This document shows, piece after piece, positions 1 to 64,000 of a DNA stretch of 64,000 bases (position 1 is its first letter; each line of letters begins with the position of its first letter). Made by a program: the position numbers and the translations under genes. The notes beneath the pieces were generated by a model that saw only the letters and a list, made by a program, of their open reading frames with translations, searched no databases and was not told the DNA's origin. The stretch covers positions 62,001-126,000 of the forward strand of contig BGKB01000002.1 in NCBI GenBank assembly GCA_003116975.1. Direction: 5' to 3'. Origin of the DNA: Aurantiochytrium sp. KH105 (lineage: Eukaryota > Sar > Bigyra > Thraustochytrida > Thraustochytriidae).

Positions 1-208
1 GCTTTCCATGGCGAACGCAGGGCCCAACACGAACGGCTCGCAGTTCTTTCTTTGCTTCAACGAGGCTTCATGGCTCAACGGCAAGCATACCGTCTTTGGC
101 AAGGTCATCAAGGGCCTCGAGGTGCTCAAGTCGCTCGAGTCGGTTGGCACGCAGAACGGCAAGCCAAAGGCTCGCACGGTCGTCGTTGAGTGCGGACAGC
201 TGCGCTAG
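1..208 (+). CDS. Cyclophilin-type peptidyl-prolyl isomerase, C-terminal part
   Basis: Only the last 68 codons are in the window; the gene begins to the left. The frame reads [18 protein letters not shown], the signature of the cyclophilin active-site core, followed by [12 protein letters not shown] and the closing V-V-E-C-G-Q-L. Cyclophilins catalyse cis-trans isomerisation at proline and act in folding and in several nuclear complexes. The tail stops directly after the last beta strand, as in compact cyclophilin A-type enzymes, so no C-terminal extra domain is present. Whether there is an N-terminal targeting or RNA-binding domain cannot be seen. Confidence 0.95.
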
Positions 209-1341
209 ACATGGACAGATTTTGAATCCCCTTCCATTGCGAAATAGAGAGAGCGATCGCCTTTGTGGTCGATCGAACTCGCTCGCTGTCTGTACCTTTA
301 TGTGCTCTCTTGCCGATCAACCTGTTCTTCTTCTTTCTCAGAACTTTATTTCGAGTTGAATTCTTTTGCCTCTTTTCTTTTCCTTTTTGTCAAGAAACCA
401 GCAGTCAGCCGGCAGCGGCTCGCCAAAGTCTGCTTGTGCCAACCAAATTGTTTCCTACCCCCCACTTCTTTTCGTTTTCTCAACAAGAAAAGTTACGTCT
501 TTTCCCGTCAGATTCTGATTCCCCAGTCCCTTCTACGCACCACATAAGCGCAAGCGCGGGACCATACCGGAACCATTCCTGGCGCAGGCAGCCCTTCTCT
601 TTCTTATCCCGTTCTCCAAAGCCAGTCCCCGTCGATCCCCTCCTTCTGTCACGATTCTTCCTCGCTTGCCTCGAAAGTCACCTCGAACCAGAAAACCATG
701 CACTAAAATCAAACCCCGCTATGCTCTCGCGCTCTTGCCCAAGCTTGCCTTGATTGCTGTGCCGTAGCTCCATGAACTCGCCGTGCAGCCAGCGCGCCGT
801 GGGCCTGAGTCAACCCGAACTTTACTTTACATAAGGATGCTCGCCCTTGGCTCCCAGCCACCCATGACCGGGGGACCCCCCCGTCACGCGGACACGTATC
901 CTCGACCGGCGCAGACCAAACCAAACAGACTCCGCCTCGCCGCGCCGCTGCCCGCTCGCCGCCCGTCGCGCGTGCCGCCGCCGCCCCTGCCGCCGGCGCC
1001 GCCGCGCCTCGCCGCCGGACCGGTCTCCTCGACCCAGCGCGCGCGAGAGAGACGAGACTCGCTGGCAAGCGCCTGCCTCGAGGGCCACCCGCCAGAGCCG
1101 CTCGCGCTCGGCCTCGCCGCGCCTCGCCTCAGGACCAGCTCCAGGACCAGCCACAGCTCGACGCCTCGCTGCGCGGGCTAGTACCTCTCGTCTCTTCCTC
1201 CCTTTCCTTTGCTTTTGTCGTTGTCGTGGTCGTTGTCGTTGTCGTGGTCGTCGTCTCGTACGCCGGCTTCGACGCCTTCAACTCGAACGAGCAGAAGCAA
1301 AAACCAAAGTAGAAGAGCAGGATAAACTACACCACAAGAAG
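209..1341. other. Intergenic: cyclophilin 3' end and eRF3 leader
   Basis: No convincing gene. The left half is T-rich (presumed 3' UTR). The right half, from about 880, is very GC-rich and pyrimidine-rich and is the likely promoter and 5' leader of the eRF3 gene. It ends with a short A-rich stretch just before the ATG. Confidence 0.6.
1217..1255. repeat. GTC/GTT-G simple repeat in eRF3 leader
   Basis: Imperfect run of GTCGTT and GTCGTG hexamers about 90 bp upstream of the eRF3 start codon. Confidence 0.8.
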
Positions 1342-1487
1342 ATGGGTGACAACTTGAACTCGGATGCTCAAGAGTGGAAGCCCAACGCTTCCGCGAGCGA
1401 GTGGCAGCCCTCGTGGCTGCAGCCGGCGACCACACCCGCGGAGGCCCCTGCCCCGGCCGAGCCCGAGGCAACGGAGGAAGCTGCTCC

Positions 1488-1519
<32 letters not shown>

Positions 1520-3153
1520 CTGCTGCCCCGTCCACCAACGACGATGCCGACGCCAGTGCAGAAGTGACGCCTGGCTTCAAGAAGATCTCCATCGGAGGGA
1601 GCGAGGAACCGTCCGCCGAGGGAACGGGCGACGATGCCCCCGGGTTCAAGAACGTGTCGCTTGGCGGCGCGCCTGCCGAAGAAGAGAACGATGGCCCCAA
1701 GGTCGTGAGCAGCAGCACAGACCAAGCCGTCACGGAAGAGGATGCCCCGGAGCCGGCACCCATCACGCACTCAAGCGAACCCGAAGTCTTTGACTCCAAG
1801 GAGCTCATCGCCGAGCTGGAAAAGGGAAAGGAGATGATCAAAGACTTTGATGTCCGGCCGCACTTGAACGTGGTCACGATTGGTCACGTTGATGCCGGCA
1901 AGAGCACGCTCTCGGGCTCGATCCTTTACGTGACGGGCAAGGTAGATAAGCGCACGATCGAAAAGTTCGAGCAGGAGGCCAAGGAGCGCAACCGTGAGAG
2001 CTGGTTCCTTGCATACATTATGGACGAGTCCGAGGAAGAGCGCGCCAAGGGTAAGACCGTCGAAGTGGGTCGCGCATACTTTGAAACAGAGGACAGGCGG
2101 CTGACCATTCTGGACGCCCCCGGTCACAAGAACTATGTGCCCGCGATGATCAGTGGCGCGAGCCAGGCAGATGTAGGTATCCTTGTCATTTCCGCGCGCA
2201 AGGGTGAGTTCGAGAGTGGCTTCATCCAGGCCGGCCAGACACGCGAGCACGCCATGCTTGCCAAGACCCTGGGCATCCAAAAGCTCATCGTCTGCATCAA
2301 TAAGATGGACGAGCAGACTGTCAAGTGGAGCAAGGAACGGTACGACGACATTGTAAAGCGTCTGCGCCCCTTTCTCAAGTCTTCTGGCTTCAAGGTCAAG
2401 CGCGATGTGACTTTTCTGCCTATTTCGGCTCTCTCTGGCACCAACGTCAAGGATCCTATCAGCAAGGACGTTTGCGCGTGGGCCGCTGATCTCAACGACG
2501 GCAAGAGTCTCCTTGATACGCTTAACGACTTGAGCATCTCGGGCCGCGACGCCGAAAAGCCGCTTCGCGCCACAATTGTCGATCGCTACACGGACCGCGG
2601 CGTGGTGCTCATGGCCAAGGTCGAGGCTGGTGTGCTCTTTGTCGGTCAGGAGGTGCGCGTGTGCCCGAACCAGGTCAAGTGCAAGGTGGAGAGCATCTCA
2701 ATCAACGAGGAGGAGGTACAGGGCGCCAAGCCTGGCGAGAACGTGCTCGTGCGCCTCACCTCGTTGAATGAGAACCAGGTTGCCAAGGGCCACGTCATTG
2801 CTTCGCGCTTCTCCCCGGTCCAGGGCTGCACCGAGGTCATTGCACAGCTCTTTGTGGTTTCTCTGCTCGAGCACCGACCGCTGTTCTCTGCCGGTTACAA
2901 CGCCGTCTTCCACGCTCACACTGCCGAGGAAGAGAGCACTGTATACGAGATTGTCGCCGAGCTTGACAAGACCGGCAAGATTGCCAAGCGTAACCCCGCC
3001 TTTGCCAAGGCTGGTTCAACCATCATTTGCAAGATTCGTCTTGCAAAGTCCATTTGTCTCGAGCCCTACGATACGACCATGCAGCTTGGTCGCTTCACTC
3101 TGCGGGACGAAGGCAGTTCGATCGCCATTGGTATCATCAAAAAGTGCCGCTAA
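1342..3153 (+). CDS. SUP35: Eukaryotic release factor eRF3 (translation termination GTPase)
   Basis: 603 residues. eRF3 binds eRF1 and couples GTP hydrolysis to release of the finished peptide at the ribosome. The GTPase core is complete: G1 GHVDAGKST at 181-189, switch I region with ERAKGKTVEVGRAYFETE, G3 DAPGH at 258-262 and G4 NKMD at 320-323, followed by EF1A-like beta-barrel domains 2 and 3. The switch region is the eRF3 rather than the EF1A or HBS1 version. The N-terminal 170 residues are acidic, Ala/Pro-rich and low in complexity. They begin with two abutting PAM2-like motifs, LNSDAQEWKP (5-14) and PNASASEWQP (14-23), and contain two copies of a P-G-F-K-[KN]-[IV]-S-[IL]-G-G motif. No Q/N-rich prion domain like that of yeast Sup35 is seen. 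The ATG sits in an A-rich context (aagaagATGG). Confidence 0.97.
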
Positions 3154-3412
3154 ACAAATATCTTGCATTCTTTTCGAAGTTTTCTTCTCGCGTGTACACG
3201 ACGACTTAAACGTGTGTGTGTGTGTGACTTGCACATGGTAGTTCTACCTCATGCACACAATGGTCCGCTAGGTATAGGAGTGGCGGTAAAAGGTAGGTCT
3301 GGAATCTGAATACATTTGGGGAAAAAATAAGCTTCGAGTACATAAGTTACGGGCAAAAAGAAAGAATTGTCAGAATTCACTTTGCAAAACTCCTCCTCGC
3401 ATCAAGATATGC

Positions 3413-5389
3413 TCACTTGCGAGGCTTGTAAGGGGGCGTGAGCATCATCTTGGTGCAAAGAGCAGCCGCGGAAAAGCCGCCCAAGACCACGATAGCGTTG
3501 TCATACAGAAATGGTGTCGGGTCCTGGACTCCGGCCGGGACGAGGTCCATGAGCCGCGAAATTGTCACCGTCTTGGACTCAATTAGCTCGGGCAAAACGT
3601 TCTTGTCCGCGCCAAAGGCATGGTGGAAGGCACCATCATCCACATGAGTGGACAGCTCCTCGATCGCCGAACGCGTGCTGGCCTCACGGCAGTGCGCAAC
3701 GATCTGCGGACCCAGAAAAGCCGCAGGCAAGACCACAGAGAGCTGGCGCGCTGTCAGCACCGCCATGGATCGCTCGCCATAGGCGTCAGACATGAGCGCA
3801 GGACGACTCGCGGTCGTGCCACCAAAGCTCGTGAGAAGTGTAAGAAAGGATCCCGTGAAGACGGCGAGGGGAAGCACCGACGGTTCACGCACGCATTCAT
3901 GTACGCCCCAGTAGACGCCTGCATAGCAAAGTGGAGACAAGGCCCACATGGCCAAGTAGGTGTTCTTTCGCGCGTAAAAGGGGTTTCCACCGCTGTAGCG
4001 CGCGAGAACGTCACTGGCCGTGGGCCAAAAGAGTCGGCCGCTCAAGTTCGCCATGCTCATGGCGGCCACAAAAGAGGAGGTAAAGCCTGCCGTGACAATG
4101 TTTGGCAGGTTCGATCCAAAGGTCTCGGCCATCATGAGCTTGCCCGAGGAGATGAGACCGTACGCCGGGGTGATGGAGAGTCCGAAACCCAAGAACATGA
4201 GGTAAAAGTGGTGCGTCTGCATCGACTCCGCTGGCGTGATGTTGGGCACTGTGACTGGCTTCTTATCCTCTTGCGCATCCTCTGGCGTTGCGCCTGCGCC
4301 CGCGGGGAGAGGGGCCGCCATTTGCGTCTCTGCCTCAATGCGCGATTGCATTGCCTCTGCGTAGCCATGCGGTGGCAGACGAAACATCATGCTTGTGGCC
4401 ACCATGGTAAGTCCGTAGCCGAGGCCAAGGGCTGTGAACACCTCGGCGACGCCGGTGGATCCGGTACCGACGAAATAGGCGCCAGCGTCTGCGATCTCCG
4501 CGAGGCCAGCAGATTGCAGATCCAGCTTGGTGGCCACCACGACTTCACGCAGACCTTCGGCAGAGTCGAGAAAGAGCTTGCCGTCCTGATTGACGAAGTC
4601 CAAGCTGTCCGCAGGGCCTGCATACTCGGGGATCTTGCGAAAGGTCTCGGTGAGCGGGCCGTAGAGCGAGGTCGTGAGCATGGCGCCGCCGCCGTAGCCG
4701 AGGATTGCGCACCCCGAGGCAAAGCCCTTCTTTTCGGGAAACCAGCGCACCAACGTGGACACAGGCGGGACATAGGCCCAGCCGTTCGAGATGCCCCAGA
4801 CGGTTCCAGCGACGTACAGAAGAGGCAGGCTTTCGATGGACGCACTGAAACCAGCGCAAATGTACCCAGACGCGAGCGCGGTTGCGCCCAAGAGGCAGGA
4901 CGCGCGGGGACCATAAGTGTCGAGGCGATTGCCAAAGACGGCGCCCCAGGCGAAGCCGCCCATGACGAGCGAGAAAGTGACCGTCACGTCGCCGAGGAGC
5001 CAGTCGTTGGCGGCGGGGGCCACCACGCCACTGAGCCTCGTCAGCGGCGTGTTGAAGATCGACCACGCAAAGATGGACCCGATGCACATGTGATTGAGCG
5101 TCGCCGCAGGAATGAGCGCCCAGCGGTTGAAGTTGGTCGCGTCCTTCACCCTCAGGCTCTCCGGGTCCCAACCCAGCTTCTTGATGACCGCCGGCGTGTG
5201 CACGCTCTCATCCTTGTAGAGAGCGCCGCTCTGGGTCTCCAGTAGGCTTTCCTCTTCTTCTTTCCGCGCGCCCGTCGCCGCCTTGCCCGCGGCCGCCGTC
5301 GAGCTGCTTCTCGCCAGGATACGTCTGCATGTTCCCAAAAGGTGGCCGTGCCCCAGCCCCCTCGCGCCCGCCGCGCCCGCGAGCCACAT
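3413..5389 (-). CDS. Major facilitator transporter, OFA (oxalate/formate antiporter)-like
   Basis: 658 residues from the chosen ATG at 5389; the frame stays open upstream only through a GCTCTGCTCC repeat, which I treat as leader. About 12 membrane helices are visible in two groups of six, the first beginning near NHMCIGSIFAWSIFNTPL. The central loop is charged and ends with MQTHHFYLMFLGFGLSITPAYGL, where the second half begins; that layout is typical of the OFA family of monocarboxylate or oxalate/formate exchangers. The first 50 residues (W-L-A-G-A-A-G-A-R-G... with Arg, Ser and Ala, no acids) resemble a mitochondrial presequence. A loop after the first helices inserts an acidic segment. The substrate cannot be told from sequence. 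Convergent with eRF3 (259 bp between stops). Confidence 0.85.
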   Translation of the reverse strand: MWLAGAAGARGLGHGHLLGTCRRILARSSSTAAAGKAATGARKEEEESLLETQSGALYKDESVHTPAVIKKLGWDPESLRVKDATNFNRWALIPAATLNHMCIGSIFAWSIFNTPLTRLSGVVAPAANDWLLGDVTVTFSLVMGGFAWGAVFGNRLDTYGPRASCLLGATALASGYICAGFSASIESLPLLYVAGTVWGISNGWAYVPPVSTLVRWFPEKKGFASGCAILGYGGGAMLTTSLYGPLTETFRKIPEYAGPADSLDFVNQDGKLFLDSAEGLREVVVATKLDLQSAGLAEIADAGAYFVGTGSTGVAEVFTALGLGYGLTMVATSMMFRLPPHGYAEAMQSRIEAETQMAAPLPAGAGATPEDAQEDKKPVTVPNITPAESMQTHHFYLMFLGFGLSITPAYGLISSGKLMMAETFGSNLPNIVTAGFTSSFVAAMSMANLSGRLFWPTASDVLARYSGGNPFYARKNTYLAMWALSPLCYAGVYWGVHECVREPSVLPLAVFTGSFLTLLTSFGGTTASRPALMSDAYGERSMAVLTARQLSVVLPAAFLGPQIVAHCREASTRSAIEELSTHVDDGAFHHAFGADKNVLPELIESKTVTISRLMDLVPAGVQDPTPFLYDNAIVVLGGFSAAALCTKMMLTPPYKPRK

Positions 5390-6799
5390 CCCAGCTCTGC
5401 GCTGCGCTCTGCTCCGCTCCGCACTGCTCCGCTTTGCTCCGCTCTGCTTTCCTCTGCTCTGCTCCGCCGCCGCGAACGGGGTTTGCCTGCTCCTCGAGCA
5501 GCAGCAGCAGCGGCAGCAGCTTCTCCAAGGCGGTGCACGCGCTCGCACCGTCTCAGTCCTACGCGCGATTTATGGACCTCCCGCGAGCCGAGCTCCTCGT
5601 TCTTGTCGAGTCGCGTCGCACCGCCCGCGGGATCTTTCTCTCCCGTCCTCTCCTCTCCTTCCCCCTCGTCTCGTCCGCGATCTGCGCCGCCCTCTTCCGC
5701 TCCGCTCTGCTCCGCTCTGCGCCGCGGGCTGCTCGCCGTCGTGCCGGTCGTAGCCGCTCGCGTCGCCCGCGTGCAGCTCGTGCAGCAAAATCATCATCAT
5801 CATTCTCATCCTACGACCTTGGGTCGCCGTCGAAGGAGACCTTCGCCGTTTCTCCATCCCTCCGCCCCCCATATCTCCGCCCCGCTCGCGGCCCCGCTCC
5901 CCGCGCCTCTCCCTCCGAGCCTGCGAGCGAGCGGCCCGAAGGCGCCGCCATGGCGAGCCGCCATCGCCCGCCGCCATGCCGCCCATGGGCGCCGCCGGCC
6001 TGAGACGGCGCCCGCGCCCTGCTGAAACGCCGGGCCCTTCCCTCCCTCCCTCCCTCCGCCCCGCGTCGCGCCGCCGCGCGAGGTCGCCTGCCTCGCCTCG
6101 CCTCGCCTCGCCTCGCTCGCCCCGACGACTCGGAGTCGCCGCGCCTCCTGCGCGCCTTGCGCCCCGCGCGCGAAGAGACGCCGCGCGAAGTGAAGCGAAG
6201 AGGCGCCGAAGAGTGCAAGGGGAGGGAGGGAGGGACCCGGCTTGCGCCGGACCGAGCGCGACGGACCGCTTGCGCGCGCGTCTGCGTGCGCGCTGGCGAG
6301 GGACCGCGTGCGCGCTTGCGGCCATGCGCGTCCTCGGGCTAGATTGCCTTTGCTTCTGCGGCTGGGCTTCGCGACGGCGGGCAAGGAAGCAAGCCATGAG
6401 CAGAACGGTGGCAGTATCTTCGCCAGATCCGTTACGATTGGCAAAAAGTTGAACTTGAACTTGGGGTTCTCTGGTCAGTCCACAAAGGTGGAGATGTAGA
6501 GGAAAAATAGCGAGGTGAGCGGCGCTCCTTTCACCTTTTTCTCTCCATCCTCCGGAAATGCAAAATGGAGCGCCACGACAGACACTTGCGTAAAATTAAA
6601 CTTGTTCGAGTGTACGCAAGTAGTAGAAGCCAAGGTGAATGTGACAGAGACTTGGCTTCCCCATCCATGGACAATTGCGCGCGGACGCGTGTGTACCAAG
6701 CGCGGCGCGAGACAGGACGAGAGAGAGAGCAGGCAGTAAAGCAAGAGCAAGACGACCCAACTCGCGCTGGTGAGGACGGAAGACCAGCCCGTCGGGATC
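5390..6799. other. Divergent promoter region between OFA transporter and WW gene
   Basis: About 1.4 kb, extremely GC-rich to about 6350 and then AT-richer. It holds GCTCTGCTCC repeats, ATC runs near 5785 and a CCTCG run near 6085-6120. Open frames in it are low-complexity Arg/Ala/Ser translations and are not supported as genes. Confidence 0.6.
5395..5472. repeat. GCTCTGCTCC-type repeat in transporter leader
   Basis: Imperfect tandem GCTCTGCTCC/GCTCCGCTCT units. They lie immediately upstream of the minus-strand ATG at 5389, so the transcript strand would be purine-rich (GGAGCAGAGC). Confidence 0.75.
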
Positions 6800-9082
6800 A
6801 TGGAGACAGCGCCCGTGCCCGAGGCCGCCGCACCTCGCGCCCGCGTCAAGTTTCGCGAGGCGAACGAGGCCACCAAAATTGAGGAGAGGCGTGAAGACCT
6901 AGACGAGGACCAGGAATGGCATGCCGACTCGGCGCGTGCCGTGAGTGTGACCGCCAATGAAAACGGCGTGGAATCTGCGCGGGGCGAGCTTACCCCAGTC
7001 GAGAGCCATAATGCGAGCAAAACGCAACGACCATTGCCTCCGCAGGGCCAACCTGTCAAATCATCATCCAGTACATCAGCAATGGTTCGCGCGCAGCTCT
7101 ATCAGCTTCGCAAAATGCGCCGTGAACGCCGCGCCAATATGAAGGACAAACCTGGAAAAGCACAACCTCTTGCGCTCCCCCTCGAGGATCTGGACACGCT
7201 TGCAATCGCGCGAGAGGCTCGCAAAAAGGCCGCTACGCCTCGTCTTGTCGCTGATAACATTGTCAAGAATGACCACTTTGTGGACACCGGAGGCCTCAAC
7301 GTACGTCATCTCGAGACCGCGATGGACGCGAGCGAGATCCCATCCGCGACGGATCTCGACGAAGCTGAAGGAGAGGATGATGCTGAGCCAAAATCGACCC
7401 TCGACCAACCACTAAAGTCTCCTACATATGAAGCAGAGCAAGAAGACGAGGTCCGCCGCATGGGCTCGATCGAGGACGACATTGAGATGGAAAGTCTCGC
7501 GTCGATGCACGATACAGCTGACCTTGCCGAAGCAGGCACTGTGACGCAAGTCGAACGAATCGAGATCGAAGATTTCGATCAAGAAGATGGCGACGCCAAC
7601 ACCGACGCCGACGCCGACGCTGAAGCAGCGACGACGCAGGAAGACCGTCCGGCTGCAGCAAAAATTCCATCAACACATCAGGCAATAGTCGGAACGCAGG
7701 ACGAGATCAAAAAGACAACCAAGGAGAAGAAAACCAAAAGTGAAAAGAAGAAGAAGAAGAAAAAGAAGAGCAAAGAGCCTAAAGAAACCAAGAAAATCCT
7801 CGAGCGCAACGACGACATCGTCAGCAATCAACAGCTATCGCAGTCCTGGGACGAAACGGAAGAGCGAGCGGCACAGGCTGATGATGAGGACCAGACATCG
7901 CAGAACCCTTCTGACGACGCCATGTACTATGTATCTCAGGAGGACAGCATGTACTCTTATGAGTCAAATCAGGAGGTGCACGCCAACGAAGCCACGTCAT
8001 GGGACGGACACGCGCAAACAGAGCATGGCGGAGAAGAGGAAGGTGCCACCTTTTCCCTATGGGACCCCGTCTCTGGAGGCTATCAGTCATGGAGCATCCA
8101 CTATACGGACGAAGGGGACCCTTTCTTTTATTGCAAAGACTCAGGGGAGTCACGATGGACAGACCCAAGGACGGATGAACACGGATACGATATGCAGGAC
8201 CACGATACTGCACGGGAAGCGTATGAACTCGAGGAAACGTTCGGGGATCACACGACCTCCGACGCTTTTGAAAATGGCGAGAACTCGTGGACTGCGTACT
8301 GGCAAGAACGAGCTCAAGCGTATCAGAACACCGAACGAAGTGCTGCCGCGCAGACTACAGCATCAACGGGTCGCTGGAGTGTGGACGATATTGATAGGCT
8401 GGAGCAGCAAGGTTTCCTATCTGCACGATCAACGGCGCGGTACGCCGTCTTTGGTCATGTGGATGAGACGGACGAGGCGCCGCAGAGTCCAGTTCCGCCG
8501 CTTGAGCTCCCTGGGCCAGAACAAGTGGCCTGGAATGCTGCAACACATCGTTCCACAGCGGCTGCCCTGCACTCTGCGTATCATGACGCCAACGCCGCAG
8601 GTACACAAATGGATGATCAGTCCATGTATGCATACTATGGCAAGACGCCACGAGAGGTCGAGCTCGAGGGCCAGGTTCGCTATTTGAATGCACGGGCGCA
8701 GTGGCTCGAGCAAGAAGCATTCTACTCCAAAGAAGCGGAGCGTGCGGCCGCTTTACGCGCCGAGTACACGGCACGAACGCAAGCCGACATGGTCCAGCGC
8801 GCTCGTCACGAGGAAAGGCGTCGCAGTATGATTGATATGAGTCTCATTACTCAGGCCCTTGGGGACGACGGAGCTCCATTGACTTCTGCCACGGCAGCCT
8901 CCGACCAGAACGAGGCTGCCGCGCAAGGATGGGGAGGCCATGTGGGTGACTACGAATACAAGGGAGAAGAGAAATACTCGGATGCTTATGATCATGAATA
9001 CACTGTTGAGACCAAAGCTGATACAGCAGGCACGTACAATACCTGGGCCGACGATGAGTACGGGATGGCTTACGAAGCATAG
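6800..9082 (+). CDS. WW-domain protein with acidic and Lys-rich disordered regions
   Basis: 760 residues from the ATG at 6800 (context gggatcATGG); the frame is open ten codons earlier only from a GTG. One WW domain lies at about 420-457: it starts with SLWDPVSGGYQSWSIHYTD, continues through PFFYCKDSGESRWTDP, and has both Trp and the closing Pro. WW domains bind short proline-rich ligands. The region before it is acidic with a poly-Lys block (about residues 312-326) that could act as a nuclear signal. The C-terminal half has a helical Arg/Glu/Ala stretch and a Tyr/Glu-rich tail. I do not recognise the family; a nuclear adaptor in transcription or RNA processing is possible but inferred only from domain type. 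The 3' end converges with RAD51D. Confidence 0.8.
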   Translation: METAPVPEAAAPRARVKFREANEATKIEERREDLDEDQEWHADSARAVSVTANENGVESARGELTPVESHNASKTQRPLPPQGQPVKSSSSTSAMVRAQLYQLRKMRRERRANMKDKPGKAQPLALPLEDLDTLAIAREARKKAATPRLVADNIVKNDHFVDTGGLNVRHLETAMDASEIPSATDLDEAEGEDDAEPKSTLDQPLKSPTYEAEQEDEVRRMGSIEDDIEMESLASMHDTADLAEAGTVTQVERIEIEDFDQEDGDANTDADADAEAATTQEDRPAAAKIPSTHQAIVGTQDEIKKTTKEKKTKSEKKKKKKKKSKEPKETKKILERNDDIVSNQQLSQSWDETEERAAQADDEDQTSQNPSDDAMYYVSQEDSMYSYESNQEVHANEATSWDGHAQTEHGGEEEGATFSLWDPVSGGYQSWSIHYTDEGDPFFYCKDSGESRWTDPRTDEHGYDMQDHDTAREAYELEETFGDHTTSDAFENGENSWTAYWQERAQAYQNTERSAAAQTTASTGRWSVDDIDRLEQQGFLSARSTARYAVFGHVDETDEAPQSPVPPLELPGPEQVAWNAATHRSTAAALHSAYHDANAAGTQMDDQSMYAYYGKTPREVELEGQVRYLNARAQWLEQEAFYSKEAERAAALRAEYTARTQADMVQRARHEERRRSMIDMSLITQALGDDGAPLTSATAASDQNEAAAQGWGGHVGDYEYKGEEKYSDAYDHEYTVETKADTAGTYNTWADDEYGMAYEA

Positions 9083-9340
9083 AGTGAAAGTAAAAGAAAA
9101 CGAATTGTGAGCCTCCTTGCATTGTGCGAACTCATGCCCTCGTTCTCGCTTTCCCAAGTATGGATCTCGTGGCAACCACTACTACACCGACGAGCGCCCG
9201 AGACGACAAAGCTCAACAAGTCAGCTCCCATCAATGACCACAGTTTCTGTTTGCTGTGATTGTTGTTTTTCCTTTACAATGCCGGATATCCTTGTCTCAC
9301 AGTCAATCTGACAGGCCCGGCAGAAAAGTGCTCCTTCATC

Positions 9341-9342
9341 GA

Positions 9343-9372
<30 letters not shown>
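9341..9372. repeat. GA microsatellite
   Basis: Run of GA dinucleotides with single interruptions in the 328-bp gap between the convergent WW-protein and RAD51D genes. Nothing else is seen in that gap. Confidence 0.85.
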
Positions 9373-9374
<2 letters not shown>

Positions 9375-9410
9375 GGGACGATGTGGCGCAAAAAGGGTGA
9401 TTACGACTTC

Positions 9411-10628
9411 TCAGACGTCGTCAGCGTCGTCAGATTCGACTTCTTCGTTCGCAAGACATTGCTGCGCCCCAGGAATGACGAGAATGGTTTCCTTGTCTGT
9501 GTTGGACGTAAGCCTTCGGCGTGGAGACTTGACAAGCTTGGAAGAGACTGTCGCTGCGGCCTCCCGCGCAAGAGGACACAAAAGTATCCTGGAGTCTGGA
9601 GCTGAGGCCCACGAAAGCCCGAGAGCAGGCTTCAGCTTGCCTTCGACAGGAGATGAAAAATCGTGAACTGTCGAGTTGGTGACGAGAACAGCGAGACCGT
9701 AGCGTTTACTGATGCTGCGCAACGAAAGTGCGACGCGCATGAGCGCAGCGTGAGCCGCTGTGCTGTGTTTACCTCCAAGAATGGGCGAGAAAATTGCGGA
9801 AATGCTGTCAAGGACCAAGAGTCGGAGAGGCCCGAGGCTGGCGCGCTCGCTGTTCTCGTCGTCCCCGTCTTCCTCGGCGCGTGTGATGCTCGCAAGTGCC
9901 ACGTTCAAGGCCTGGGCATCAAAGGCCTGGATAACGCGCACGCGCTGCAAGGCTTTGGCGCGCAAGTCGTTTGCGGATTTGTGTGCAGCGAGATGTTGAT
10001 CGCAGAGCTGAGAGAAACGCGAGGCGTGAAAGGCGTTTGAGGCATCAATGAAGAGAACACGGCCTCCTCGTGCAGAGGTCGCAACGAGGCTTGCAGCGCG
10101 AAGTGCGAACTGCGTCTTGCCCGAGCCCGTGGGGCCGCAGAGCTCGGTAATTTCCTGTGTCCATAGGCCGCCGCCCAAGAGGCGATCGAGGTCGTTATCT
10201 CCCGTGGAGACCTGCTGCACAATCATTTGGCACTGGTCATAGGCGTCTGCGAGCGTCACGGGGGCGGTGCACGAGCGCAGTGCCAAGTGCTCCTTGAGAA
10301 ATTGCACGTCCTCGCGGGACCAACGATGCTGCGAGGCCTCCATGAGCTGTTCCTCGTCGGAAGCGAGAACGCGTTCCAGGGTTCTGATGCCTGCGCGCCC
10401 CAGGAACTCCAGCAATGGAACGCGACCTCTCTTGACGTCATTGAACTCTCTTTCTGCGCTCTCCAATGCGTCTTCCGCGGCCACGTCCGCGCCCTCGCGT
10501 CTCCTCCTCACCTTGGCGCCGCGAGGCTTCGTCGCATCCGCGGCATCCGCGCCATGAGCGGCCTGCGCAGCCCGCGTCAGCTCGCGCCGCTCGGCCGCTG
10601 TTGAGACGTACTCGCCCAGCAGGTTCAT
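9411..10628 (-). CDS. RAD51D: RAD51 paralogue RAD51D (homologous recombination ATPase)
   Basis: 405 residues from an ATG at 10628. Walker A GPTGSGKT at about 165-172, Walker B LLVLD at about 270-274, and the paralogue-specific stretch reading SISAIFSPILGGK then, further on, KLKPALGLSWASAPDSRILL. This matches RAD51D (L-K-P-A-L-G-x-S-W-x-x-x-P-x-x-R-I-L-L) better than RAD51, RAD51B, RAD51C or XRCC2. RAD51D works in the BCDX2 complex, which helps RAD51 load on single-stranded DNA during break repair. The N-terminal 60 residues are Ala/Arg-rich with a basic KVRRRR run. The C-terminus ends in an acidic tail. The upstream gene region is a long divergent leader. Confidence 0.88.
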   Translation of the reverse strand: MNLLGEYVSTAAERRELTRAAQAAHGADAADATKPRGAKVRRRREGADVAAEDALESAEREFNDVKRGRVPLLEFLGRAGIRTLERVLASDEEQLMEASQHRWSREDVQFLKEHLALRSCTAPVTLADAYDQCQMIVQQVSTGDNDLDRLLGGGLWTQEITELCGPTGSGKTQFALRAASLVATSARGGRVLFIDASNAFHASRFSQLCDQHLAAHKSANDLRAKALQRVRVIQAFDAQALNVALASITRAEEDGDDENSERASLGPLRLLVLDSISAIFSPILGGKHSTAAHAALMRVALSLRSISKRYGLAVLVTNSTVHDFSSPVEGKLKPALGLSWASAPDSRILLCPLAREAAATVSSKLVKSPRRRLTSNTDKETILVIPGAQQCLANEEVESDDADDV

Positions 10629-11910
10629 GCTCTTGCGGCGGTCGCTCGGTATCTCCGTCTCTCCGGCTGCCGGCCTGCCCGCGCGGCGCGGCCGCGGCCA
10701 CGTCCTTCGCCGCGCGAGCTCGTTCTCGCGCGCCCAAAGTCGTTCTGCTTGCTCAGCTCCTCGCCCGCGGCGGTTGCGTTGCCGAAGTTCCAGAGGTTCT
10801 GGTCGACCTTGGGGCGGGCCGACTCACTCTGCGAGGATGGTAGTAAAAGGGCGCTCTGCTCCTCGATCGCCATTGGCGGGCTTGGCAAGCGGAGATCCGC
10901 AACGACATCATTGTAAAAAATTGTTCACGTTTCGCGACGCGCGGAAGATGAAAATGTCTCTCAGCGAGGAAAGGATATTTCGGCTCGGCGTTTCGGGCGG
11001 CTGCGGCCGAGACCTTGGGAGAGCCATGGCAAATGACAGTAGGCTAGCGCGCGATACGGACGGTGATTTATCGCTCTTGTTGTGCGTGTTATCTGAATTC
11101 TGTAGATAATATCAAGGCATTTAGCTTGAAGCATGCATCGGCTCGTTGTGATTGCCCTGCACGCACCCTTTTGATGGTGCCAACGCGCGAAGTAAGTTGG
11201 ACAAGGTTGCATGCAGTAAACCTCACTGCCAGTCGAGCTTGCAGTTGGCGCGCGAATGTCACGCTCGCAGTCGGCGTTCCGGCGCCGACCGATGATTATG
11301 CTGTGCCGCTTTTTTCTTCATGCATGGGGCACTCCTTGGGAGCTAATTGTCAGCAGCTGCACAGCAGGGAAGCAAGCAAGCAAGCCGGAGGTGCAGCGTG
11401 CAAAACTACCATTGGCGGCCTCGTTGATGATGCGGTGGGTGCGGTAGAAAAGGCGATGGCATTTACAGTTAGCGCTGCTCTGCTGCAGTGATTGGTTCCA
11501 CAGCCGGTGCGGACTGCACGTTACTGGCGTTTTGGGCAAGTTTCCCCGACTCTACGCAGTTTTCCATTCCCGGCCGTCCTCCCTGGTCCTCATTCATTGC
11601 CAGCCCCTTGGCCAGCCAACCAGCCATCCGGGGCTGCTAGGTTGGCGCGATGGCTCCCGCAGCATGGTGGCGCGCATGGAAGTTTTCCTGGACATTGTGC
11701 ATTTATCAGTAGTCAGCGGTGGGCGTCGTCATCCGTCCTCCTTTTCCAAATATACCCTGGCGCCACCTGCGCGTCGTCCCGCTGCGCGCCGCTGCCGCAG
11801 GCTGACTCGCCGTCCATTCAGCAAGCACGGCTCCCAATCTTCAGCTTCGTCCTCCACCTCCTCGCTCCCGCCGCAAGCTGCCCGCGCTCCTCGCCGTCGC
11901 GCGCGGCGTG

Positions 11911-11941
11911 CATTCATTCATTCGTTCGTTCATTCATTCAT
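11911..11941. repeat. CATT/CGTT tetranucleotide repeat
   Basis: CATT units with two internal CGTT variants. Confidence 0.9.
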
Positions 11942-12030
11942 CGTCCAATCTCGCCTCCTTCCATCGCCCCGTCGCCTCGGCGACACCAGCGGCCGCGGCC
12001 CCGACCAGTTTCCTCGCGCCTCGCGCCGCA

Positions 12031-12140
12031 GCTGCTGCTCTGCTCTGCTCCGCTCTGCTCTGCTCAGCTCAGCTCCGCTCTGCTCCGTTCCGCTCGCTCT
12101 GCTCGCTCTGCTCGCTCTGCTCTGCTCTCTGCTCTGCTCC
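12031..12140. repeat. GCTCTGCTC imperfect repeat
   Basis: About 110 bp of GCTCTGCTCC, GCTCAGCTC and GCTCGCTCT units, the same motif family as at 5395-5472. Confidence 0.8.
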
Positions 12141-12927
12141 GTGCGACCCGCTCGCGGCGCCGGACCAGCGGCGCGTGCCTTGCTGGCGTTTTGGTCAGGC
12201 GCGTTCCCGCCGCCTCCTGCCCGCCGCGGCTTCTGGCAGCTACTGCAGCAACAAGCAAAAGCAAGCGAGCGAGCACGAGCAAGCCAGCCAGCGACCAACA
12301 GGCGGCAGCGCCGATCTGCGGCGGCTCGCGGCGGTCAAGGACGCGGCGACGGACGCCCGCTGCCGCTCGCGCGCGTCTGCGTCTGCGTGCGTCCAGGCGG
12401 GCTGCGCCCGGCCCCGGCCCCGGGCCCGCGACGAGGAAGGCGAGCACGGCGACGACGACGAGGAGGCCAAACCATCTTCCGCCCTGGCAGGATATCGAGG
12501 CGCGCAGGGTGGAGCGCAGGGCAGCGCAGGGCAGCGCAGGGCAGCGCGTGTGTGTGCGTGCGTGAGACACAGGAGTGAGCGGAGTCGCTCGCCCGTCTGT
12601 GCTGGCGGCGAGGCTGCTGCCGGAGCAAAGACTTCCGGCCAAATCTGTCTCATTCTTCTTCCGGTCCGGCCGTTCGTTCCTGCGCTCGCGCGCTCGTTCA
12701 CAACTAAGCAGCCTGGAGCCGCGGCAGAATCCGATCGAGGGAGCTGAGCCAGGTTGCGGCCGTAGTTGGTTGCCAGCCGTGGCGAACAGACGACCAGGCC
12801 AGCAAGTAAGCGAGCGAGCAAGCAGACAACTTGGCAAGCAAAGCAGACAACTACTGCACACACATACCAGCAAACAGTCAACTTGACGCAAACACGCGAG
12901 CAACCCAGCGTACAACAGAGCAAAAAG

Positions 12928-14046
12928 ATGCCCGAGCTGGTGGTGATCGACTACGAGGCGCTGGTGGACAAAGACAGGGATGTAAAGGCGTTGATCGAAG
13001 AAGCATATGGTGCGGACGGCCTCGGGGTCCTCGCCATCCGCAACGTGCCGGGCTTCGTCGAGGCCCGCGACGCGGCTCTGCCTCAGGGACATGCGCTCGC
13101 ACATGCAGGAGAGAAAGTTCTTGATTCTCTCGTAGACGTGGAGAGCATGTACCAGGCAGGATGGTCTCGTGGCAAAGAGAAAATTGGCGACAAGCCAGAT
13201 CTTGCCAAAGCGTCCTTTTTCTTCAACCCGCTCGTTGACGTGCCGGGCACCGCCGAAGATCGCGCCAAATGGCCCCTTTCTTACCCGTGCAACGTGTGGC
13301 CGAGCGAGGAGGATCTTCCAGGCTTTGAAAACTCGCTCAAGAGCGTGGGGCGCATTATGCGGCAGACTACCGCTGCTGTTGGCAAGCGGATCGATGAGCT
13401 CGCTGCGACGCAACTGCCAAACTACAACCTGGACCTAGGCAAGCTCATTGCAGAGACTGATAAGGCCAAGGGGCGCCTGCTTTACTATTACCCGTTGACG
13501 GACGAGGAAAAGTCTCGGGGCCAGCGAGACTCGTGGATCGGAGTCCACAACGACTCCGGCTTTCTCACTGCGCTCGCTGGCGAAATCTATTTGGACGACG
13601 AAGGCAATACGATCGAGAATCCAGACCCGGCCGCTGGACTCTATGTGATCGACCGCGCGGGTGTCGAGCATCACGTTGTAATTCCTAAGGACTGCATGGC
13701 TGTTCAAATTGGCGAATGTGTGCAGGTTATCACGGGCAGTGTTGTACAGGCGACACCCCACTATGTGCGCGGCGCCGTGGTCGAGGGCCGTCGCGTAGCA
13801 CGAGTGTCGCTTCCAGTCTTTATTGATACCAAGCCCGACTTTGCCTTGACATCGCCAGAGGGCATTACGCGCCAGACCGTCGTGGACTCCGCCTCCAAGG
13901 AAGTCCCTGCGCTGGGTGTTCGCTGGCTTGAACAGGGCCAAACCTTTGGCGACTTTTTGATGAAGTCGGTCGACGTCTACTACAGCTGGAATCAGGAGCT
14001 GTCAAAGCAGGCTTTCAGCGATGTGAGCCCGCCGGTGTCCGCCTAA
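12928..14046 (+). CDS. 2-oxoglutarate/Fe(II)-dependent oxygenase, isopenicillin-N-synthase-like
   Basis: 372 residues; ATG at 12928 in an A-rich context (caaaaagATGC). The jelly-roll facial triad is present: H207 and D209 in W-I-G-V-H-N-D-S-G-F, and H278 in Q-A-T-P-H-Y-V-R-G. R292-x-S294 (A-R-V-S-L-P-V-F) fits the 2-oxoglutarate-binding R-x-S motif. The N-terminal half contains a F-F-F-N-P and Y-P-C-N-V-W-P block shared by plant and protist oxygenases of this group. No signal peptide, so probably cytosolic. The substrate is unknown. The open frame continues upstream from a non-ATG codon through GCAAGC repeats that I read as leader. Convergent with the kinase gene (258 bp). Confidence 0.88.
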   Translation: MPELVVIDYEALVDKDRDVKALIEEAYGADGLGVLAIRNVPGFVEARDAALPQGHALAHAGEKVLDSLVDVESMYQAGWSRGKEKIGDKPDLAKASFFFNPLVDVPGTAEDRAKWPLSYPCNVWPSEEDLPGFENSLKSVGRIMRQTTAAVGKRIDELAATQLPNYNLDLGKLIAETDKAKGRLLYYYPLTDEEKSRGQRDSWIGVHNDSGFLTALAGEIYLDDEGNTIENPDPAAGLYVIDRAGVEHHVVIPKDCMAVQIGECVQVITGSVVQATPHYVRGAVVEGRRVARVSLPVFIDTKPDFALTSPEGITRQTVVDSASKEVPALGVRWLEQGQTFGDFLMKSVDVYYSWNQELSKQAFSDVSPPVSA

Positions 14047-14304
14047 TGTAAGGAAATTGTGTATCTTGATACGTAACAATACTTCTCTCTCGGAAATGTG
14101 CGCTGGCTATGTCGCCACGGAGAAAGGGAAAAAAGAGACAACTTGCTAAAGGGCCGCGTCTCCAGTCGTTTCCCGCCGCCCGTGCCGCTTGTGCCGCTTG
14201 CAAGATTGGTCTTTTCCTCCTCACAATGCAGCTATCTCCTGTGACATCGCCGCCGAACAGCTTCAAGAGGGATGGATGGACAAAGCCAACAAAAAAAAAC
14301 TCGT

Positions 14305-16866
14305 TCAAAAATACTTCATAAAGTTCGAGGCATCATCATCATCGCCGCCGTCGCCGTCACCCTGGGCGTGCTCAGCGGCGGTGTTTAGCGTACTTTCGCA
14401 CAAGGTCCCAGACATTTTGACCGTCTTGCGCCCCCCACCGAGGCGCACTGTGTCCGTACTGCCTGCGCCAAGACCCGCGAGCTTGAGCGCATCGGGACTC
14501 AAGCGAATCGTGTCGGAGCAACCAGCTGGAGAGGCACCGAGCTTGACCGTACGGTCGAGCATATCCTTATCGAAGCGAAGCGTGTCACCCTGACCAGGCC
14601 CATTGCCTGCAGCGTCCACGTCCGAGGCCTTTGCAGTGCTCTTAAAGTAGTTCATAAAGGCCTGCTCGTCGATTGCAACAGTGCCGTCGCCGCCCGTCTC
14701 GGCAAGCGTTCCACTCGGGACGCGAAAAGTATCGTTCATGCGCACCGTCGAATCAACCCCGCCTCGCAGCAGCGCCACAGTGCCAGCAATGGTGCCAGAC
14801 TTGAGCTTGGCAGTGTTGCCGGCCATCTTCACGGTGCCGGCCACGGAACCGTCAACACCGGTGTCGTCGGAGCGCTCGGCACTCTGCTCGCGCTCTTTAC
14901 GACGACGCTCAATGATGGGCAGGCACTCGTTAACAAGGCCAGACAGCGTTTGCGCCACCGAGGTCTCGTGCAAAGTCCCGGCCTTGCACGCAGCCTCGAG
15001 CTCCTTGGCCACATCCCTGACAAATGGATGCTGCAGGAGCTCCGCACAGGATTTGCGCAGACTCGGTTCCTTGATGAGACACTGTGCCAAAAAGTCATTC
15101 ATTTCAGGCGACCACTGCTCCGGGTCCTTGAAGGTCGCTGGTGGCTTTTTCGGAATCACAAAGAGCGCGCGCATCGGGTGCAAATTGGTAAACGGCGGCT
15201 CGCCCTCGGCCATCTCGATGAGCGTAATGCCCAGGCTCCACACATCCGCGTTCGTCTTGTACCTGCCGTCTTGAATCACTTCAGGCGCCATCCAAAAGGG
15301 CGTTCCAATCGTTGTGTCTGCCTTGGACTGGATCGTACTCAGCTGCTTGGAGACGCCAAAATCCGCCAATTTGGCAATGCCATCATTGGTGAGCAAAATG
15401 TTTCCGGCCTTGATGTCGCGGTGGATCATGCGCTGATCATGCAAGTGGCGCAGACCCAAAAGCATGCACACCGCAATGCCGCGGATCTCAGACTCGGACA
15501 AGGTCGAGCGCGTAGCACGCATGAGATCGCTGACGCTTCCGGCCTCGCAGAGGTCCATAATGATCCAGATGAGGCCTTCCTGCTGGTAGCTTCCGTGGTA
15601 GCCCACGACAAAGTCGTGCTTGCCCTTTTTAAGGTAGTCAATCTCCTTGCGCAGCTCCTCGGTATCTTCGGATTCGGTCGGGACGATCTTGACGGCACAC
15701 ATGCGCCCCGATGGCTTGTGCCTTGCTTTGAACACTGATCCGTATGACCCTTCGCCCAGCTCTGATAACAGCTCATACAACTCTTCAGGATCGTGCATGT
15801 TTGTTGATTCGCGCCATTTCGAAGGCGACGAAGCGTCTCCGGCGCCCGCGCCCTGCGCGCCAGTCTTTTGCGTCTCTGCCAGCTCATCGTACTTGGCGTG
15901 CAAATCGCCGTTCAAGTTGATGGGAAGCGTTCCGAATAGATCCTCTGACGCGCTGGAGTCTTTGGTGCCCAAGTCATTGCTCGCGCCAAGCTGTACCTCG
16001 AGCGTCGAAAAGTCCACAGTTCCATGATTTGCCGGTGACTCTGCTGCCTCGGCGTCCTTGACATCACCCCCCTCGGCGCCTGCGGTCTGCGCGGCCTGGC
16101 CATGGCCATCGTCAGCACCAGCGCCAGGGGACAAATTCTTGCGCACTGCAGAGGCATACGACGATGCGCGCGGACGTGCTTCCTCCTTGTCGTCCTTGCT
16201 GACGTTGCGGGGAAGCGTGGCATCCATGGCTTCTTCGGCCGTCTGACTTGCATCCATCTGTTGGTCGGGTTCCTCGGAACCCACGAGGGAATTTCGAGTC
16301 TCATGATTGGTAGGGGTTCCGGTCTCCCCCTCCTCTTCGTGCTTTTTCTCCTCGTGTTTGGTTTCTCCGGCGCTTTGTACAAGTTGATCGCCACCACCAC
16401 CCCCACCACCCCCACCACTTTGGGCATTCTTTTCGTTTTCGTCATTCGTCTCGCGCACATCTGGCTTTTCTTGCTTTTGTTCCTCGGGATCAGCGGCGGC
16501 CTTGGTCAGAAGCGCGGGAACGCCAGCATCCTCGTCGACGTTGTCGCCGCCATCGCGATCCTCGTCGTCATCGAGCCGGCGCGCCTTTTCCTCGACAGCC
16601 TGGTCAATCTCCTTGTTCCCGGTCGTCACTGCGACCTCGGGGGTGCCGTTGAGGTCGCCATGGAGAACTTTATCATCGCGAGGACTGGAGTTCTTCGCGC
16701 TGTCTCCCTCGACCTTCTCAGCGCCAGAGGCTCCAGCTCGGACCTCTTGCCGTTGCTCTTGCTGCTTCTGCTGCTCCTGCTGCTGCTGCTCCTGCTTGGC
16801 GGCGGCAGTGGCGGCCGAGTTGGCCGTCGCCGACTTTTTCCTGCGCAGGCCGAGCAGCTGCAGCAT
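14305..16866 (-). CDS. Ste20/MST (Hippo)-type Ser/Thr protein kinase
   Basis: 853 residues from the first in-frame ATG (16866). The N-terminal 350 residues are disordered, Gln-, Glu- and Gly-rich. The kinase domain spans about 365-620: glycine loop L-G-E-G-S-Y-G-S-V, VAIK-type lysine in A-V-K-I-V, catalytic D484 (HRDIKAGNILL), D502 of DFG and the GTPFWMAPEVI activation segment. All catalytic residues are present. The activation segment and the opening DPEELYELLSELGEGSYGSV resemble MST1/2, Hippo and protist Krs kinases. The C-terminal linker repeats T-V-[KR]-[LM] motifs and has F-M-N-Y-F inside and F-M-K-Y-F at the extreme end. No SARAH helix pair follows. Known MST kinases phosphorylate LATS/NDR kinases and MOB1; whether this one does is inference. 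Confidence 0.9.
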   Translation of the reverse strand: MLQLLGLRRKKSATANSAATAAAKQEQQQQEQQKQQEQRQEVRAGASGAEKVEGDSAKNSSPRDDKVLHGDLNGTPEVAVTTGNKEIDQAVEEKARRLDDDEDRDGGDNVDEDAGVPALLTKAAADPEEQKQEKPDVRETNDENEKNAQSGGGGGGGGGDQLVQSAGETKHEEKKHEEEGETGTPTNHETRNSLVGSEEPDQQMDASQTAEEAMDATLPRNVSKDDKEEARPRASSYASAVRKNLSPGAGADDGHGQAAQTAGAEGGDVKDAEAAESPANHGTVDFSTLEVQLGASNDLGTKDSSASEDLFGTLPINLNGDLHAKYDELAETQKTGAQGAGAGDASSPSKWRESTNMHDPEELYELLSELGEGSYGSVFKARHKPSGRMCAVKIVPTESEDTEELRKEIDYLKKGKHDFVVGYHGSYQQEGLIWIIMDLCEAGSVSDLMRATRSTLSESEIRGIAVCMLLGLRHLHDQRMIHRDIKAGNILLTNDGIAKLADFGVSKQLSTIQSKADTTIGTPFWMAPEVIQDGRYKTNADVWSLGITLIEMAEGEPPFTNLHPMRALFVIPKKPPATFKDPEQWSPEMNDFLAQCLIKEPSLRKSCAELLQHPFVRDVAKELEAACKAGTLHETSVAQTLSGLVNECLPIIERRRKEREQSAERSDDTGVDGSVAGTVKMAGNTAKLKSGTIAGTVALLRGGVDSTVRMNDTFRVPSGTLAETGGDGTVAIDEQAFMNYFKSTAKASDVDAAGNGPGQGDTLRFDKDMLDRTVKLGASPAGCSDTIRLSPDALKLAGLGAGSTDTVRLGGGRKTVKMSGTLCESTLNTAAEHAQGDGDGGDDDDASNFMKYF

Positions 16867-17899
16867 CTCGCCTCTCTCGGCGCCGGCGCCGGCGCCAGGC
16901 CGCCAGCTCCGCCGCTCCCGCCGCCCTCGCCGCGCCGCGCCGCGCCCGCGCGCTCGCTCGCGCGCGCCTGGCGCGCGGGGTCGAGCCTCGCTGCTGCTCG
17001 GCGCCGCGGTTTCGCCTCGATTCCGCTTTTCCGCGCGCAGATCTCGCGCGCCGATCTCGCGCGGCGAGCCCGCTGCCGCTGCGCGCTGCCGCTGCGCGCT
17101 GCCGCTGCCGCTGCCGCTGCCCGCCCAGACGCGCCGCGCTGCTGCCTCGCCGCGCGCAGGGGCCGCGCCGCGAGCGGACGTGCCGCGGCCGCTCGCTCTC
17201 TCGAACGAAGACTGCTGCTGCGCCGGGTGGGTCAATCAATCGATCTCTCAAGCCTGATCGCCTGCTTGCTCGTATGGGGAGGGAGGGGAGAGTCTCGCGC
17301 AACGTCTTGGAGGTCTTCCGCTACGACGCGGCCGCGCTGGAGGAGGGGATGCGTGCGAGTTCGTAAAGGGGAGGAGGAGGAGGAGTTGGGCGTGATGACG
17401 TGCGCGAGATGAGGAACAAGAGGGCGATGACGAGGAGGAGGATGAAGATGAAGAGCGGGAAAGGCGTCCCAGGATCGAGAAGGACGACGAGGAGGGTCGT
17501 CGAAGGAAGAAGATGTCCTGCTGTTCGGCATGAAGAGGACCGAGAACAAGAGCACCGCGCTGCTGCTGCAGGCAAAAGAGGACCCAGGAACAGCTGTAAC
17601 CTTCATCATGATCGACAATAAGAACAAGAACAAGAACCAAGATCCACGACAAGCCTTCGTGTGTGGCCGAAGCTGATATCTGCTGCACTCACTACATGCA
17701 TGCATGCATGGCCTTTCCACCTCGCGGGATGGATGGATACCATCGAGAAGCAACGGTCCGGAACGATTGCCAGTGCAGTTCGCGCGGAGGTAGGTAGGTG
17801 GTGCCTGTCTGATTGCGTGAGAGAAAGAAAGCGGGTGGTGTGGTGACGGATGCTTCTTTGGAGAAAACAATGACATGATCCGAGCCATCGACCAGGAGA

Positions 17900-17900
<1 letters not shown>

Positions 17901-17933
<33 letters not shown>
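17901..17933. repeat. (CTG)11 trinucleotide repeat
   Basis: Eleven uninterrupted CTG units (CAG on the minus strand), not within a supported coding region. Confidence 0.95.
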
Positions 17934-17935
<2 letters not shown>

Positions 17936-18268
17936 GACGAGGCCGCACAAGACAAGTCGGACACGGTGGCGACTCAAATTGACGCGTCAATGCGCTCGTA
18001 CATGTAGCTGTCGCAGCGCAGTCGATGGCGGAAGATGCAGAAACGGCAAAAAGGAGGAAAAAAGGAAAAGAGCGTTTCACCACCTTCAAGTTGGGCCGGC
18101 CGGCCGGCCCATGTCCAAGCTCCGAACCATTTTACAAGACAGGCCACCTTGTCATGTCCACACGATAGATAGACAGCCAGAGGTCACTCGCTTTGGGGAA
18201 GTCTGCACAAATTGAAACGTGGAATAATGGTGGAGTGGAATTAGCAGGACTCAGATGGACCGACCCTG

Positions 18269-18306
18269 GGTCCCATCTAAGAACACAGGAGCGCTAGACT
18301 GGGACC
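18269..18306. other. Hairpin-forming inverted repeat
   Basis: GGTCCCATCTA (18269-18279) pairs with TAGACTGGGACC (18295-18306) with one bulged C, leaving a 15-base loop. It lies in the gap downstream of SmF. No RNA family is recognised. Confidence 0.5.
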
Positions 18307-18648
18307 AAGCGCGGCGCCACGGCGTCCAGGCACGGAATGAAGATCCGCTCACCAGAACGCTCCTTGCGGGTGACCAAGTTGATTGACTGTGAGTTGGTTT
18401 GCTCTGCACGTGCTACGGTAAAGACTGTCGGGCCTAGCGACAACCAACTGGCAAAATGAACATACTGCAAGAAATGAGTGCTTTTCGTGATTACACAATA
18501 GCACGCGAAGTCAGATAGGCAGAGGGGAAGGTTTCAATGACCGCTTGAGGTGTTCGCGAAAAGCAAACGAATGAAGCGCCAAAAAGCAAGAAAAGCAGGC
18601 AAGCAAGAAATGGAAATGCGTCAGAGGATATAAATCTAGACAAAGAAA

Positions 18649-19163
18649 CTATGCTGCCGCGGCGCCGTCATCTTCTGGAACCTTTCGGACATATAACACA
18701 TTGTTGGTGCGAATAAGCACCTCCCCGATGCTGCCCTCAAAGGCGCCATTAAGAAACTCCTGGGTGCCGCTCAACTGCAGATTAAAGTAGCTGTCAAAGC
18801 TGACAAGATAACCCTTGTACTCATGCTGCGGAAAACAAAATGCAAATTGCGTTCGAGTTAGTGAATCGCTCGGCCTCAGCTCGCAGCGCCTGATTGCCAT
18901 GCAAACGTACCCCCCACTTGAGTTTGACAATGACCTCCTTGCCGACCATCTCGGTCAAGAAGGGTTTCGGATTCTGAATTGCTGCCTGTGTGTTTATTCG
19001 ACCAAAGCACACGCGCTCATTTCTTTCGGTCAGTCTTTGTCTTTTACGCCACCTTCTCTGCCTGCTTGTCTGCATGGCTGCATGGCTGCATGCGCGCCCG
19101 CGCGCCTGCCCGCCTGCGTGCCTGCTGCCTCGCCGCCATTTCGTTCTCAGAGCCACGCACCAT
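18649..19163 (-). CDS. SNRPF: Spliceosomal Sm protein F (SmF), spliced gene
   Basis: SmF is one of seven proteins of the Sm ring on U1, U2, U4 and U5 snRNAs. Exon 3 (18825-18649) encodes [18 protein letters not shown] through [13 protein letters not shown] and ends D-D-G-A-A-A-A. Exon 2 (18973-18911) encodes [20 protein letters not shown] plus G. They join in phase 0 across an 85-bp intron with donor GTACGT (from 18910) and acceptor CGCAG (ending 18826). Exon 2 follows an acceptor TTCAG. The best start is ATG at 19163, with context acaaccATGG, followed at once by GTGCGT as donor. This would put the first intron (187 bp) directly after the initiator codon. Exons 2 and 3 are firm; the one-codon exon 1 is tentative. 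Gaps 18826-18910 and 18974-19160 are intron. Confidence 0.8.
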
Positions 19164-19775
19164 GGTTGTCCACTGCCGAGGCCTGGAGCCCGCCGCTTCA
19201 CGCTACGTGCGGGCTGCGTGCGCGCGCCTCGCTCGCGGGGAACGCTGTTGACCCTGGCGACGGCGCCTCGCGTCCCGCGCGGCCGCTGCAGTCGAGCGTC
19301 GAAGCAAAGCTGATTTGCTCACGCCGCAACAACGACAGCAGCCACTCCAAACTCGCCAACATCGATCAACATCACCATTATTGGCAGACACACATACTAC
19401 CTAGGCCTCCACGAAGATGTCGCCGTGAATGATCATGACGGACATCAGGGAGGTGGAGAGATGCCAAACGAAGGTCGCTGCCGAAGGTAGAGGAATGATT
19501 GATCGCATGTTGTGCAACGCAGGGATGATTTGGTTGGTGATGCAGAATGTCAAGCACCCGAACACGGAGTCTTCTTTCATTCTTTTTGTGCGCCGTACAA
19601 ACAGACTACAGGAATTTGTTTTTTTTTGGAGGCGGAGCAAGTAAGCCAGCACCAACAGCGAAAGCCAAAAATGTCGGCACAGCATCAGCATTGGCAGAGA
19701 TCGAGGAAAGATGTCGTCGCTTGCTCTGCAATTGAAAGAAAAAAAAAAGAAAAGAATGCAGCATCATAATGGTAC
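19164..19775. other. Gap between SmF and NMD3
   Basis: 612 bp. It probably holds the SmF promoter and the NMD3 3' UTR. A short T run near 19620 and an A-rich stretch near 19740 are visible; no gene. Confidence 0.55.
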
Positions 19776-21494
19776 TTACAGGGACTCGGCGTCATCATCC
19801 TTGCTGGCGGGCGCCGAAAGCTTCATCTCATCGAGCATGGACTCAACCCCGATAATAGGCGCGTCGTCCTCGATATCGTCATCGTCGTCATCGTCGTCGA
19901 GCTTGTCGGTGGTGGCGCGATCCTTTGCGGGACGATCGTCCTTGTAAATGTTCATCTTGGCACGGAACTCTGCATCCTCCTCGATATCGCGCATGAACAT
20001 CTCGCGATCGCGCTCGAGGGCGGCGTGGTTTTCGTCGGTGGAAACGACGCCAAAGCCGGCGTCGCCCTTGCCGTCGAGAACCATGGACTTGAGCTTCCAC
20101 TTGCGGCGCTTGGCTGCGTTTTTGCGCCACTTGGGGTAGTGCTTCCGCACAAGGACAATGTCTGGAATACCGTCCTTGTCTGCGAGCTCATCGGTGATCT
20201 CATCATTCAAATTGACTGTGCGCATGTCATAGCCAAGCGCCATGTCGCCGGGCTTGAGCAGGTAGCCGAGATGCGTGTAGACAAAGAACCGATTGTCATT
20301 AACGCCAAAGTCGTCTTCCCGGGCAACTTCGACGAGTGCGATGCGATGCGAAGCGCTGAGGTTCGCACCCGAGACGCTGAGCAATGAGTTGGCAAGCTTG
20401 CCCGTGCCGCGGGTCTTTTTCTTGCCGCGACCCTTTTGCCGGCGCCGACGCTTGCCGCCGACCTTTGCCTGGGCGTCAGCCTCATCCTCGTCGTCGCCGT
20501 CGTTCTCTTCCTCCTCGTCTTCCTTCAAAGCTGGCATTTCCTGCAGCTGCACGTCGAGCACAACAAAGGGAACGAGACGCTGCGAGGAAAGCACCGCCCG
20601 GAAAGGCTGCTGAAAGTAGCGCTCCCCTGAAAGCTCGGCCACCTGGCACGACACAGGGTCAATAAAACGCATGACATTGGTAACAGCCTGGCACAGCACG
20701 AACTGCGAGATGGAGCCGAGCTTTTGCGCCATGCTTCGCGGCAGACAAATGGCATCATCACGACAGATGGGCACAATCTCCGTAGAATAGGTAAAGTTGT
20801 GAATGGCAATGTTGCTCTTGAGATCCTGCGAGATGATCTTCTTGCTCGTTTTGTAGCGCACGGGCACCACCGTCTCGACAAAGTCGAGAAAGCGCACGGC
20901 GTCGTTGCGCGCAGCAAAGTAAAAGTCGACGCCGTCGGGCATGGGCTCGACGCGCACGGTCCGTGAGTCGAGCTGGTGCTTGAGAATGAGCTGCTCTAGG
21001 TACAAGAAGGTTCGCTTGTGCTCGACCTTTTGCCGCAGCTGCACAACGGAATTCCACGTCACGCTGGCCTCCTGCATGTGGCAGTCTTCGCACATTTTGT
21101 TTTGAACGACGAACTCGACGACGCAGGCCTGCTGCAGCTTGACCTGCCGCGCGATTTCATCTTGAACCACGAGCTTGACCTTGATGCGCTTCGAGTGTTC
21201 CTCGGTCCAGATGAAGGAGGCGTCGACGAGGTGGACCTTGCTGAGGCCCTTGATTTTCTTCAGACAGAGCGCCAGCAGGCCCTTGCTCTCGGGCGCGCAG
21301 TAAATCCAGCCCGTCTGCGGCTTTTGATATCTCTCGCATCCCTTGCACTTCATGAGCACGCCGTTCTTGGCCAGGTCTGCGGTCACGTCGTGGTTCGTCT
21401 GCAAGCACTGCGCGCACGTGTTGATGCGGTTCGCGACCATCGACACGCCGCAAACGCAGCACACGCCCTGCGCGGGCGCGGCAACGTCCGCCAT
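19776..21494 (-). CDS. NMD3: NMD3, nuclear export adaptor of the 60S ribosomal subunit
   Basis: 572 residues, ATG at 21494. NMD3 binds pre-60S particles and recruits the exportin CRM1. The N-terminus has the paired C-x2-C zinc ligands (VCCVCG, TCAQC, KCKGC, CEDC) and the conserved Y-Q-K-P-Q-T-G-W-I-Y-C. The middle contains L-D-S-R-T-V-R-V-E-P-M-P-D-G-V-D-F-Y-F and R-Y-K-T-S-K-K-I-I-S-Q-D. A basic segment (GKRRRRQKGRGKKK) can serve as a nuclear import signal, and E-S-M-L-D-E-M-K-L near the C-terminus fits a leucine-rich export signal. Length and domain order match the family. The stop codon lies inside CTGTAAGTAC, which also resembles a splice donor, so the last residues could differ in a spliced form. 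Confidence 0.95.
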   Translation of the reverse strand: MADVAAPAQGVCCVCGVSMVANRINTCAQCLQTNHDVTADLAKNGVLMKCKGCERYQKPQTGWIYCAPESKGLLALCLKKIKGLSKVHLVDASFIWTEEHSKRIKVKLVVQDEIARQVKLQQACVVEFVVQNKMCEDCHMQEASVTWNSVVQLRQKVEHKRTFLYLEQLILKHQLDSRTVRVEPMPDGVDFYFAARNDAVRFLDFVETVVPVRYKTSKKIISQDLKSNIAIHNFTYSTEIVPICRDDAICLPRSMAQKLGSISQFVLCQAVTNVMRFIDPVSCQVAELSGERYFQQPFRAVLSSQRLVPFVVLDVQLQEMPALKEDEEEENDGDDEDEADAQAKVGGKRRRRQKGRGKKKTRGTGKLANSLLSVSGANLSASHRIALVEVAREDDFGVNDNRFFVYTHLGYLLKPGDMALGYDMRTVNLNDEITDELADKDGIPDIVLVRKHYPKWRKNAAKRRKWKLKSMVLDGKGDAGFGVVSTDENHAALERDREMFMRDIEEDAEFRAKMNIYKDDRPAKDRATTDKLDDDDDDDDIEDDAPIIGVESMLDEMKLSAPASKDDDAESL

Positions 21495-23762
21495 CCTTGC
21501 GCGGCCCTTTGTCTATCTGCGCGACCTCGGCCTCCTTTCGTTCTGCGCCCCGCGCACGCCGCCTGCTCCCAAGCGAGCGCTCGACCAGGACCAGCAGTTC
21601 TGCTGCTTCTGCATCATTCAATCGGCGAGTGGTGGCCACCCGCTTTTGGGGTTGCGTACGTTACAGAGGTTATGCATGATCGAAAGGAAGGGAAGGAGAG
21701 GGAAGGGGAGGGAGCGGAGATTGATTTGTTGCGGCGCGCGTAGCTGTAGCAGAAAGCGAAGGCAATGCAGATGCAGCTGCAGCTGCGGATAGAGAGAAGA
21801 AGAGAGAGAGGAAAAAAAGTATGACGGACGATGATGATGAGCATCATCATCATTGATTGGATTGTTGATAGAATCTGGAAAAGAATTCAGAAAAAGCGGC
21901 ATCAGCCTTGTCCACAAGCAAGGAGAACTAAATGGTAGTGCCCTCCGGCATCACGAATACCGTTTAGGCTTAAAGTCAGTCAGCTGCAGATACCATACCA
22001 TGCCATTGTCCTTGTTGCGGTGAACATTGAACATTGTCTGGAGGCCAGACTACCTTCTTTCCTGCTGGTCCTACGTTTGCGCTGCCCGGCGAGACGAGCC
22101 CCCTTGCCAACGGAATGGCTGATATCCAGGACGCGGACGGGGCTCCTTGCAGACTCGGCTTGGATTTACAACATCTCCATCTTCCCCCCCCAAGTCCACC
22201 TTTCCTGAGGCGTGAGGCTCGCTTCTGCGGTGGGCGCTCTCACGTCGAAACTACCTCTTTGGCGTCCGTGCCGCTGCCGCGCCGTCTCAGAGTCAGTCAC
22301 AGTCCCGGTTCGGAAGTCGCGCTTTCCATAATCTTGGCCGCACCGTGGCGGTCGCGGAGGCTGGTTTCCTCTGCTTCACCCCCGCCACCTCCGCCGTACC
22401 GCTTCGCGCACGTCATGCTCTCGCCAGTATTCCTTCAAGGGTTCCATCCTCCACCCATTCATTCATGTCACTCGCATCCATCCATCCGGGTCAGCTTGGC
22501 TCCGACGAAGCCTTGACCCGCCGGTCACCAGCCAGCTTAGCTGGCTTCTTTGTGCAGCTGCAGCTGCAGCAGCTGCAGACTGCGCCAGCGGTCGCGGAAG
22601 GCTCGATTTCCTGGGCCACGGCCTCCGGAGCCAGCGCGAGCCCGAAGCCACCCGCTGAGCTGCTGCTTGTTGCCTTTGCGACGTGCTTCGAGGCGCATGA
22701 CAGTGAGGGAGTGAGTGACTCGGAGGTAGGGTTGGGTTTTCCACCGTAGTAGTCCCGCGGCGCGGCCGGAAACCCGCGCTTGCAGATGCTGCTGCTGCTT
22801 GCGCTGCTGCTGCGGCCGTGGTGGACGGGGGGAGACGCCGGCTTCCGCGATGGCGTCTGTGCTGCGTCTGCGTCTGCATCTGAACGCTGTGCTGCAGCAT
22901 CTGCAGCATCCGCGCCAGATGCGGCATCGGAGTGAGATGCGGCAGCCAGATGCACCAGCAGCAGAAGGCTACTTTTTGCCCTACACAGGAAATAAGAGCG
23001 GGAAATGGATGGAAGCAAGCCACCGGCAAGCGAACCCGGGGCGGGATGCGACGCGACGCCTCGGCCGTGCCGCCAGCCACCGCATCGTTTCTCGACTCGA
23101 CTCGGCGCGGCGGCGGCGCGCGGCGTCCGCTCCCGGTCTCCGACCCGGTCTCCACCTGCGGCTTGCGCCACTTCTTTCATCCTCGCGTGCAGCTAGTATA
23201 CCTGTCTATCCCTCTGTGTCTTCTTCTCCTTCTCCTCGCCCAACTCTTCGTCGCTGGCCCTCTTCCTCGTCGACCCGGGCCTCAACCTCGAGCGGCAGCG
23301 GGCTCGGAGGTCTTCTGCGCCGCCGTCCTTCTCGCGCGGCCTCCCGTGCCGCGTGCTGGCCTCCTCGACACCAGGACTGGAATTCGTGAAGATGCCGGGA
23401 CCGCCATGGCCGCTGGCCTTGCTCTCGCTCTGACAGACAGTTAGTTAGTTGGTCAGCCCTTCTATCTTATCTTGTCTTGCCTCCTCGTCCATGAAGAGCC
23501 GCATCTGCGTTGCGTCCAGGACTCGCTCGACTCGAGGCAGATCCTCAACGTGCCGGAGCCCGACGCGCGACTCGACGCGCGACTCGACGCGCGGCTCGCG
23601 CGGCAGGCAGGCAGGCAGGCAGCGGCGCGTGCGCAGGACGCGCGCGGGGCGGGCGTCGGCGGCAACGTGGACGGCGTCGGCCACCCGGAGGAGCGCCGCT
23701 CGAGCGGCTGCTGAGGCTGTGCGCGTGTGGCCCAGAAGGCGAGGCAGGGAGAGCGAGCGACG
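21495..23762. other. Divergent leader region between NMD3 and amino-acid transporter
   Basis: 2.3 kb. It includes ATG/CAT runs near 21830, CAGCTG palindromic repeats near 22555-22580, and GC-rich repeats with CGACTCGACG units and a CAGG run near 23560-23625. Frames of about 230 codons on the minus strand are Ala/Ser/Arg low complexity and not supported. Confidence 0.6.
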
Positions 23763-25298
23763 ATGCCCGCGCGCACGCGGAGCGGGTCGGCGGAGGAGGC
23801 GCTGGAGGGCGGGAACGATGACGTGCTGCGGCGCGGACTCGTGGCCAACGGGAACGACTTCGACTACCAGCAGCTGCGCGAGCAGCAGCTGCGCGAGCAG
23901 GAGCAGGCCCGCCAGCACGAGTCCGTGTACAACGACGACGATGAAGACGACGTCGACGACTACGATGGCGACGTGATGGCGACCCCGTTCACCCGGTCGC
24001 CCGTGCTCTTCTTCAAGAAGCGCTTCAAGGCCGGGTCCATCAAGGGCAGCGTATTCACGCTCGTTGTCGCCGTCTGCGGCGCCGGCACGCTCTCGGTCCC
24101 CTACGCCATCGAGAGGGTTGGACTGCTCCTCGGCCTGGCCCTCTTCACGGGCGGAGCCTTTATGGCGTTCTTCTCGCTCAAGATCCTCGTCATCTCTTCT
24201 GATCTCACCGGCGTCAAGTCGTACAAGGCCATCGCCGAGCATCTCTACGGTCCGCGCACCAGTCTCTTTGCGCAAATCATGCTCCTCCTCAACCTCTACG
24301 GTACCTCAATCAGCTACATTGTCGCCAGCGGCAGCATGATCTCGCGCACGCTGCAGACCATTTTCGACGACTACGAGAGCAAGATTCTCCAGCAAAAGAC
24401 GGTCATGCTCGTCACGACCCTGCTCATCGTCGTGCCCCTTTGCCTCTTGCGCACGATGGGAGCGCTCCGCTACTCATCACTCATTGGCGTGGCCTGCTCC
24501 TGCTACCTGGCCATCGTCGTCATGGTGACCTACTTTGACTTTTGCGGCCACCACGCCCACGTCGTGTCGCCGCGCAGTGAGGACTACCAGGTTGTCGAAT
24601 GCTTTTGGGAGAAACCCGTCGAGTCGGACCCCATCGTGCTGGCCAACTTTGGAATCGATCGCTTGCTTGCGACGCTTCCCATCGTCGTCTACTCGTACAC
24701 GTGCCATCCCAACGTGTTGCCCATCTTCCTCGAGCTCAACAAGCCCACGCGTCGCCGCATGACCAAGGTCGTGAGCCGTGCCCTCGGTCTCGCTCTCGTG
24801 CTGTACTCCATCATTGGCTCCTTTGCCTACCTCACCTTTAAGACTCAGCTTGCGGAGAGCGAGGGCAATTTCCTCTCGAACGACTTTCATCGCAACGAGT
24901 CCGCGCTCCTTGGCGCCGTCGGCATGTCGCTCTCTGTCATTCTCGCCATTCCACTTTTCGTCCACGCCTTTCGCGGCAACGTCTTTTCTCTCATCGGCGA
25001 CGACGACATTGACCCCAAGACGGCTCCGCTCTACCTTCACGTTGGCATTTCGCTCGGCATGGTCATTGCCGCTCTCTTGCCAGCCATCATGATCAGCGAC
25101 ATTAGTATGGTCTTCACTGTGCTTGGTTCCACGTCCAATCCAATCATTTGCTTTGTGCTCCCCGCCATGTTCCTCATGCGTGCGGCGCCTAGCGGAATGT
25201 ATCAAACGGAACGCGTTGTTGCTGTTGTGCTGGCGGCTGCCATTACGCTCATTAGTCTCACTTCGCTCGCCAAGAACATCATCAGCTGGACCAAGTAG
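23763..25298 (+). CDS. Amino acid/auxin permease family transporter (AVT/SLC38-like)
   Basis: 511 residues from ATG 23763. The N-terminal 75 residues are hydrophilic, Gln/Arg then acidic (D-D-D-E-D-D-V-D-D-Y). About 11 membrane helices follow, beginning with the family hallmark: GSVFTLVVAVCGAGTLSVPY, the unwound first helix that carries sodium- or proton-coupled amino acids. F-G-I-D-R-L-L-A-T-L-P-I-V-V-Y-S-Y-T-C-H is the conserved central region of SLC38/AVT members. The length is typical. Vacuolar or plasma-membrane location cannot be told. The 3' end overlaps a candidate antisense frame. Confidence 0.9.
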   Translation: MPARTRSGSAEEALEGGNDDVLRRGLVANGNDFDYQQLREQQLREQEQARQHESVYNDDDEDDVDDYDGDVMATPFTRSPVLFFKKRFKAGSIKGSVFTLVVAVCGAGTLSVPYAIERVGLLLGLALFTGGAFMAFFSLKILVISSDLTGVKSYKAIAEHLYGPRTSLFAQIMLLLNLYGTSISYIVASGSMISRTLQTIFDDYESKILQQKTVMLVTTLLIVVPLCLLRTMGALRYSSLIGVACSCYLAIVVMVTYFDFCGHHAHVVSPRSEDYQVVECFWEKPVESDPIVLANFGIDRLLATLPIVVYSYTCHPNVLPIFLELNKPTRRRMTKVVSRALGLALVLYSIIGSFAYLTFKTQLAESEGNFLSNDFHRNESALLGAVGMSLSVILAIPLFVHAFRGNVFSLIGDDDIDPKTAPLYLHVGISLGMVIAALLPAIMISDISMVFTVLGSTSNPIICFVLPAMFLMRAAPSGMYQTERVVAVVLAAAITLISLTSLAKNIISWTK

Positions 25299-25750
25299 TT
25301 TTTCTTTATAAAATTTACCGGAACAAATCTATCTGACCCTCTTTGACGCTTTGCGGACATGTAAACAGAGGTGTTTTGGGGCAGTCTGGACCCACGAAGC
25401 GAAGCACATGGGTATAAACTTATCTGAAGTAATTGATTCCCTAAATCTACTTGAGGATTCAGCTGGCTTGCGAAAACGAAAAGCGAAACAACCCGCCGGC
25501 ACAAATCGTACGCAATCAGCCAAAAGCCTGCGAGGCCCAACGACGCGGCTAGACTCTCGTTGGCGTCTTTAAGAGACCGCCAGTCGAATGTTGAATACGA
25601 GTCACCTGGCAACTTGAAATCGTTGAAGGTGCGGGTTTCAATCGGGTTGTCCCGATACATTAACGACAACATCCCTTGCATTCGCAACACAGCTAGCTGG
25701 ATAAGGAGCGACAACTCGATTGCATATAATACACAAACTTTTATTGACAT
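25202..25750 (-). CDS. Candidate small gene antisense in the gap between convergent genes
   Basis: 182-codon frame with ATG at 25750 (an upstream in-frame non-ATG start lies at 25807). It translates to mixed, non-low-complexity protein such as R-T-F-N-D-F-K-L-P-G-D-S-Y-S-T-F-D-W-R-S-L, with a hydrophobic N-terminus (I-E-L-S-L-L-I-Q-L-A-V-L) and a second hydrophobic stretch (L-A-G-F-W-L-I-A-Y-D-L). Its last 97 bases lie antisense to the transporter gene. The coding region uses fewer GC-ending codons than its neighbours. No family is recognised. It could equally be a chance open frame or 3' UTR sequence. Confidence 0.3.
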   Translation of the reverse strand: MSIKVCVLYAIELSLLIQLAVLRMQGMLSLMYRDNPIETRTFNDFKLPGDSYSTFDWRSLKDANESLAASLGLAGFWLIAYDLCRRVVSLFVFASQLNPQVDLGNQLLQISLYPCASLRGSRLPQNTSVYMSAKRQRGSDRFVPVNFIKKNYLVQLMMFLASEVRLMSVMAAASTTATTRSV

Positions 25751-25779
25751 TGATAAGGGCGCTGTTACATGGAGTCGAC

Positions 25780-27330
25780 CTAGAAACACTTGGTGTTGAC
25801 GACGCAAGGACCAGCAGCATCATATTCCTGCTTGGAAATCCACATTTGCTGGAACTGGGGAAGCGCGGCAAGTTGAGTGCCACCAATCCAGGCCGAGTAA
25901 TTTCGCTTAGGCGGAGCGATAACTCTTACATGTGCATTCGCGGGTGCGAGGATGATCAACTCCTTCTCGAGACGCGCAGGAAAGCCCTCGAACATCGTGG
26001 AACCCCCCGACAAGACGATGTTAGCGAAGAGTTCGTTGCGCATGTCAGAGTCGCAGTTCATAATCGCACGATAGATTGCGTGGTGAACACCAGGAGTCCT
26101 GAAATCACCAATCAACGATGGCTCGAACAATGCCTCCGGGCATTGAAAACGCTCGCTGCTGATGGTAATTGACCCATGAGACATCTCGAGGGACGAGGAC
26201 CCGGCGGTGACTTCGTATTCAGCGTCAAAGTCGTAGGCGACATAACAAAGTTCCTCCTTCGCTTTGCAGACCATTTCATGCTCGGCTTTTGTATTTATCA
26301 AATGACCGCGCTCGCCAAGAAGCCTGACCATGAAGTCTGTGAGGTTGTGGCCGGCGACTTGGGTAGGAACCACATCAGCGAGGAGAGCTGAACCTTCGTA
26401 AATGGGTACAGCATGCGTGGCACCATCTCCCGAGTCAAGGACGACACCAGTCGTGCGTCCCGTGGCGAAGAGCGCGAGCACGGCGTTAATGGTAACGTAC
26501 ATGGCCGAAACTTCAAAAGTCTCGAACATGATCGTCGTCATATGCTCGCGATTGGCCTTCGGGTTCAAAGGTGCCTCAGTGAGGAGAACGTGAAAGTCCT
26601 CCGGGGCAACGCGGAGCTCGTCGTAAAACGTGTATCGCCAAACACGCTCCATGTCTTCCCAGTGTGTCACGATGCCGTACTCGATAGGATCTCTGAGCGT
26701 GAGAATGCTGCGCATGGTTTGGGCCTCACTACCGACATAGGCGTCCCTTCGCTGCGTTCCAGTTACAGCTCCATGTCTCTTTGGGTGGCCGACAACGGAG
26801 GGAAAGACGGCGCGAGGGGCGGACTCATCGCTGAAGCCCGCTTTGCAGATGCTGGAGCCATTGTCAATCACGAGAGCCTGGCTTTCGAACAGCACATCTC
26901 GTGAGGAACGCGATGAGTATTTCGACACAATGTTGTTGTTAATTCTCAGAGATGCTCGTAGAGACCTTTGCACAGATATGCGTTGCTGCTCAGTCGATTC
27001 TGCAGACACCCTTTCGTCCTGCGAGTCGACGGAGTCTTGGTCATCAAACTCGTCGCTTGATTCCTGCGAGCTCATGGAGGACGCAAGATCGTCTTGAGCT
27101 GGGGGCTCTACAAGCGGGAGAGCGCGTCCTGGCGTAAGGGCTCTTTTCACCCGAGAAGTAGCATTCTCTGCTTTACGCTTTATCCACCTATATTGCACAC
27201 GGGCCTTTGCTGAGGAAGTGCGTCGCGCAGAGTTCGTGTTGTCCTGTGCATCGTCCCTCGAGCTCGCGTCCTCATAAGATTGCGAGCTGGAGCTCCTTCT
27301 CGACATGAGCCTGTTCGTGAAGCCCCCCAT
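25780..27330 (-). CDS. Divergent actin-like protein A with Ser/Arg-rich N-terminal extension
   Basis: 516 residues from ATG 27330; the frame stays open upstream through GCTCGCTTGC repeats that I treat as leader. Residues about 150-516 are a full actin fold. Phosphate loop 1 is V-I-D-N-G-S-S-I-C-K-A-G-F, phosphate loop 2 is L-D-S-G-D-G-A-T-H, and the adenosine loop is G-G-S-T-M-F-E-G-F. It also has T-E-A-P-L-N-P-K-A-N-R-E and ends N-T-K-C-F, like R-K-C-F of actin. Nucleotide-binding residues look kept, so ATP binding is likely. The segment replacing R-P-R-H-Q-G of actin is K-R-H-G. The 150-residue N-terminus is basic then acidic and Ser-rich, and unlike any actin-related protein I know. Next to actin-like protein B on the same strand. 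Confidence 0.85.
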   Translation of the reverse strand: MGGFTNRLMSRRSSSSQSYEDASSRDDAQDNTNSARRTSSAKARVQYRWIKRKAENATSRVKRALTPGRALPLVEPPAQDDLASSMSSQESSDEFDDQDSVDSQDERVSAESTEQQRISVQRSLRASLRINNNIVSKYSSRSSRDVLFESQALVIDNGSSICKAGFSDESAPRAVFPSVVGHPKRHGAVTGTQRRDAYVGSEAQTMRSILTLRDPIEYGIVTHWEDMERVWRYTFYDELRVAPEDFHVLLTEAPLNPKANREHMTTIMFETFEVSAMYVTINAVLALFATGRTTGVVLDSGDGATHAVPIYEGSALLADVVPTQVAGHNLTDFMVRLLGERGHLINTKAEHEMVCKAKEELCYVAYDFDAEYEVTAGSSSLEMSHGSITISSERFQCPEALFEPSLIGDFRTPGVHHAIYRAIMNCDSDMRNELFANIVLSGGSTMFEGFPARLEKELIILAPANAHVRVIAPPKRNYSAWIGGTQLAALPQFQQMWISKQEYDAAGPCVVNTKCF

Positions 27331-28473
27331 GGTTGCCTGAGTGCCTGTCTCACTGCCTGGCAATGATTGCCTGGCTCGTTGACCTTTGCGACACTCCTGG
27401 GCTCTCTCTCGCTTGCTCGCTCGCTTGCGTGCTCGCTCGCTTGCGTGCTTGCTCGCTTCGTGCTTGCTCGCTTGCGTGCTCGCTCCCTCGCTCCCTCGCT
27501 CGCTCGCTTGCTCCCTCGCTCGCGTCTTCGCTGCCCTGCCTCTTCTCCGCCCTCTTCTCTCCGCGAGCTTTCGGGTTTGCTGCCTCCAAACAGTCGTGAG
27601 ACGAGACGCTCGTTGGCGCGCGTCCAGCGAGACTTGCGGTTCCCGTGCTCGAAGCCTTAACCGAGGGTCTACACTGTGGCGTAGCTGCAGCTGTGGTGAG
27701 GGAATCACCATACGTGTCTCTTCTACGCTCTCTGCATAAAGAAATTTTTCGTCCGCTCGATTGCGATGGGCAGGTAAGAATGAATTCATGCACGCGGAAA
27801 CGAATGAACGAGTGAATGAAGAGCAACCAACTTGGACCGCAGCTGGGTATACGCCTTGCCAGCCCAATCTTGGGTCGAATCCAAGCGCGTGAATCATGCC
27901 GCGCTTCCACCCTCATCAACGTTGCCGCGGATCCGCATGAACAGCGTTCTCCAGCGGGGCTCCCTTCCCTCGATCTGCCGTGACCAACACACCCCCCTCC
28001 CGCCCTGCGTGAATCGATCTGCGCGGCGGCGGAGGAGACGCAGCCGCAGCCTGGCTACGACGCAGGCAAAGAAGTATAGCCGTGAATCGCGCGTGCAGGG
28101 AAGAGGGCTAAGTGGGGGGACGCCGCGGCGAGGCTCGTCACCGAGCCCAGGGAAGGCCGAGAGACCGAGCCGCGGCCACGCGCGGAGGGACGGAGGCTGG
28201 AAAGCAGCCAGGCGGCGAGCGGCTAGGTATGCGCTCCTCTGTCGCGGAAGCTCCAAAGGTCTCGGTAGACGAATTCCTTTTAATCGTTCTCCGCTCCACC
28301 CACCCTCATTCTTCCTGCTTTCTCCCTCTTACCCTGCTCACGCTGGCTTGGTGAAATCATCAATGCGGGGAATAAGCGCCCCGGCTCCGAGGAGCAATAT
28401 CACGAAAACATCGTTCTCTGAAGTTAGAAAATATATCGCTCGCCGTCAGCGGCTGATGTTGGAAGCTTCTGAC
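27331..28473. other. Gap between the two actin-like genes
   Basis: 1.1 kb: leader of actin-like A with GCTCGCTTGC repeats (27400-27530), then non-coding sequence with presumed 3' UTR of gene B. No gene is supported. Confidence 0.55.
27400..27530. repeat. GCTCGCTTGC/CTCCCTCG repeat in actin-like A leader
   Basis: Imperfect GCTCGCTTGCGT units on the plus strand, purine-rich on the transcript strand. This run encodes the SERARKRASK-type peptide in the upstream open frame that I reject as coding. Confidence 0.75.
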
Positions 28474-30972
28474 TTAATAAAAACACTTGCGGTGAACGAT
28501 TGCAGGGCCAGACTCCGAATATTCTTGCCTCGTAATAGCAGTGGGGCGAAAAGTAGATAATGATGCTAACATGGCGCCGCCATTCCAAGCAGAATACTTT
28601 CGTCCACTGGGCGCGATGACTCTCAGCGTATGAAGAAACTGACTCGGAACAAGTTCGAGCAACTCGTTCTTGAGACGATCGCCAAAGCCCTCGAACAGAG
28701 TCGATCCACCTGCCAGGACGATGTTCTCGTACAATTCTTTGCGAAGGTCCACGTCACATTTCATAATACTCTGGAAAACCATGTCATGGACACCACAGTC
28801 GTTTGATCGTCCGACGAGGTGAGGTTGAAAGAGCGGCTCGGCAAAACGGGAGCACTGGTCATTCTCAATGTACAGGCAGTTACCGTCTGGGAGATCGAAG
28901 TACTTTCCACCAGATTGCGTACCCTCGTCGAGCTTCTGCTCCACGCAGCCGAGCTTCTCTTTGATCTGGACAACGACCCTCATGTCGGCCCTCGTCGTCG
29001 CCCTGAAACCACTTTCCGCGAGGACTCTCATTGTATAATCTGTCAGCTGACGGCCAGCGATATCGATCTTTTGACAGGCGTGGGTAATAGGGTAGAATTC
29101 GAAGATGGTGCCCACTTGGGTCAGGCCATCACCTGACTCAAGCACAAGTCCCGTCACGCGTCCCGTTGAAGCGAGAGAGAGTGCTGGTTGAGAGACGACA
29201 TAAAACGCTGGAACGCTGAACATATCGAACATGATTTGAATCGTGCGCTCACGGTTGATTTTGGGGGTCAGCAAAGGTTCAGTGATGAGTAGGGGGTGCT
29301 CGCTGGGGTCCACGCCAAGCTCACTGTAAAAAGTGTGGTGCCACAAAGCTTCCATGTCATCCCAATTGTTGACGAGACCTTTTTCGATAGGGGATGTTGT
29401 CGAAAGCAGAAGACGGCATTGAGTAGCCTCTGAACCATAGTAAATGTCTTTTCCGGTGGTCATGCCTACGAGGGGGCGCCCAACGACCCGCCCAACGACC
29501 CAAGGGACAATGACCTTGGGCCCACCATGGCCATCAGCAAAGCCTGCCTTGCAAAAGCCTGAGCCAGAGTCCAGTACCAGAAAACAGGGGTCATCCGCAC
29601 CTGAATGCAGAGCCCGGAAACTGTCCGCTTCATCATCGTCGGGCAATCGCGACTGCGTTACTGACGCATGACGCGATTTGGTCATTGTCACAACCTTTGT
29701 TTTGGCCTCGTGGACCCTTTTCTTCATCATGCTTGCCTTTTCTTGCACAGTGGCGAGCGCCGCGCTCCGAAGACTGGAACCGACACCCCGTGATCCCGAA
29801 GCTGAGTCTGCAGGTTGTTTCGCTCCTAGTTCTTCTTGAGAGGAGGCTTCAGCGACTTCCAAAAAGCCTAGCTCCTCTTCGACTTCCTCTTCGTCTTCCT
29901 CGTCAACTTCGTCTTTTGCTTCGACTTCCGCGTCGACTTCCTCTTGAACTTTCTCATTTGCTGAAGACGGAGTGCCTTTCTTGGCGAGTATCACCTCTCT
30001 CCACATGCAAACCTTTTCTCTTGCATCAGCATACTTTGCTTTACCTCGCGACTTGATCTCTGCAAATCGCGACGTGGACGTCTGTTCCGCGTCGTGTTCT
30101 TCGCCGGCTACATGGGCTTCTCTTGGAGAAGGGTTTCCGTCCTTTGCAGCCCAAATCTTCCTTCTCAATGAGCCAGCTCTTGCTGTGACGACTCGTCTCG
30201 CCTCTACCACCCTGGCACGAGCTCTTGACGACACATTGCCGTTTTCCTGATCCGCGTCCTCTTCTTCGACTTCCGCGTCGACTTCCTCTTGAACGTCCTC
30301 ATTTGCTGAAGACGGAGTGCCTTTCTTGGCGAGGATCACCTCTCTCCACGTCGAAACCTTTTCTCTTGCAACAGCATACTTTGCTTTACCTCGCGACTTG
30401 ATCTCTGCAAATCGCGACGTGGACGTCTGTTCTGCGTCGTGTTCTTCGCCGGCTACATGGGCTTCTCTTGGAGCAGGGTTTCCGTCCTTTGCAGCCCAAA
30501 TCTTCCTTCTCAATGAGCCAGCTCTTGCTGTGACGACTCGTCTCGCCTCTATCACCCTGGCACGAGCTCTTGACGACACATTGCCGTTTTCCTGACTCGC
30601 GGCCTGCTCTTGGACATGCAATGTGTCTCCAGGTCCTGTTCCTGTGCTAGAGCGGCTCAAGGAACGCTGCTCTGAGTCATGTTCTTCGTCGACTGCATGT
30701 GCTCTTGCGGCCCAAATCCTCCTTCTCATCGAGCTAGCCTTTGCCATGACGACTCGTCCTGCCTCTGTCACTCTGGCACGTACTCGTGGCGTCGCATCGT
30801 CGTCTCCGTGAACCCCGGCCTGATCCTGTTCATACGATGTGTCTTCTGGCCCTGCACCTTTGCCCAAGCACCTCAAAGAATGCAGCTTGTCCGCCGCTGT
30901 GCTGGCCTTGTCCTTTGCCTGTGCGAACAGGTGAGCGCCTTTTGACCTCATCACCATCATCCTGTCAGACAT
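28474..30972 (-). CDS. Divergent actin-like protein B with repeat-bearing charged N-terminal half
   Basis: 832 residues from ATG 30972 (context gcgacaATGT); an earlier ATG at 31290 would add 106 residues of poor coding character. Residues about 460-832 form an actin fold: V-L-D-S-G-S-G-F-C-K-A-G-F-A-D-G, L-E-S-G-D-G-L-T-Q, G-G-S-T-L-F-E-G-F and a C-terminus H-R-K-C-F with one extra Tyr. It is more divergent than protein A; the first Asp of phosphate loop 2 is Glu. The N-terminal 450 residues are charged and helical, with two nearly identical 115-residue repeats (core ARARV[IV]EARRVVTARAGSLR, then K-I-W-A-A-K) preceded by a decayed third copy (R-V-R-A-R-V-T-E-A-G-R-V-V-M). No known actin partner domain is recognised. 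A filament-binding or membrane-binding role is only a guess. Confidence 0.85.
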   Translation of the reverse strand: MSDRMMVMRSKGAHLFAQAKDKASTAADKLHSLRCLGKGAGPEDTSYEQDQAGVHGDDDATPRVRARVTEAGRVVMAKASSMRRRIWAARAHAVDEEHDSEQRSLSRSSTGTGPGDTLHVQEQAASQENGNVSSRARARVIEARRVVTARAGSLRRKIWAAKDGNPAPREAHVAGEEHDAEQTSTSRFAEIKSRGKAKYAVAREKVSTWREVILAKKGTPSSANEDVQEEVDAEVEEEDADQENGNVSSRARARVVEARRVVTARAGSLRRKIWAAKDGNPSPREAHVAGEEHDAEQTSTSRFAEIKSRGKAKYADAREKVCMWREVILAKKGTPSSANEKVQEEVDAEVEAKDEVDEEDEEEVEEELGFLEVAEASSQEELGAKQPADSASGSRGVGSSLRSAALATVQEKASMMKKRVHEAKTKVVTMTKSRHASVTQSRLPDDDEADSFRALHSGADDPCFLVLDSGSGFCKAGFADGHGGPKVIVPWVVGRVVGRPLVGMTTGKDIYYGSEATQCRLLLSTTSPIEKGLVNNWDDMEALWHHTFYSELGVDPSEHPLLITEPLLTPKINRERTIQIMFDMFSVPAFYVVSQPALSLASTGRVTGLVLESGDGLTQVGTIFEFYPITHACQKIDIAGRQLTDYTMRVLAESGFRATTRADMRVVVQIKEKLGCVEQKLDEGTQSGGKYFDLPDGNCLYIENDQCSRFAEPLFQPHLVGRSNDCGVHDMVFQSIMKCDVDLRKELYENIVLAGGSTLFEGFGDRLKNELLELVPSQFLHTLRVIAPSGRKYSAWNGGAMLASLSTFRPTAITRQEYSESGPAIVHRKCFY
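29921..30595. repeat. 345-bp tandem duplication inside actin-like B
   Basis: Two copies (29921-30250 and 30266-30595, period 345 bp) differ at only a few positions and stay in frame. Each encodes one 115-residue unit. Confidence 0.95.
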
Positions 30973-32153
30973 TGTCGCAAGTTTCGGAATTGCTAAGATC
31001 ACATCATCCGCCAAGGCTTTCTTCCTTTTTATGTACGAAAGACAATGGAGATTGAATCGACTGCCGAATTTGCACTTTCGTTTAGCCTCCGGTTCCGGTT
31101 CCCCTAGAAAATGTCCTGACGGCGATCTTGACGGCCAAATTTTATTCGCCACTGCACCCCCCAAAATCTTTTCGCGTGACCTAGCTGACTGCCAAAAGAA
31201 TCGGTCACTGGCGGCGGGATTTCCGGCGATGTCCAAATCCCTGTTTCTTCCTTTCTGGAGCACGTGCAGCCCGTTTGCTACTGCTAGCATCTCGCTGCCA
31301 TCGCAACATTCGCCTATTCCGACGATAGGCTTTCCCAGCCTGAAGCTGAAGTCGTCGCGTCGGCCGTCACTCCGCTTTCACAGGCCGACGCAACTTTCTC
31401 AAGCCCGCCCGGCCAATGTTGATCATCGCCTTGACCACGATCTTTTTCATTCGTTCTCCACAAGCATTCTCCAAGCGACAGGCGCTGCGGGTCACCCACA
31501 CCTCCGTTCATTCGCAGCCCCAGGCGTCCGAGCCTGAGCCTGAGCCTGGACCGGGCGCCGCGGATGGGACCGCACGATTTACGTCCTCGCCATCGGCGTC
31601 CGCCCTTCGGCGTTGGTATTCTCCCTCTGACCGACGCAACGCAACCGCCTCCCTCTCCCGGCCGCTGCACGCGCTGCCGAGCGTGACGCGCCCCGGCTAG
31701 GCGGGAGTTCCTTCTTACAGTTAATTAATCATCAAGGTGCCGGCTGCTACGAAAGTCCTGCAACGCACAGATCGTCCGAGCGATCCGAAGGCCCCAGAGG
31801 TTCCAGAGCCTCCGAAAGCTCCCGACCAGCCAGATAGCGACTGGCACGCACGCACAGGAGAGACTCGGGCAGACAGACAGACAGACAGACAGACGCAGAC
31901 CAGCAGGAGAACCTCGCCTCGATCGACGCGCGCGGCCCTTCTCCGCTCCGCCCCGGCCGGCGCAGACCCGCGCCCGCCCGCCCGCCCGCCCCCCCGCCCG
32001 CCCGCGCGCGCGCGCCGTCCCGCTCCCCGCGCCGCGAGCCCGGCCGCGGCGGCGAAGAGGAGCGAGGCGAGCAAACCCCGCGCGGGGGCGCGGAGGCGCG
32101 CAGGCGAGGCGGCGCAGCAGGCGACGCGAGGCGGGCGCGCGACGCCTCTCAGC
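30973..32153. other. Divergent region between actin-like B and NF-YB
   Basis: 1.2 kb. Contains a CAGA run near 31868-31892 and C/G-only repeats (CCCG and CG) near 31975-32015 in the NF-YB leader. An in-frame extension of actin-like B (to 31290) lies here and is disfavoured. Confidence 0.55.
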
Positions 32154-32636
32154 ATGGCGGACGACCAGCAGGAGGTCCGCGAGCAGGACCGGTATCTGCC
32201 AATCGCCAACATCAGCCGCATCATGAAAAAGTCGTTGCCGCCCAACGCCAAGATCGCCAAGGACGCCAAGGAAACGGTCCAGGAGTGCGTGAGCGAATTC
32301 ATCTCCTTTATCACAAGCGAAGCGAGCGACAAGGTGCAGCAGGAAAAGCGAAAAACCATCACCGGCGACGACGTGCTCTGGGCCATGTCCACGCTCGGCT
32401 TTGATAACTACGTTGAGCCGCTCAAGGTCTACTTGGCGAGGTACCGGGAGTCCGTCAAGGGCGACAAGGGCGGACCCGAAGCCAAGGAGACCCCGGCGCC
32501 AGTCGCAGCGCCCTCTGGCATTGGTGCTGGCGCCATGGGCGCCTCGCACGGTATGGGCATGCCCGGTGTTGGCGGTCCTGGTGTTGGTCAGCCGCCTGCC
32601 GGCGCCCATGGCATGCCCCCGTCAGCGCCCAAGTAG
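32154..32636 (+). CDS. NFYB: CCAAT-binding factor subunit NF-YB/HAP3
   Basis: 160 residues from ATG 32154 (cagcATGG). Residues about 11-98 are the conserved histone-fold of [24 protein letters not shown], then [18 protein letters not shown] and [20 protein letters not shown]. With NF-YC and NF-YA it forms the trimer that binds CCAAT boxes in promoters. The C-terminal 60 residues are Gly/Ala/Pro/Met-rich and probably disordered. The frame is open upstream through GC repeats but has no ATG there. Confidence 0.96.
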
Positions 32637-33275
32637 GCTAGCTATAGGAGGATGCCAATTGCACATAAAGCTCACAACAACCAGACTACACGGAATATGC
32701 AAGCTGCCGGAAGGGCAATTTTTCTTTTCCACTTTTCAAAGGGCGCGGTATCATATGGAATGCATGAAGTGTCGCGGTCAGTCCGTTGATCAGATTGGTT
32801 GCAAAAATCACTGTGCCTTTCTCTTTTTCGTTTCAAAGAGAACACGCGCACGCGAGATGGGAAAAACAAGAGAAAACCAAAATCGTAGCAAACAGTCAAG
32901 CAAACAAGCAGCCGGGCTAGGCTGCGCAGCGCTGCGCTGCGCTTCGCTTCGCTTCGCGTTGGGTTGCCTTGCTGCCTCTTGCTTGGCACACGCCTCTTGT
33001 CTTGAATGATTGGTATAAGTACCCCACGCAAAATTAGTTTTCGTTCTCACCTTTCCTTCCCAAATCTTGTTCAAGCCAGAAAGTGGCACTTTCACTCCCC
33101 ACAAAGCAGGAGCTCCACAAGCGACGAAACCGTCACAAGGCCTCCTCTGAGAACCTCTTAACACGATCGTTTTCTTCAATATCTCATTCTTCTTAAGTCG
33201 AGTACCTTTGGCCTGTATAAGGCTGTCACGCTCGGCATATTCTTCCCCGCCATTCCGGAAGCGTTGCCTCGCGAG
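32637..33275. other. Convergent gap between NF-YB and SET gene
   Basis: 639 bp, T- and A-richer, with a short GCGCTTCGCTTC run near 32930-32960. Presumed 3' UTRs; no gene seen. Confidence 0.55.
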
Positions 33276-35783
33276 TCAATTCATCGTTCCGCGACAATTT
33301 GGCGCCCCGCAAAAACAAGGCACCTTGAGCGCGGGATCTTTCTCAATCGGGAACTTGTAATCGTAAGAGAGCTCTTCGCCAGGTTCGATGGCCCGCTTGG
33401 CGTAGATTACAATCTTGCGCGTTCCCTTATGATTGATGATGCTTGTAAAGCAATTCGGATCGCAGCTATGGTTGATGAAACGCGCCAGCGACCCTCGCAG
33501 CGTCGCATCCACGACCACATCTGCATCAATACGAAACATGTAATCTGGCACGCCCCGTGCCTCGTACTGCTTCTCGCGCAGATCCGTGAGAACGGGCCGA
33601 ATCAGCTCGCCCTTATATTCAATGACAAACTCGTTGGCGCCCAGAGGCTCCTCCGCAAATACGCCCCATGCATGAATTGGGCTTTTGCCAAAGCGCAAGC
33701 GTTTCTCCCGCCCCAACGTCAGATGTTTGGTGCTCAGATCCGCGCTCAGCACCTCAGCCACGCCCCGCAGCTGCAAGCGACGTTTACTCCCTGGGTCAGA
33801 CCCGCCTGGCATTTTGGCCTTTGACGCGCGCCCCTGGCCCGCAAGCGACGACGCTGTCGCAAGAGCCGCTGTACTCGAGGCTGCACGCACGGCCCCAGGC
33901 CCCGCGGCAGCCGCGGCGGCGTCACGCGCTCGCGCCGATGGCTTCTCAGATCGGTAAAGTGCTGGAATTGGGGCGCTCTCAGGGTTTGCAAAGCCCACGA
34001 GGGAGCACGGCCTTGCAGCACTTCGACGACGGTCTGCCTCCGATCGAGGACGCACGCGTGCGCATGTATATGAAGGCGTCCCCTTGGCGCCAACTTGCTT
34101 GCGCACATATCGAGTGCCGTCTGCCGTGATGCCACCCTCGTGGTTCCCCAAAGGGGGCGCTGCGGAGAAGGCACCGGCGCTAAATTCGACCTCGAGATGG
34201 ACCTTGCGTTCCCCGAGGTAGCCACCGCGAGGGCTGTGCATGACCAGCTTGCCAGAAGGTGTCGCGGCAATTCGCGCAGGGGGGTCCGCTCCTTCCAGAG
34301 CCTGAAGCGTTTCGCAGGCCATACGTCGCATGATATTCTCCATGCGACCCTCCCCGGCAGACTTCCAACGACCCGACCGCCGCTCGGTCGGAGCGGGAGG
34401 CCACGTCTGCGCTGTTAAGAGGCGCGCGGTGCCTCCTGTAGTGCAGGGAAAGTTGCGTCCCGCATCACCGATGAGGATCCGCTTGCGCTTGGCTTCGCGA
34501 TCTACTGCGCCCTTTCCAGACGGCAACACCTCGACCCCTCGACGTGTGCAGCGGTGATGCGGCTGCGCAGTTATTGCGTTCAGTTCAAGTCGTTCAAAGT
34601 ACTTGCGCTCCGCGCCGCAGAGATGCCGTAAATGTCGCACAGAGTACACCCATTCGCCCCGGGGGACAGGAAGGTCGTCGGCCACCTTGCCACCTTGACT
34701 CAATGGTACGTTCCAGTATCTCCACTCGCAGACGGTCTCCAAACTAAGTGGCGGCGGCGTGCGCAAATGTGCCGTCGCAGCATCCTTATCCTCTGGCCCT
34801 TGGTTTTGATCTGGCATTCGCGCCATGTCGTGCGCCTTACAAAACGGACAAATCCACCTTTGCACAAGTTGGCCCCTGCCGTGCGCGCTGGAATGTGTTT
34901 CATGTTCATCGTCGGAGCCGCGTCGGGAGGCCCTCTCTGCAGCAGCAGCAGCTACCGCAGCGCCTTCATTCGGCGTTGACGCAGCAGGGGACGGAGGCGA
35001 GGACTTTTCCGGTCCGCGCAGAGGGTCCGATATCTCGGTATTGCGGTCAATAACGCAGTCTATATGGTAGTGCTGCGCGCAGCGTACGCAGCACACCGTG
35101 GGTTCGCCAGCTGCGGCCGGGTCCTTGTCCGGTAGCTGCGGCATGCGGCAGACGCACACCAGAGGAAGGCCTTCGATGCGCTGCACCAGGCCTGCAGCGA
35201 CCAGCGCGGCGAGATCGACCCACATGGCCCAGCGCAAGCAGCGGGAGATGGGATCTGAAGCGCTCTCGAGGCCACCCGAGGGCCAGTCGGTCCTGGAGCC
35301 CATGAGCGGGCTCGCTTCGTTGCAGAGGCAGGCGTCAAAGTAGACGCAGCGCGCCCACGGTTGGCAGAGCACGCCGGCGCTTCGCACTGCACAGGGGACA
35401 ATGAGGATTGCGCGACGATCGAGCCATCCTTGTCGGTAGGTTTCTTTGCCTGGCGCGGGGCTCGAGGCGTTGTCCTCCGCCTCGTCGTTCATGAGGCCTG
35501 CCTCGGTCATGACCACGTTTCCTCGGACGCACCTTCCGTAGACAATGTCCATGACCACGAGGTGCTTTCCCGTCGTGGGCCGGAAGGCCTCGACGCTCCC
35601 GCGCAGCCACTGCGTCTGCACGCCGCGCGAGTCCTCGGGTTTCCCCTCGCCGCGCCGCCGCTTCTTGCCGGCCGGCCGCGCGGCGGAGTTGTCGCCGCCG
35701 CCGCCGCCATCATCATCATCCCCGTCGCTGGCGCGCGCCCCGCGCAGCAGCCGCACCTTCACGCGCGCGCCCACGCTCTCCAT
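33276..35783 (-). CDS. SET-domain histone lysine methyltransferase with PHD-like zinc finger
   Basis: 835 residues, ATG at 35783. The C-terminal 145 residues carry a complete SET and post-SET module: H-A-W-G-V-F-A, N-E-F-V-I-E-Y-K-G-E-L-I-R, R-F-I-N-H-S-C-D-P-N-C, E-E-L-S-Y-D-Y-K-F-P and C-F-C-G-A-P-N-C-R-G-T-M-N. The core resembles SET1/MLL enzymes, which methylate histone H3 lysine 4; that specificity is inferred. A cysteine-rich stretch at about 207-325 (VCVCRMPQL, CCVRCAQHYHIDCV, WICPFCKAH) fits a PHD finger with a long insertion. The N-terminus has a possible chromatin-binding fold (V-V-M-D-I-V-Y-G-R-C-V-R-G-N-V) that I cannot name. No RRM of yeast or human SET1 is visible. Confidence 0.88.
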   Translation of the reverse strand: MESVGARVKVRLLRGARASDGDDDDGGGGGDNSAARPAGKKRRRGEGKPEDSRGVQTQWLRGSVEAFRPTTGKHLVVMDIVYGRCVRGNVVMTEAGLMNDEAEDNASSPAPGKETYRQGWLDRRAILIVPCAVRSAGVLCQPWARCVYFDACLCNEASPLMGSRTDWPSGGLESASDPISRCLRWAMWVDLAALVAAGLVQRIEGLPLVCVCRMPQLPDKDPAAAGEPTVCCVRCAQHYHIDCVIDRNTEISDPLRGPEKSSPPSPAASTPNEGAAVAAAAAERASRRGSDDEHETHSSAHGRGQLVQRWICPFCKAHDMARMPDQNQGPEDKDAATAHLRTPPPLSLETVCEWRYWNVPLSQGGKVADDLPVPRGEWVYSVRHLRHLCGAERKYFERLELNAITAQPHHRCTRRGVEVLPSGKGAVDREAKRKRILIGDAGRNFPCTTGGTARLLTAQTWPPAPTERRSGRWKSAGEGRMENIMRRMACETLQALEGADPPARIAATPSGKLVMHSPRGGYLGERKVHLEVEFSAGAFSAAPPLGNHEGGITADGTRYVRKQVGAKGTPSYTCARVRPRSEADRRRSAARPCSLVGFANPESAPIPALYRSEKPSARARDAAAAAAGPGAVRAASSTAALATASSLAGQGRASKAKMPGGSDPGSKRRLQLRGVAEVLSADLSTKHLTLGREKRLRFGKSPIHAWGVFAEEPLGANEFVIEYKGELIRPVLTDLREKQYEARGVPDYMFRIDADVVVDATLRGSLARFINHSCDPNCFTSIINHKGTRKIVIYAKRAIEPGEELSYDYKFPIEKDPALKVPCFCGAPNCRGTMN

Positions 35784-36748
35784 CGCGCCGCCGCGCGCCG
35801 ACGCGGGGCCTTCTGCCGGCCGCGCGCTCGCCCGGGCGCGCGGAGTGAGTTTGAGTTTCTTCTTCGCTCTGTCGCGCCGGCCAACCGCGCAACTCTTTTT
35901 TCCCGCGCCGGGCGTTGAGCTCCTTCTTGGTCTCGCCGAGTCTCGCTCAGCAAAGGCTTCGTTGCCCTTTTGCTCTTGTTCGTGCGACCGGTCAGCTGCA
36001 TGGGGCCGGCGCTTTGGGCTGATGCTTTTGGCTCGTGATTTTGGTGTTGGTGATCTTGACGATGACGATTTTGAGGATGATGATTATGATGGTTTTGATG
36101 GTGGTGATGATGCTGCTGTTGATGATGGTGATCGTACCTTGAGTGTCAGGTAGAGGAGGAGAGAAGCTTTTTTGCGTTTTTTTGTTTAACTTTGAAACAC
36201 CGAGGCTAGACGCGAGATGGCTGGTAGCATAGTGTGGTCCACGAAGGTGATGCGCAATGGTGGTTCTCTGCTGACCATGAACAGAGAAAGGTCAATGCTT
36301 GCCTTGCATCGGCAAAAGTATCGCGAAGTGAATGTCACAGACGCTCGGACCTCTGCATTGTACACCTCGTCCACAATGTCAATATTTACCTGCCTTGTGT
36401 GTAAGCTCCTCTCGTGACCAGCACGGTTCACGCAAGACCTTGCTCACGTCGTCCGAATCCCAGGTTGGCATCGATTCTGCGAGCACCAGATTTTTCCCAC
36501 GGTCGCCAGGTGAGCAAGCAATAATGCGTTGCGCAGACCGCGGCACGTCTCAGCCTAACGATACGACCCTGAAAACGAGCTAAACATTGAGCCTGCGCGC
36601 CGCGTCCTCTTGGTCGAGCTTCCGGCACGCACGTGTACGCCTTGCACGAGAAAGCCGCGCTTTTCCTCTGCACACGAACACTCTTTTGTACTGCGCAGCG
36701 CGCAAGCTGAGAAGAGCTGTAGAAAGAAGAAGTGCAAGGGTCGACGCC
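35784..36748. other. Divergent leader between SET gene and PHD gene
   Basis: 965 bp. Includes a GAT/TGATGG-rich run near 36035-36135. No supported gene. Confidence 0.55.
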
Positions 36749-38548
36749 ATGGCGCCTGCCATCGTGGCAGACGTCGTGGACCTCGTGTCCGACGACGAAA
36801 GAAGCCGAGATTCGCTGCTCGCGGCCATCGCGGATGGTCAGGATAGCACGCAAAGGCTTTTGAATAATGGTGAGGTGGTGATATGCGAGAATCTGTGCTC
36901 AAATATGCCACGCACGAAACCCATTCGGCTCGACAGTGCGGTGCTCTGTCTCGATGAAGCAGGACTTTCCTCGACCTGCAAAGATCCACCCTCTTCACCT
37001 TTGCCCAAACCCAGCGGCGTCATGGCCCCACCACCGAGTCCAGAGTGTACTGGCGTCATGGCCCCACCCTCAAGCCCTTTGGCCGGGGTCAAAAAGAGGC
37101 GACGCTGCCGCCGCTTCATGACGCAGCAAGACAGTCCGCCCAAAAAGCTGCGAGAGACTGACCATGAAGTCCGGAAGACTCGCATGGAGACCCTGTGTCT
37201 TGATATCCCTGATTCTCCCGAGAGCGTCGATCTTTCGATTCCGGGACTGACCACGCCGCGTGCGAGCCCATCCAGACCGACAATCTCGAAGATGTCGAAT
37301 ACCTGGAAAGACAGCGACGATTCGATGAAGATCCCTGACTCACCTGACAGCGTCGATCTTTCAATTCCAGGACTGACATCGCCGCGGATTCGCCCATCAA
37401 AGGCTGCCTCAGGCACCTCCTCAAGCAACCCTTGGAAGGGACCCCTGTGTGCCATTTGCGCCGAGCCTCCTGCACAAAGTCCCCTTATTGTCTGTGGAAA
37501 CTGTAAAGTGACTTTGCATGCCATTTGCGCAGATGCCGATCCGCCCTTCGATCGTTGGCTATGTGTCGCCTGTACAATGAGACGCGTCGACGGCTCAATG
37601 CTGCCATCGGTAGATCCGATTCGCTATTTCGATTTGGAGTCATTTGCGTCCAAGGAGCAAGGCTGCAAGACGTCCACGACTCAAGCTTCTGCATCAGTGC
37701 GTCATGAATCACGTGAAGAAGACTTGAAGTCGACACTTGTTGGCACTCGCCACCCAGTGTTGAACCAGGCACGAGCGGAAACGGCCAAAAACAAGATGCT
37801 CGACCTCCAGAAAGCGCCGAGCAAAGTGAAGACCGAGACCCCCCAGGCTACGTGGAACAAGAAACGTCGGAGCGCCCCGGACAAGACCGCGACCAAAGAA
37901 AAGAAGCGAGCAAATTCGTCTGCCAAAGCCAAAGCTTTACCCTCTACAAAAGAAACACCGGGCGCGCGCGACGCGAAAGCGCAACTTCACATGGCGGGGG
38001 AGGGCGCTGTGAAAGCGGACCTTCAACGGCCGGGCATTGTTACCGCGACAGCGCAAGTTCGTAAAGTTCTTCATACGATGCCGAGGACGCAAGCTGTACG
38101 AGCTCAAGCAAACCCTCCGTCTGGGCCATATGTGCCCCCACCACGACCGCAGAGCCTGAAAGAGCGACTTGCCGCTGCAGCCCTGGCCAAGAAACGCAGC
38201 AGCAGCACCTCACCTTTCCTTGCTCGGCAAGCAAGTGAAAGTGTCTCAACGACGGTGTCGATGACTGCGTGCATGCCAAATCTGTCAATGCGGCGAGATC
38301 GCATGCGCATTCTGGGAAGGCCTATGATGCCGGAACGCAAGTTCAACATTAGGGATCTTCGCGTGGCCGATCTCGTCCCGGATGGGAGCGCAGAGCGCGA
38401 AGAAGCGCGTAGGAACGCTTGGTTCCTCGAGAACAAAGATTCACTGTACAGAAACGAGTCGTCGTACGTGGACGATGGCGCTGACGACTATTTCGCGTCC
38501 ACGTCGACGGCGTGGGAGGGTATTGGAACTCTTGGATACTTTGAGTAA
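36749..38548 (+). CDS. PHD-finger protein with N-terminal SUMO-interaction-like motif
   Basis: 599 residues from ATG 36749 (gacgccATGG). One PHD finger at about 233-279: C-A-I-C, C-G-N-C, H-A-I-C and C-V-A-C, a C4-H-C3 ligand pattern. PHD fingers read methylated or unmodified histone H3 tails. The N-terminus has V-V-D-L-V-S-D-D-E, a hydrophobic core followed by acids as in SUMO-interacting motifs. Between them the motif I-P-D-S-P-[ED]-S-V-D-L-S-I-P-G-L-T-x-P-R occurs twice, and G-V-M-A-P-P-x-S-P twice. The region after the finger is Lys/Ala/Ser-rich and disordered. The family is not recognised; a chromatin adaptor is inferred. Confidence 0.8.
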   Translation: MAPAIVADVVDLVSDDERSRDSLLAAIADGQDSTQRLLNNGEVVICENLCSNMPRTKPIRLDSAVLCLDEAGLSSTCKDPPSSPLPKPSGVMAPPPSPECTGVMAPPSSPLAGVKKRRRCRRFMTQQDSPPKKLRETDHEVRKTRMETLCLDIPDSPESVDLSIPGLTTPRASPSRPTISKMSNTWKDSDDSMKIPDSPDSVDLSIPGLTSPRIRPSKAASGTSSSNPWKGPLCAICAEPPAQSPLIVCGNCKVTLHAICADADPPFDRWLCVACTMRRVDGSMLPSVDPIRYFDLESFASKEQGCKTSTTQASASVRHESREEDLKSTLVGTRHPVLNQARAETAKNKMLDLQKAPSKVKTETPQATWNKKRRSAPDKTATKEKKRANSSAKAKALPSTKETPGARDAKAQLHMAGEGAVKADLQRPGIVTATAQVRKVLHTMPRTQAVRAQANPPSGPYVPPPRPQSLKERLAAAALAKKRSSSTSPFLARQASESVSTTVSMTACMPNLSMRRDRMRILGRPMMPERKFNIRDLRVADLVPDGSAEREEARRNAWFLENKDSLYRNESSYVDDGADDYFASTSTAWEGIGTLGYFE

Positions 38549-38682
38549 AGAAAGAGAGAATTTGATCAATTTTGGCGAACGAACTCGTTGAGAAATGTTG
38601 ATATTCATTGAATGTAAGTCACTACAATATTACTACACACGACGACCGGTCTGGTCTCTCAAGACCGGTAAAAGGCATGGCT

Positions 38683-39036
38683 CTAGGCATCCTTTTTGTA
38701 TTCGAGCTTGCTGTCGGAGGGCTTGATACCGAGAATCTCGCGGTTGTTGGCACCGAAAAAGGCCTTGATGGGTCCTTGACTGGGTTCCATGTCGAGCGTG
38801 GCAATCTTCCAGGTGCCAATGATGCCAGCGAAGGCAATAGCGGCTACGAGCGGCCAGACCTCGGGTTTCTTCATGAAGAGCATGTCCTCACGAATTTTCA
38901 TGGGCTGGTCCACGACGAATTTGGCATGGCCTCCCTCGCTCTGGCCGAGCGGGAATCTCATCTGGGGCGCCTTGGCGGTCGACATCATCCTCTTCGACGT
39001 CGCGCGCGCCACCGTGTGCAGCCTGGCTCCCAGCAT
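38683..39036 (-). CDS. Small mitochondrial-type single-pass protein, B12D/NDUFA4-like, copy 1
   Basis: 117 residues from ATG 39036; another in-frame ATG at 39153 would add 39 Lys/Gln-rich residues. The N-terminus M-L-G-A-R-L-H-T-V-A-R-A-T-S-K-R resembles a mitochondrial targeting helix. One membrane helix follows the motif K-P-E-V-W-P-L-V-A-A-I-A-F-A-G. P-E-V-[WY]-P-L plus one helix is reminiscent of the B12D/MLRQ (NDUFA4) family of respiratory-chain subunits; that assignment is weak. The C-terminus (A-F-F-G-A-N-N-R-E-I-L-G-I-K-P-S-D) is shared almost fully with the second copy 1 kb away. Confidence 0.75.
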   Translation of the reverse strand: MLGARLHTVARATSKRMMSTAKAPQMRFPLGQSEGGHAKFVVDQPMKIREDMLFMKKPEVWPLVAAIAFAGIIGTWKIATLDMEPSQGPIKAFFGANNREILGIKPSDSKLEYKKDA

Positions 39037-39505
39037 CTTTCTTCGTTTCGAGTCTTGTGTATTTTGTCCTTGCTTCGTCTTCTTTTGCTTGCTTGCTTGC
39101 TTGCTCTTCTCGAGGATTTGGGTTTGCTTCATCGACCTCGTCGTCCTCGCCATCGTCGGATGTTGCGAGCGGGATTATCGTGCCGTTTTTCCCGGTTCGG
39201 AGTTTATTCAATCCGTCCATTTTCGCGGTGACTGTCGCGCTCTCGCCTCTGCTGCTCGCCTCTGCTGCTCGCCTCCTCGACGCCGGCGTCCTGGCGCTCG
39301 CGCCTGCCTCCTCCTTCTCGCGCGCCTGCTTGCTTGCTCGCCTTGCGCCTCGCGTCTCGCTCGGGCGTCCAATCCACGGCGCGGGGTGTCGCGCGGGAAA
39401 ATGGCGGGAGCTGTGCCCGGAGATTTTGGCAGAGGGACCAGGCTCTCATGACTGCGAGTTCCACGCGTCATCCACGGGAAGGAAGGCCGGGGTGCTGCGC
39501 GGGGC

Positions 39506-39642
39506 CGGCGACCGGGACTTTTAGCACGCGGGGCTTTGCTGCGCATCTTTCCCGCGCACGTCTACTCCGAGCGGAGTGGACATTGCTGATGATTTCGGCG
39601 ACCGGGACTTTGAGCACGCGGAGCTTTTGCTGCGCATTCTAT
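39506..39642. repeat. Direct repeat pair, 90-bp spacing
   Basis: GGCGACCGGGACTTT starts at 39507 and again at 39597, followed in both by AGCACGCGG, then GCTTT and TGCTGCGCAT. About 45 bp per copy with a few differences, upstream of copy 1 of the paralogue pair. Confidence 0.8.
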
Positions 39643-39779
39643 TCCGTGCGAACAGCATCGACAATTCTGCGCGCGTAAATGCCGCGCGTGCGGGCATCGT
39701 TTATCAAGCCTGTGCGAGTATCGTTCATCAAGCCTGAGCGAGCATCATCATTATCGATTCCGTACGGCTGCAAACATTT

Positions 39780-39802
39780 CCATCATCATCATCATCATCA
39801 TG
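39780..39802. repeat. CAT trinucleotide repeat
   Basis: Seven CAT units. Confidence 0.9.
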
Positions 39803-40059
39803 GTGGCGGCGGGCATAACGCGATTTGCGAGGATGGGCTGGTTTAAGGAAGGGATAAGATGATTTGCTCGTCTGCTTCGAAGAAAGGCAAGAGATCCCGC
39901 GCGCTGCATCTGAATGCATCGGCTACTGGCGGCAGCCAGGCACAAGAAAGGAGAAGGAGAGAGCAGCGCGCGGGATGAAACAGTACAAATATTATCAAAG
40001 GTTTACAGGACGAGGCGGGGCGGGCAGCAGGCTCTCGCTAGCGGCTTCGTTGCGCGTGT

Positions 40060-40407
40060 CTACTCCTTCTTGTACTCGAGCTTGGCGTCCGAGGGGGTGA
40101 TGCCGAGGACCTCGCGGTTGTTGGCGCCGAAGAAGGTCTTCCACGGGCCCGCGCTGGGCTTCATGTCCATGTGGGCGGTCTTCCACGTGCCGATGCACAC
40201 GGCGAAGGAGACGGCGGCCACGAGCGGCCACACCTCGGGCGCCTTGAAGAACATCATCTTCTCGCGGATCGCCGTCGGCTGGTTCACCACGAAGCGGGCG
40301 TGGCCGCCCTCGCTCTGGCCGGCGGGGAACTTGAGGTGCGGCACCTCCGACATCATCCTCCTGCCGCTCACGCGGGCGGCGGCCATGCGCATGCTGTTCT
40401 GCATCAT
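40060..40407 (-). CDS. Small mitochondrial-type single-pass protein, B12D/NDUFA4-like, copy 2
   Basis: 115 residues from ATG 40407. It starts M-M-Q-N-S-M-R-M-A-A-A-R-V-S-G-R-R, a plausible mitochondrial presequence, then shares Q-S-E-G-G-H-A-[KR]-F-V-V, P-E-V-W-P-L-V-A-A and F-F-G-A-N-N-R-E-[IV]-L-G-I with copy 1. Copy 2 uses more GC-ending codons than copy 1. The pair looks like an old tandem duplication on one strand. The open frame continues upstream only through GC-rich sequence. Confidence 0.75.
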   Translation of the reverse strand: MMQNSMRMAAARVSGRRMMSEVPHLKFPAGQSEGGHARFVVNQPTAIREKMMFFKAPEVWPLVAAVSFAVCIGTWKTAHMDMKPSAGPWKTFFGANNREVLGITPSDAKLEYKKE

Positions 40408-42428
40408 TTTCTCTTGATAAAAGTCTGCTTGGGGTACGGCTTGGGGCGCTTTTGGTGCTTTGTCTGAGTTGCTTTTGGTGCTTTGGGCTTTGGCTTTCTT
40501 TGGCTTTTGGTTTTGCTTTCGAGGTTGCGGGTTTGCTTTCCCGAGACCCCCCCCGCCGCCGCCGCCCCGCGCCGCCCGCCCTGTACGCGCCGCCCGCCCC
40601 CCGCTCCGGCTTTCCCTGCCCGCGCGCGCGTCCCGGGGCCGGCCCGCGCGGGCCTGGCCGCGGACGCCGCCGCAAGCGTCCCCGCGCGTCCCAGCGAAGC
40701 GTCCCGAGCCGTTTCGGGTTGCGCGGCTGGCCGCTCCGCTCTGCTTGCCCGCCTTCCCCCCCCGAGGCGGCGGGCGCCCTGCACACCGCGCGCCCACAGC
40801 TGGGCCGCGCGCCTCGTCGCTGTGGCCGCCAATGAGTAGCCAGCTGTAGGCGGGGGCAGCGCGACGAGATCGCCGAGCGCGGAGGCCGTCGGCGGCGTCG
40901 TCGAGGCGCGGCGAGGCAAGGCGCGCGGCCAGCGGCCACGGGCGGATCTCGCGACGCACGAGCGCCGGCCCTCGCGACGCCGTCTGCGGCGGCGTCGGCG
41001 TTGGCGGGGGCTGCTGAGCGAGCGAGGGAGCGAGGGAGGGAGCGAGGGAGGGAGCGAGCGAGCTCGGCCCGGACGCAAGTGTGGACGCGCGATCGTCCCG
41101 GACGAAGGAAGTTGCCTCACCTCACGGGTGACTCTGCTTGGAGGAGGGATTTGGCTGTCTGGGAGCGAGGCGTGGCCGATGACGAGCACCGGCCAGGGCG
41201 GCTGGCGGACTGGCCATTGCGCACGAACGACGCGGCATCTGCCATGGCTGCAGCTACGGCCGGCTGCGGCTAGCTGGCTGATGGCGGCCATGCTGGCGAA
41301 GTAGCTGCGCGGCGATGATACCAGCCAGGCCAGCAACCACCCGCCTTGACAGACCATGCAACAGGAACCGTCCATCATCCATGAGATGTGGCCAGCAGCC
41401 ATGGCAGCAGCCAGGCAAGGCTGATCCTTCACCAGGCTGCTGGCCACCAAAGTCTCAGGAATGGATGATGGCACCAGTGGCCGGGAAGCTAGCTGCTTCG
41501 CCGGGAATGCTGCGGGAAGCTAGTCTACCAAAGTGCGGGGCGCCGGGGGGGGGATGCGTCCCGGCCGGTTGCTCGGGGAAGACATCGACGGCCATAGTGG
41601 CGTTAGCGGCGGCGCGGACGTCTATACACAGCAACCGACTCGGAGGCAAGTAACGAACGAACGAACGAATGAACTAACTACACAAGAAGATGCTCGGGGA
41701 CGCCACCAGGCAGACTGGCAGCTAGTTCAGCAGCAGAACAGAGCAGGGCGGTGGGAAGCTGCAGAGCAGAGCAGGCTTGTGTCGACCATTTCGGACGACC
41801 GGCCGGCCGGCCAGGGACACGGACGGAGCCTGGTGGCGGCCGCGGAAAAGTCCTGTGTTTGATGGCCAATGCGGCCATGCTGTCTCGTTGCGGGAACGAT
41901 GCATAGCCGATGGCTGCTTTGCTGCTTGGCTCGTAGATAGCGCCAGTTTCCTCGACATTTCCCGGCCAACACCAAGCAAGTCATACATGGTGACTGATGG
42001 TGACTGCCAGCTGCCATGGCTGGCTGATGAAGATCATTGCAATTGCCGGGAAATCAGCTCGTCGCCAAGGCCGCCAATCTTGGCAGGTGCTACAGCTACC
42101 ACCACATAGACACCCATTTTCATAGTAAGGCGTGCAGGTATCAAGAGAAGACGTATAGGATTCTTGGATTCGGTAAAACTTCTTCAGAGGGTTTTTTTTC
42201 GGTGTTCAAGAGCCCATGAACAAGAGCAAGAGAATGCTTCGGGTTTGAGTGAGCCTGAGAAGCTGCTAGGCTGAGCGGCGATCGAGCTTGAAAGCTGCAT
42301 CTGCGACCACCGGCGGAGGCGGCACAACCCACGCTCGAGGTCGCACGAAGGCTTGCGTCCAAGTTAGGCCACGAAGCGACGGCGAACAAAGGTTTGGTCG
42401 ACGAGCAGTCGCCATTGGGATTGGTGCC
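40408..42428. other. Region between paralogue 2 and transposase gene
   Basis: 2.0 kb. The left half is GC-rich leader with GGGAGCGAG repeats near 41020-41065. The right half is CCAGC/TGGC-rich with AACG units near 41652-41670. No terminal inverted repeat matching the element at 44761-45074 is visible upstream of the transposase. Confidence 0.55.
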
Positions 42429-44651
42429 ATGGAGGATGAGCTCCAAAGCGTCCCTGGCCACTTGAGCGTCCAAAATCAAGACAGCTCAGGTCGCCAGAGT
42501 GGTCTTGTTTCTGCACGTCCGGGCTTCGTAGGTCGAGTGTCCGCGGGTGATGATGCCACTGGGGCTGACGACCTCGTCACCGTTGCCTCGGAGGCCGCCA
42601 CCACGACGGATGCGAGTGGTGAAAACATGCGAGATTCTGTGGTCGGCAACAATGGCCTTGACCTCAGGCGGGCCACGGGTGGCGCCCCCATTGACGACGA
42701 TGTGCAAGCTCAAAGCGTGCATAGCCTTCCCAGCTCAAATCCGTTCCAGAGGCATCAAATCCATCATACGATCCCTCTGACGGACCCAGCAGCCTTGGCA
42801 GATCGGCGTCGGCGGCTCGAGAAGCTGGCAGCGGCACACCCTCCTCATCTTCGAAAAAGCCATTGGGTCACTGGCCATCATCCCACGCGCCCTGGCGAAT
42901 TGTGCAGCGACAATATTCACCAGGGCCGCCGGCTCCCAGAAGCGTATGAGATGGAAATTTCGGGCGATCAGACAACTGGCACCAATCACATGATTTTTGA
43001 TTTCGATGAGATATCGACCGGCTCAGACCAAGCCTCAATACTGAGTGAAAACAATGAAGTAAAACCCGACAGTGAGGAAGAAGAGCTTGAAGACGCTACT
43101 TTGGGCGGGGCCTCTGCCCCAGCAACTTGGAATTCGGCAAAGTCTTCTGGAAATGCTACAGTGCAGAGCGAGGATTCTGCTTCGTTGGCCCATGTGGTCC
43201 AACATCGCTCACATTTCACCCTCGAGCAAAAGAGGGCTGTCATCAACGCCTATCTTCGAGGAGGAAGAAAGGACGCAATTGCAACAGGTGCTGTCCAAAC
43301 TCCAGTCATGCAGCCAAGGACCGTTGACTCTCTGGTGGCCAGATTCAAAAAACTCGAGCGGGATGGTCAGAATCCGTTCACCGCTTGTTCCGACAGACGC
43401 GTCAACAACAAGGGCAAGAGCTCAAAATGGGATGAAAAGTATCATACTGAGCTCATACTTTGCCTTCTTCATGACAATCCAACCTATACGCTTGAGGAAA
43501 TGCGATCTGGCTTGAATACAGAGCTTGCGCGTAGGAAGCTGAACGAGTTTATCACTGATCATGGGAATGATGTCTTACAAATGACGAAAGAGGAACAGGA
43601 GATGTTTCATCCACTTAGCGAGGAGCGAATGCAGGCTCTTTTGGACCTTGCTCCTATCGTCAAAGAATGGTACAAGCGAGCGAAAGTCTCCCAAACCACT
43701 ATCTCACGTCATCTCAGAAAGAGACCCATCTGCTTCACACGGAAGATCGCAAAAACTGAAAAGTCCTCAGTTAATACGAAGGCTGGCATGAAAGCGCGTT
43801 TCATTTTCGCAAAAAAACTGATGAGTCTCATCAATCACCCAGAGGGGAATGAGCTCATATTTATTGACGAAATGTCTTTCTACCTTGCAATGCACAGGCG
43901 ACACGGGTGGGCCAAGTCGGGAGATCGTGCAGTGGTTAAGGTTCCTCCAATCAGCAACTTTGCGTATCGAACGCAGGTCGCAGTGGCCGTGCATCCAAGG
44001 GAAGGACTCATTTACGGGGACTGCTACTTGCCAAAGAAGATGAACGTAATCAGGGCGAAGGATGGAGAGCTTTCTCAGCGGTCCGTCCTCAAGGCAGCGT
44101 ACACGCGAGACGAATTTCGCAACTTTATGAGTGGGCTTTTCCGCCGCTTAATGGAGAAAAATTGCAACTGGGAAAGCGGATCGTACAAGGATTTAATCAA
44201 AGGAAAGCGTGTGTTCTTAGTCATGAATAACGCCCCTGAGCATACAGCCGGTGTTTCTACGCCTGATGCTGACGACATCTTACTGAGGAGTATCGAGAAC
44301 TTCGCGCCACTTAACGACTTCATCACCGAGAATGGAGGCTCGATATCTTTTCTTCGAATTTCGCCAAATTCACCGCATCTGAACTTGTGCAAATACTACA
44401 ATCGCGTCCTTCGGACATTTGCTCAACATGAGCGCAACGACACTTTGATCACTAGCTTGCTCCTCGCTGAAAAGGTCCCTCATGGCGAGAAAGCCACAAG
44501 GCGACTCGGCGCTCTCGAAATCATCATTGAGAAGGGCTTTGAAAGGATCTACAGCAGCAAACCATTGTTTGGAGAATTGAGTGTCCTCGTAGCATCGCTA
44601 CAGAAGGTCATTGATCAGGACGGATTTCTAAATTATCAGACTCGTAACTAG
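42429..44651 (+). CDS. Tc1/mariner (IS630)-type transposase-derived protein, catalytic residues substituted
   Basis: 740 residues from ATG 42429 (tgccATGG). The N-terminal 240 residues are unique and partly acidic. Helix-turn-helix-like DNA-binding segments follow (HFTLEQKRAVINAYLRGG and later S-Q-T-T-I-S-R-H-L-R-K). The RNase-H-like DDE core shows L-I-F-I-D-E-M-S-F with D480, then V-M-N-N-A-P-E-H where the second Asp is Asn (N600), and S-P-H-L-N-L-C-K-Y-Y-N where the final Glu/Asp is Lys (K655). The motif order and spacing are those of Tc1/mariner. The frame is intact, yet two of three metal ligands are replaced, so cut-and-paste activity is unlikely. It could be a host-adopted DNA-binding protein or a recently inactivated copy. 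Codons are less GC-biased than in neighbouring genes. Confidence 0.85.
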   Translation: MEDELQSVPGHLSVQNQDSSGRQSGLVSARPGFVGRVSAGDDATGADDLVTVASEAATTTDASGENMRDSVVGNNGLDLRRATGGAPIDDDVQAQSVHSLPSSNPFQRHQIHHTIPLTDPAALADRRRRLEKLAAAHPPHLRKSHWVTGHHPTRPGELCSDNIHQGRRLPEAYEMEISGDQTTGTNHMIFDFDEISTGSDQASILSENNEVKPDSEEEELEDATLGGASAPATWNSAKSSGNATVQSEDSASLAHVVQHRSHFTLEQKRAVINAYLRGGRKDAIATGAVQTPVMQPRTVDSLVARFKKLERDGQNPFTACSDRRVNNKGKSSKWDEKYHTELILCLLHDNPTYTLEEMRSGLNTELARRKLNEFITDHGNDVLQMTKEEQEMFHPLSEERMQALLDLAPIVKEWYKRAKVSQTTISRHLRKRPICFTRKIAKTEKSSVNTKAGMKARFIFAKKLMSLINHPEGNELIFIDEMSFYLAMHRRHGWAKSGDRAVVKVPPISNFAYRTQVAVAVHPREGLIYGDCYLPKKMNVIRAKDGELSQRSVLKAAYTRDEFRNFMSGLFRRLMEKNCNWESGSYKDLIKGKRVFLVMNNAPEHTAGVSTPDADDILLRSIENFAPLNDFITENGGSISFLRISPNSPHLNLCKYYNRVLRTFAQHERNDTLITSLLLAEKVPHGEKATRRLGALEIIIEKGFERIYSSKPLFGELSVLVASLQKVIDQDGFLNYQTRN

Positions 44652-44760
44652 TCGTATTTCAGCGATTGAACCCCCGTTTCTGATAGAAGCCAAAGCCTTG
44701 ATGGACCTGGTGTATCGTCTTCTACACCTTCAAGCATCAATTTATTTCACCCATCGTCCA

Positions 44761-45074
44761 TTTTTTTTAAGACCGTATTTTTCTAAGAGCAGGAGCAAAA
44801 ATATACGGAGATTTGACAGACCCGAAAATCCGCACTTGCGTTTCGCAGACCGCGGCGAGGNCGCATGAGGTGAAAAAAGGGGGTAACACAACTTTACAAC
44901 GAAGGCTTGCACGGCCGTGCCGCCGGGTGTTCTGGGCAGCCAGGCGGCGGCAGAGCGAGTCTGCGCGCCGGCGAGGCGATTGGCTGAAGTGCGGAATATC
45001 GCGAGTGCCAAATCTCCGTACACCAATATGGGAAATCGTCTCCTGGTCTTACGTGGAGACGGTCTTAAAAAAAA
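44761..45074. mobile_element. MITE-like foldback element with long imperfect terminal inverted repeats
   Basis: Ends are a perfect 16-bp inverted repeat, TTTTTTTTAAGACCGT (44761-44776) and its complement (45059-45074). Inner matches continue: TACGGAGATTTG (44804-44815) pairs with 45009-45020, and TCCGCACTT (44829-44837) with 44987-44995, giving arms of roughly 80-90 bp. The 314-bp length and absence of a gene fit a miniature inverted-repeat transposable element. No target-site duplication is evident. One base (44861) is undetermined in the assembly. It lies 110 bp downstream of the transposase gene, but a link is unproven. Confidence 0.7.
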
Positions 45075-45245
45075 GGTATAAAAACCCTCGAATTTGCCAA
45101 GAATAAGTTTGAATCACTAGACGCCGACTTATTTTACTTGCATGAGGGGCGGTAGCAGCTGCTTCGAGCGCCCAGAAAGTTGATTTATGGTGATTGAAGA
45201 AAAGTATAGTATACTACAATTATTTATGAAAAGAGTATTGGAAAA

Positions 45246-48200
45246 TTAGAGCGACGCCGCAAGCGAAGCATCGAGGTCGAGGTCCGGGCCCACAAGGTTG
45301 GACGAAAGATCACTCGCAAGGTGAATGATCTCTCGCGGATTGCCCTCGCAGCTGTTCACAACAGCGTGCTGCGCAACCTCCTGCAGCGTGGCCTCACGCT
45401 GCACCACATCTGGGTCCTCATTGCTCCGAACAATGATCCTCCGCTTGAGGTGGCGAACAAAGAGCAATGCGGCATCACCCGCATGCATGGGCTGCAGCTG
45501 GTAGTTGACCACGTTCACATTGAGCGTGTGTCCCAAGTGCAGCGGGTTTTCCGAGGTAACGAGGATTCGTACGCCGGAAGTTTGGTCCAAAATTGAGTGC
45601 AAGACCGACATGGTCAGCGGAGACTCGCGAAAGTCGTCCAGCACAATGAGGCAGCGCGCCGAGTGCTGCGCGAGCGCGCGAGCGAGAAGATCGACCTTGG
45701 CGACCGCACGTCGACGGAGAACGTTGAGCGCGAGTCTTTTCTGGCGCTGGCTCGACGTCGCATCGCCAGCGCGCCCCGTCGCCTCCTCCTCCTTCTTGTA
45801 CTTGTCCTTTGCATCTTCCTTGAAGCTTTCTGATTCCTCCTCGTCGCTCAAGAGATCGAGGTCCGCGGAGAGCAGAGGCTCCGTAGCCTCAATGGTTGCG
45901 CGAGACACTGCCCGACGGTCCGCGTAAAAGTGAGGCGAGAACTCCATGGCATCCAAGTCACTGTCAGTTTCCTCGAAACCGAAAAATTCGAGATCCGCAT
46001 CCAAAGGCGCTATCGAGGGCTGCGAAGAGCTCATGCTACGCTGCATTGTCTGCTCCGCCGGGGTTTCCGCAGACAAGAGAGGGTACATGGCATCCCAAAG
46101 CTCATCCACGAGACTCGCCATCTCGGTAATTTGGGCTTCGGAAGAATCACTTGCCCCCTGCGTACGATGGTGCACGCCCTTGACGTAAAAGATGCCGTCC
46201 CGCATCACCGTTGCGCTGCGGCGCTGGTGGAGGTGGTGCGCCACGGCCAGCGCCAGTTGCGTCTTGCCCGCGCCCTCGGCCTCGGAGTGCACCGCGACGA
46301 GACGACGCCGGTCCTGCGTCAAATGACGCAAAACCGTCCACATGGCGGCGTGGCGGCCCAAAAACTCTTCGCAGAGCGGCGGCAACGCGCACATGGTGTC
46401 GCTAAGCGGCCACGAGCGCGACACCTGTTTACGCTCCTGCACAGAAGGCTTCCAAATGACCTCACGATGCGAGCTGTTCTCCGGAAGCAATACAAAGGCG
46501 TCCATGTCCTCCTCGGCAAAAGAGGGCGAGCTCTGCACGGCTTCGCGTGCCGACTCAAAGGCGTCGCGCACGGTGCGGCCACAGGCAAGCGCCAGGTAAA
46601 AGCTTCGCGTAAAGACAGCCGCAACTTGGTCGCGGACCCGCTTGCGGTAAGCAATGACATGCTCGACGCCCGCCAGCACGAACTCGCGCGCCGCTGCGTC
46701 CGAGTTGCATGCGTTCAGCACGACAAGACGAAGCGTCTTGAAGGACTGCCGCGTCACAGTGCTGCGCAGCAAGCCACGTAGCGTCTCCATGCTCACGGAG
46801 TGCAGTTGACCGGCGGCATCTTCAAATGCAATAAAGTTCTTGGTGCAGTGGCCGCTAAAGTGAAGGCAGCGCGCGTTTCCCAGGGTCATAAGCGAGTGAA
46901 AGGACTCCACCGTGGCGCACGAAACGGTCACGGGGACCTCGCTGCGAGCGTTCCCGTTGGACGAGAGCGCAGCAGCCCGCAGGCTCCGCCGAAGCATGGC
47001 GTACTCGCGCTTGATGTCGAGGCCCTGGACCGGTCGGAAATGTCTGCCATTCACCGTATTTTCCGCGTTGCTGGATCCCTCCTTGCCCGTCATGATGAGG
47101 GGCGAGGCGAACAGCAAGTGCAAGACACCCTCTTGCTGCAGCTGCTGCTGCGGCTGTTGGAAGTCGGCAACGCTGGGGCCACTGCCGCTCACAGGAGCCA
47201 GCGACGGAAGAAGGCTGGACGTGCATCCTTGATCAGTCGATGACGCAAAGGAAGAGCCCGAGACGGACCGAATCGGGTGCGCCGGGCGAATCGGGGCATG
47301 CAACGATTCGTTGAGGCGAAAAGAGTTTCCTGCGGGGGTCCGCGAGGCGCTCATGGATTCGGCGGAAATGCTACGCTTCGTAAGCACACCGACTTTGCTC
47401 ACCATGCACGTCGAGACGTCGGCTTCATCGAGATCCTGCTCGGCGCCGAATACGGAAAGGTCGCCAGCACCGGGAGGAGTGACACGCGACCCGCTGGCGT
47501 TGCTGCTGCTGCTGCGCCGACGCCTGTAGTAAACAGTCATATACACAAAGACGGCCACGAGGGCGGTGGCCTGAATGGAGGAGAAGATGACCTTGCTCAG
47601 CAAAAAGCTCTCGCAGGCCGCACCGCCATAGCCAAAGTCGCAGAGACATTGGCTGTCGGCGCATGTCCCGTGGCCAGAGCAGAGAGCGCCGCTGTGGCCC
47701 GCCATGCACCCCATGGATTCCGGATTTTTGATTTCGGCGCCGAACACACGAAGGTCTTGCACCTTGAGCTGGCCAAAGCTTAATCTCTGGATACGCAAGT
47801 AGCTACATGGACTATGCACATGCATGCTGAGACTCTGCGAATTCTGGAGAACGACTTTTTGCCAGCTGAACGGCAGGCCCGAAACGTCCGCAATCGGTTC
47901 AACCTTGAGCTCCTTGGTGCACCACACGAGAAGCTTGTTCTGCTCCGAGACGTGGTCCACGTTGACACCAAAGGAAATATGATCCACATAGTACAGTTTT
48001 TCGAGGTCCATGATAATGTACGGCGAGTCTTCACTGGCCGTTGCGATTACCTGCTGGTCCTCTGTGAGCCGGCAAAAGGTACCGGCCGAGGAAGACGATG
48101 ATGATTGGAGACAGGTCTTGTTCATCACCACATTGGGGAGAAACTCAGCAGGGTCGTCTCTGCCATCATCTGTTTCGTACACGATATTTGACGCGCGAGC

Positions 48201-48503
48201 AAAGCTCGAGCCCAGCGGCGTGGGGGAGAGCGACACTGAGTGCGCCTCTTCCCACGAATCTTGGCCTCCCGCGGCGTGCGATGGATGGTACGGCGTACCG
48301 GCCATGGGCGACGCGGCTGGGGCACCAACCACTTCCTTGTGCTCGTGGCTCGTGGACGAGGCGGGTGCGCTCGCAGCGCGCGCACCATCAGCCGCCGTGC
48401 CCGTCATCATGGTCGCGAGCAATACCACCAGGGCTGCCGTGGTCGCCCAGGTCCTTTTCGAGGGCGACCGCGTTCTCTTCTTGTTGTTGTTGGATACCGC
48501 CAT
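45246..48503 (-). CDS. Membrane receptor with discoidin-like and EGF ectodomain, CHAT protease and NB-ARC ATPase
   Basis: 1085 residues from ATG 48503 (gcaagATGG); an ATG at 48542 would add 13. Order: signal sequence (W-A-T-T-A-A-L-V-V-L-L-A-T-M-M), a discoidin/F5-8C-like galactose-binding fold (about 95-255, with Y-I-I-M-D-L-E-K-L-Y-Y-V-D-H-I), a six-cysteine EGF-like module (about 265-297), and one membrane helix (about 300-323) followed by R-R-R-R. Then a Ser/Gln-rich cytosolic linker, a CHAT caspase-like protease with dyad H552 (LHFSGHC) and C599 (VLNACNS), and an NB-ARC/STAND ATPase with Walker A E-G-A-G-K-T (K747), Walker B L-I-V-L-D-D (D956, D957), R-I-L-V-T-S-E-N and G-N-P-R-E-I. Walker A and B are about 210 residues apart because of an acidic insertion. 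No C-terminal LRR, WD or TPR repeats. An extracellularly triggered protease switch is inferred. Confidence 0.87.
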   Translation of the reverse strand: MAVSNNNKKRTRSPSKRTWATTAALVVLLATMMTGTAADGARAASAPASSTSHEHKEVVGAPAASPMAGTPYHPSHAAGGQDSWEEAHSVSLSPTPLGSSFARASNIVYETDDGRDDPAEFLPNVVMNKTCLQSSSSSSAGTFCRLTEDQQVIATASEDSPYIIMDLEKLYYVDHISFGVNVDHVSEQNKLLVWCTKELKVEPIADVSGLPFSWQKVVLQNSQSLSMHVHSPCSYLRIQRLSFGQLKVQDLRVFGAEIKNPESMGCMAGHSGALCSGHGTCADSQCLCDFGYGGAACESFLLSKVIFSSIQATALVAVFVYMTVYYRRRRSSSSNASGSRVTPPGAGDLSVFGAEQDLDEADVSTCMVSKVGVLTKRSISAESMSASRTPAGNSFRLNESLHAPIRPAHPIRSVSGSSFASSTDQGCTSSLLPSLAPVSGSGPSVADFQQPQQQLQQEGVLHLLFASPLIMTGKEGSSNAENTVNGRHFRPVQGLDIKREYAMLRRSLRAAALSSNGNARSEVPVTVSCATVESFHSLMTLGNARCLHFSGHCTKNFIAFEDAAGQLHSVSMETLRGLLRSTVTRQSFKTLRLVVLNACNSDAAAREFVLAGVEHVIAYRKRVRDQVAAVFTRSFYLALACGRTVRDAFESAREAVQSSPSFAEEDMDAFVLLPENSSHREVIWKPSVQERKQVSRSWPLSDTMCALPPLCEEFLGRHAAMWTVLRHLTQDRRRLVAVHSEAEGAGKTQLALAVAHHLHQRRSATVMRDGIFYVKGVHHRTQGASDSSEAQITEMASLVDELWDAMYPLLSAETPAEQTMQRSMSSSQPSIAPLDADLEFFGFEETDSDLDAMEFSPHFYADRRAVSRATIEATEPLLSADLDLLSDEEESESFKEDAKDKYKKEEEATGRAGDATSSQRQKRLALNVLRRRAVAKVDLLARALAQHSARCLIVLDDFRESPLTMSVLHSILDQTSGVRILVTSENPLHLGHTLNVNVVNYQLQPMHAGDAALLFVRHLKRRIIVRSNEDPDVVQREATLQEVAQHAVVNSCEGNPREIIHLASDLSSNLVGPDLDLDASLAASL

Positions 48504-48807
48504 CTTGCAGGCTCTTCTTGATCCTGATCGCGACGTCGTCATTCTTCTCGCCCGTCGCAATCTCGTCGTGCTCCCTTTCCAGCAGGGAAAGAAGGAGGTG
48601 ACCAGGCCTCGGGCAGATGCCGCCTCGCAGCGCGCGATCGGCGCCACGGGGGTCGGGAGCAAGGCCGCCGCCGGGCCGCCCGCGCCCTGCGCTCGCCCGC
48701 GTGCCTCTCCCTTCCGCGTGCGCGCCCTCGTGCCCGCGCAGGAGCGCGTCCGCGCGCGCGTCCGCGTGGCGCGGCTCGTGTACAGTCCTCCTTCTTCTCA
48801 GAAGATT

Positions 48808-49821
48808 TCAAAACGGCCTCTCTCCCGATCCGCGCGTGATCTTCTCCCGCGCGCTTTTCCGCGCGCGCGCGCTCTCTCTCTCCGCACCTCCGCGGCGTGC
48901 GTCCGCGTCCGCGTGCGCGTCCGCGTCGCGTGCGCGTCCGCGTCTGCGTCTCCGTCGCGGGCGCGAGAGTTGTGTCGTGTCGTGTTGTGATCGCGGTCTG
49001 TCTCGTCTCGTCTCTCTGTCACGCCAACGACCCGCGGTTGGAACGCTTCCGGAACACCACAGAACGTTCTCTTTGCGTTCTCCTGTTCCAGGCTGCGCGG
49101 CGAGACCTCGGGCTCCGCGAGACTCCGCGCGTTGCGAGTTTGCTGATCCCTGCCGCGCGCCGCGGGGCCGGTGGGCCCGCCTGCCTGCCTCGGCCGGGCC
49201 GGCGGGGGAACCCCCGACGCGCCGGGAAGCGGCGAGACCCGGCTGGCTGGGTTCGGAGAGAAAGTCGCCGTCGGCGCGCGGAGGCGGAGGGCGCCAGGCA
49301 GCCAGCCAGGTAGATGTGATGCTGCGAGTGCCCCCGTCACTGTGGCTAGACAGGTTGTCAGCAGCGACGGACGGCCTCGAATTGCGTTGCCTCGCACCGT
49401 GTGGGGGCGACTGTGGAGCCGCCGCGCGTCGGCTTTGCGGCGGAGGCGCGGCGCCAGGGCCCGGGGCATCAGGAGATCGTGCTGTGCGCGAGGATCGGCG
49501 GCGGCTCCATCCGGGGGAGGATCGCCAGCGATGGAGTGAAGGGACGCACGACGCAGGGCGAGCGAGGCCGAGGTGCGGTTTGGGGGCTGGCGCCGCCTCG
49601 CTCCCGGCGGCTTCGCAGTCGCCCTTGCGAGATGAGATGGAATGGGGTGGGGTGAGATGGGATCGAGATGATCTCGTTGCGATGAGCTTGTCAAGACGAC
49701 GAGAGACGATGACCATGTTCGAGTCGCCTGTTGAGGCGTCCATGCCTGCATGCAGGCAGTGCATCGCGGCCAGGGCAAAAGCAAGAAAGAGCAAGTAGAT
49801 GCTTGGGCGGTGGCTGGCCAT
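48808..49821 (-). CDS. Candidate secreted protein (weak)
   Basis: ATG at 49821 lies in a strong context (accaccATGG) and begins M-A-S-H-R-P-S-I-Y-L-L-F-L-A-F-A-L-A-A, a good signal peptide with cleavage possible near L-H-A-G. After about 50 residues the 337-codon frame becomes Arg/Pro/Ser low complexity and overlaps the leader of the receptor gene. The start may therefore be real while the downstream part is spliced or non-coding. No homology is recognised. Confidence 0.25.
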   Translation of the reverse strand: MASHRPSIYLLFLAFALAAMHCLHAGMDASTGDSNMVIVSRRLDKLIATRSSRSHLTPPHSISSRKGDCEAAGSEAAPAPKPHLGLARPASCVPSLHRWRSSPGWSRRRSSRTARSPDAPGPGAAPPPQSRRAAAPQSPPHGARQRNSRPSVAADNLSSHSDGGTRSITSTWLAAWRPPPPRADGDFLSEPSQPGLAASRRVGGSPAGPAEAGRRAHRPRGARQGSANSQRAESRGARGLAAQPGTGERKENVLWCSGSVPTAGRWRDRETRRDRPRSQHDTTQLSRPRRRRRRGRARDADAHADADARRGGAERESARARKSAREKITRGSGERPF

Positions 49822-50719
49822 GGTGGTTGGCAAGCAAGGAGGCGCAGCGGATGGCGAGGGCCGCTGCAAGCCACAGCCAGCGCAGCTGCAGCGGGCTGCG
49901 AGGCGCACTCGCACTGTTGTTGCTCTCACTCGCCCGCGCGGGTCCTGGCTGCTCGTGGTCGCTGGTTCGCTTCAGTCTCGCCGCTTGTCACCGTGCTGTG
50001 CAAGAACCAAGCCGTCGCAGCGGGTAACAGTGGCGGTGTAGGGGTACGACTGCGGCGTATTCGCAGACGGAAGGAGAAATTTGATACGACTACATTCCCT
50101 TCAGCTACACAGCGGTGGAGGCGGTGAAGAAATCATCTCGCGGCGTCTCCACACCGAGCTGTCACGCCCCGACCGACTCTGGCAGAGGCCGACTGTAAAT
50201 ATGGGGAAGAATCGGAGGCGCCGTAGGAAAGTGCAGCGCGAAGCAGAATGGTTTCCGCGCCAAGGATTGTAGCCTCAACACAGAAAGCCGACGGACGCCT
50301 ACGTGTGGTGACTGTGGCGCGGGGCGAGAAGAGCGCACTATGGCACAGCACAGCACGGCGCGTCGCCGCTTTCGTCGTTGATCGCTATACCTCGCTGGCA
50401 AGGTCGGTAGGTTGATTGCCTGCTTGTTAGATCGGCTGCTTGGCTGCTTGGCTGCCGGGTCGGCCAGACCACATTAGAGTGAGGCTGTCAGCCTGGTCTC
50501 TGTTGGTTGATCAGGCGGTCGATCGTTGCTGGCTGTCGGTTGGTCCAAGTCGTCTGGCTGTCTGGCTGTCTGCCTGTTATACCTGCAGCTGCTGCATCTG
50601 TGCTGGCAAACCGATCGCGCGCTCGCCGCCGTTGGGCAGGGTCTCGCGAGTCGCAGCAAGTCGATCGATTGGCCGATCGGACCGCCACTCCGCCACTCTT
50701 TCAATCCCATCCATTGACC

Positions 50720-51190
50720 ATGGCAAGGCAAGCAATCTATCTCCTTGCCCTGGCGGCTGCGATTCCCGTGCACGTGGTCCCGCGCTCGCTTGCCCCGACG
50801 CGCCTCGGAGGCCCGGTTGCAGCACAGCCAGACAAGATATGGGAGAGTGCCGTGGGGCACTCCGCTCCCACAGTCGCCGACACCGCTCCCCGCCACAGTG
50901 TGTGGGGCAGATACCGCGACCGCTCCTTACTCGGCGACCACGTGCAGGCGCTAGTAGCCGCCTTTACACAGCTCCCCACAGCCTCCCACCGACTTCTCGC
51001 GCATCGTGGAGCGGCCCCTCACCGTCAACCCCGCGCTCCCCAGCCGGTGCAGTGCAGGTGGCCGCCGCCTGTGAGATCGGTCGACGGATACCTACGACCT
51101 CGACTCGCCCTTGGCTCGCCGACCAGCCAATCTTCGCTCCGCGGGCCGGACGCGCGATGCGATGCGGCCACGGCGACGACGGCTTGTTGA
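50720..51190 (+). CDS. Candidate short secreted protein (weak)
   Basis: 156 codons, ATG 50720 in context tgaccATGG. N-terminus M-A-R-Q-A-I-Y-L-L-A-L-A-A-A-I-P-V-H-V-V resembles a signal peptide. The rest is Pro/Arg/Ser-rich with no recognised domain. May be chance. Confidence 0.2.
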   Translation: MARQAIYLLALAAAIPVHVVPRSLAPTRLGGPVAAQPDKIWESAVGHSAPTVADTAPRHSVWGRYRDRSLLGDHVQALVAAFTQLPTASHRLLAHRGAAPHRQPRAPQPVQCRWPPPVRSVDGYLRPRLALGSPTSQSSLRGPDARCDAATATTAC

Positions 51191-51385
51191 AAGATCCATC
51201 GATTCATCGTCCATCGACCACGGCGATTGATCATTCGATCGGCCAAACGCCCGCGCGATGCGGCCCGCCCGTGCAGCTGCAGTTGCTGCCGCTACAGCTG
51301 CCAGGTCGAATTTTTGCGGCCAGCCAGATAAGTTGACATCGCAATCACACCCAGACCAAAGGCAAGCAACCACGTGGCCAGTCAG

Positions 51386-51415
51386 GCGACGCGACGCGAC
51401 GCGACGCGACGCGAC
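51386..51415. repeat. (GCGAC)6 pentanucleotide repeat
   Basis: Six perfect GCGAC units. Confidence 0.95.
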
Positions 51416-53601
51416 CCGGCGACGGACTGGGCTGCGGGCGCGGCCCCACGACGCAGTCGACACGCCGCGACAAGAACGGGCGAGATCCATCCCGACCCCG
51501 TCGCAGTCGCGGGCAGTCGCAGGGAGAAAGGGGTGGGTCCCCACGCGCATGATCGTTGCTCGTGTGTGCGCCCGGTGCTTCGTTGGTGTGCGCGTGGCGG
51601 AGAGAATTTTGCTCAGCTTCCAGATTGACCGAGACCGGCCGGGACGGATAGCGGTGCCGGGATGACGACAGTTTTTGCATTTCTGACGGACGGATCTGCG
51701 GACGTGAGGACGTGCGGACGGATACCTCTGGCAGCGGCCAGTGAAAACCGGCTTGGTTTTGGTATGGACGGGTGGCCATGAGGTGTAAGAATAATGCCGA
51801 ACCTGACTCCGACTTTCGGCCAAATCGAGTTGTATTCTGCCTCACACCTGACTTCTCGCGCGTGAGCTTCTACCAAAGTCTGTCTCACACCTCGCGACGC
51901 GTCCTCAAGCTTTTGTCAAATGGTACATCTCACTTCTTGCGCACCGTCCTCGTGCTGGACCCTATTTCACAAACTCCCGACATCCTCTGCGGCTGATCTT
52001 TTCCCCGACCAGTCTGCCTTGACAAAAGCCTTTCTTTTAGTTTGTTGGTAGGTACGAGCCAAACGTTGGTGGTGGACAAGGCCGAGCTTGCCCCAGACTT
52101 TTGGCCAGCCAGAACAAACCGTGGGAGCCCCTATCCTACAAGGCTACGCGCTCGGAAAACTCGGAAATCCGTCCTCGTACTGGACACATGCCCCAACATT
52201 CCCAAATTCTGTCGACACGTCCCCAAAGAAATTCGCGTTTTATTTTTTTTTGCCGTCCCTGTGCTTGTGAGCGCCGGCCAAGCGAGTCCAAAGCTGATCA
52301 GGCCCTCAGCGCAAACTGCGTGAAACCCTCTGTAACATCTTGCAGAGCGTCCCCGTGCTGGACAAAGTTTCCGATGATCTCCAGCTACTCCACAGCAAGT
52401 CCGTGCGAACCCTCGATTGCCTTGGTATCTTAGCATACATTTCCTCGTGCTTGCTGCCAGCTAGATGAAGCGATGGGCAGTGGACCACTAGCTAAAATCG
52501 TCTGCCCAAATCCATTCACCAAATCTTTTCTTGTTCTGAGGCCAGCTGCCACGGATGCAGCAATTTCTTTTTGCCGCGAGAAAAGAATCCAAGGAATTGC
52601 AGCTCGCCTCATGTATCGACAGGTATCTCCAAATGTAAACAGCTTCAGTTCTCGCTTTGCTCGTTGCTATGAGCCAAAAGCAAACTACTGCGTCCTTCAG
52701 CTTGATTTCATCGTGACGCAAATGGCTTTTTGAACAACCGGATGAGACGTCAAATGAAGGACGAGAAACAAGTCCAATCCTCTTGACCTCATAGAAGTTT
52801 ATCTCGTCAAAAGAACTCCTTGATGGAACAACAACTACACTCGTTCTGATGTAACGAAAAAGAGCACAATGTCCTTTTTCGTTGTCATACTACTGTAGCA
52901 TTATGCCATGATCCTTGCTTCCTCGTCATGGCTAGTTGTTTCGACATCAACTTCAACGTTTGCAGATCCTGACATTTGCCACCATTGCCATCGCAAACTA
53001 CAAGATCGAAAAGGATTGCACAATGCATCATCATTGTTGAAGACGGCTTTTCTACAACAGAGCTCTAGGCCTAGCACAACAGGTATACAAGCTTCTCTTG
53101 CAATCATTGTGCTGCTCCAGCGTTGCTTACACAAGATGCGACGCGCTAAGCACAATCACGAAAAACGTTCTCACGCTCGTTTTTGACCCGTGTCACTGGA
53201 CTTTCCTGGCAGCCTGCTGCTGCTTGCCTAGCCTTCCCTCTTACAAGTGGAGAATGCGCGAGAGTCTTGTTGATTTCGCCCACCCACGTCAAGGACATCA
53301 TAAGCTGTGCGCGTGCATTCCCGCCCTCCCTCCCTCGCTCATCGACGCACCCATTCATGTGCAAGACGTACGTGCGTCGAACTGGACTGTGCCAGCTTCC
53401 ACTATTACTACACCTGACAGGTCGCCGAGCGCCACCTGTGCAAAGCACAGAGCAAAGCAAATCCTGGACACGCGGAGCGGAGCCGACGCGGCAAGAGAGT
53501 TGACGGTCGATCGGCTGGCGCGCGAGAAAGTCTTGCACGAAGTGAGCGAGAGAGCGAGCGAGAGAGCGAGCAGACCAGAAGCGACGCGCGAGACCAGGAC
53601 C

Positions 53602-55296
53602 ATGAGCAGCATGAAGGAAGCGGTGACCAAGCTGGCCGCGGCACACCCGCGCGCGCAGGGCGCCGTGTACCGGTACGGCACCGCAGGCTTTCGCGAGGCG
53701 GCCGAAGTCTTGGATGCCGTCTTTGTGCGCGTAGGCATGCTGTCGTGGGTGCGGGCCCTGAGTACAAGAGCCAATGTAGGACTCATGGTCACCGCCTCGC
53801 ACAACCCGCACCGCGACAATGGCGTCAAGCTTGTGGACCCAGACGGCGGCATGCTCAGCCAAAGCTGGGAATCCTTTGCCACGGATCTCTGCAACGCTCA
53901 GGAGGACAAGGTCGCCGACGTTTTGGAGCGCATCTGCAATGAAATTGGCGTGGATCTCGCTGCAAAGACCCCCAGTGACATTCACGTCTTTGTCGGCTGG
54001 GACACCCGCACGCACAGCCCTCGCCTCGCAGACCTTGCGGCTCAGGGCATCGAAAGCGTCGGCGGCGCTGCGGAGCGCATTGGTGTAGTAACGACCCCAA
54101 TTCTCCATCACTGCGTGCGCTCGAGCAACATGCCCGAGGAGGCCGAACTCGCTTCTGTAGAGGGTTACCGGACCAAGCTCGGCCGCGCATTTGCTACGCT
54201 CGTGCGAACGGCCAAACCCTCCCCCGCTCCCCAACTCGTTGTTGACGCCGCCTTTGGTGTCGGCGGCCCCTGCTTCGAAGCGCTGCTCGCTTCGCTCGAC
54301 AACGAGGTCCGCCCGAAAGCGGAGATCCGCAACGTGCCCACCGGCGAGGCCGCCAAGGCCCAAGAGGAGGCCGACAAGCTCAACAACGGAGTCGGTGCCG
54401 AGCATGTGCAAAAGAAGCTGCTCTTCCCCGAACAAGTGCCCAATCTGCCCGACGAGCGCGGCGTGCGCTGCTGCAGTTTTGATGGCGATGCCGACCGCAT
54501 CGTCTACTATCGCGCCATGGGCGAGTCCGACAGCCTGAACCTCTTTGACGGTGACAAGATTGCCTGCCTCTACACGTACTTTATCAAAATGCAAATGGCA
54601 GCCTTGCCGGACGCACTGACATCTGGCGTCAAGGTGGGCTGCATTCAGACCGCCTATGCCAACGGGGCTTCCACCGAGTACATTACCCAAAAGCTCAAAG
54701 TCGATGCCCCACGCACCAAGACCGGTGTCAAGCATTTGCACCACAAGGCTGTCGAGTACGACGTAGGCGTGTACTTTGAAGCAAATGGTCATGGCACAGT
54801 GTTGTTCGGGCGTGAGTTCATTTCGCGACTGCGCGAGGCCGCACCTGGACTCGAGGACGATGCGACCGCCTCTGCTGCAGTCGAGACGCTTCTCGCCCTC
54901 GAACAACTCATCAACCAGGCGACAGGTGACGCCATGGCCGACCTCTTGGCCGTGGAGGCCATTCTTCGCGCCGACTCCATGTCGCTCGATGATTGGGATG
55001 GATTCTACACGGATCTTCCCTCGCGTCAGCTCAAGTGCCAGGTCGCAGATCGCACAGCCATCAAGACCAGCGACGACGAGTCCCGCGTGCTCGAGCCGGC
55101 ATCCTTGCAAGACGCCATCGACTCGCTTGTGGCCCAGTACAAGTCAGGACGCGCATTTGCGCGCCCTTCTGGCACAGAGGATGCTGTACGTGTCTACGCC
55201 GAGGCAGACACTTCTGCTGCTGCCGACGAGCTCGCGACCAAGGTTTTGCAAGCCGTTTTCGACCACGCTGGCGGTGTGGGCGAGCGCCCCAACTAG
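53602..55296 (+). CDS. PGM3: Phosphoacetylglucosamine mutase (AGM1/PGM3)
   Basis: 564 residues from ATG 53602 (ggaccATGA). The enzyme converts GlcNAc-6-phosphate to GlcNAc-1-phosphate in UDP-GlcNAc synthesis, which feeds glycosylation and cell-wall or scale polysaccharides. All landmarks are present: Y-R-Y-G-T-A-G-F-R, the phosphoserine loop V-T-A-S-H-N-P-H-R-D-N-G near 61-72, metal loop D-G-D-A-D-R at 294-299, sugar-binding E-A-N-G-H-G and C-terminal R-P-S-G-T-E-D. The length is close to the human enzyme (542). The frame is open upstream to 53098, but that part lacks family similarity and is leader. A long antisense frame is a GC3 artefact. Convergent with the LRR gene. Confidence 0.95.
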   Translation: MSSMKEAVTKLAAAHPRAQGAVYRYGTAGFREAAEVLDAVFVRVGMLSWVRALSTRANVGLMVTASHNPHRDNGVKLVDPDGGMLSQSWESFATDLCNAQEDKVADVLERICNEIGVDLAAKTPSDIHVFVGWDTRTHSPRLADLAAQGIESVGGAAERIGVVTTPILHHCVRSSNMPEEAELASVEGYRTKLGRAFATLVRTAKPSPAPQLVVDAAFGVGGPCFEALLASLDNEVRPKAEIRNVPTGEAAKAQEEADKLNNGVGAEHVQKKLLFPEQVPNLPDERGVRCCSFDGDADRIVYYRAMGESDSLNLFDGDKIACLYTYFIKMQMAALPDALTSGVKVGCIQTAYANGASTEYITQKLKVDAPRTKTGVKHLHHKAVEYDVGVYFEANGHGTVLFGREFISRLREAAPGLEDDATASAAVETLLALEQLINQATGDAMADLLAVEAILRADSMSLDDWDGFYTDLPSRQLKCQVADRTAIKTSDDESRVLEPASLQDAIDSLVAQYKSGRAFARPSGTEDAVRVYAEADTSAAADELATKVLQAVFDHAGGVGERPN

Positions 55297-55420
55297 AGTA
55301 GAAATGATAGAATAATACGAAATTGCTACCTCGAAACTCTTCTACAAAAATGCCTGAAAAAGGTTTCGAAAGGGGTGAAAAAATGAATTACAGAGACAAA
55401 CACACAGAGGGAGAGAAAGC

Positions 55421-55600
55421 GGGAACCAAGGCAGGTTGCGTCATTTACGCGAGCATCAAGTCAGGTCGCGACATTTACGCGGAATGCAAGGCAAATTGCG
55501 TCAATTACGCGAGAACCCAGACAGACCGCGTCATTCACGCGAAAACCAAGGCAGACTGCGTCAATTACGCGAAAACCAAGGCAGGTCGCCTCATTTACTT
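55421..55600. repeat. 30-bp minisatellite, six units
   Basis: Six consecutive 30-bp units, each ending [AT][AT]T[TC]ACGC, except the last, which ends ATTTACTT and contains the stop codon of the LRR gene. Units differ at 3-10 positions. On the plus strand they read as a ten-residue repeat (like K-T-K-A-D-C-V-N-Y-A). Confidence 0.95.
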
Positions 55601-56989
55601 TTTCTTCTTTTTGCCCTTCTTGCCCTTTTTCTTCTTCTTGGCCTCAAGACGCAGACGCTCCGCCTCTTCGGCGGCGAGTCGCTCCTCCTCTAAACGACGT
55701 TTCTCTTCCTCAATACGTCGCTGCTCCTCAAGCTTTTTCTCGGCACGCGCCGTAGCTCGCTCAACTTTGCGACGCTCGAGCCAACGTTCTTCTTCTTCGG
55801 CCGCAAGCCGTGCGTCTTCCTCGGCCTTGCGCTCGGCCTCTTCACGGTCTCGTTTTTGCTTTTCTTGAAAAGCCTGCTGGTCAAGCTCGCGTTTTCGAGC
55901 AGCGTTGCGGTCGAGAAGCACGGAGATGCGCACCTCAGTGGCGCTGCTAATCCCGCTGCAGCCGACGCCCAGACTTAGCAAGGTGTTATTCTGTTCGAGG
56001 CCGGATGCAAGAACATTGCCGCCCACCTCGCCAAGACCTGTGCGCCACATGTTGAGCATGAGAAGGGTAATATTGTGCTGCAAGCCTTGTCCAAAGGCAT
56101 CGACACCTTCGAGCTCGTCGCCATTGGGTCCGGTGAGCATGTTGTTCTCCAAAGACATGTGTCGTAGCGTCTTGTTCTGCTCCAGCACGGAAGCCAGCGC
56201 GCGGAGCGCCCTGGGCCCAAGGTTGCACGCCTCAAGCTCCAGGCGCTGAATTCCTGCGTTTGCGCAAAGTGCTTTGGCCAGCAAGACCCCGCTAGCGTCG
56301 CCCACGTCGCTGTGCGATAGATCAAGACTTACAAGCCAATTATCCTTTTGCAAAGGTTTGCACAAGGTCCTGCAAAGAGGTGGCGTAATATCGTGCAGCT
56401 GCGCGTCCCGGGGGCACTTGCGGGCCTCGATGCCCGCAAGCCAGAACGAAACGCGCGGGCTGGCCTCAAGAGCGGTTTGTTCTTCTGCCGCCTCGCGCTC
56501 CATTTTGCGTCGCAACCTTTCCTCCTCGATTTCTTGCTGCTTTTGTAAAATAACGAGAGCTCGCCTCTCTTTCGCGCGCGCAAGCTCCTCGGCGTACTCT
56601 TCATCGTAGAGCGCTTGCAAAGCTTTGACGTCTTCGCCTTGAAATCCCGTCGGCTTTACGTTCCGCAGTTCCAGCTCTTGTGCGACAGCCTTGCTATTTA
56701 ATCTACTTGCATCCTGTGCACGTTCGGGAAGCGTTGCGTCCAACTCGGCAAGGACGTCTGCATCGAGCTCGTTCTTGCTTTCGCCCTCAGCCAGGCCGTC
56801 CGGCTCATGTCTCGTGTCCGTCGTCTTTTCCTCCTTTTCGTCTTTTTCTTCGGGCTGAACGATGCGTCGGCTCGTGCGGTTCGTCGTCAGGCCGCCCGTC
56901 TTCTTCTTGCCATCACGACGCAGGTCGCCCTTTGACCTGGACCCTTCCGAGGCCTCGAGGTGCTTGCTACGCCCCCGCACGGGCGCCAT
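55595..56989 (-). CDS. Leucine-rich repeat and coiled-coil protein
   Basis: 464 residues from ATG 56989 (gcgccATGG reads in reverse as caccATGG-like context). The N-terminus is Lys/Arg/Glu-rich. At about 100-145 a SAP-like helix pair is seen (A-V-A-Q-E-L-E-L-R-N-V-K-P-T-G-F) running into a charged helix. Residues about 220-355 hold four to five ribonuclease-inhibitor-type LRRs (for example L-V-S-L-D-L-S-H-S-D-V-G-D and L-R-H-M-S-L-E-N-N-M-L-T-G). The last 110 residues are a long Glu/Arg/Lys coiled coil ending in a K-rich tail. LRR plus coiled-coil proteins of this shape are often cytoskeletal or flagellar; that is inference. The stop codon lies inside the last unit of the adjacent minisatellite. 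Confidence 0.85.
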   Translation of the reverse strand: MAPVRGRSKHLEASEGSRSKGDLRRDGKKKTGGLTTNRTSRRIVQPEEKDEKEEKTTDTRHEPDGLAEGESKNELDADVLAELDATLPERAQDASRLNSKAVAQELELRNVKPTGFQGEDVKALQALYDEEYAEELARAKERRALVILQKQQEIEEERLRRKMEREAAEEQTALEASPRVSFWLAGIEARKCPRDAQLHDITPPLCRTLCKPLQKDNWLVSLDLSHSDVGDASGVLLAKALCANAGIQRLELEACNLGPRALRALASVLEQNKTLRHMSLENNMLTGPNGDELEGVDAFGQGLQHNITLLMLNMWRTGLGEVGGNVLASGLEQNNTLLSLGVGCSGISSATEVRISVLLDRNAARKRELDQQAFQEKQKRDREEAERKAEEDARLAAEEEERWLERRKVERATARAEKKLEEQRRIEEEKRRLEEERLAAEEAERLRLEAKKKKKGKKGKKKKK

Positions 56990-57546
56990 GGTGCCTCGAA
57001 TGAGCTTGCAGATTTGCGAGATTGCCCGGCCTCCCTGATATTGTCTTCCGCTTCGTTCAACCGTGCATGTGTGTTGTCGAAGCGCCAATCGGCTCGCCAA
57101 CCAGGTCAATTTGCCTTTTTCTCGGCTCACTACTATGCAGACGACCAGCAAGAACGTGCAGCCAGCCGGTTGTCCCGGCCGTGAAGGTTTTTGTATAGTC
57201 TACACGTATGAGAGAAAGACCGGACGAGGACTTGGAGGTGTGTGCGTGTGTGGCGGCGGTGCCTGATTGCTTTGATGCCCAACCTCGGTAATCACGACAA
57301 AAAATAATTGTTCAACGGATAGATTCAAGTTTGGGTTGCGCAGTTTATACCCAAAGAAATCGCGCGGGTGCAATGTCCAGACTTTCGCAATCAGTCTCAA
57401 GGCCAATCATTGTCCCTGGCGGCGCTTTGGGATCGCTATTGATGACGACAACGTGATCGTTGTTCGAAGTCCCAGAATCATCGGATCGAACATAGAGTTT
57501 CATCGGGAAAGGGAGAACGAAAAAAAAGCATAAACAAAATGGCATT
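56990..57546. other. Gap between LRR gene and transporter
   Basis: 557 bp with LRR leader and transporter 3' UTR; a short GTGTGCGTGTGTGG run near 57240. No gene. Confidence 0.5.
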
Positions 57547-59268
57547 TCATGCCAGCTGGACCACCGTCGAAGACGAGTTGTCCTCTGGGACACTTTGGCG
57601 AGACTTTGCGTCGACATTTGATGATGAGGCTTGCACTTGATCGAGCGGAGGCGATGGCTTCTTGGCCGGAAGGATGGCTCGCTCGTAGCGAGACAAATAC
57701 TTGGGCTCGACGGCGGCTCCCGTGTACTCTTGTTCGCGGCCAGCCAAAATGAGGTCCCAACGATCGTCCGTGTGCGACATGTCCATGGTGGAAATATCGG
57801 GAATTAGCGTCTCGGTCACGAGTAGACCGACAAAGGCACAGACGGCGCAAAACATGAAAATCGTTTGGACGGACCACTTTTCGCCTGCGTCACCGTATGT
57901 GAGCAACAACGCTGCAAAGAGTGCACCGACCTTGCCGATTGACGCTGCAAAGCCGTGCGCCTGGCTGCGTACATCGGTGGGAAAGAGCTCGGATGGAAGG
58001 AGCCAAGTCGTTGCGTTTGGGCCAAACTGTCCGAAAAAGGTTGTCAAATAGTACAGCGCCTGAAACCACGGCACATTCTCCGGTTTGGCGAGTTCGTCGT
58101 AGGCAAGCGAGCTAATGAGAAAGAGAACAAACATGAGCGCAAATCCCAAGTTCTGCATGCGCCGCCGACCCATCCACGGCTTGTCGATAAAGAATGCGGC
58201 CATGTACAAGGCAATGAGCGCGACGGCAGAATTGACCAGCGCGTACTGGAGCGTGCGGAAAATGGTGCTGCCGCGGCCAATGATCGCAGCAATGATGGTA
58301 TTCTGGAAAAGCTTGTTGCCGTAATAAATGGCGTCCCAAACAAACCAGCTCACCGAGGTGCCTGCGAGTCTGTGCCAGTAATGCTTGAGCACAAGTCTTG
58401 CCCGGCGCCGACGTTGCTGAAGCTGCTGCGGCCCGAGCGCTGATTGCTTTGCCTTGTTCGCACTCCACACGGTCGATTCTTTGAGGTACACGAGGCGCCC
58501 GATGACGAGAAAAGCCAAGAAGACGACGCCAATTGCGTATTGAAGGCGCCACGTAAGCTCGAGCGAGCGGTCGCTGCACTCCTCGGAAGGTCCCGTGCAT
58601 CCTTGTCCCAAAAGAATAAACAGGATGAAGAGAGTGTTGGCAAAGTTGCCCACGCCTTGCATGGCAAAGGTGAGCACCACGGACTTGCCGCGAATGTGCT
58701 GCGTGATGGACTTTTTCTTTCGCGCCTCTTCGGCCTTTTCCGCAGCCGATGCCGATGCCAACGGGAATTCGCCGCCGACACCGTAAGAGAAGAAGAAGAG
58801 CGCTACTCCAAAAAAGATCCATTGACCTGTCAAGTTGTGCCCGTACGCGGCCGTCGTGAGGATCCCGCACACGCACATAATCACGGCTGTGAGGCACGAT
58901 CCGATGCGGCGCCCAAAGGTATCCGCAACGTATCCAAAGCTGAGCATGCCGGCAATCACGCCGAGCACTTCGAGATACGTGATGCTCGAAGCCACACCAT
59001 TCTTGCACGCCTCGGCGCCAGGTTCCGGCGGGCCAGTCGTGTAGCACTCCGGGTACAGCGCCTCCCAGATGAGCTCGAGGTTGCCGATCGCAAAGAGAAA
59101 GTACGACTCGTTGAACATGCCCGCGCCCGCCAAGGTGCCCAGCGCGCAGAGGCGCGCGTTCACCTCAGCACGTTCGCGGAGCGTCGTCCCATAGCTCGGC
59201 GTCCTCGCGCTGCCGCCGGCGCTCTCGCCGCTCTCGGCCACGCTTCGCTCGGGCCCCAGGTTCATCAT
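57547..59268 (-). CDS. Major facilitator transporter, phosphate:H+ symporter-like
   Basis: 573 residues from ATG 59268; in-frame ATGs at 59631 and 59871 would lengthen the N-terminus with Arg/Pro and acidic sequence, so the true start is uncertain. About 12 membrane helices are visible. Signature stretches of the PHO84/PHS branch are G-Y-V-A-D-T-F-G-R-R-I-G in the first loop, G-V-G-G-E-F-P-L-A-S-A-S-A-A-E in helix 4, and F-G-P-N-A-T-T-W-L-L-P-S-E-L-F-P-T after helix 10. Family members import inorganic phosphate or related anions with protons. The C-terminal 60 residues are cytosolic. Substrate is inferred from motif similarity only. Confidence 0.83.
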   Translation of the reverse strand: MMNLGPERSVAESGESAGGSARTPSYGTTLRERAEVNARLCALGTLAGAGMFNESYFLFAIGNLELIWEALYPECYTTGPPEPGAEACKNGVASSITYLEVLGVIAGMLSFGYVADTFGRRIGSCLTAVIMCVCGILTTAAYGHNLTGQWIFFGVALFFFSYGVGGEFPLASASAAEKAEEARKKKSITQHIRGKSVVLTFAMQGVGNFANTLFILFILLGQGCTGPSEECSDRSLELTWRLQYAIGVVFLAFLVIGRLVYLKESTVWSANKAKQSALGPQQLQQRRRRARLVLKHYWHRLAGTSVSWFVWDAIYYGNKLFQNTIIAAIIGRGSTIFRTLQYALVNSAVALIALYMAAFFIDKPWMGRRRMQNLGFALMFVLFLISSLAYDELAKPENVPWFQALYYLTTFFGQFGPNATTWLLPSELFPTDVRSQAHGFAASIGKVGALFAALLLTYGDAGEKWSVQTIFMFCAVCAFVGLLVTETLIPDISTMDMSHTDDRWDLILAGREQEYTGAAVEPKYLSRYERAILPAKKPSPPLDQVQASSSNVDAKSRQSVPEDNSSSTVVQLA

Positions 59269-60310
59269 CTCCGCCGTCGCCCCCGTCGTCGTTGCCAGTT
59301 GCGATTCTGTTCGCTCTCCCTGCACGAATGCGCTGCAGCTGCAGCTTCTTTCTCGCAGATCTATGATCGCGCCCAGCTCGCCCTCCTCTTCCTCACTATC
59401 AGATTCCCCCAGGCAGAGCTTCCCGAGCTCGCGCTCGTACGCCACACAGCTACAGCCGCCGCGGCTGTGGCCACAAGAATCTCGACGAGCACGTACGCGC
59501 GCGAGATTCTCGACCTCGGGCCCGCGCTCTCGGAGTTGGCCGCAGCGGCAGCTCGGGCGCGGACCGGGTCTGCGCGGGGGCGCGGCGCGAGGCCGAGGCC
59601 GCGCGGTCTCGGGGCCTGGGTTCGGCTTCATGGCCTCATGGCGGCGCCGTTCGACGCCCGCCACTTCGCACGACCGAAGCTCACGCCGGGCCTTGCCGCG
59701 GCACTTGGCTTGACGCAGCACTTGGCTTTTCAAGGCGGCGGATTTTTGCTGCCGCTGCTGCTGCTGCTCTTGGTCTTGTCGTCGAGAAGAGTCGTCGTCG
59801 CCGCTATTGTCGTCGAGAAGAGTCGTCGTGAAGAGTCGAGCTAACGTCAAAACAAAAAATGTCGAAGACATCCATCATGCCGTCCACAGGGCCACGAACA
59901 AACAATCTCGACCCGCGAGCCTTCTGGAGCCTGGTCACGCCGACACAGGTGCGGCCCGCGTGCGGCGGCCGGGCGCGCGCGCGACTCTGCTGCTGCTGCT
60001 GCTGCGTGCAGCTCGTATTTGCGCCGTCTCGGAACCCGGGTTCGGGCCCGGGTCCCAGCCGGGGCTCGAACCGGGTCGTATCTTGAGCCCCGCGCGGGAC
60101 CTTTATTAGGAGGCCCGCCTCTGTCTTCCACGCGGTACATGGCGCGTGGCGCGAAATACGGGACGCGCGGCGCGGCGATGATGGCGGCGGCGGCGGCGGC
60201 GAGCAGAGCGGCATCGAGGCGCACGCGAGGGACGTGCAGAGCGACGGCGACGGCGACAGCGACGGCGACGCGGGCGGGGAGAGGAGGGCGCGGGAGAGCC
60301 GCGGAGGAGC
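59269..60310. other. Divergent leader between transporter and phosphatase
   Basis: 1.0 kb. Includes CTG runs near 59750-59772 and 59988-60004. The transporter frame remains open here; part may be coding if an upstream ATG is used. Confidence 0.5.
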
Positions 60311-61654
60311 ATGGCAGAGCCGCAGGCGGCGGCCCGCGTCGACGAGCAGCGGTTCCGACGCGCCACGGGGCGGCGGTTCGTGGGACTTACCGGCGGCGCA
60401 ACGGCGACCCCGACGGGGACCTCGACGCGGAGCGAGAATGCGGCGCAGACGCAGCAGCGGGGCCAGGCGGAGGGCGAGGAGTACACCTTTGTGCAGCTGG
60501 CGGACACGCAGTTTGGCATGATGGCGCAGTCGAAGAGCATGCAATGGTACCTGCAGCTGCGGCAACTCGTGTACCTGGCAACGTGCGGGAGAAATGACGG
60601 CAAGGCACTCATTCCCGTGCCGGAGATGCGCGCAGCGCTCAAAGATGCAGACGACGAGGCTTTGCTCGAACTCGAGATCGAGCTCGCGCGCAAAGCGGTG
60701 AAGATTATCAACCGTCTCCAACCCAAGCCCCGCTTCGCCGTGGTCTGTGGAGACCTCACCAACGCCTTTCCCGACAAGAAGCCCGCGCAGCAGGACAAGG
60801 AAGTGGCTGTTTTCAAGCAAATCTTCTCGCAGCTCGATCCCAAAATCGAGCTGGTCTGTGTGTGCGGCAACCATGACGTCGGTCAGAAACCGACCCCGCG
60901 GACAATTGAGCGCTACAAGGATCGCTTCGGCGACGATTACTTTTCCTTTCGCGTTGGGCCGGATCGTTTTGTGGTGCTCAACTCTCAGCTTTACGTTGAT
61001 TCCTCGCAATGCCGCGAGGCCGCCGAGGCCCAAGATATGTGGCTCGACACCGAGCTCTTTGACAAAAAGCCCCAAACGGTGCGCCACAGCATTGCCTTTT
61101 CGCACGTTCCTCCCTTTGTGTGGCAGCCGGACGAGCATCACGCCGGCTTTAATATGCCGCAAGCGGCGCGCATGAAGCTCTTGTCTCGCTTGGCTCAAGC
61201 GGGCTTCTCACACATTTTCTGTGGTCACTATCATCGCAATGCTGGCGGCATTTTCCAGCGCAAACATCTCGGACCCATTGAAGTCGTCACCACCGCGGCA
61301 ATCGGCGGAAATATTGGCACGGATACAGAAGCAGACGAGCTGGCCTTTGAAGGAATGAAGTCCATTGATGTGAGTGATCGCTTGAGTGGCATGCGCATCG
61401 TTCATGTGGGTCCCAATGGCGTACGCCACGAGTTCCGCACGCTTCGTGAATTGCGTGACGAGTATCGCGAGGCGCGCGACGCATGGACCTCCAACGAGGA
61501 TGCAACGATTCTCAAGATGCGCGAGGCAGGAGGCAAGTGGGAAGATATTGCCTCTGCGCTCACTAACCAGCAGCAGGGAGCAGGAAGCGAGCGTGCTCGT
61601 TCTGCTTCGCTGGTCAAACATCGTTACCGCAAGCTGGCGGCGCAGGCTTCATGA
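60311..61654 (+). CDS. CPPED1-like metallophosphatase fused to a Myb/SANT-like domain
   Basis: 447 residues, ATG at 60311 (gagcATGG). The calcineurin-like phosphoesterase core has the metal motifs A-D-T-Q-F-G-M, G-D-L-T-N-A-F, G-N-H-D-V-G, F-S-H-V-P-P and G-H-Y-H-R-N-A-G-G. These, with L-Y-V-D-S-S-Q-C, match CPPED1 (CSTP1), a Ser/Thr phosphatase reported in animals to act on AKT. Residues about 392-443 add a Myb/SANT/trihelix-like unit: W-T-S-N-E-D-A-T-I-L-K-M-R-E-A-G-G-K-W, E-D-I-A-S-A-L and K-H-R-Y-R-K-L. Animal CPPED1 ends without this. Nuclear or DNA-associated action is therefore possible but inferred. The N-terminal 50 residues are low complexity. Confidence 0.88.
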   Translation: MAEPQAAARVDEQRFRRATGRRFVGLTGGATATPTGTSTRSENAAQTQQRGQAEGEEYTFVQLADTQFGMMAQSKSMQWYLQLRQLVYLATCGRNDGKALIPVPEMRAALKDADDEALLELEIELARKAVKIINRLQPKPRFAVVCGDLTNAFPDKKPAQQDKEVAVFKQIFSQLDPKIELVCVCGNHDVGQKPTPRTIERYKDRFGDDYFSFRVGPDRFVVLNSQLYVDSSQCREAAEAQDMWLDTELFDKKPQTVRHSIAFSHVPPFVWQPDEHHAGFNMPQAARMKLLSRLAQAGFSHIFCGHYHRNAGGIFQRKHLGPIEVVTTAAIGGNIGTDTEADELAFEGMKSIDVSDRLSGMRIVHVGPNGVRHEFRTLRELRDEYREARDAWTSNEDATILKMREAGGKWEDIASALTNQQQGAGSERARSASLVKHRYRKLAAQAS

Positions 61655-61900
61655 GCACAGAGTCTGCTCTTTTCAAACAAGAACAATGGTTTGACACAAA
61701 GGACTATTTGCTGGAATCAATGAATAAACAACGAAAAACGAATGGATTTCAGCTTGATGCGAAGCACATTTGTATCCTTTTTGATGGATTGTAGCTTGTG
61801 TGTGATTAAAAGTTCATACTTTGCTCGCATTCCGTAGCAGATCGCCAGGCATAGCTTGATTTCTTTTTGCGACCAATTCGATAAGAATTTCACACTTTCG

Positions 61901-62917
61901 CTATTCAAAGACTCCAGAGCCACGCACAATGACGACAGACACCACCAAAAGGACCAGCGCACAAAGGCTGTAGGTAAATACATAAAAGGGGACGAGATTG
62001 TTGGCAGCGATGATGGTGCCAGTCCACGGACAGAAATGATCGATGTGCCTGATTATTACTTGCGCCTCGACGTCGTACACGGCACGAGGCTGTCGATACG
62101 TTTGCGCTGGGTCACTGAATGTCCACGAGGAGTCCTTTGGAGAGTCGTGAATTCTTTGGATTCCGGGATCTGTGCACGCTGTGATGCAAAACGAGATGAT
62201 CACCACGAGCAAAAGAACGCCTCCAGCAATGCCAAAAGGCATTGGCAAGTTTGGTAGACAGGCAAAGAACACAGAAAGGCTCACACAAAGGATGAGCATC
62301 AGCGTAATGCAAATCATGGGCCAACATGGGCCAACCACACACAACAACTTGGGCGTACCGTCAGGGAGAGTACGCTCTGCCAGCACATACATGCGCCCGA
62401 CTTGGCGTACATACCACGGCGGTGACGGAACCTCGGCAGAAATGCAAAAACGGTCTGGCTTGTACACGGGGTATCGGTACACACGCGCCGGGTCCATTGG
62501 CACGCCAACCCCTGGCGTATCGTCGCTGTCATCGTTAGTTTGTTCGCTTGGAGTACTCGACTTTGGAGTGGCAGGTTGTACTGAGGCAGCGGAAGAGGCT
62601 GCCGACATTGGCGACGCTGGTGCCGTCGGCGGCGTCGTGGTAGTGGTTGCGGGCGTTGTTCTTGCTGCCCCAGCTCGAGGCGCCCTCGCTGGCGGGCTTA
62701 CTGCCGTGGACGCCGCGCCTGACTGCGAGGACGCAGCTCCCTGCGAAGCTACGACGCGCGCGGCCGATGTCGCCTGGGCGGGTTTCGCAGCGCGCTGCGC
62801 CATTTGCACGTTCGACCGGGCCTTGGTCGCCGTCGCAGGCGCGCCCTTGGCCGAGGGCGCGAGCGTCCGAGTCATCTTGGCCTTTGCCCCGTCGGATCGC
62901 GAGTCGGCGCCGGCCAT
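61901..62917 (-). CDS. DHHC-type palmitoyltransferase relative with degenerate zinc site
   Basis: 338 residues from ATG 62917. The first 140 residues are disordered Ala/Thr/Pro/Ser. Two membrane helices follow, then T-D-P-G, as in DHHC enzymes. The catalytic block reads I-D-H-F-C-P-W-T-G-T (D293, H294, F295, C296): the active Cys is kept but the second His is Phe. The cysteines that normally bind zinc ahead of the block are absent (V-Y-D-V-E-A-Q where relatives have Y-C-E-D-C-Q). One more helix follows and the protein stops about 20 residues later, so the usual fourth helix and TTxE motif are missing. Either an atypical enzyme, a pseudoenzyme, or a gene with an unseen 3' exon. Convergent with the phosphatase gene (246 bp). 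Confidence 0.75.
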   Translation of the reverse strand: MAGADSRSDGAKAKMTRTLAPSAKGAPATATKARSNVQMAQRAAKPAQATSAARVVASQGAASSQSGAASTAVSPPARAPRAGAARTTPATTTTTPPTAPASPMSAASSAASVQPATPKSSTPSEQTNDDSDDTPGVGVPMDPARVYRYPVYKPDRFCISAEVPSPPWYVRQVGRMYVLAERTLPDGTPKLLCVVGPCWPMICITLMLILCVSLSVFFACLPNLPMPFGIAGGVLLLVVIISFCITACTDPGIQRIHDSPKDSSWTFSDPAQTYRQPRAVYDVEAQVIIRHIDHFCPWTGTIIAANNLVPFYVFTYSLCALVLLVVSVVIVRGSGVFE

Positions 62918-63420
62918 GGTGCGGCGGAGCCGGGGGAGGGGGGGGGGGAGGGTCTGCCTGTACGTATGATCGCACGCCAAGCTCTTCGCGCTCACGGCGG
63001 TTGCCAGCGCCGACCCAGCGCCGCGTGGCGCGCGCACGCGAAGTCCACCTCGAGTTCGGGTTTGCACGTGCGAGCGAGCGCTTGCGCGTCGTGTTGATAA
63101 TACACGATCAAGGTCAACCACAGCTAGTTGCATACAACGTTGGTTCGTGGTCCTTGAAAACAGCACATAGAAGTGGACGGGGCAAACGTGTATGTAAGGG
63201 CGACAAGATGAGGGCGGATGATGTGCGAGCGCGCAGATGGGTCGTTCGGGACGCTCTTCTCGAGAGAAGCGTGAGAGAATGGAAACGTCGACAGGCTTGA
63301 TTTGATTAAATATGAAATTAGGCCTACGAATCACCACACTCTGCTTTTGTTGTCAGTGAATCAGGCTGCCTCTCTCACTTTCGCTTCTTCATGTATACCT
63401 CTTCGCATCACGCTTGAAAA
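62918..63420. other. Divergent leader between DHHC gene and right-edge frame
   Basis: 503 bp: GC-rich near the DHHC start with a short G run (62936-62948), then sharply AT-richer from about 63,300. No gene seen inside. Confidence 0.5.
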
Positions 63421-64000
63421 ATGAATCTATTCACAAACGTTTCTGGGACCACTTCCCTTCTCAACACGCCCTGGTGGTCCTCATTTTCGTCCCAATATTT
63501 ATGTGCGCTGATGCTCTGCTCCGCTCCTATTCGCCATCATTACATTGTGCCTCGTGGCAAGCATGAAAGCGGAGTCATTCAATGGTTTGCAATTGTTTCT
63601 CCCTGCTTCCCGGAATGCATGCTGGTTTGGGATTCTATGAGTCTCTACGCTGTCCTTGAAACGATACCGGTGGAATTTAGAATCCCTTTTAGTGAAGCAA
63701 ATCAAGGAGGATTACGGATTGTATCCGACACAATTGGCCTTCCGCCGGATGTGGTACGCAGTCATGCCAGTCGCTGTAAAAGAGCTAGCACTACTCGCAT
63801 TGAAGGCGCAGGGTCTGCATACATAAGCAAAAAACAAGAGCCAATAGAAAGCAAAAGCAATCGCGCGTTCTTTCTTTCGGTTTTGTGTTGTTCCATGTTA
63901 TTATTCCTTGATCTGTCGCAAAAGAATGTCCGAGGCAAGCAACGACTACGTTGGCAAGGGGGAAAGCCGTGGGATCACCACGCAAGTGAACAGCGAGCTT
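63421..64000 (+). CDS. Unrecognised open frame running off the right edge (partial)
   Basis: An ATG at 63421 (context tgaaaaATGA), preceded directly by an in-frame TGA, opens 193 codons with no stop to the window end. The protein begins M-N-L-F-T-N-V-S-G-T-T-S-L-L-N-T-P-W-W-S and contains S-G-V-I-Q-W-F-A-I-V-S-P-C-F-P-E-C and V-E-F-R-I-P-F-S-E-A-N-Q-G-G-L-R-I-V. Amino-acid composition is balanced, with no low complexity. Codons are AT-richer (ATA, TTA, ATT) than in other genes of the window. In such sequence a chance run this long is unlikely. No family is recognised; transfer or mobile origin is possible. Confidence 0.5.
   Translation, partial: MNLFTNVSGTTSLLNTPWWSSFSSQYLCALMLCSAPIRHHYIVPRGKHESGVIQWFAIVSPCFPECMLVWDSMSLYAVLETIPVEFRIPFSEANQGGLRIVSDTIGLPPDVVRSHASRCKRASTTRIEGAGSAYISKKQEPIESKSNRAFFLSVLCCSMLLFLDLSQKNVRGKQRLRWQGGKPWDHHASEQRA

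Follow-up and report, generated by a model that had tools for sequence, protein, structure and literature searches.

Can recognition at the cell surface and its proteolytic execution be carried out by one and the same protein? The question is raised by a gene of the thraustochytrid Aurantiochytrium sp. KH105, located on the minus strand of the 64,000-nucleotide stretch analysed here (hereafter, the window), whose single frame encodes, in this order, an N-terminal part with an EGF module, one membrane helix, a CHAT domain and a bacterial-type NB-ARC-derived module (NOD). The answer that we favour, with middling confidence, is a type I single-pass receptor-protease gated from outside the cell. 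The frame spans 1085 codons plus the stop (Table 1), and the coordinates and residue numbers given in the first-pass annotation (H552, C599, K747 and D956/D957) are all correct.

Table 1. Features of the gene and its predicted product (positions in the window).
Feature	Position	Strand	Basis or remark
Coding sequence, 1085 aa	45246..48503	-	Alternative in-frame ATG 14 codons upstream (48545)
Signal-peptide-like N-terminus, residues 1-38 (basic start, hydrophobic 20-38)	48390..48503	-	Hydropathy
Beta-rich, possibly discoidin/galactose-binding-like ectodomain (tentative), residues 95-262	47718..48221	-	Muskelin_N, hhalign, low-confidence all-beta model
EGF-like module, residues 266-298, six cysteines	47610..47708	-	EGF_Teneurin profile, cysteine positions
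Single membrane helix, residues 300-324, then YYRRRR	47532..47606	-	Hydropathy
Serine-rich linker, residues 325-457	47133..47531	-	C-terminal part matches decayed relative L008
CHAT protease domain (predicted), about residues 458-690 (Pfam match 497-663)	46434..47132	-	Pfam, alignment, model
Predicted catalytic His552	46848..46850	-	Invariant in 78/78 aligned, motif-filtered sequences
Predicted catalytic Cys599	46707..46709	-	Invariant in 78/78 aligned, motif-filtered sequences; also in L008
Walker A-like EAEGAGKT, residues 741-748	46260..46283	-	First P-loop Gly is Glu
Acidic low-complexity insert in NOD, about residues 800-930	45714..46106	-	pLDDT under 50 in 808-888
Second half of NB-ARC-derived module, residues 936-1067 (Walker B LIVLDD, VTSEN, EGNP)	45303..45698	-	NB-ARC profile, bacterial NOD profile

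The outside-in, single-pass layout read by the first-pass annotation fits the hydropathy of the chain, which has one hydrophobic segment at residues 20-38 and one stronger segment at 300-325; ten N-terminal cysteines all precede the helix, and RRRR lies on its far side. The protein would have a type I membrane topology, with its N-terminal part outside the cell. The EGF module was also recovered, with EGF_Teneurin scoring 26.2 bits against a Pfam cut-off of 24.3 and with its six cysteines in place. The discoidin domain proposed before it fared less evenly. Membership of F5/8C (PF00754) is not claimed, since this profile gave no Pfam match at E<=1 for the full protein or at E<=10 for the isolated ectodomain, and a PDB sequence search returned no discoidin among its best matches; on the other side, the ectodomain is beta-rich and, EGF families aside, has its best Pfam match in Muskelin_N (E 0.016). 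With hhalign, the ectodomain scored above 60 shuffles against 15 F5/8C domains, yet at a probability of 2-12%, and its all-beta model (pLDDT 43), of too low quality for assigning a fold, most closely matches a collagenase collagen-binding domain in the PDB (E 6.2e-4). Altogether, a discoidin/galactose-binding-like ectodomain is tentatively suggested. Further down the same fold list appear IFT25, carbohydrate-binding modules, and viral capsid and toxin chains.

On the other side of the membrane, the CHAT domain is, as first annotated, a predicted protease with both catalytic positions of the His-Cys dyad. The profile match is strong (PF12770, 63.8 bits, E 2.4e-17, Pfam cut-off 24), and H552 and C599 align with the GH and NAC motifs of the SAVED-CHAT structure 8tl0. 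In the 78-row alignment D625 is near-invariant; the invariance of the dyad itself is partly built in, because the bacterial rows were picked by their H and C motif patterns. That alignment took in 77 of the 94 CHAT frames compared, leaving out the 8 plasmid frames, 6 frames with E above 1e-6, L056 and L076 (motif missing) and L039 (X). Structure prediction, which had been proposed as a check, modelled the CHAT domain confidently (mean pLDDT per block 83-96, residues 525-674), whereas the P-loop region came out with low confidence, so that the NOD assignment rests on sequence profiles. The core model matches the folds of SAVED-CHAT (6.8e-11), separase (3.1e-3) and the Cas7-11/Csx29 complex (3.9e-3). 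It also matches DdvA, a transmembrane anti-sigma factor, and sugar kinases sit between DdvA and separase in this ranking.

How does this arrangement compare with known CHAT systems? Of the 94 CHAT frames compared (86 at 78 genome_contigs loci, drawn from the best 80 of 278 candidates, and 8 at 7 plasmid loci; the relative L008 excluded), none carries a membrane-like segment before CHAT, and the succession of ectodomain, helix, CHAT and NOD in one protein looks unusual, in keeping with the first-pass annotation, which had singled out the inverted, membrane-anchored layout with the likely sensor outside the cell. Its accompanying statement that such proteins are normally soluble was, however, too strong, since bacterial CHASE2-CHAT and CHAT-nSTAND1 proteins with membrane-like segments exist. 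Among the closest architectures is that of bacterial CHAT-NB-ARC-TPR proteins, with one of which residues 546-751 (CHAT, linker and P-loop) align in one stretch (E 1e-15). Those encoded on Haliscomenobacter hydrossis plasmids (L004, L006) share with this protein the CHAT domain, a linker with two Trp, a GR motif and the P-loop, in the same order. Pfam finds CHAT, NB-ARC and TPR in both of them and in L010 (NB-ARC below cut-off), L011 and L043, all three from a Saprospiraceae MAG. Unlike the thraustochytrid protein, the bacterial ones have C-terminal TPRs, a canonical P-loop and no ectodomain; under the stricter threshold none of them shows a membrane-like segment, although L011 does under the lower one. 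The bacterial CHAT-nSTAND1 proteins (L017, L025, L032, L054, L062) also combine CHAT with a STAND NTPase and are probably membrane-attached, but their membrane-like segment follows the NTPase, which is of another family, most of them carry WD40 repeats behind it, and an N-terminal ectodomain is absent. In the CHASE2-CHAT protein of Acaryochloris (L001), CHAT is likewise fused to a sensor domain that contains membrane-like segments, although this sensor is C-terminal to CHAT and no P-loop was found. Among solved structures, SAVED-CHAT (8tl0) matches this CHAT best in both sequence and fold, and Csx29 (in 8eey) gives a weaker fold match; unlike the receptor-protease proposed here, both are soluble, and what activates them is a nucleotide signal or a CRISPR complex, not an ectodomain. 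The surface death receptors of animals are proteins distinct from the caspases, to which adaptors link them. Fungal proteins that unite a CHAT protease and a NOD module in a single polypeptide are described as intracellular receptors (contracted pyroptotic-like receptors; PMC10197012, PMC12881547), and by those descriptions, as far as their available parts go, they resemble this protein in that fusion and differ from it in having repeats as sensors and in the lack of any mention of an ectodomain or membrane helix.

We propose that the ectodomain would bind a ligand or cluster, perhaps via a surface glycan or lipid, and that either event would gather CHAT-NOD units on the cytosolic side of the membrane. 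There, the shortened NOD may serve not as a full NLR switch but as a clamp for oligomerisation or for holding nucleotide, and the assembled CHAT would cut one substrate or a few, located in the cytosol or near the membrane (a gasdermin-like pore former or a protein of a signalling pathway), this cleavage leading to death or to a signal. N-terminal extracellular sensing would then take the place of sensing by C-terminal repeats. The more specific claim, that in one surface protein the ectodomain gates a membrane-tethered CHAT protease, coupling extracellular recognition directly to caspase-like proteolysis, while the NLR nucleotide module is reduced to a scaffold, is put forward tentatively. 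If it is true, a sensor-protease fusion wires surface recognition and caspase-like execution in one step, giving a third layout beside soluble NLRs and the adaptor-using, caspase-recruiting death receptors, and C599 offers a single mutable residue, along with one module swap, for testing this in a microbial eukaryote.

A role of this receptor-protease in immunity or death may be supposed, but does the CHAT domain necessarily serve either? It could be the regulated signalling protease of a surface receptor for adhesion, shedding or development, which we consider possible, though on the unlikely side. Modules of the EGF and discoidin-like kinds are characteristic of adhesion proteins, separase is a relative of CHAT with a non-death role, and no gasdermin gene was detected in the 28 ORFs scanned out of the window's 69 of at least 200 aa (the gene itself included). 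Against this stand the core that the protein has in common with NOD proteins and the fungal CHAT-bearing NLRs, which are tied to gasdermins and cell death (PMC10197012).

A less probable reading is that a CHAT-NOD gene was fused, recently or by chance, with an unrelated ectodomain gene, yielding little receptor function in a decaying lineage. Searches brought up no relative with the whole architecture: the one close relative found, L008, has decayed and sits on a contig that binning assigns to a planctomycete; it lacks the CHAT His segment while retaining the counterpart of Cys599, and no trace of the ectodomain was seen at its locus. The best 80 (79 loci) of 278 genome-contig candidates encoding a relative held no further close relative, nor did the viral contigs, whose three scans gave no relative at all; in phages, the CHAT region drew a single weak match (E 0.04, 29% identity), and 66 plasmid records match that region, 7 of which were examined. 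The erosion of the NOD motifs points the same way as the state of L008. Nonetheless, 1085 codons remain open, the coding score is positive in the ectodomain too, the CHAT dyad is present, and the shared part has been constrained, with dN/dS against L008 of 0.15 over codons 570-660 and 0.27 over 299 codons, which shows, at the level of codon comparison, past purifying selection on the CHAT-NOD core.

That erosion also bears on the NB-ARC switch of the first-pass annotation, of which K747 and D956/D957 were confirmed while the reading as a switch was weakened. NB-ARC (PF00931) covers residues 936-1067 only, with 20.5 bits (22.6 bits on the core alone) under a cut-off of 23.5. With a profile of 11 bacterial NODs the protein reaches 20.0 bits, where the highest-scoring of 500 shuffles gives 6.9, but the P-loop stretch by itself only 2.5 bits, and the 78-row profile (mostly bacterial rows) matches APAF1 (5.5e-6) and Avs4 (1.9e-4). 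EAEGAGKT does not match the P-loop pattern GxxxxGK[ST], whereas LIVLDD matches the Walker B pattern hhhhDD; and where L004 and L006 read VTSR this protein reads VTSEN, replacing what we take to be the sensor-1 Arg (TSR/TTR). The chain stops 29 residues past CEGNP (1052-1056), leaving no ARC2/winged helix with its MHD, and no repeat family was found by Pfam at E<=1, so that the annotated absence of repeats holds, and the NB-ARC too is truncated. Could the NOD still be a full ATP switch, in a conventional CHAT-NLR with a membrane anchor? GKT and LIVLDD are kept, and the P-loop Glu is not a new lesion, because L008 has it at the same first position (ETGGAGKT); even so, with the winged helix and MHD absent and the sensor Arg replaced, we regard this as improbable. 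A normal NLR switch is unlikely for a NOD that is short, under cut-off, altered in its P-loop Gly and sensor Arg, interrupted by an acidic insert and devoid of winged helix, MHD and repeats. Searches of NCBIfam (only nucleoside-kinase P-loop matches, E 0.0075 and 0.067) and PADLOC (only DpdF, E 0.03) were judged uninformative, and Rfam gave 0 matches across the window at gathering scores.

Very improbable, finally, is a wrong gene model, in which the ectodomain and CHAT are products of two separate genes, or further exons, spliced on downstream, supply a winged helix and repeats. Gene structure is read here from genomic DNA, of draft quality (an N lies at about 44861), and introns may occur, because some neighbouring frames carry partial domains only (MFS, DHHC). 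But the single continuous frame of the first-pass annotation is well supported: the stop-free frame around the gene reaches 1183 codons, against longest frames of 655 (ORF-region composition) and 500 (window composition) in 60 simulated 64-kb sequences. A codon-preference score learned from 10 domain-supported genes of the window stays positive in 20/20 overlapping 100-codon blocks (residues 1-1050); another frame scores higher in the first block (0.126 vs 0.077), the gene's own frame is best in the remaining 19, and both frame and positive score run unbroken over the ectodomain/CHAT junction. An AT-rich stretch lies immediately 3' of the stop, the downstream same-strand stop-to-stop frames before the transposase measure just 123, 93 and 56 aa and smaller, and the NMD3, kinase, actin-related and AMG1 neighbours each have a complete domain in one frame. 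Truncation by the neighbouring transposon may have occurred but need not be invoked, because the stop lies 172 bases from the nearest inverted-repeat arm.

The gene under study lies in a stop-free frame of 1183 codons, against maxima of 655 codons in simulated sequences matched in composition to the ORF region and 500 codons in those matched to the window (60 sequences of 64 kb each). Scored for codon preference with 10 domain-supported window genes as the training set, it is positive in 20/20 overlapping 100-codon blocks (residues 1-1050), and a competing frame outscores it in the first block only; an AT-rich stretch directly follows the stop. The single-frame gene proposed by the first-pass annotation is real, and it holds known parts in an unusual arrangement. 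In the most likely reading, to which we would give about an even chance, an extracellular sensor would control a membrane-tethered CHAT protease, while the NB-ARC-derived module C-terminal to it (NOD), reduced from an NLR module, would serve as a scaffold.

The CHAT domain is supported by Pfam (E 2.4e-17), and both positions of its predicted His-Cys dyad are present. In an alignment of the window protein with 77 bacterial frames, H548, G551, H552, N597 and C599 are among the invariant columns and D625 is near-invariant; this invariance is partly by construction, since the bacterial rows were preselected by motif patterns. Peptidase_C25 is also matched by 18/78 of these sequences (E<=1e-3). The AlphaFold2 model of residues 455-1085 has a mean pLDDT of 64 and a pTM of 0.46, with block means of 83-96 over residues 525 to 674. 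Its top PDB match is SAVED-CHAT (E 6.8e-11), followed by the transmembrane anti-sigma factor DdvA (1.3e-4), poorly superposed sugar kinases (from 2.4e-4) and, behind these, separase (3.1e-3) and the Cas7-11/Csx29 complex (3.9e-3); the family profile matches SAVED-CHAT at 5.8e-37.

Ahead of the protease, residues 20-38 are hydrophobic and preceded by a basic start, and residues 300-325, the sole stronger hydrophobic segment by hydropathy, are followed by YYRRRR. The positive-inside rule allows topology to be read from such a stretch, and the pattern is that of a type I protein, with the C-terminus predicted in the cytosol. The proposed EGF module passes the Pfam cut-off at residues 266-298. The discoidin-like ectodomain is plausible: the top Pfam match of residues 95-262 is Muskelin_N (E 0.016), which we take to be a discoidin-type domain, but the same search gave no match to PF00754. 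With hhalign, these residues align collinearly to 15 F5/8C domains, spanning columns 36-140 of a 142-column profile (score 18.6, probability 2.4%), against 11.5 for an unrelated part of the protein; a second set-up gave 23.1 (probability 12%, 58 columns only), against 15.6 for the best of 60 shuffles. In hmmsearch for discoidin, the domain came first narrowly (5.0 bits, with the top of 300 shuffles at 4.4; 2.1 bits with the full protein). A PDB sequence search with 95-262 found no discoidin among three weak matches, the best an F-box/WD-repeat protein (E 0.033), and a single-sequence model is all-beta (mean pLDDT 43).

The proposed NB-ARC switch is supported in its kinship and weakened as a switch. 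Residues 546-751 (CHAT, linker and P-loop) align collinearly, in one stretch, to a Haliscomenobacter CHAT-NB-ARC-TPR protein (E 1e-15); for a second such protein the significant alignment is limited to CHAT. Searched with a profile built from 11 bacterial NODs, the window protein gives two collinear matches totalling 20.0 bits (best of 500 shuffles, 6.9), one around the P-loop (2.5 bits) and one that starts ahead of Walker B and reaches the ARC1 region (15.6 bits). The family profile of 78 mostly bacterial rows matches APAF1 (5.5e-6), Avs4 and plant NLRs among solved structures, and also Rab GTPases (from E 0.001). Nevertheless, judging from its sequence, the module is no longer intact, and a nucleotide switch of the usual form seems unlikely, because the NB-ARC score is below the Pfam cut-off, Glu replaces both the first P-loop Gly and the sensor-1 Arg, an acidic insert of about 130 residues divides the module, and the protein ends 29 residues past CEGNP, short of any winged helix or MHD.

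The only close relative found, L008 (1017-1996), comes from a contig that binning assigns to a Phycisphaerae MAG. It aligns with residues 388-530 at 50% identity and with 570-756 at 59% (79% within 567-638), and it shares the P-loop Glu. It reads as a decayed copy of the CHAT-NOD core, since these two parts are not in the same frame, a 29-residue insertion repeats neighbouring sequence, the H552-bearing segment is missing, and no ectodomain was found in the remaining stretch or the whole bin (E<=1e-3). The contig, whose stretch has one long, weakly DEAD-like frame with acidic and serine runs, is possibly a mis-binned eukaryotic one. The core was under purifying selection during much of the divergence: dN/dS is 0.27 across 299 codons and 0.15 across codons 570-660, although dS, at 0.7 to 1.6, is partly saturated.

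The genome-contigs scan gave 79 loci, which represent the 80 best of 278 candidates; apart from L008, all are distant, their best segments showing 22-38% identity. Among 94 CHAT-encoding frames (86 from 78 genome-contigs loci, the other 8 from seven plasmid loci), a P-loop follows CHAT in 25; in 13 or 14 of them, depending on the threshold, a membrane-like segment lies beyond it, and none of the 94 has one ahead of CHAT. All eight membrane-like CHAT proteins searched with Pfam contain nSTAND1 and are probably membrane-anchored CHAT-STAND receptors; Pfam CHAT is among the families listed for at least five, a separate search supplying the other three. Six have WD40 or beta-propeller matches (in L070 only below the cut-off), and WD40-type repeats, where present, as in most, sit behind the membrane-like segment. 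These segments, together with a CHASE2-CHAT protein, make membrane attachment of CHAT in bacteria probable. Unlike the bacterial CHAT-nSTAND1 proteins, with their segment after the NTPase, the gene under study has its predicted helix before CHAT, and its N-terminal part with EGF ahead of that helix is what is distinctive. On an Agrobacterium plasmid (L003, 1-6363), a winged-helix gene precedes three consecutive CHAT genes, the third on the opposite strand, and a TIR-domain gene adjoins.

Passages of published work report fungal NLRs that contain CHAT, in some cases close to gasdermins activated by CHAT proteases (PMC10197012, PMC12881547), list CHAT among fungal NLR effectors (PMC9815663) and present CHAT and STAND sensors of bacteria, some of which have domains predicted to be periplasmic (PMC10907252). 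No description of an ectodomain-TM-CHAT-NOD protein was found by title or abstract start in the open-licence literature, which is weak evidence of absence. A role in immunity, allorecognition or death is conceivable.

Eukaryotic domains are encoded in the frames around the gene (HBS1/eEF1A-like GTPase, Rad51-like, kinase, NMD3, transporters, SET, PHD, AMG1 and two actin-related proteins). Several are complete within one frame; introns may be present in this genome, since the MFS and DHHC matches are partial. The transposase-like frame runs convergently towards the CHAT gene's 3' end, and the inverted repeats close behind the stop of the CHAT gene are perhaps a MITE-like element. The actin-family pair has C-terminal actin domains with N-terminal extensions of about 340 and 570 residues, and the phosphoesterase frame has a C-terminal Myb-like domain scoring just under the cut-off.

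Features of the window and of bacterial loci with related CHAT proteins
Feature	Location	Strand	Details
Gene under study	window 45246-48503	minus	1085 residues from ATG
Large transposase-like frame, DDE_3 domain	window 42288-44651	+	30.0 bits, cut-off 28.6
Two nested inverted repeats	window 44761-45074		arms 35 and 34 nt, 80 and 82% complementary
Two adjacent actin-family proteins	window 25780-27897 and 28474-31290	minus	
Calcineurin-like phosphoesterase domain frame	window 60311-61651	+	single frame
CHAT-nSTAND1, membrane-like segment after NTPase	L017, L025, L032, L044, L054, L062, L070, L071		bacterial
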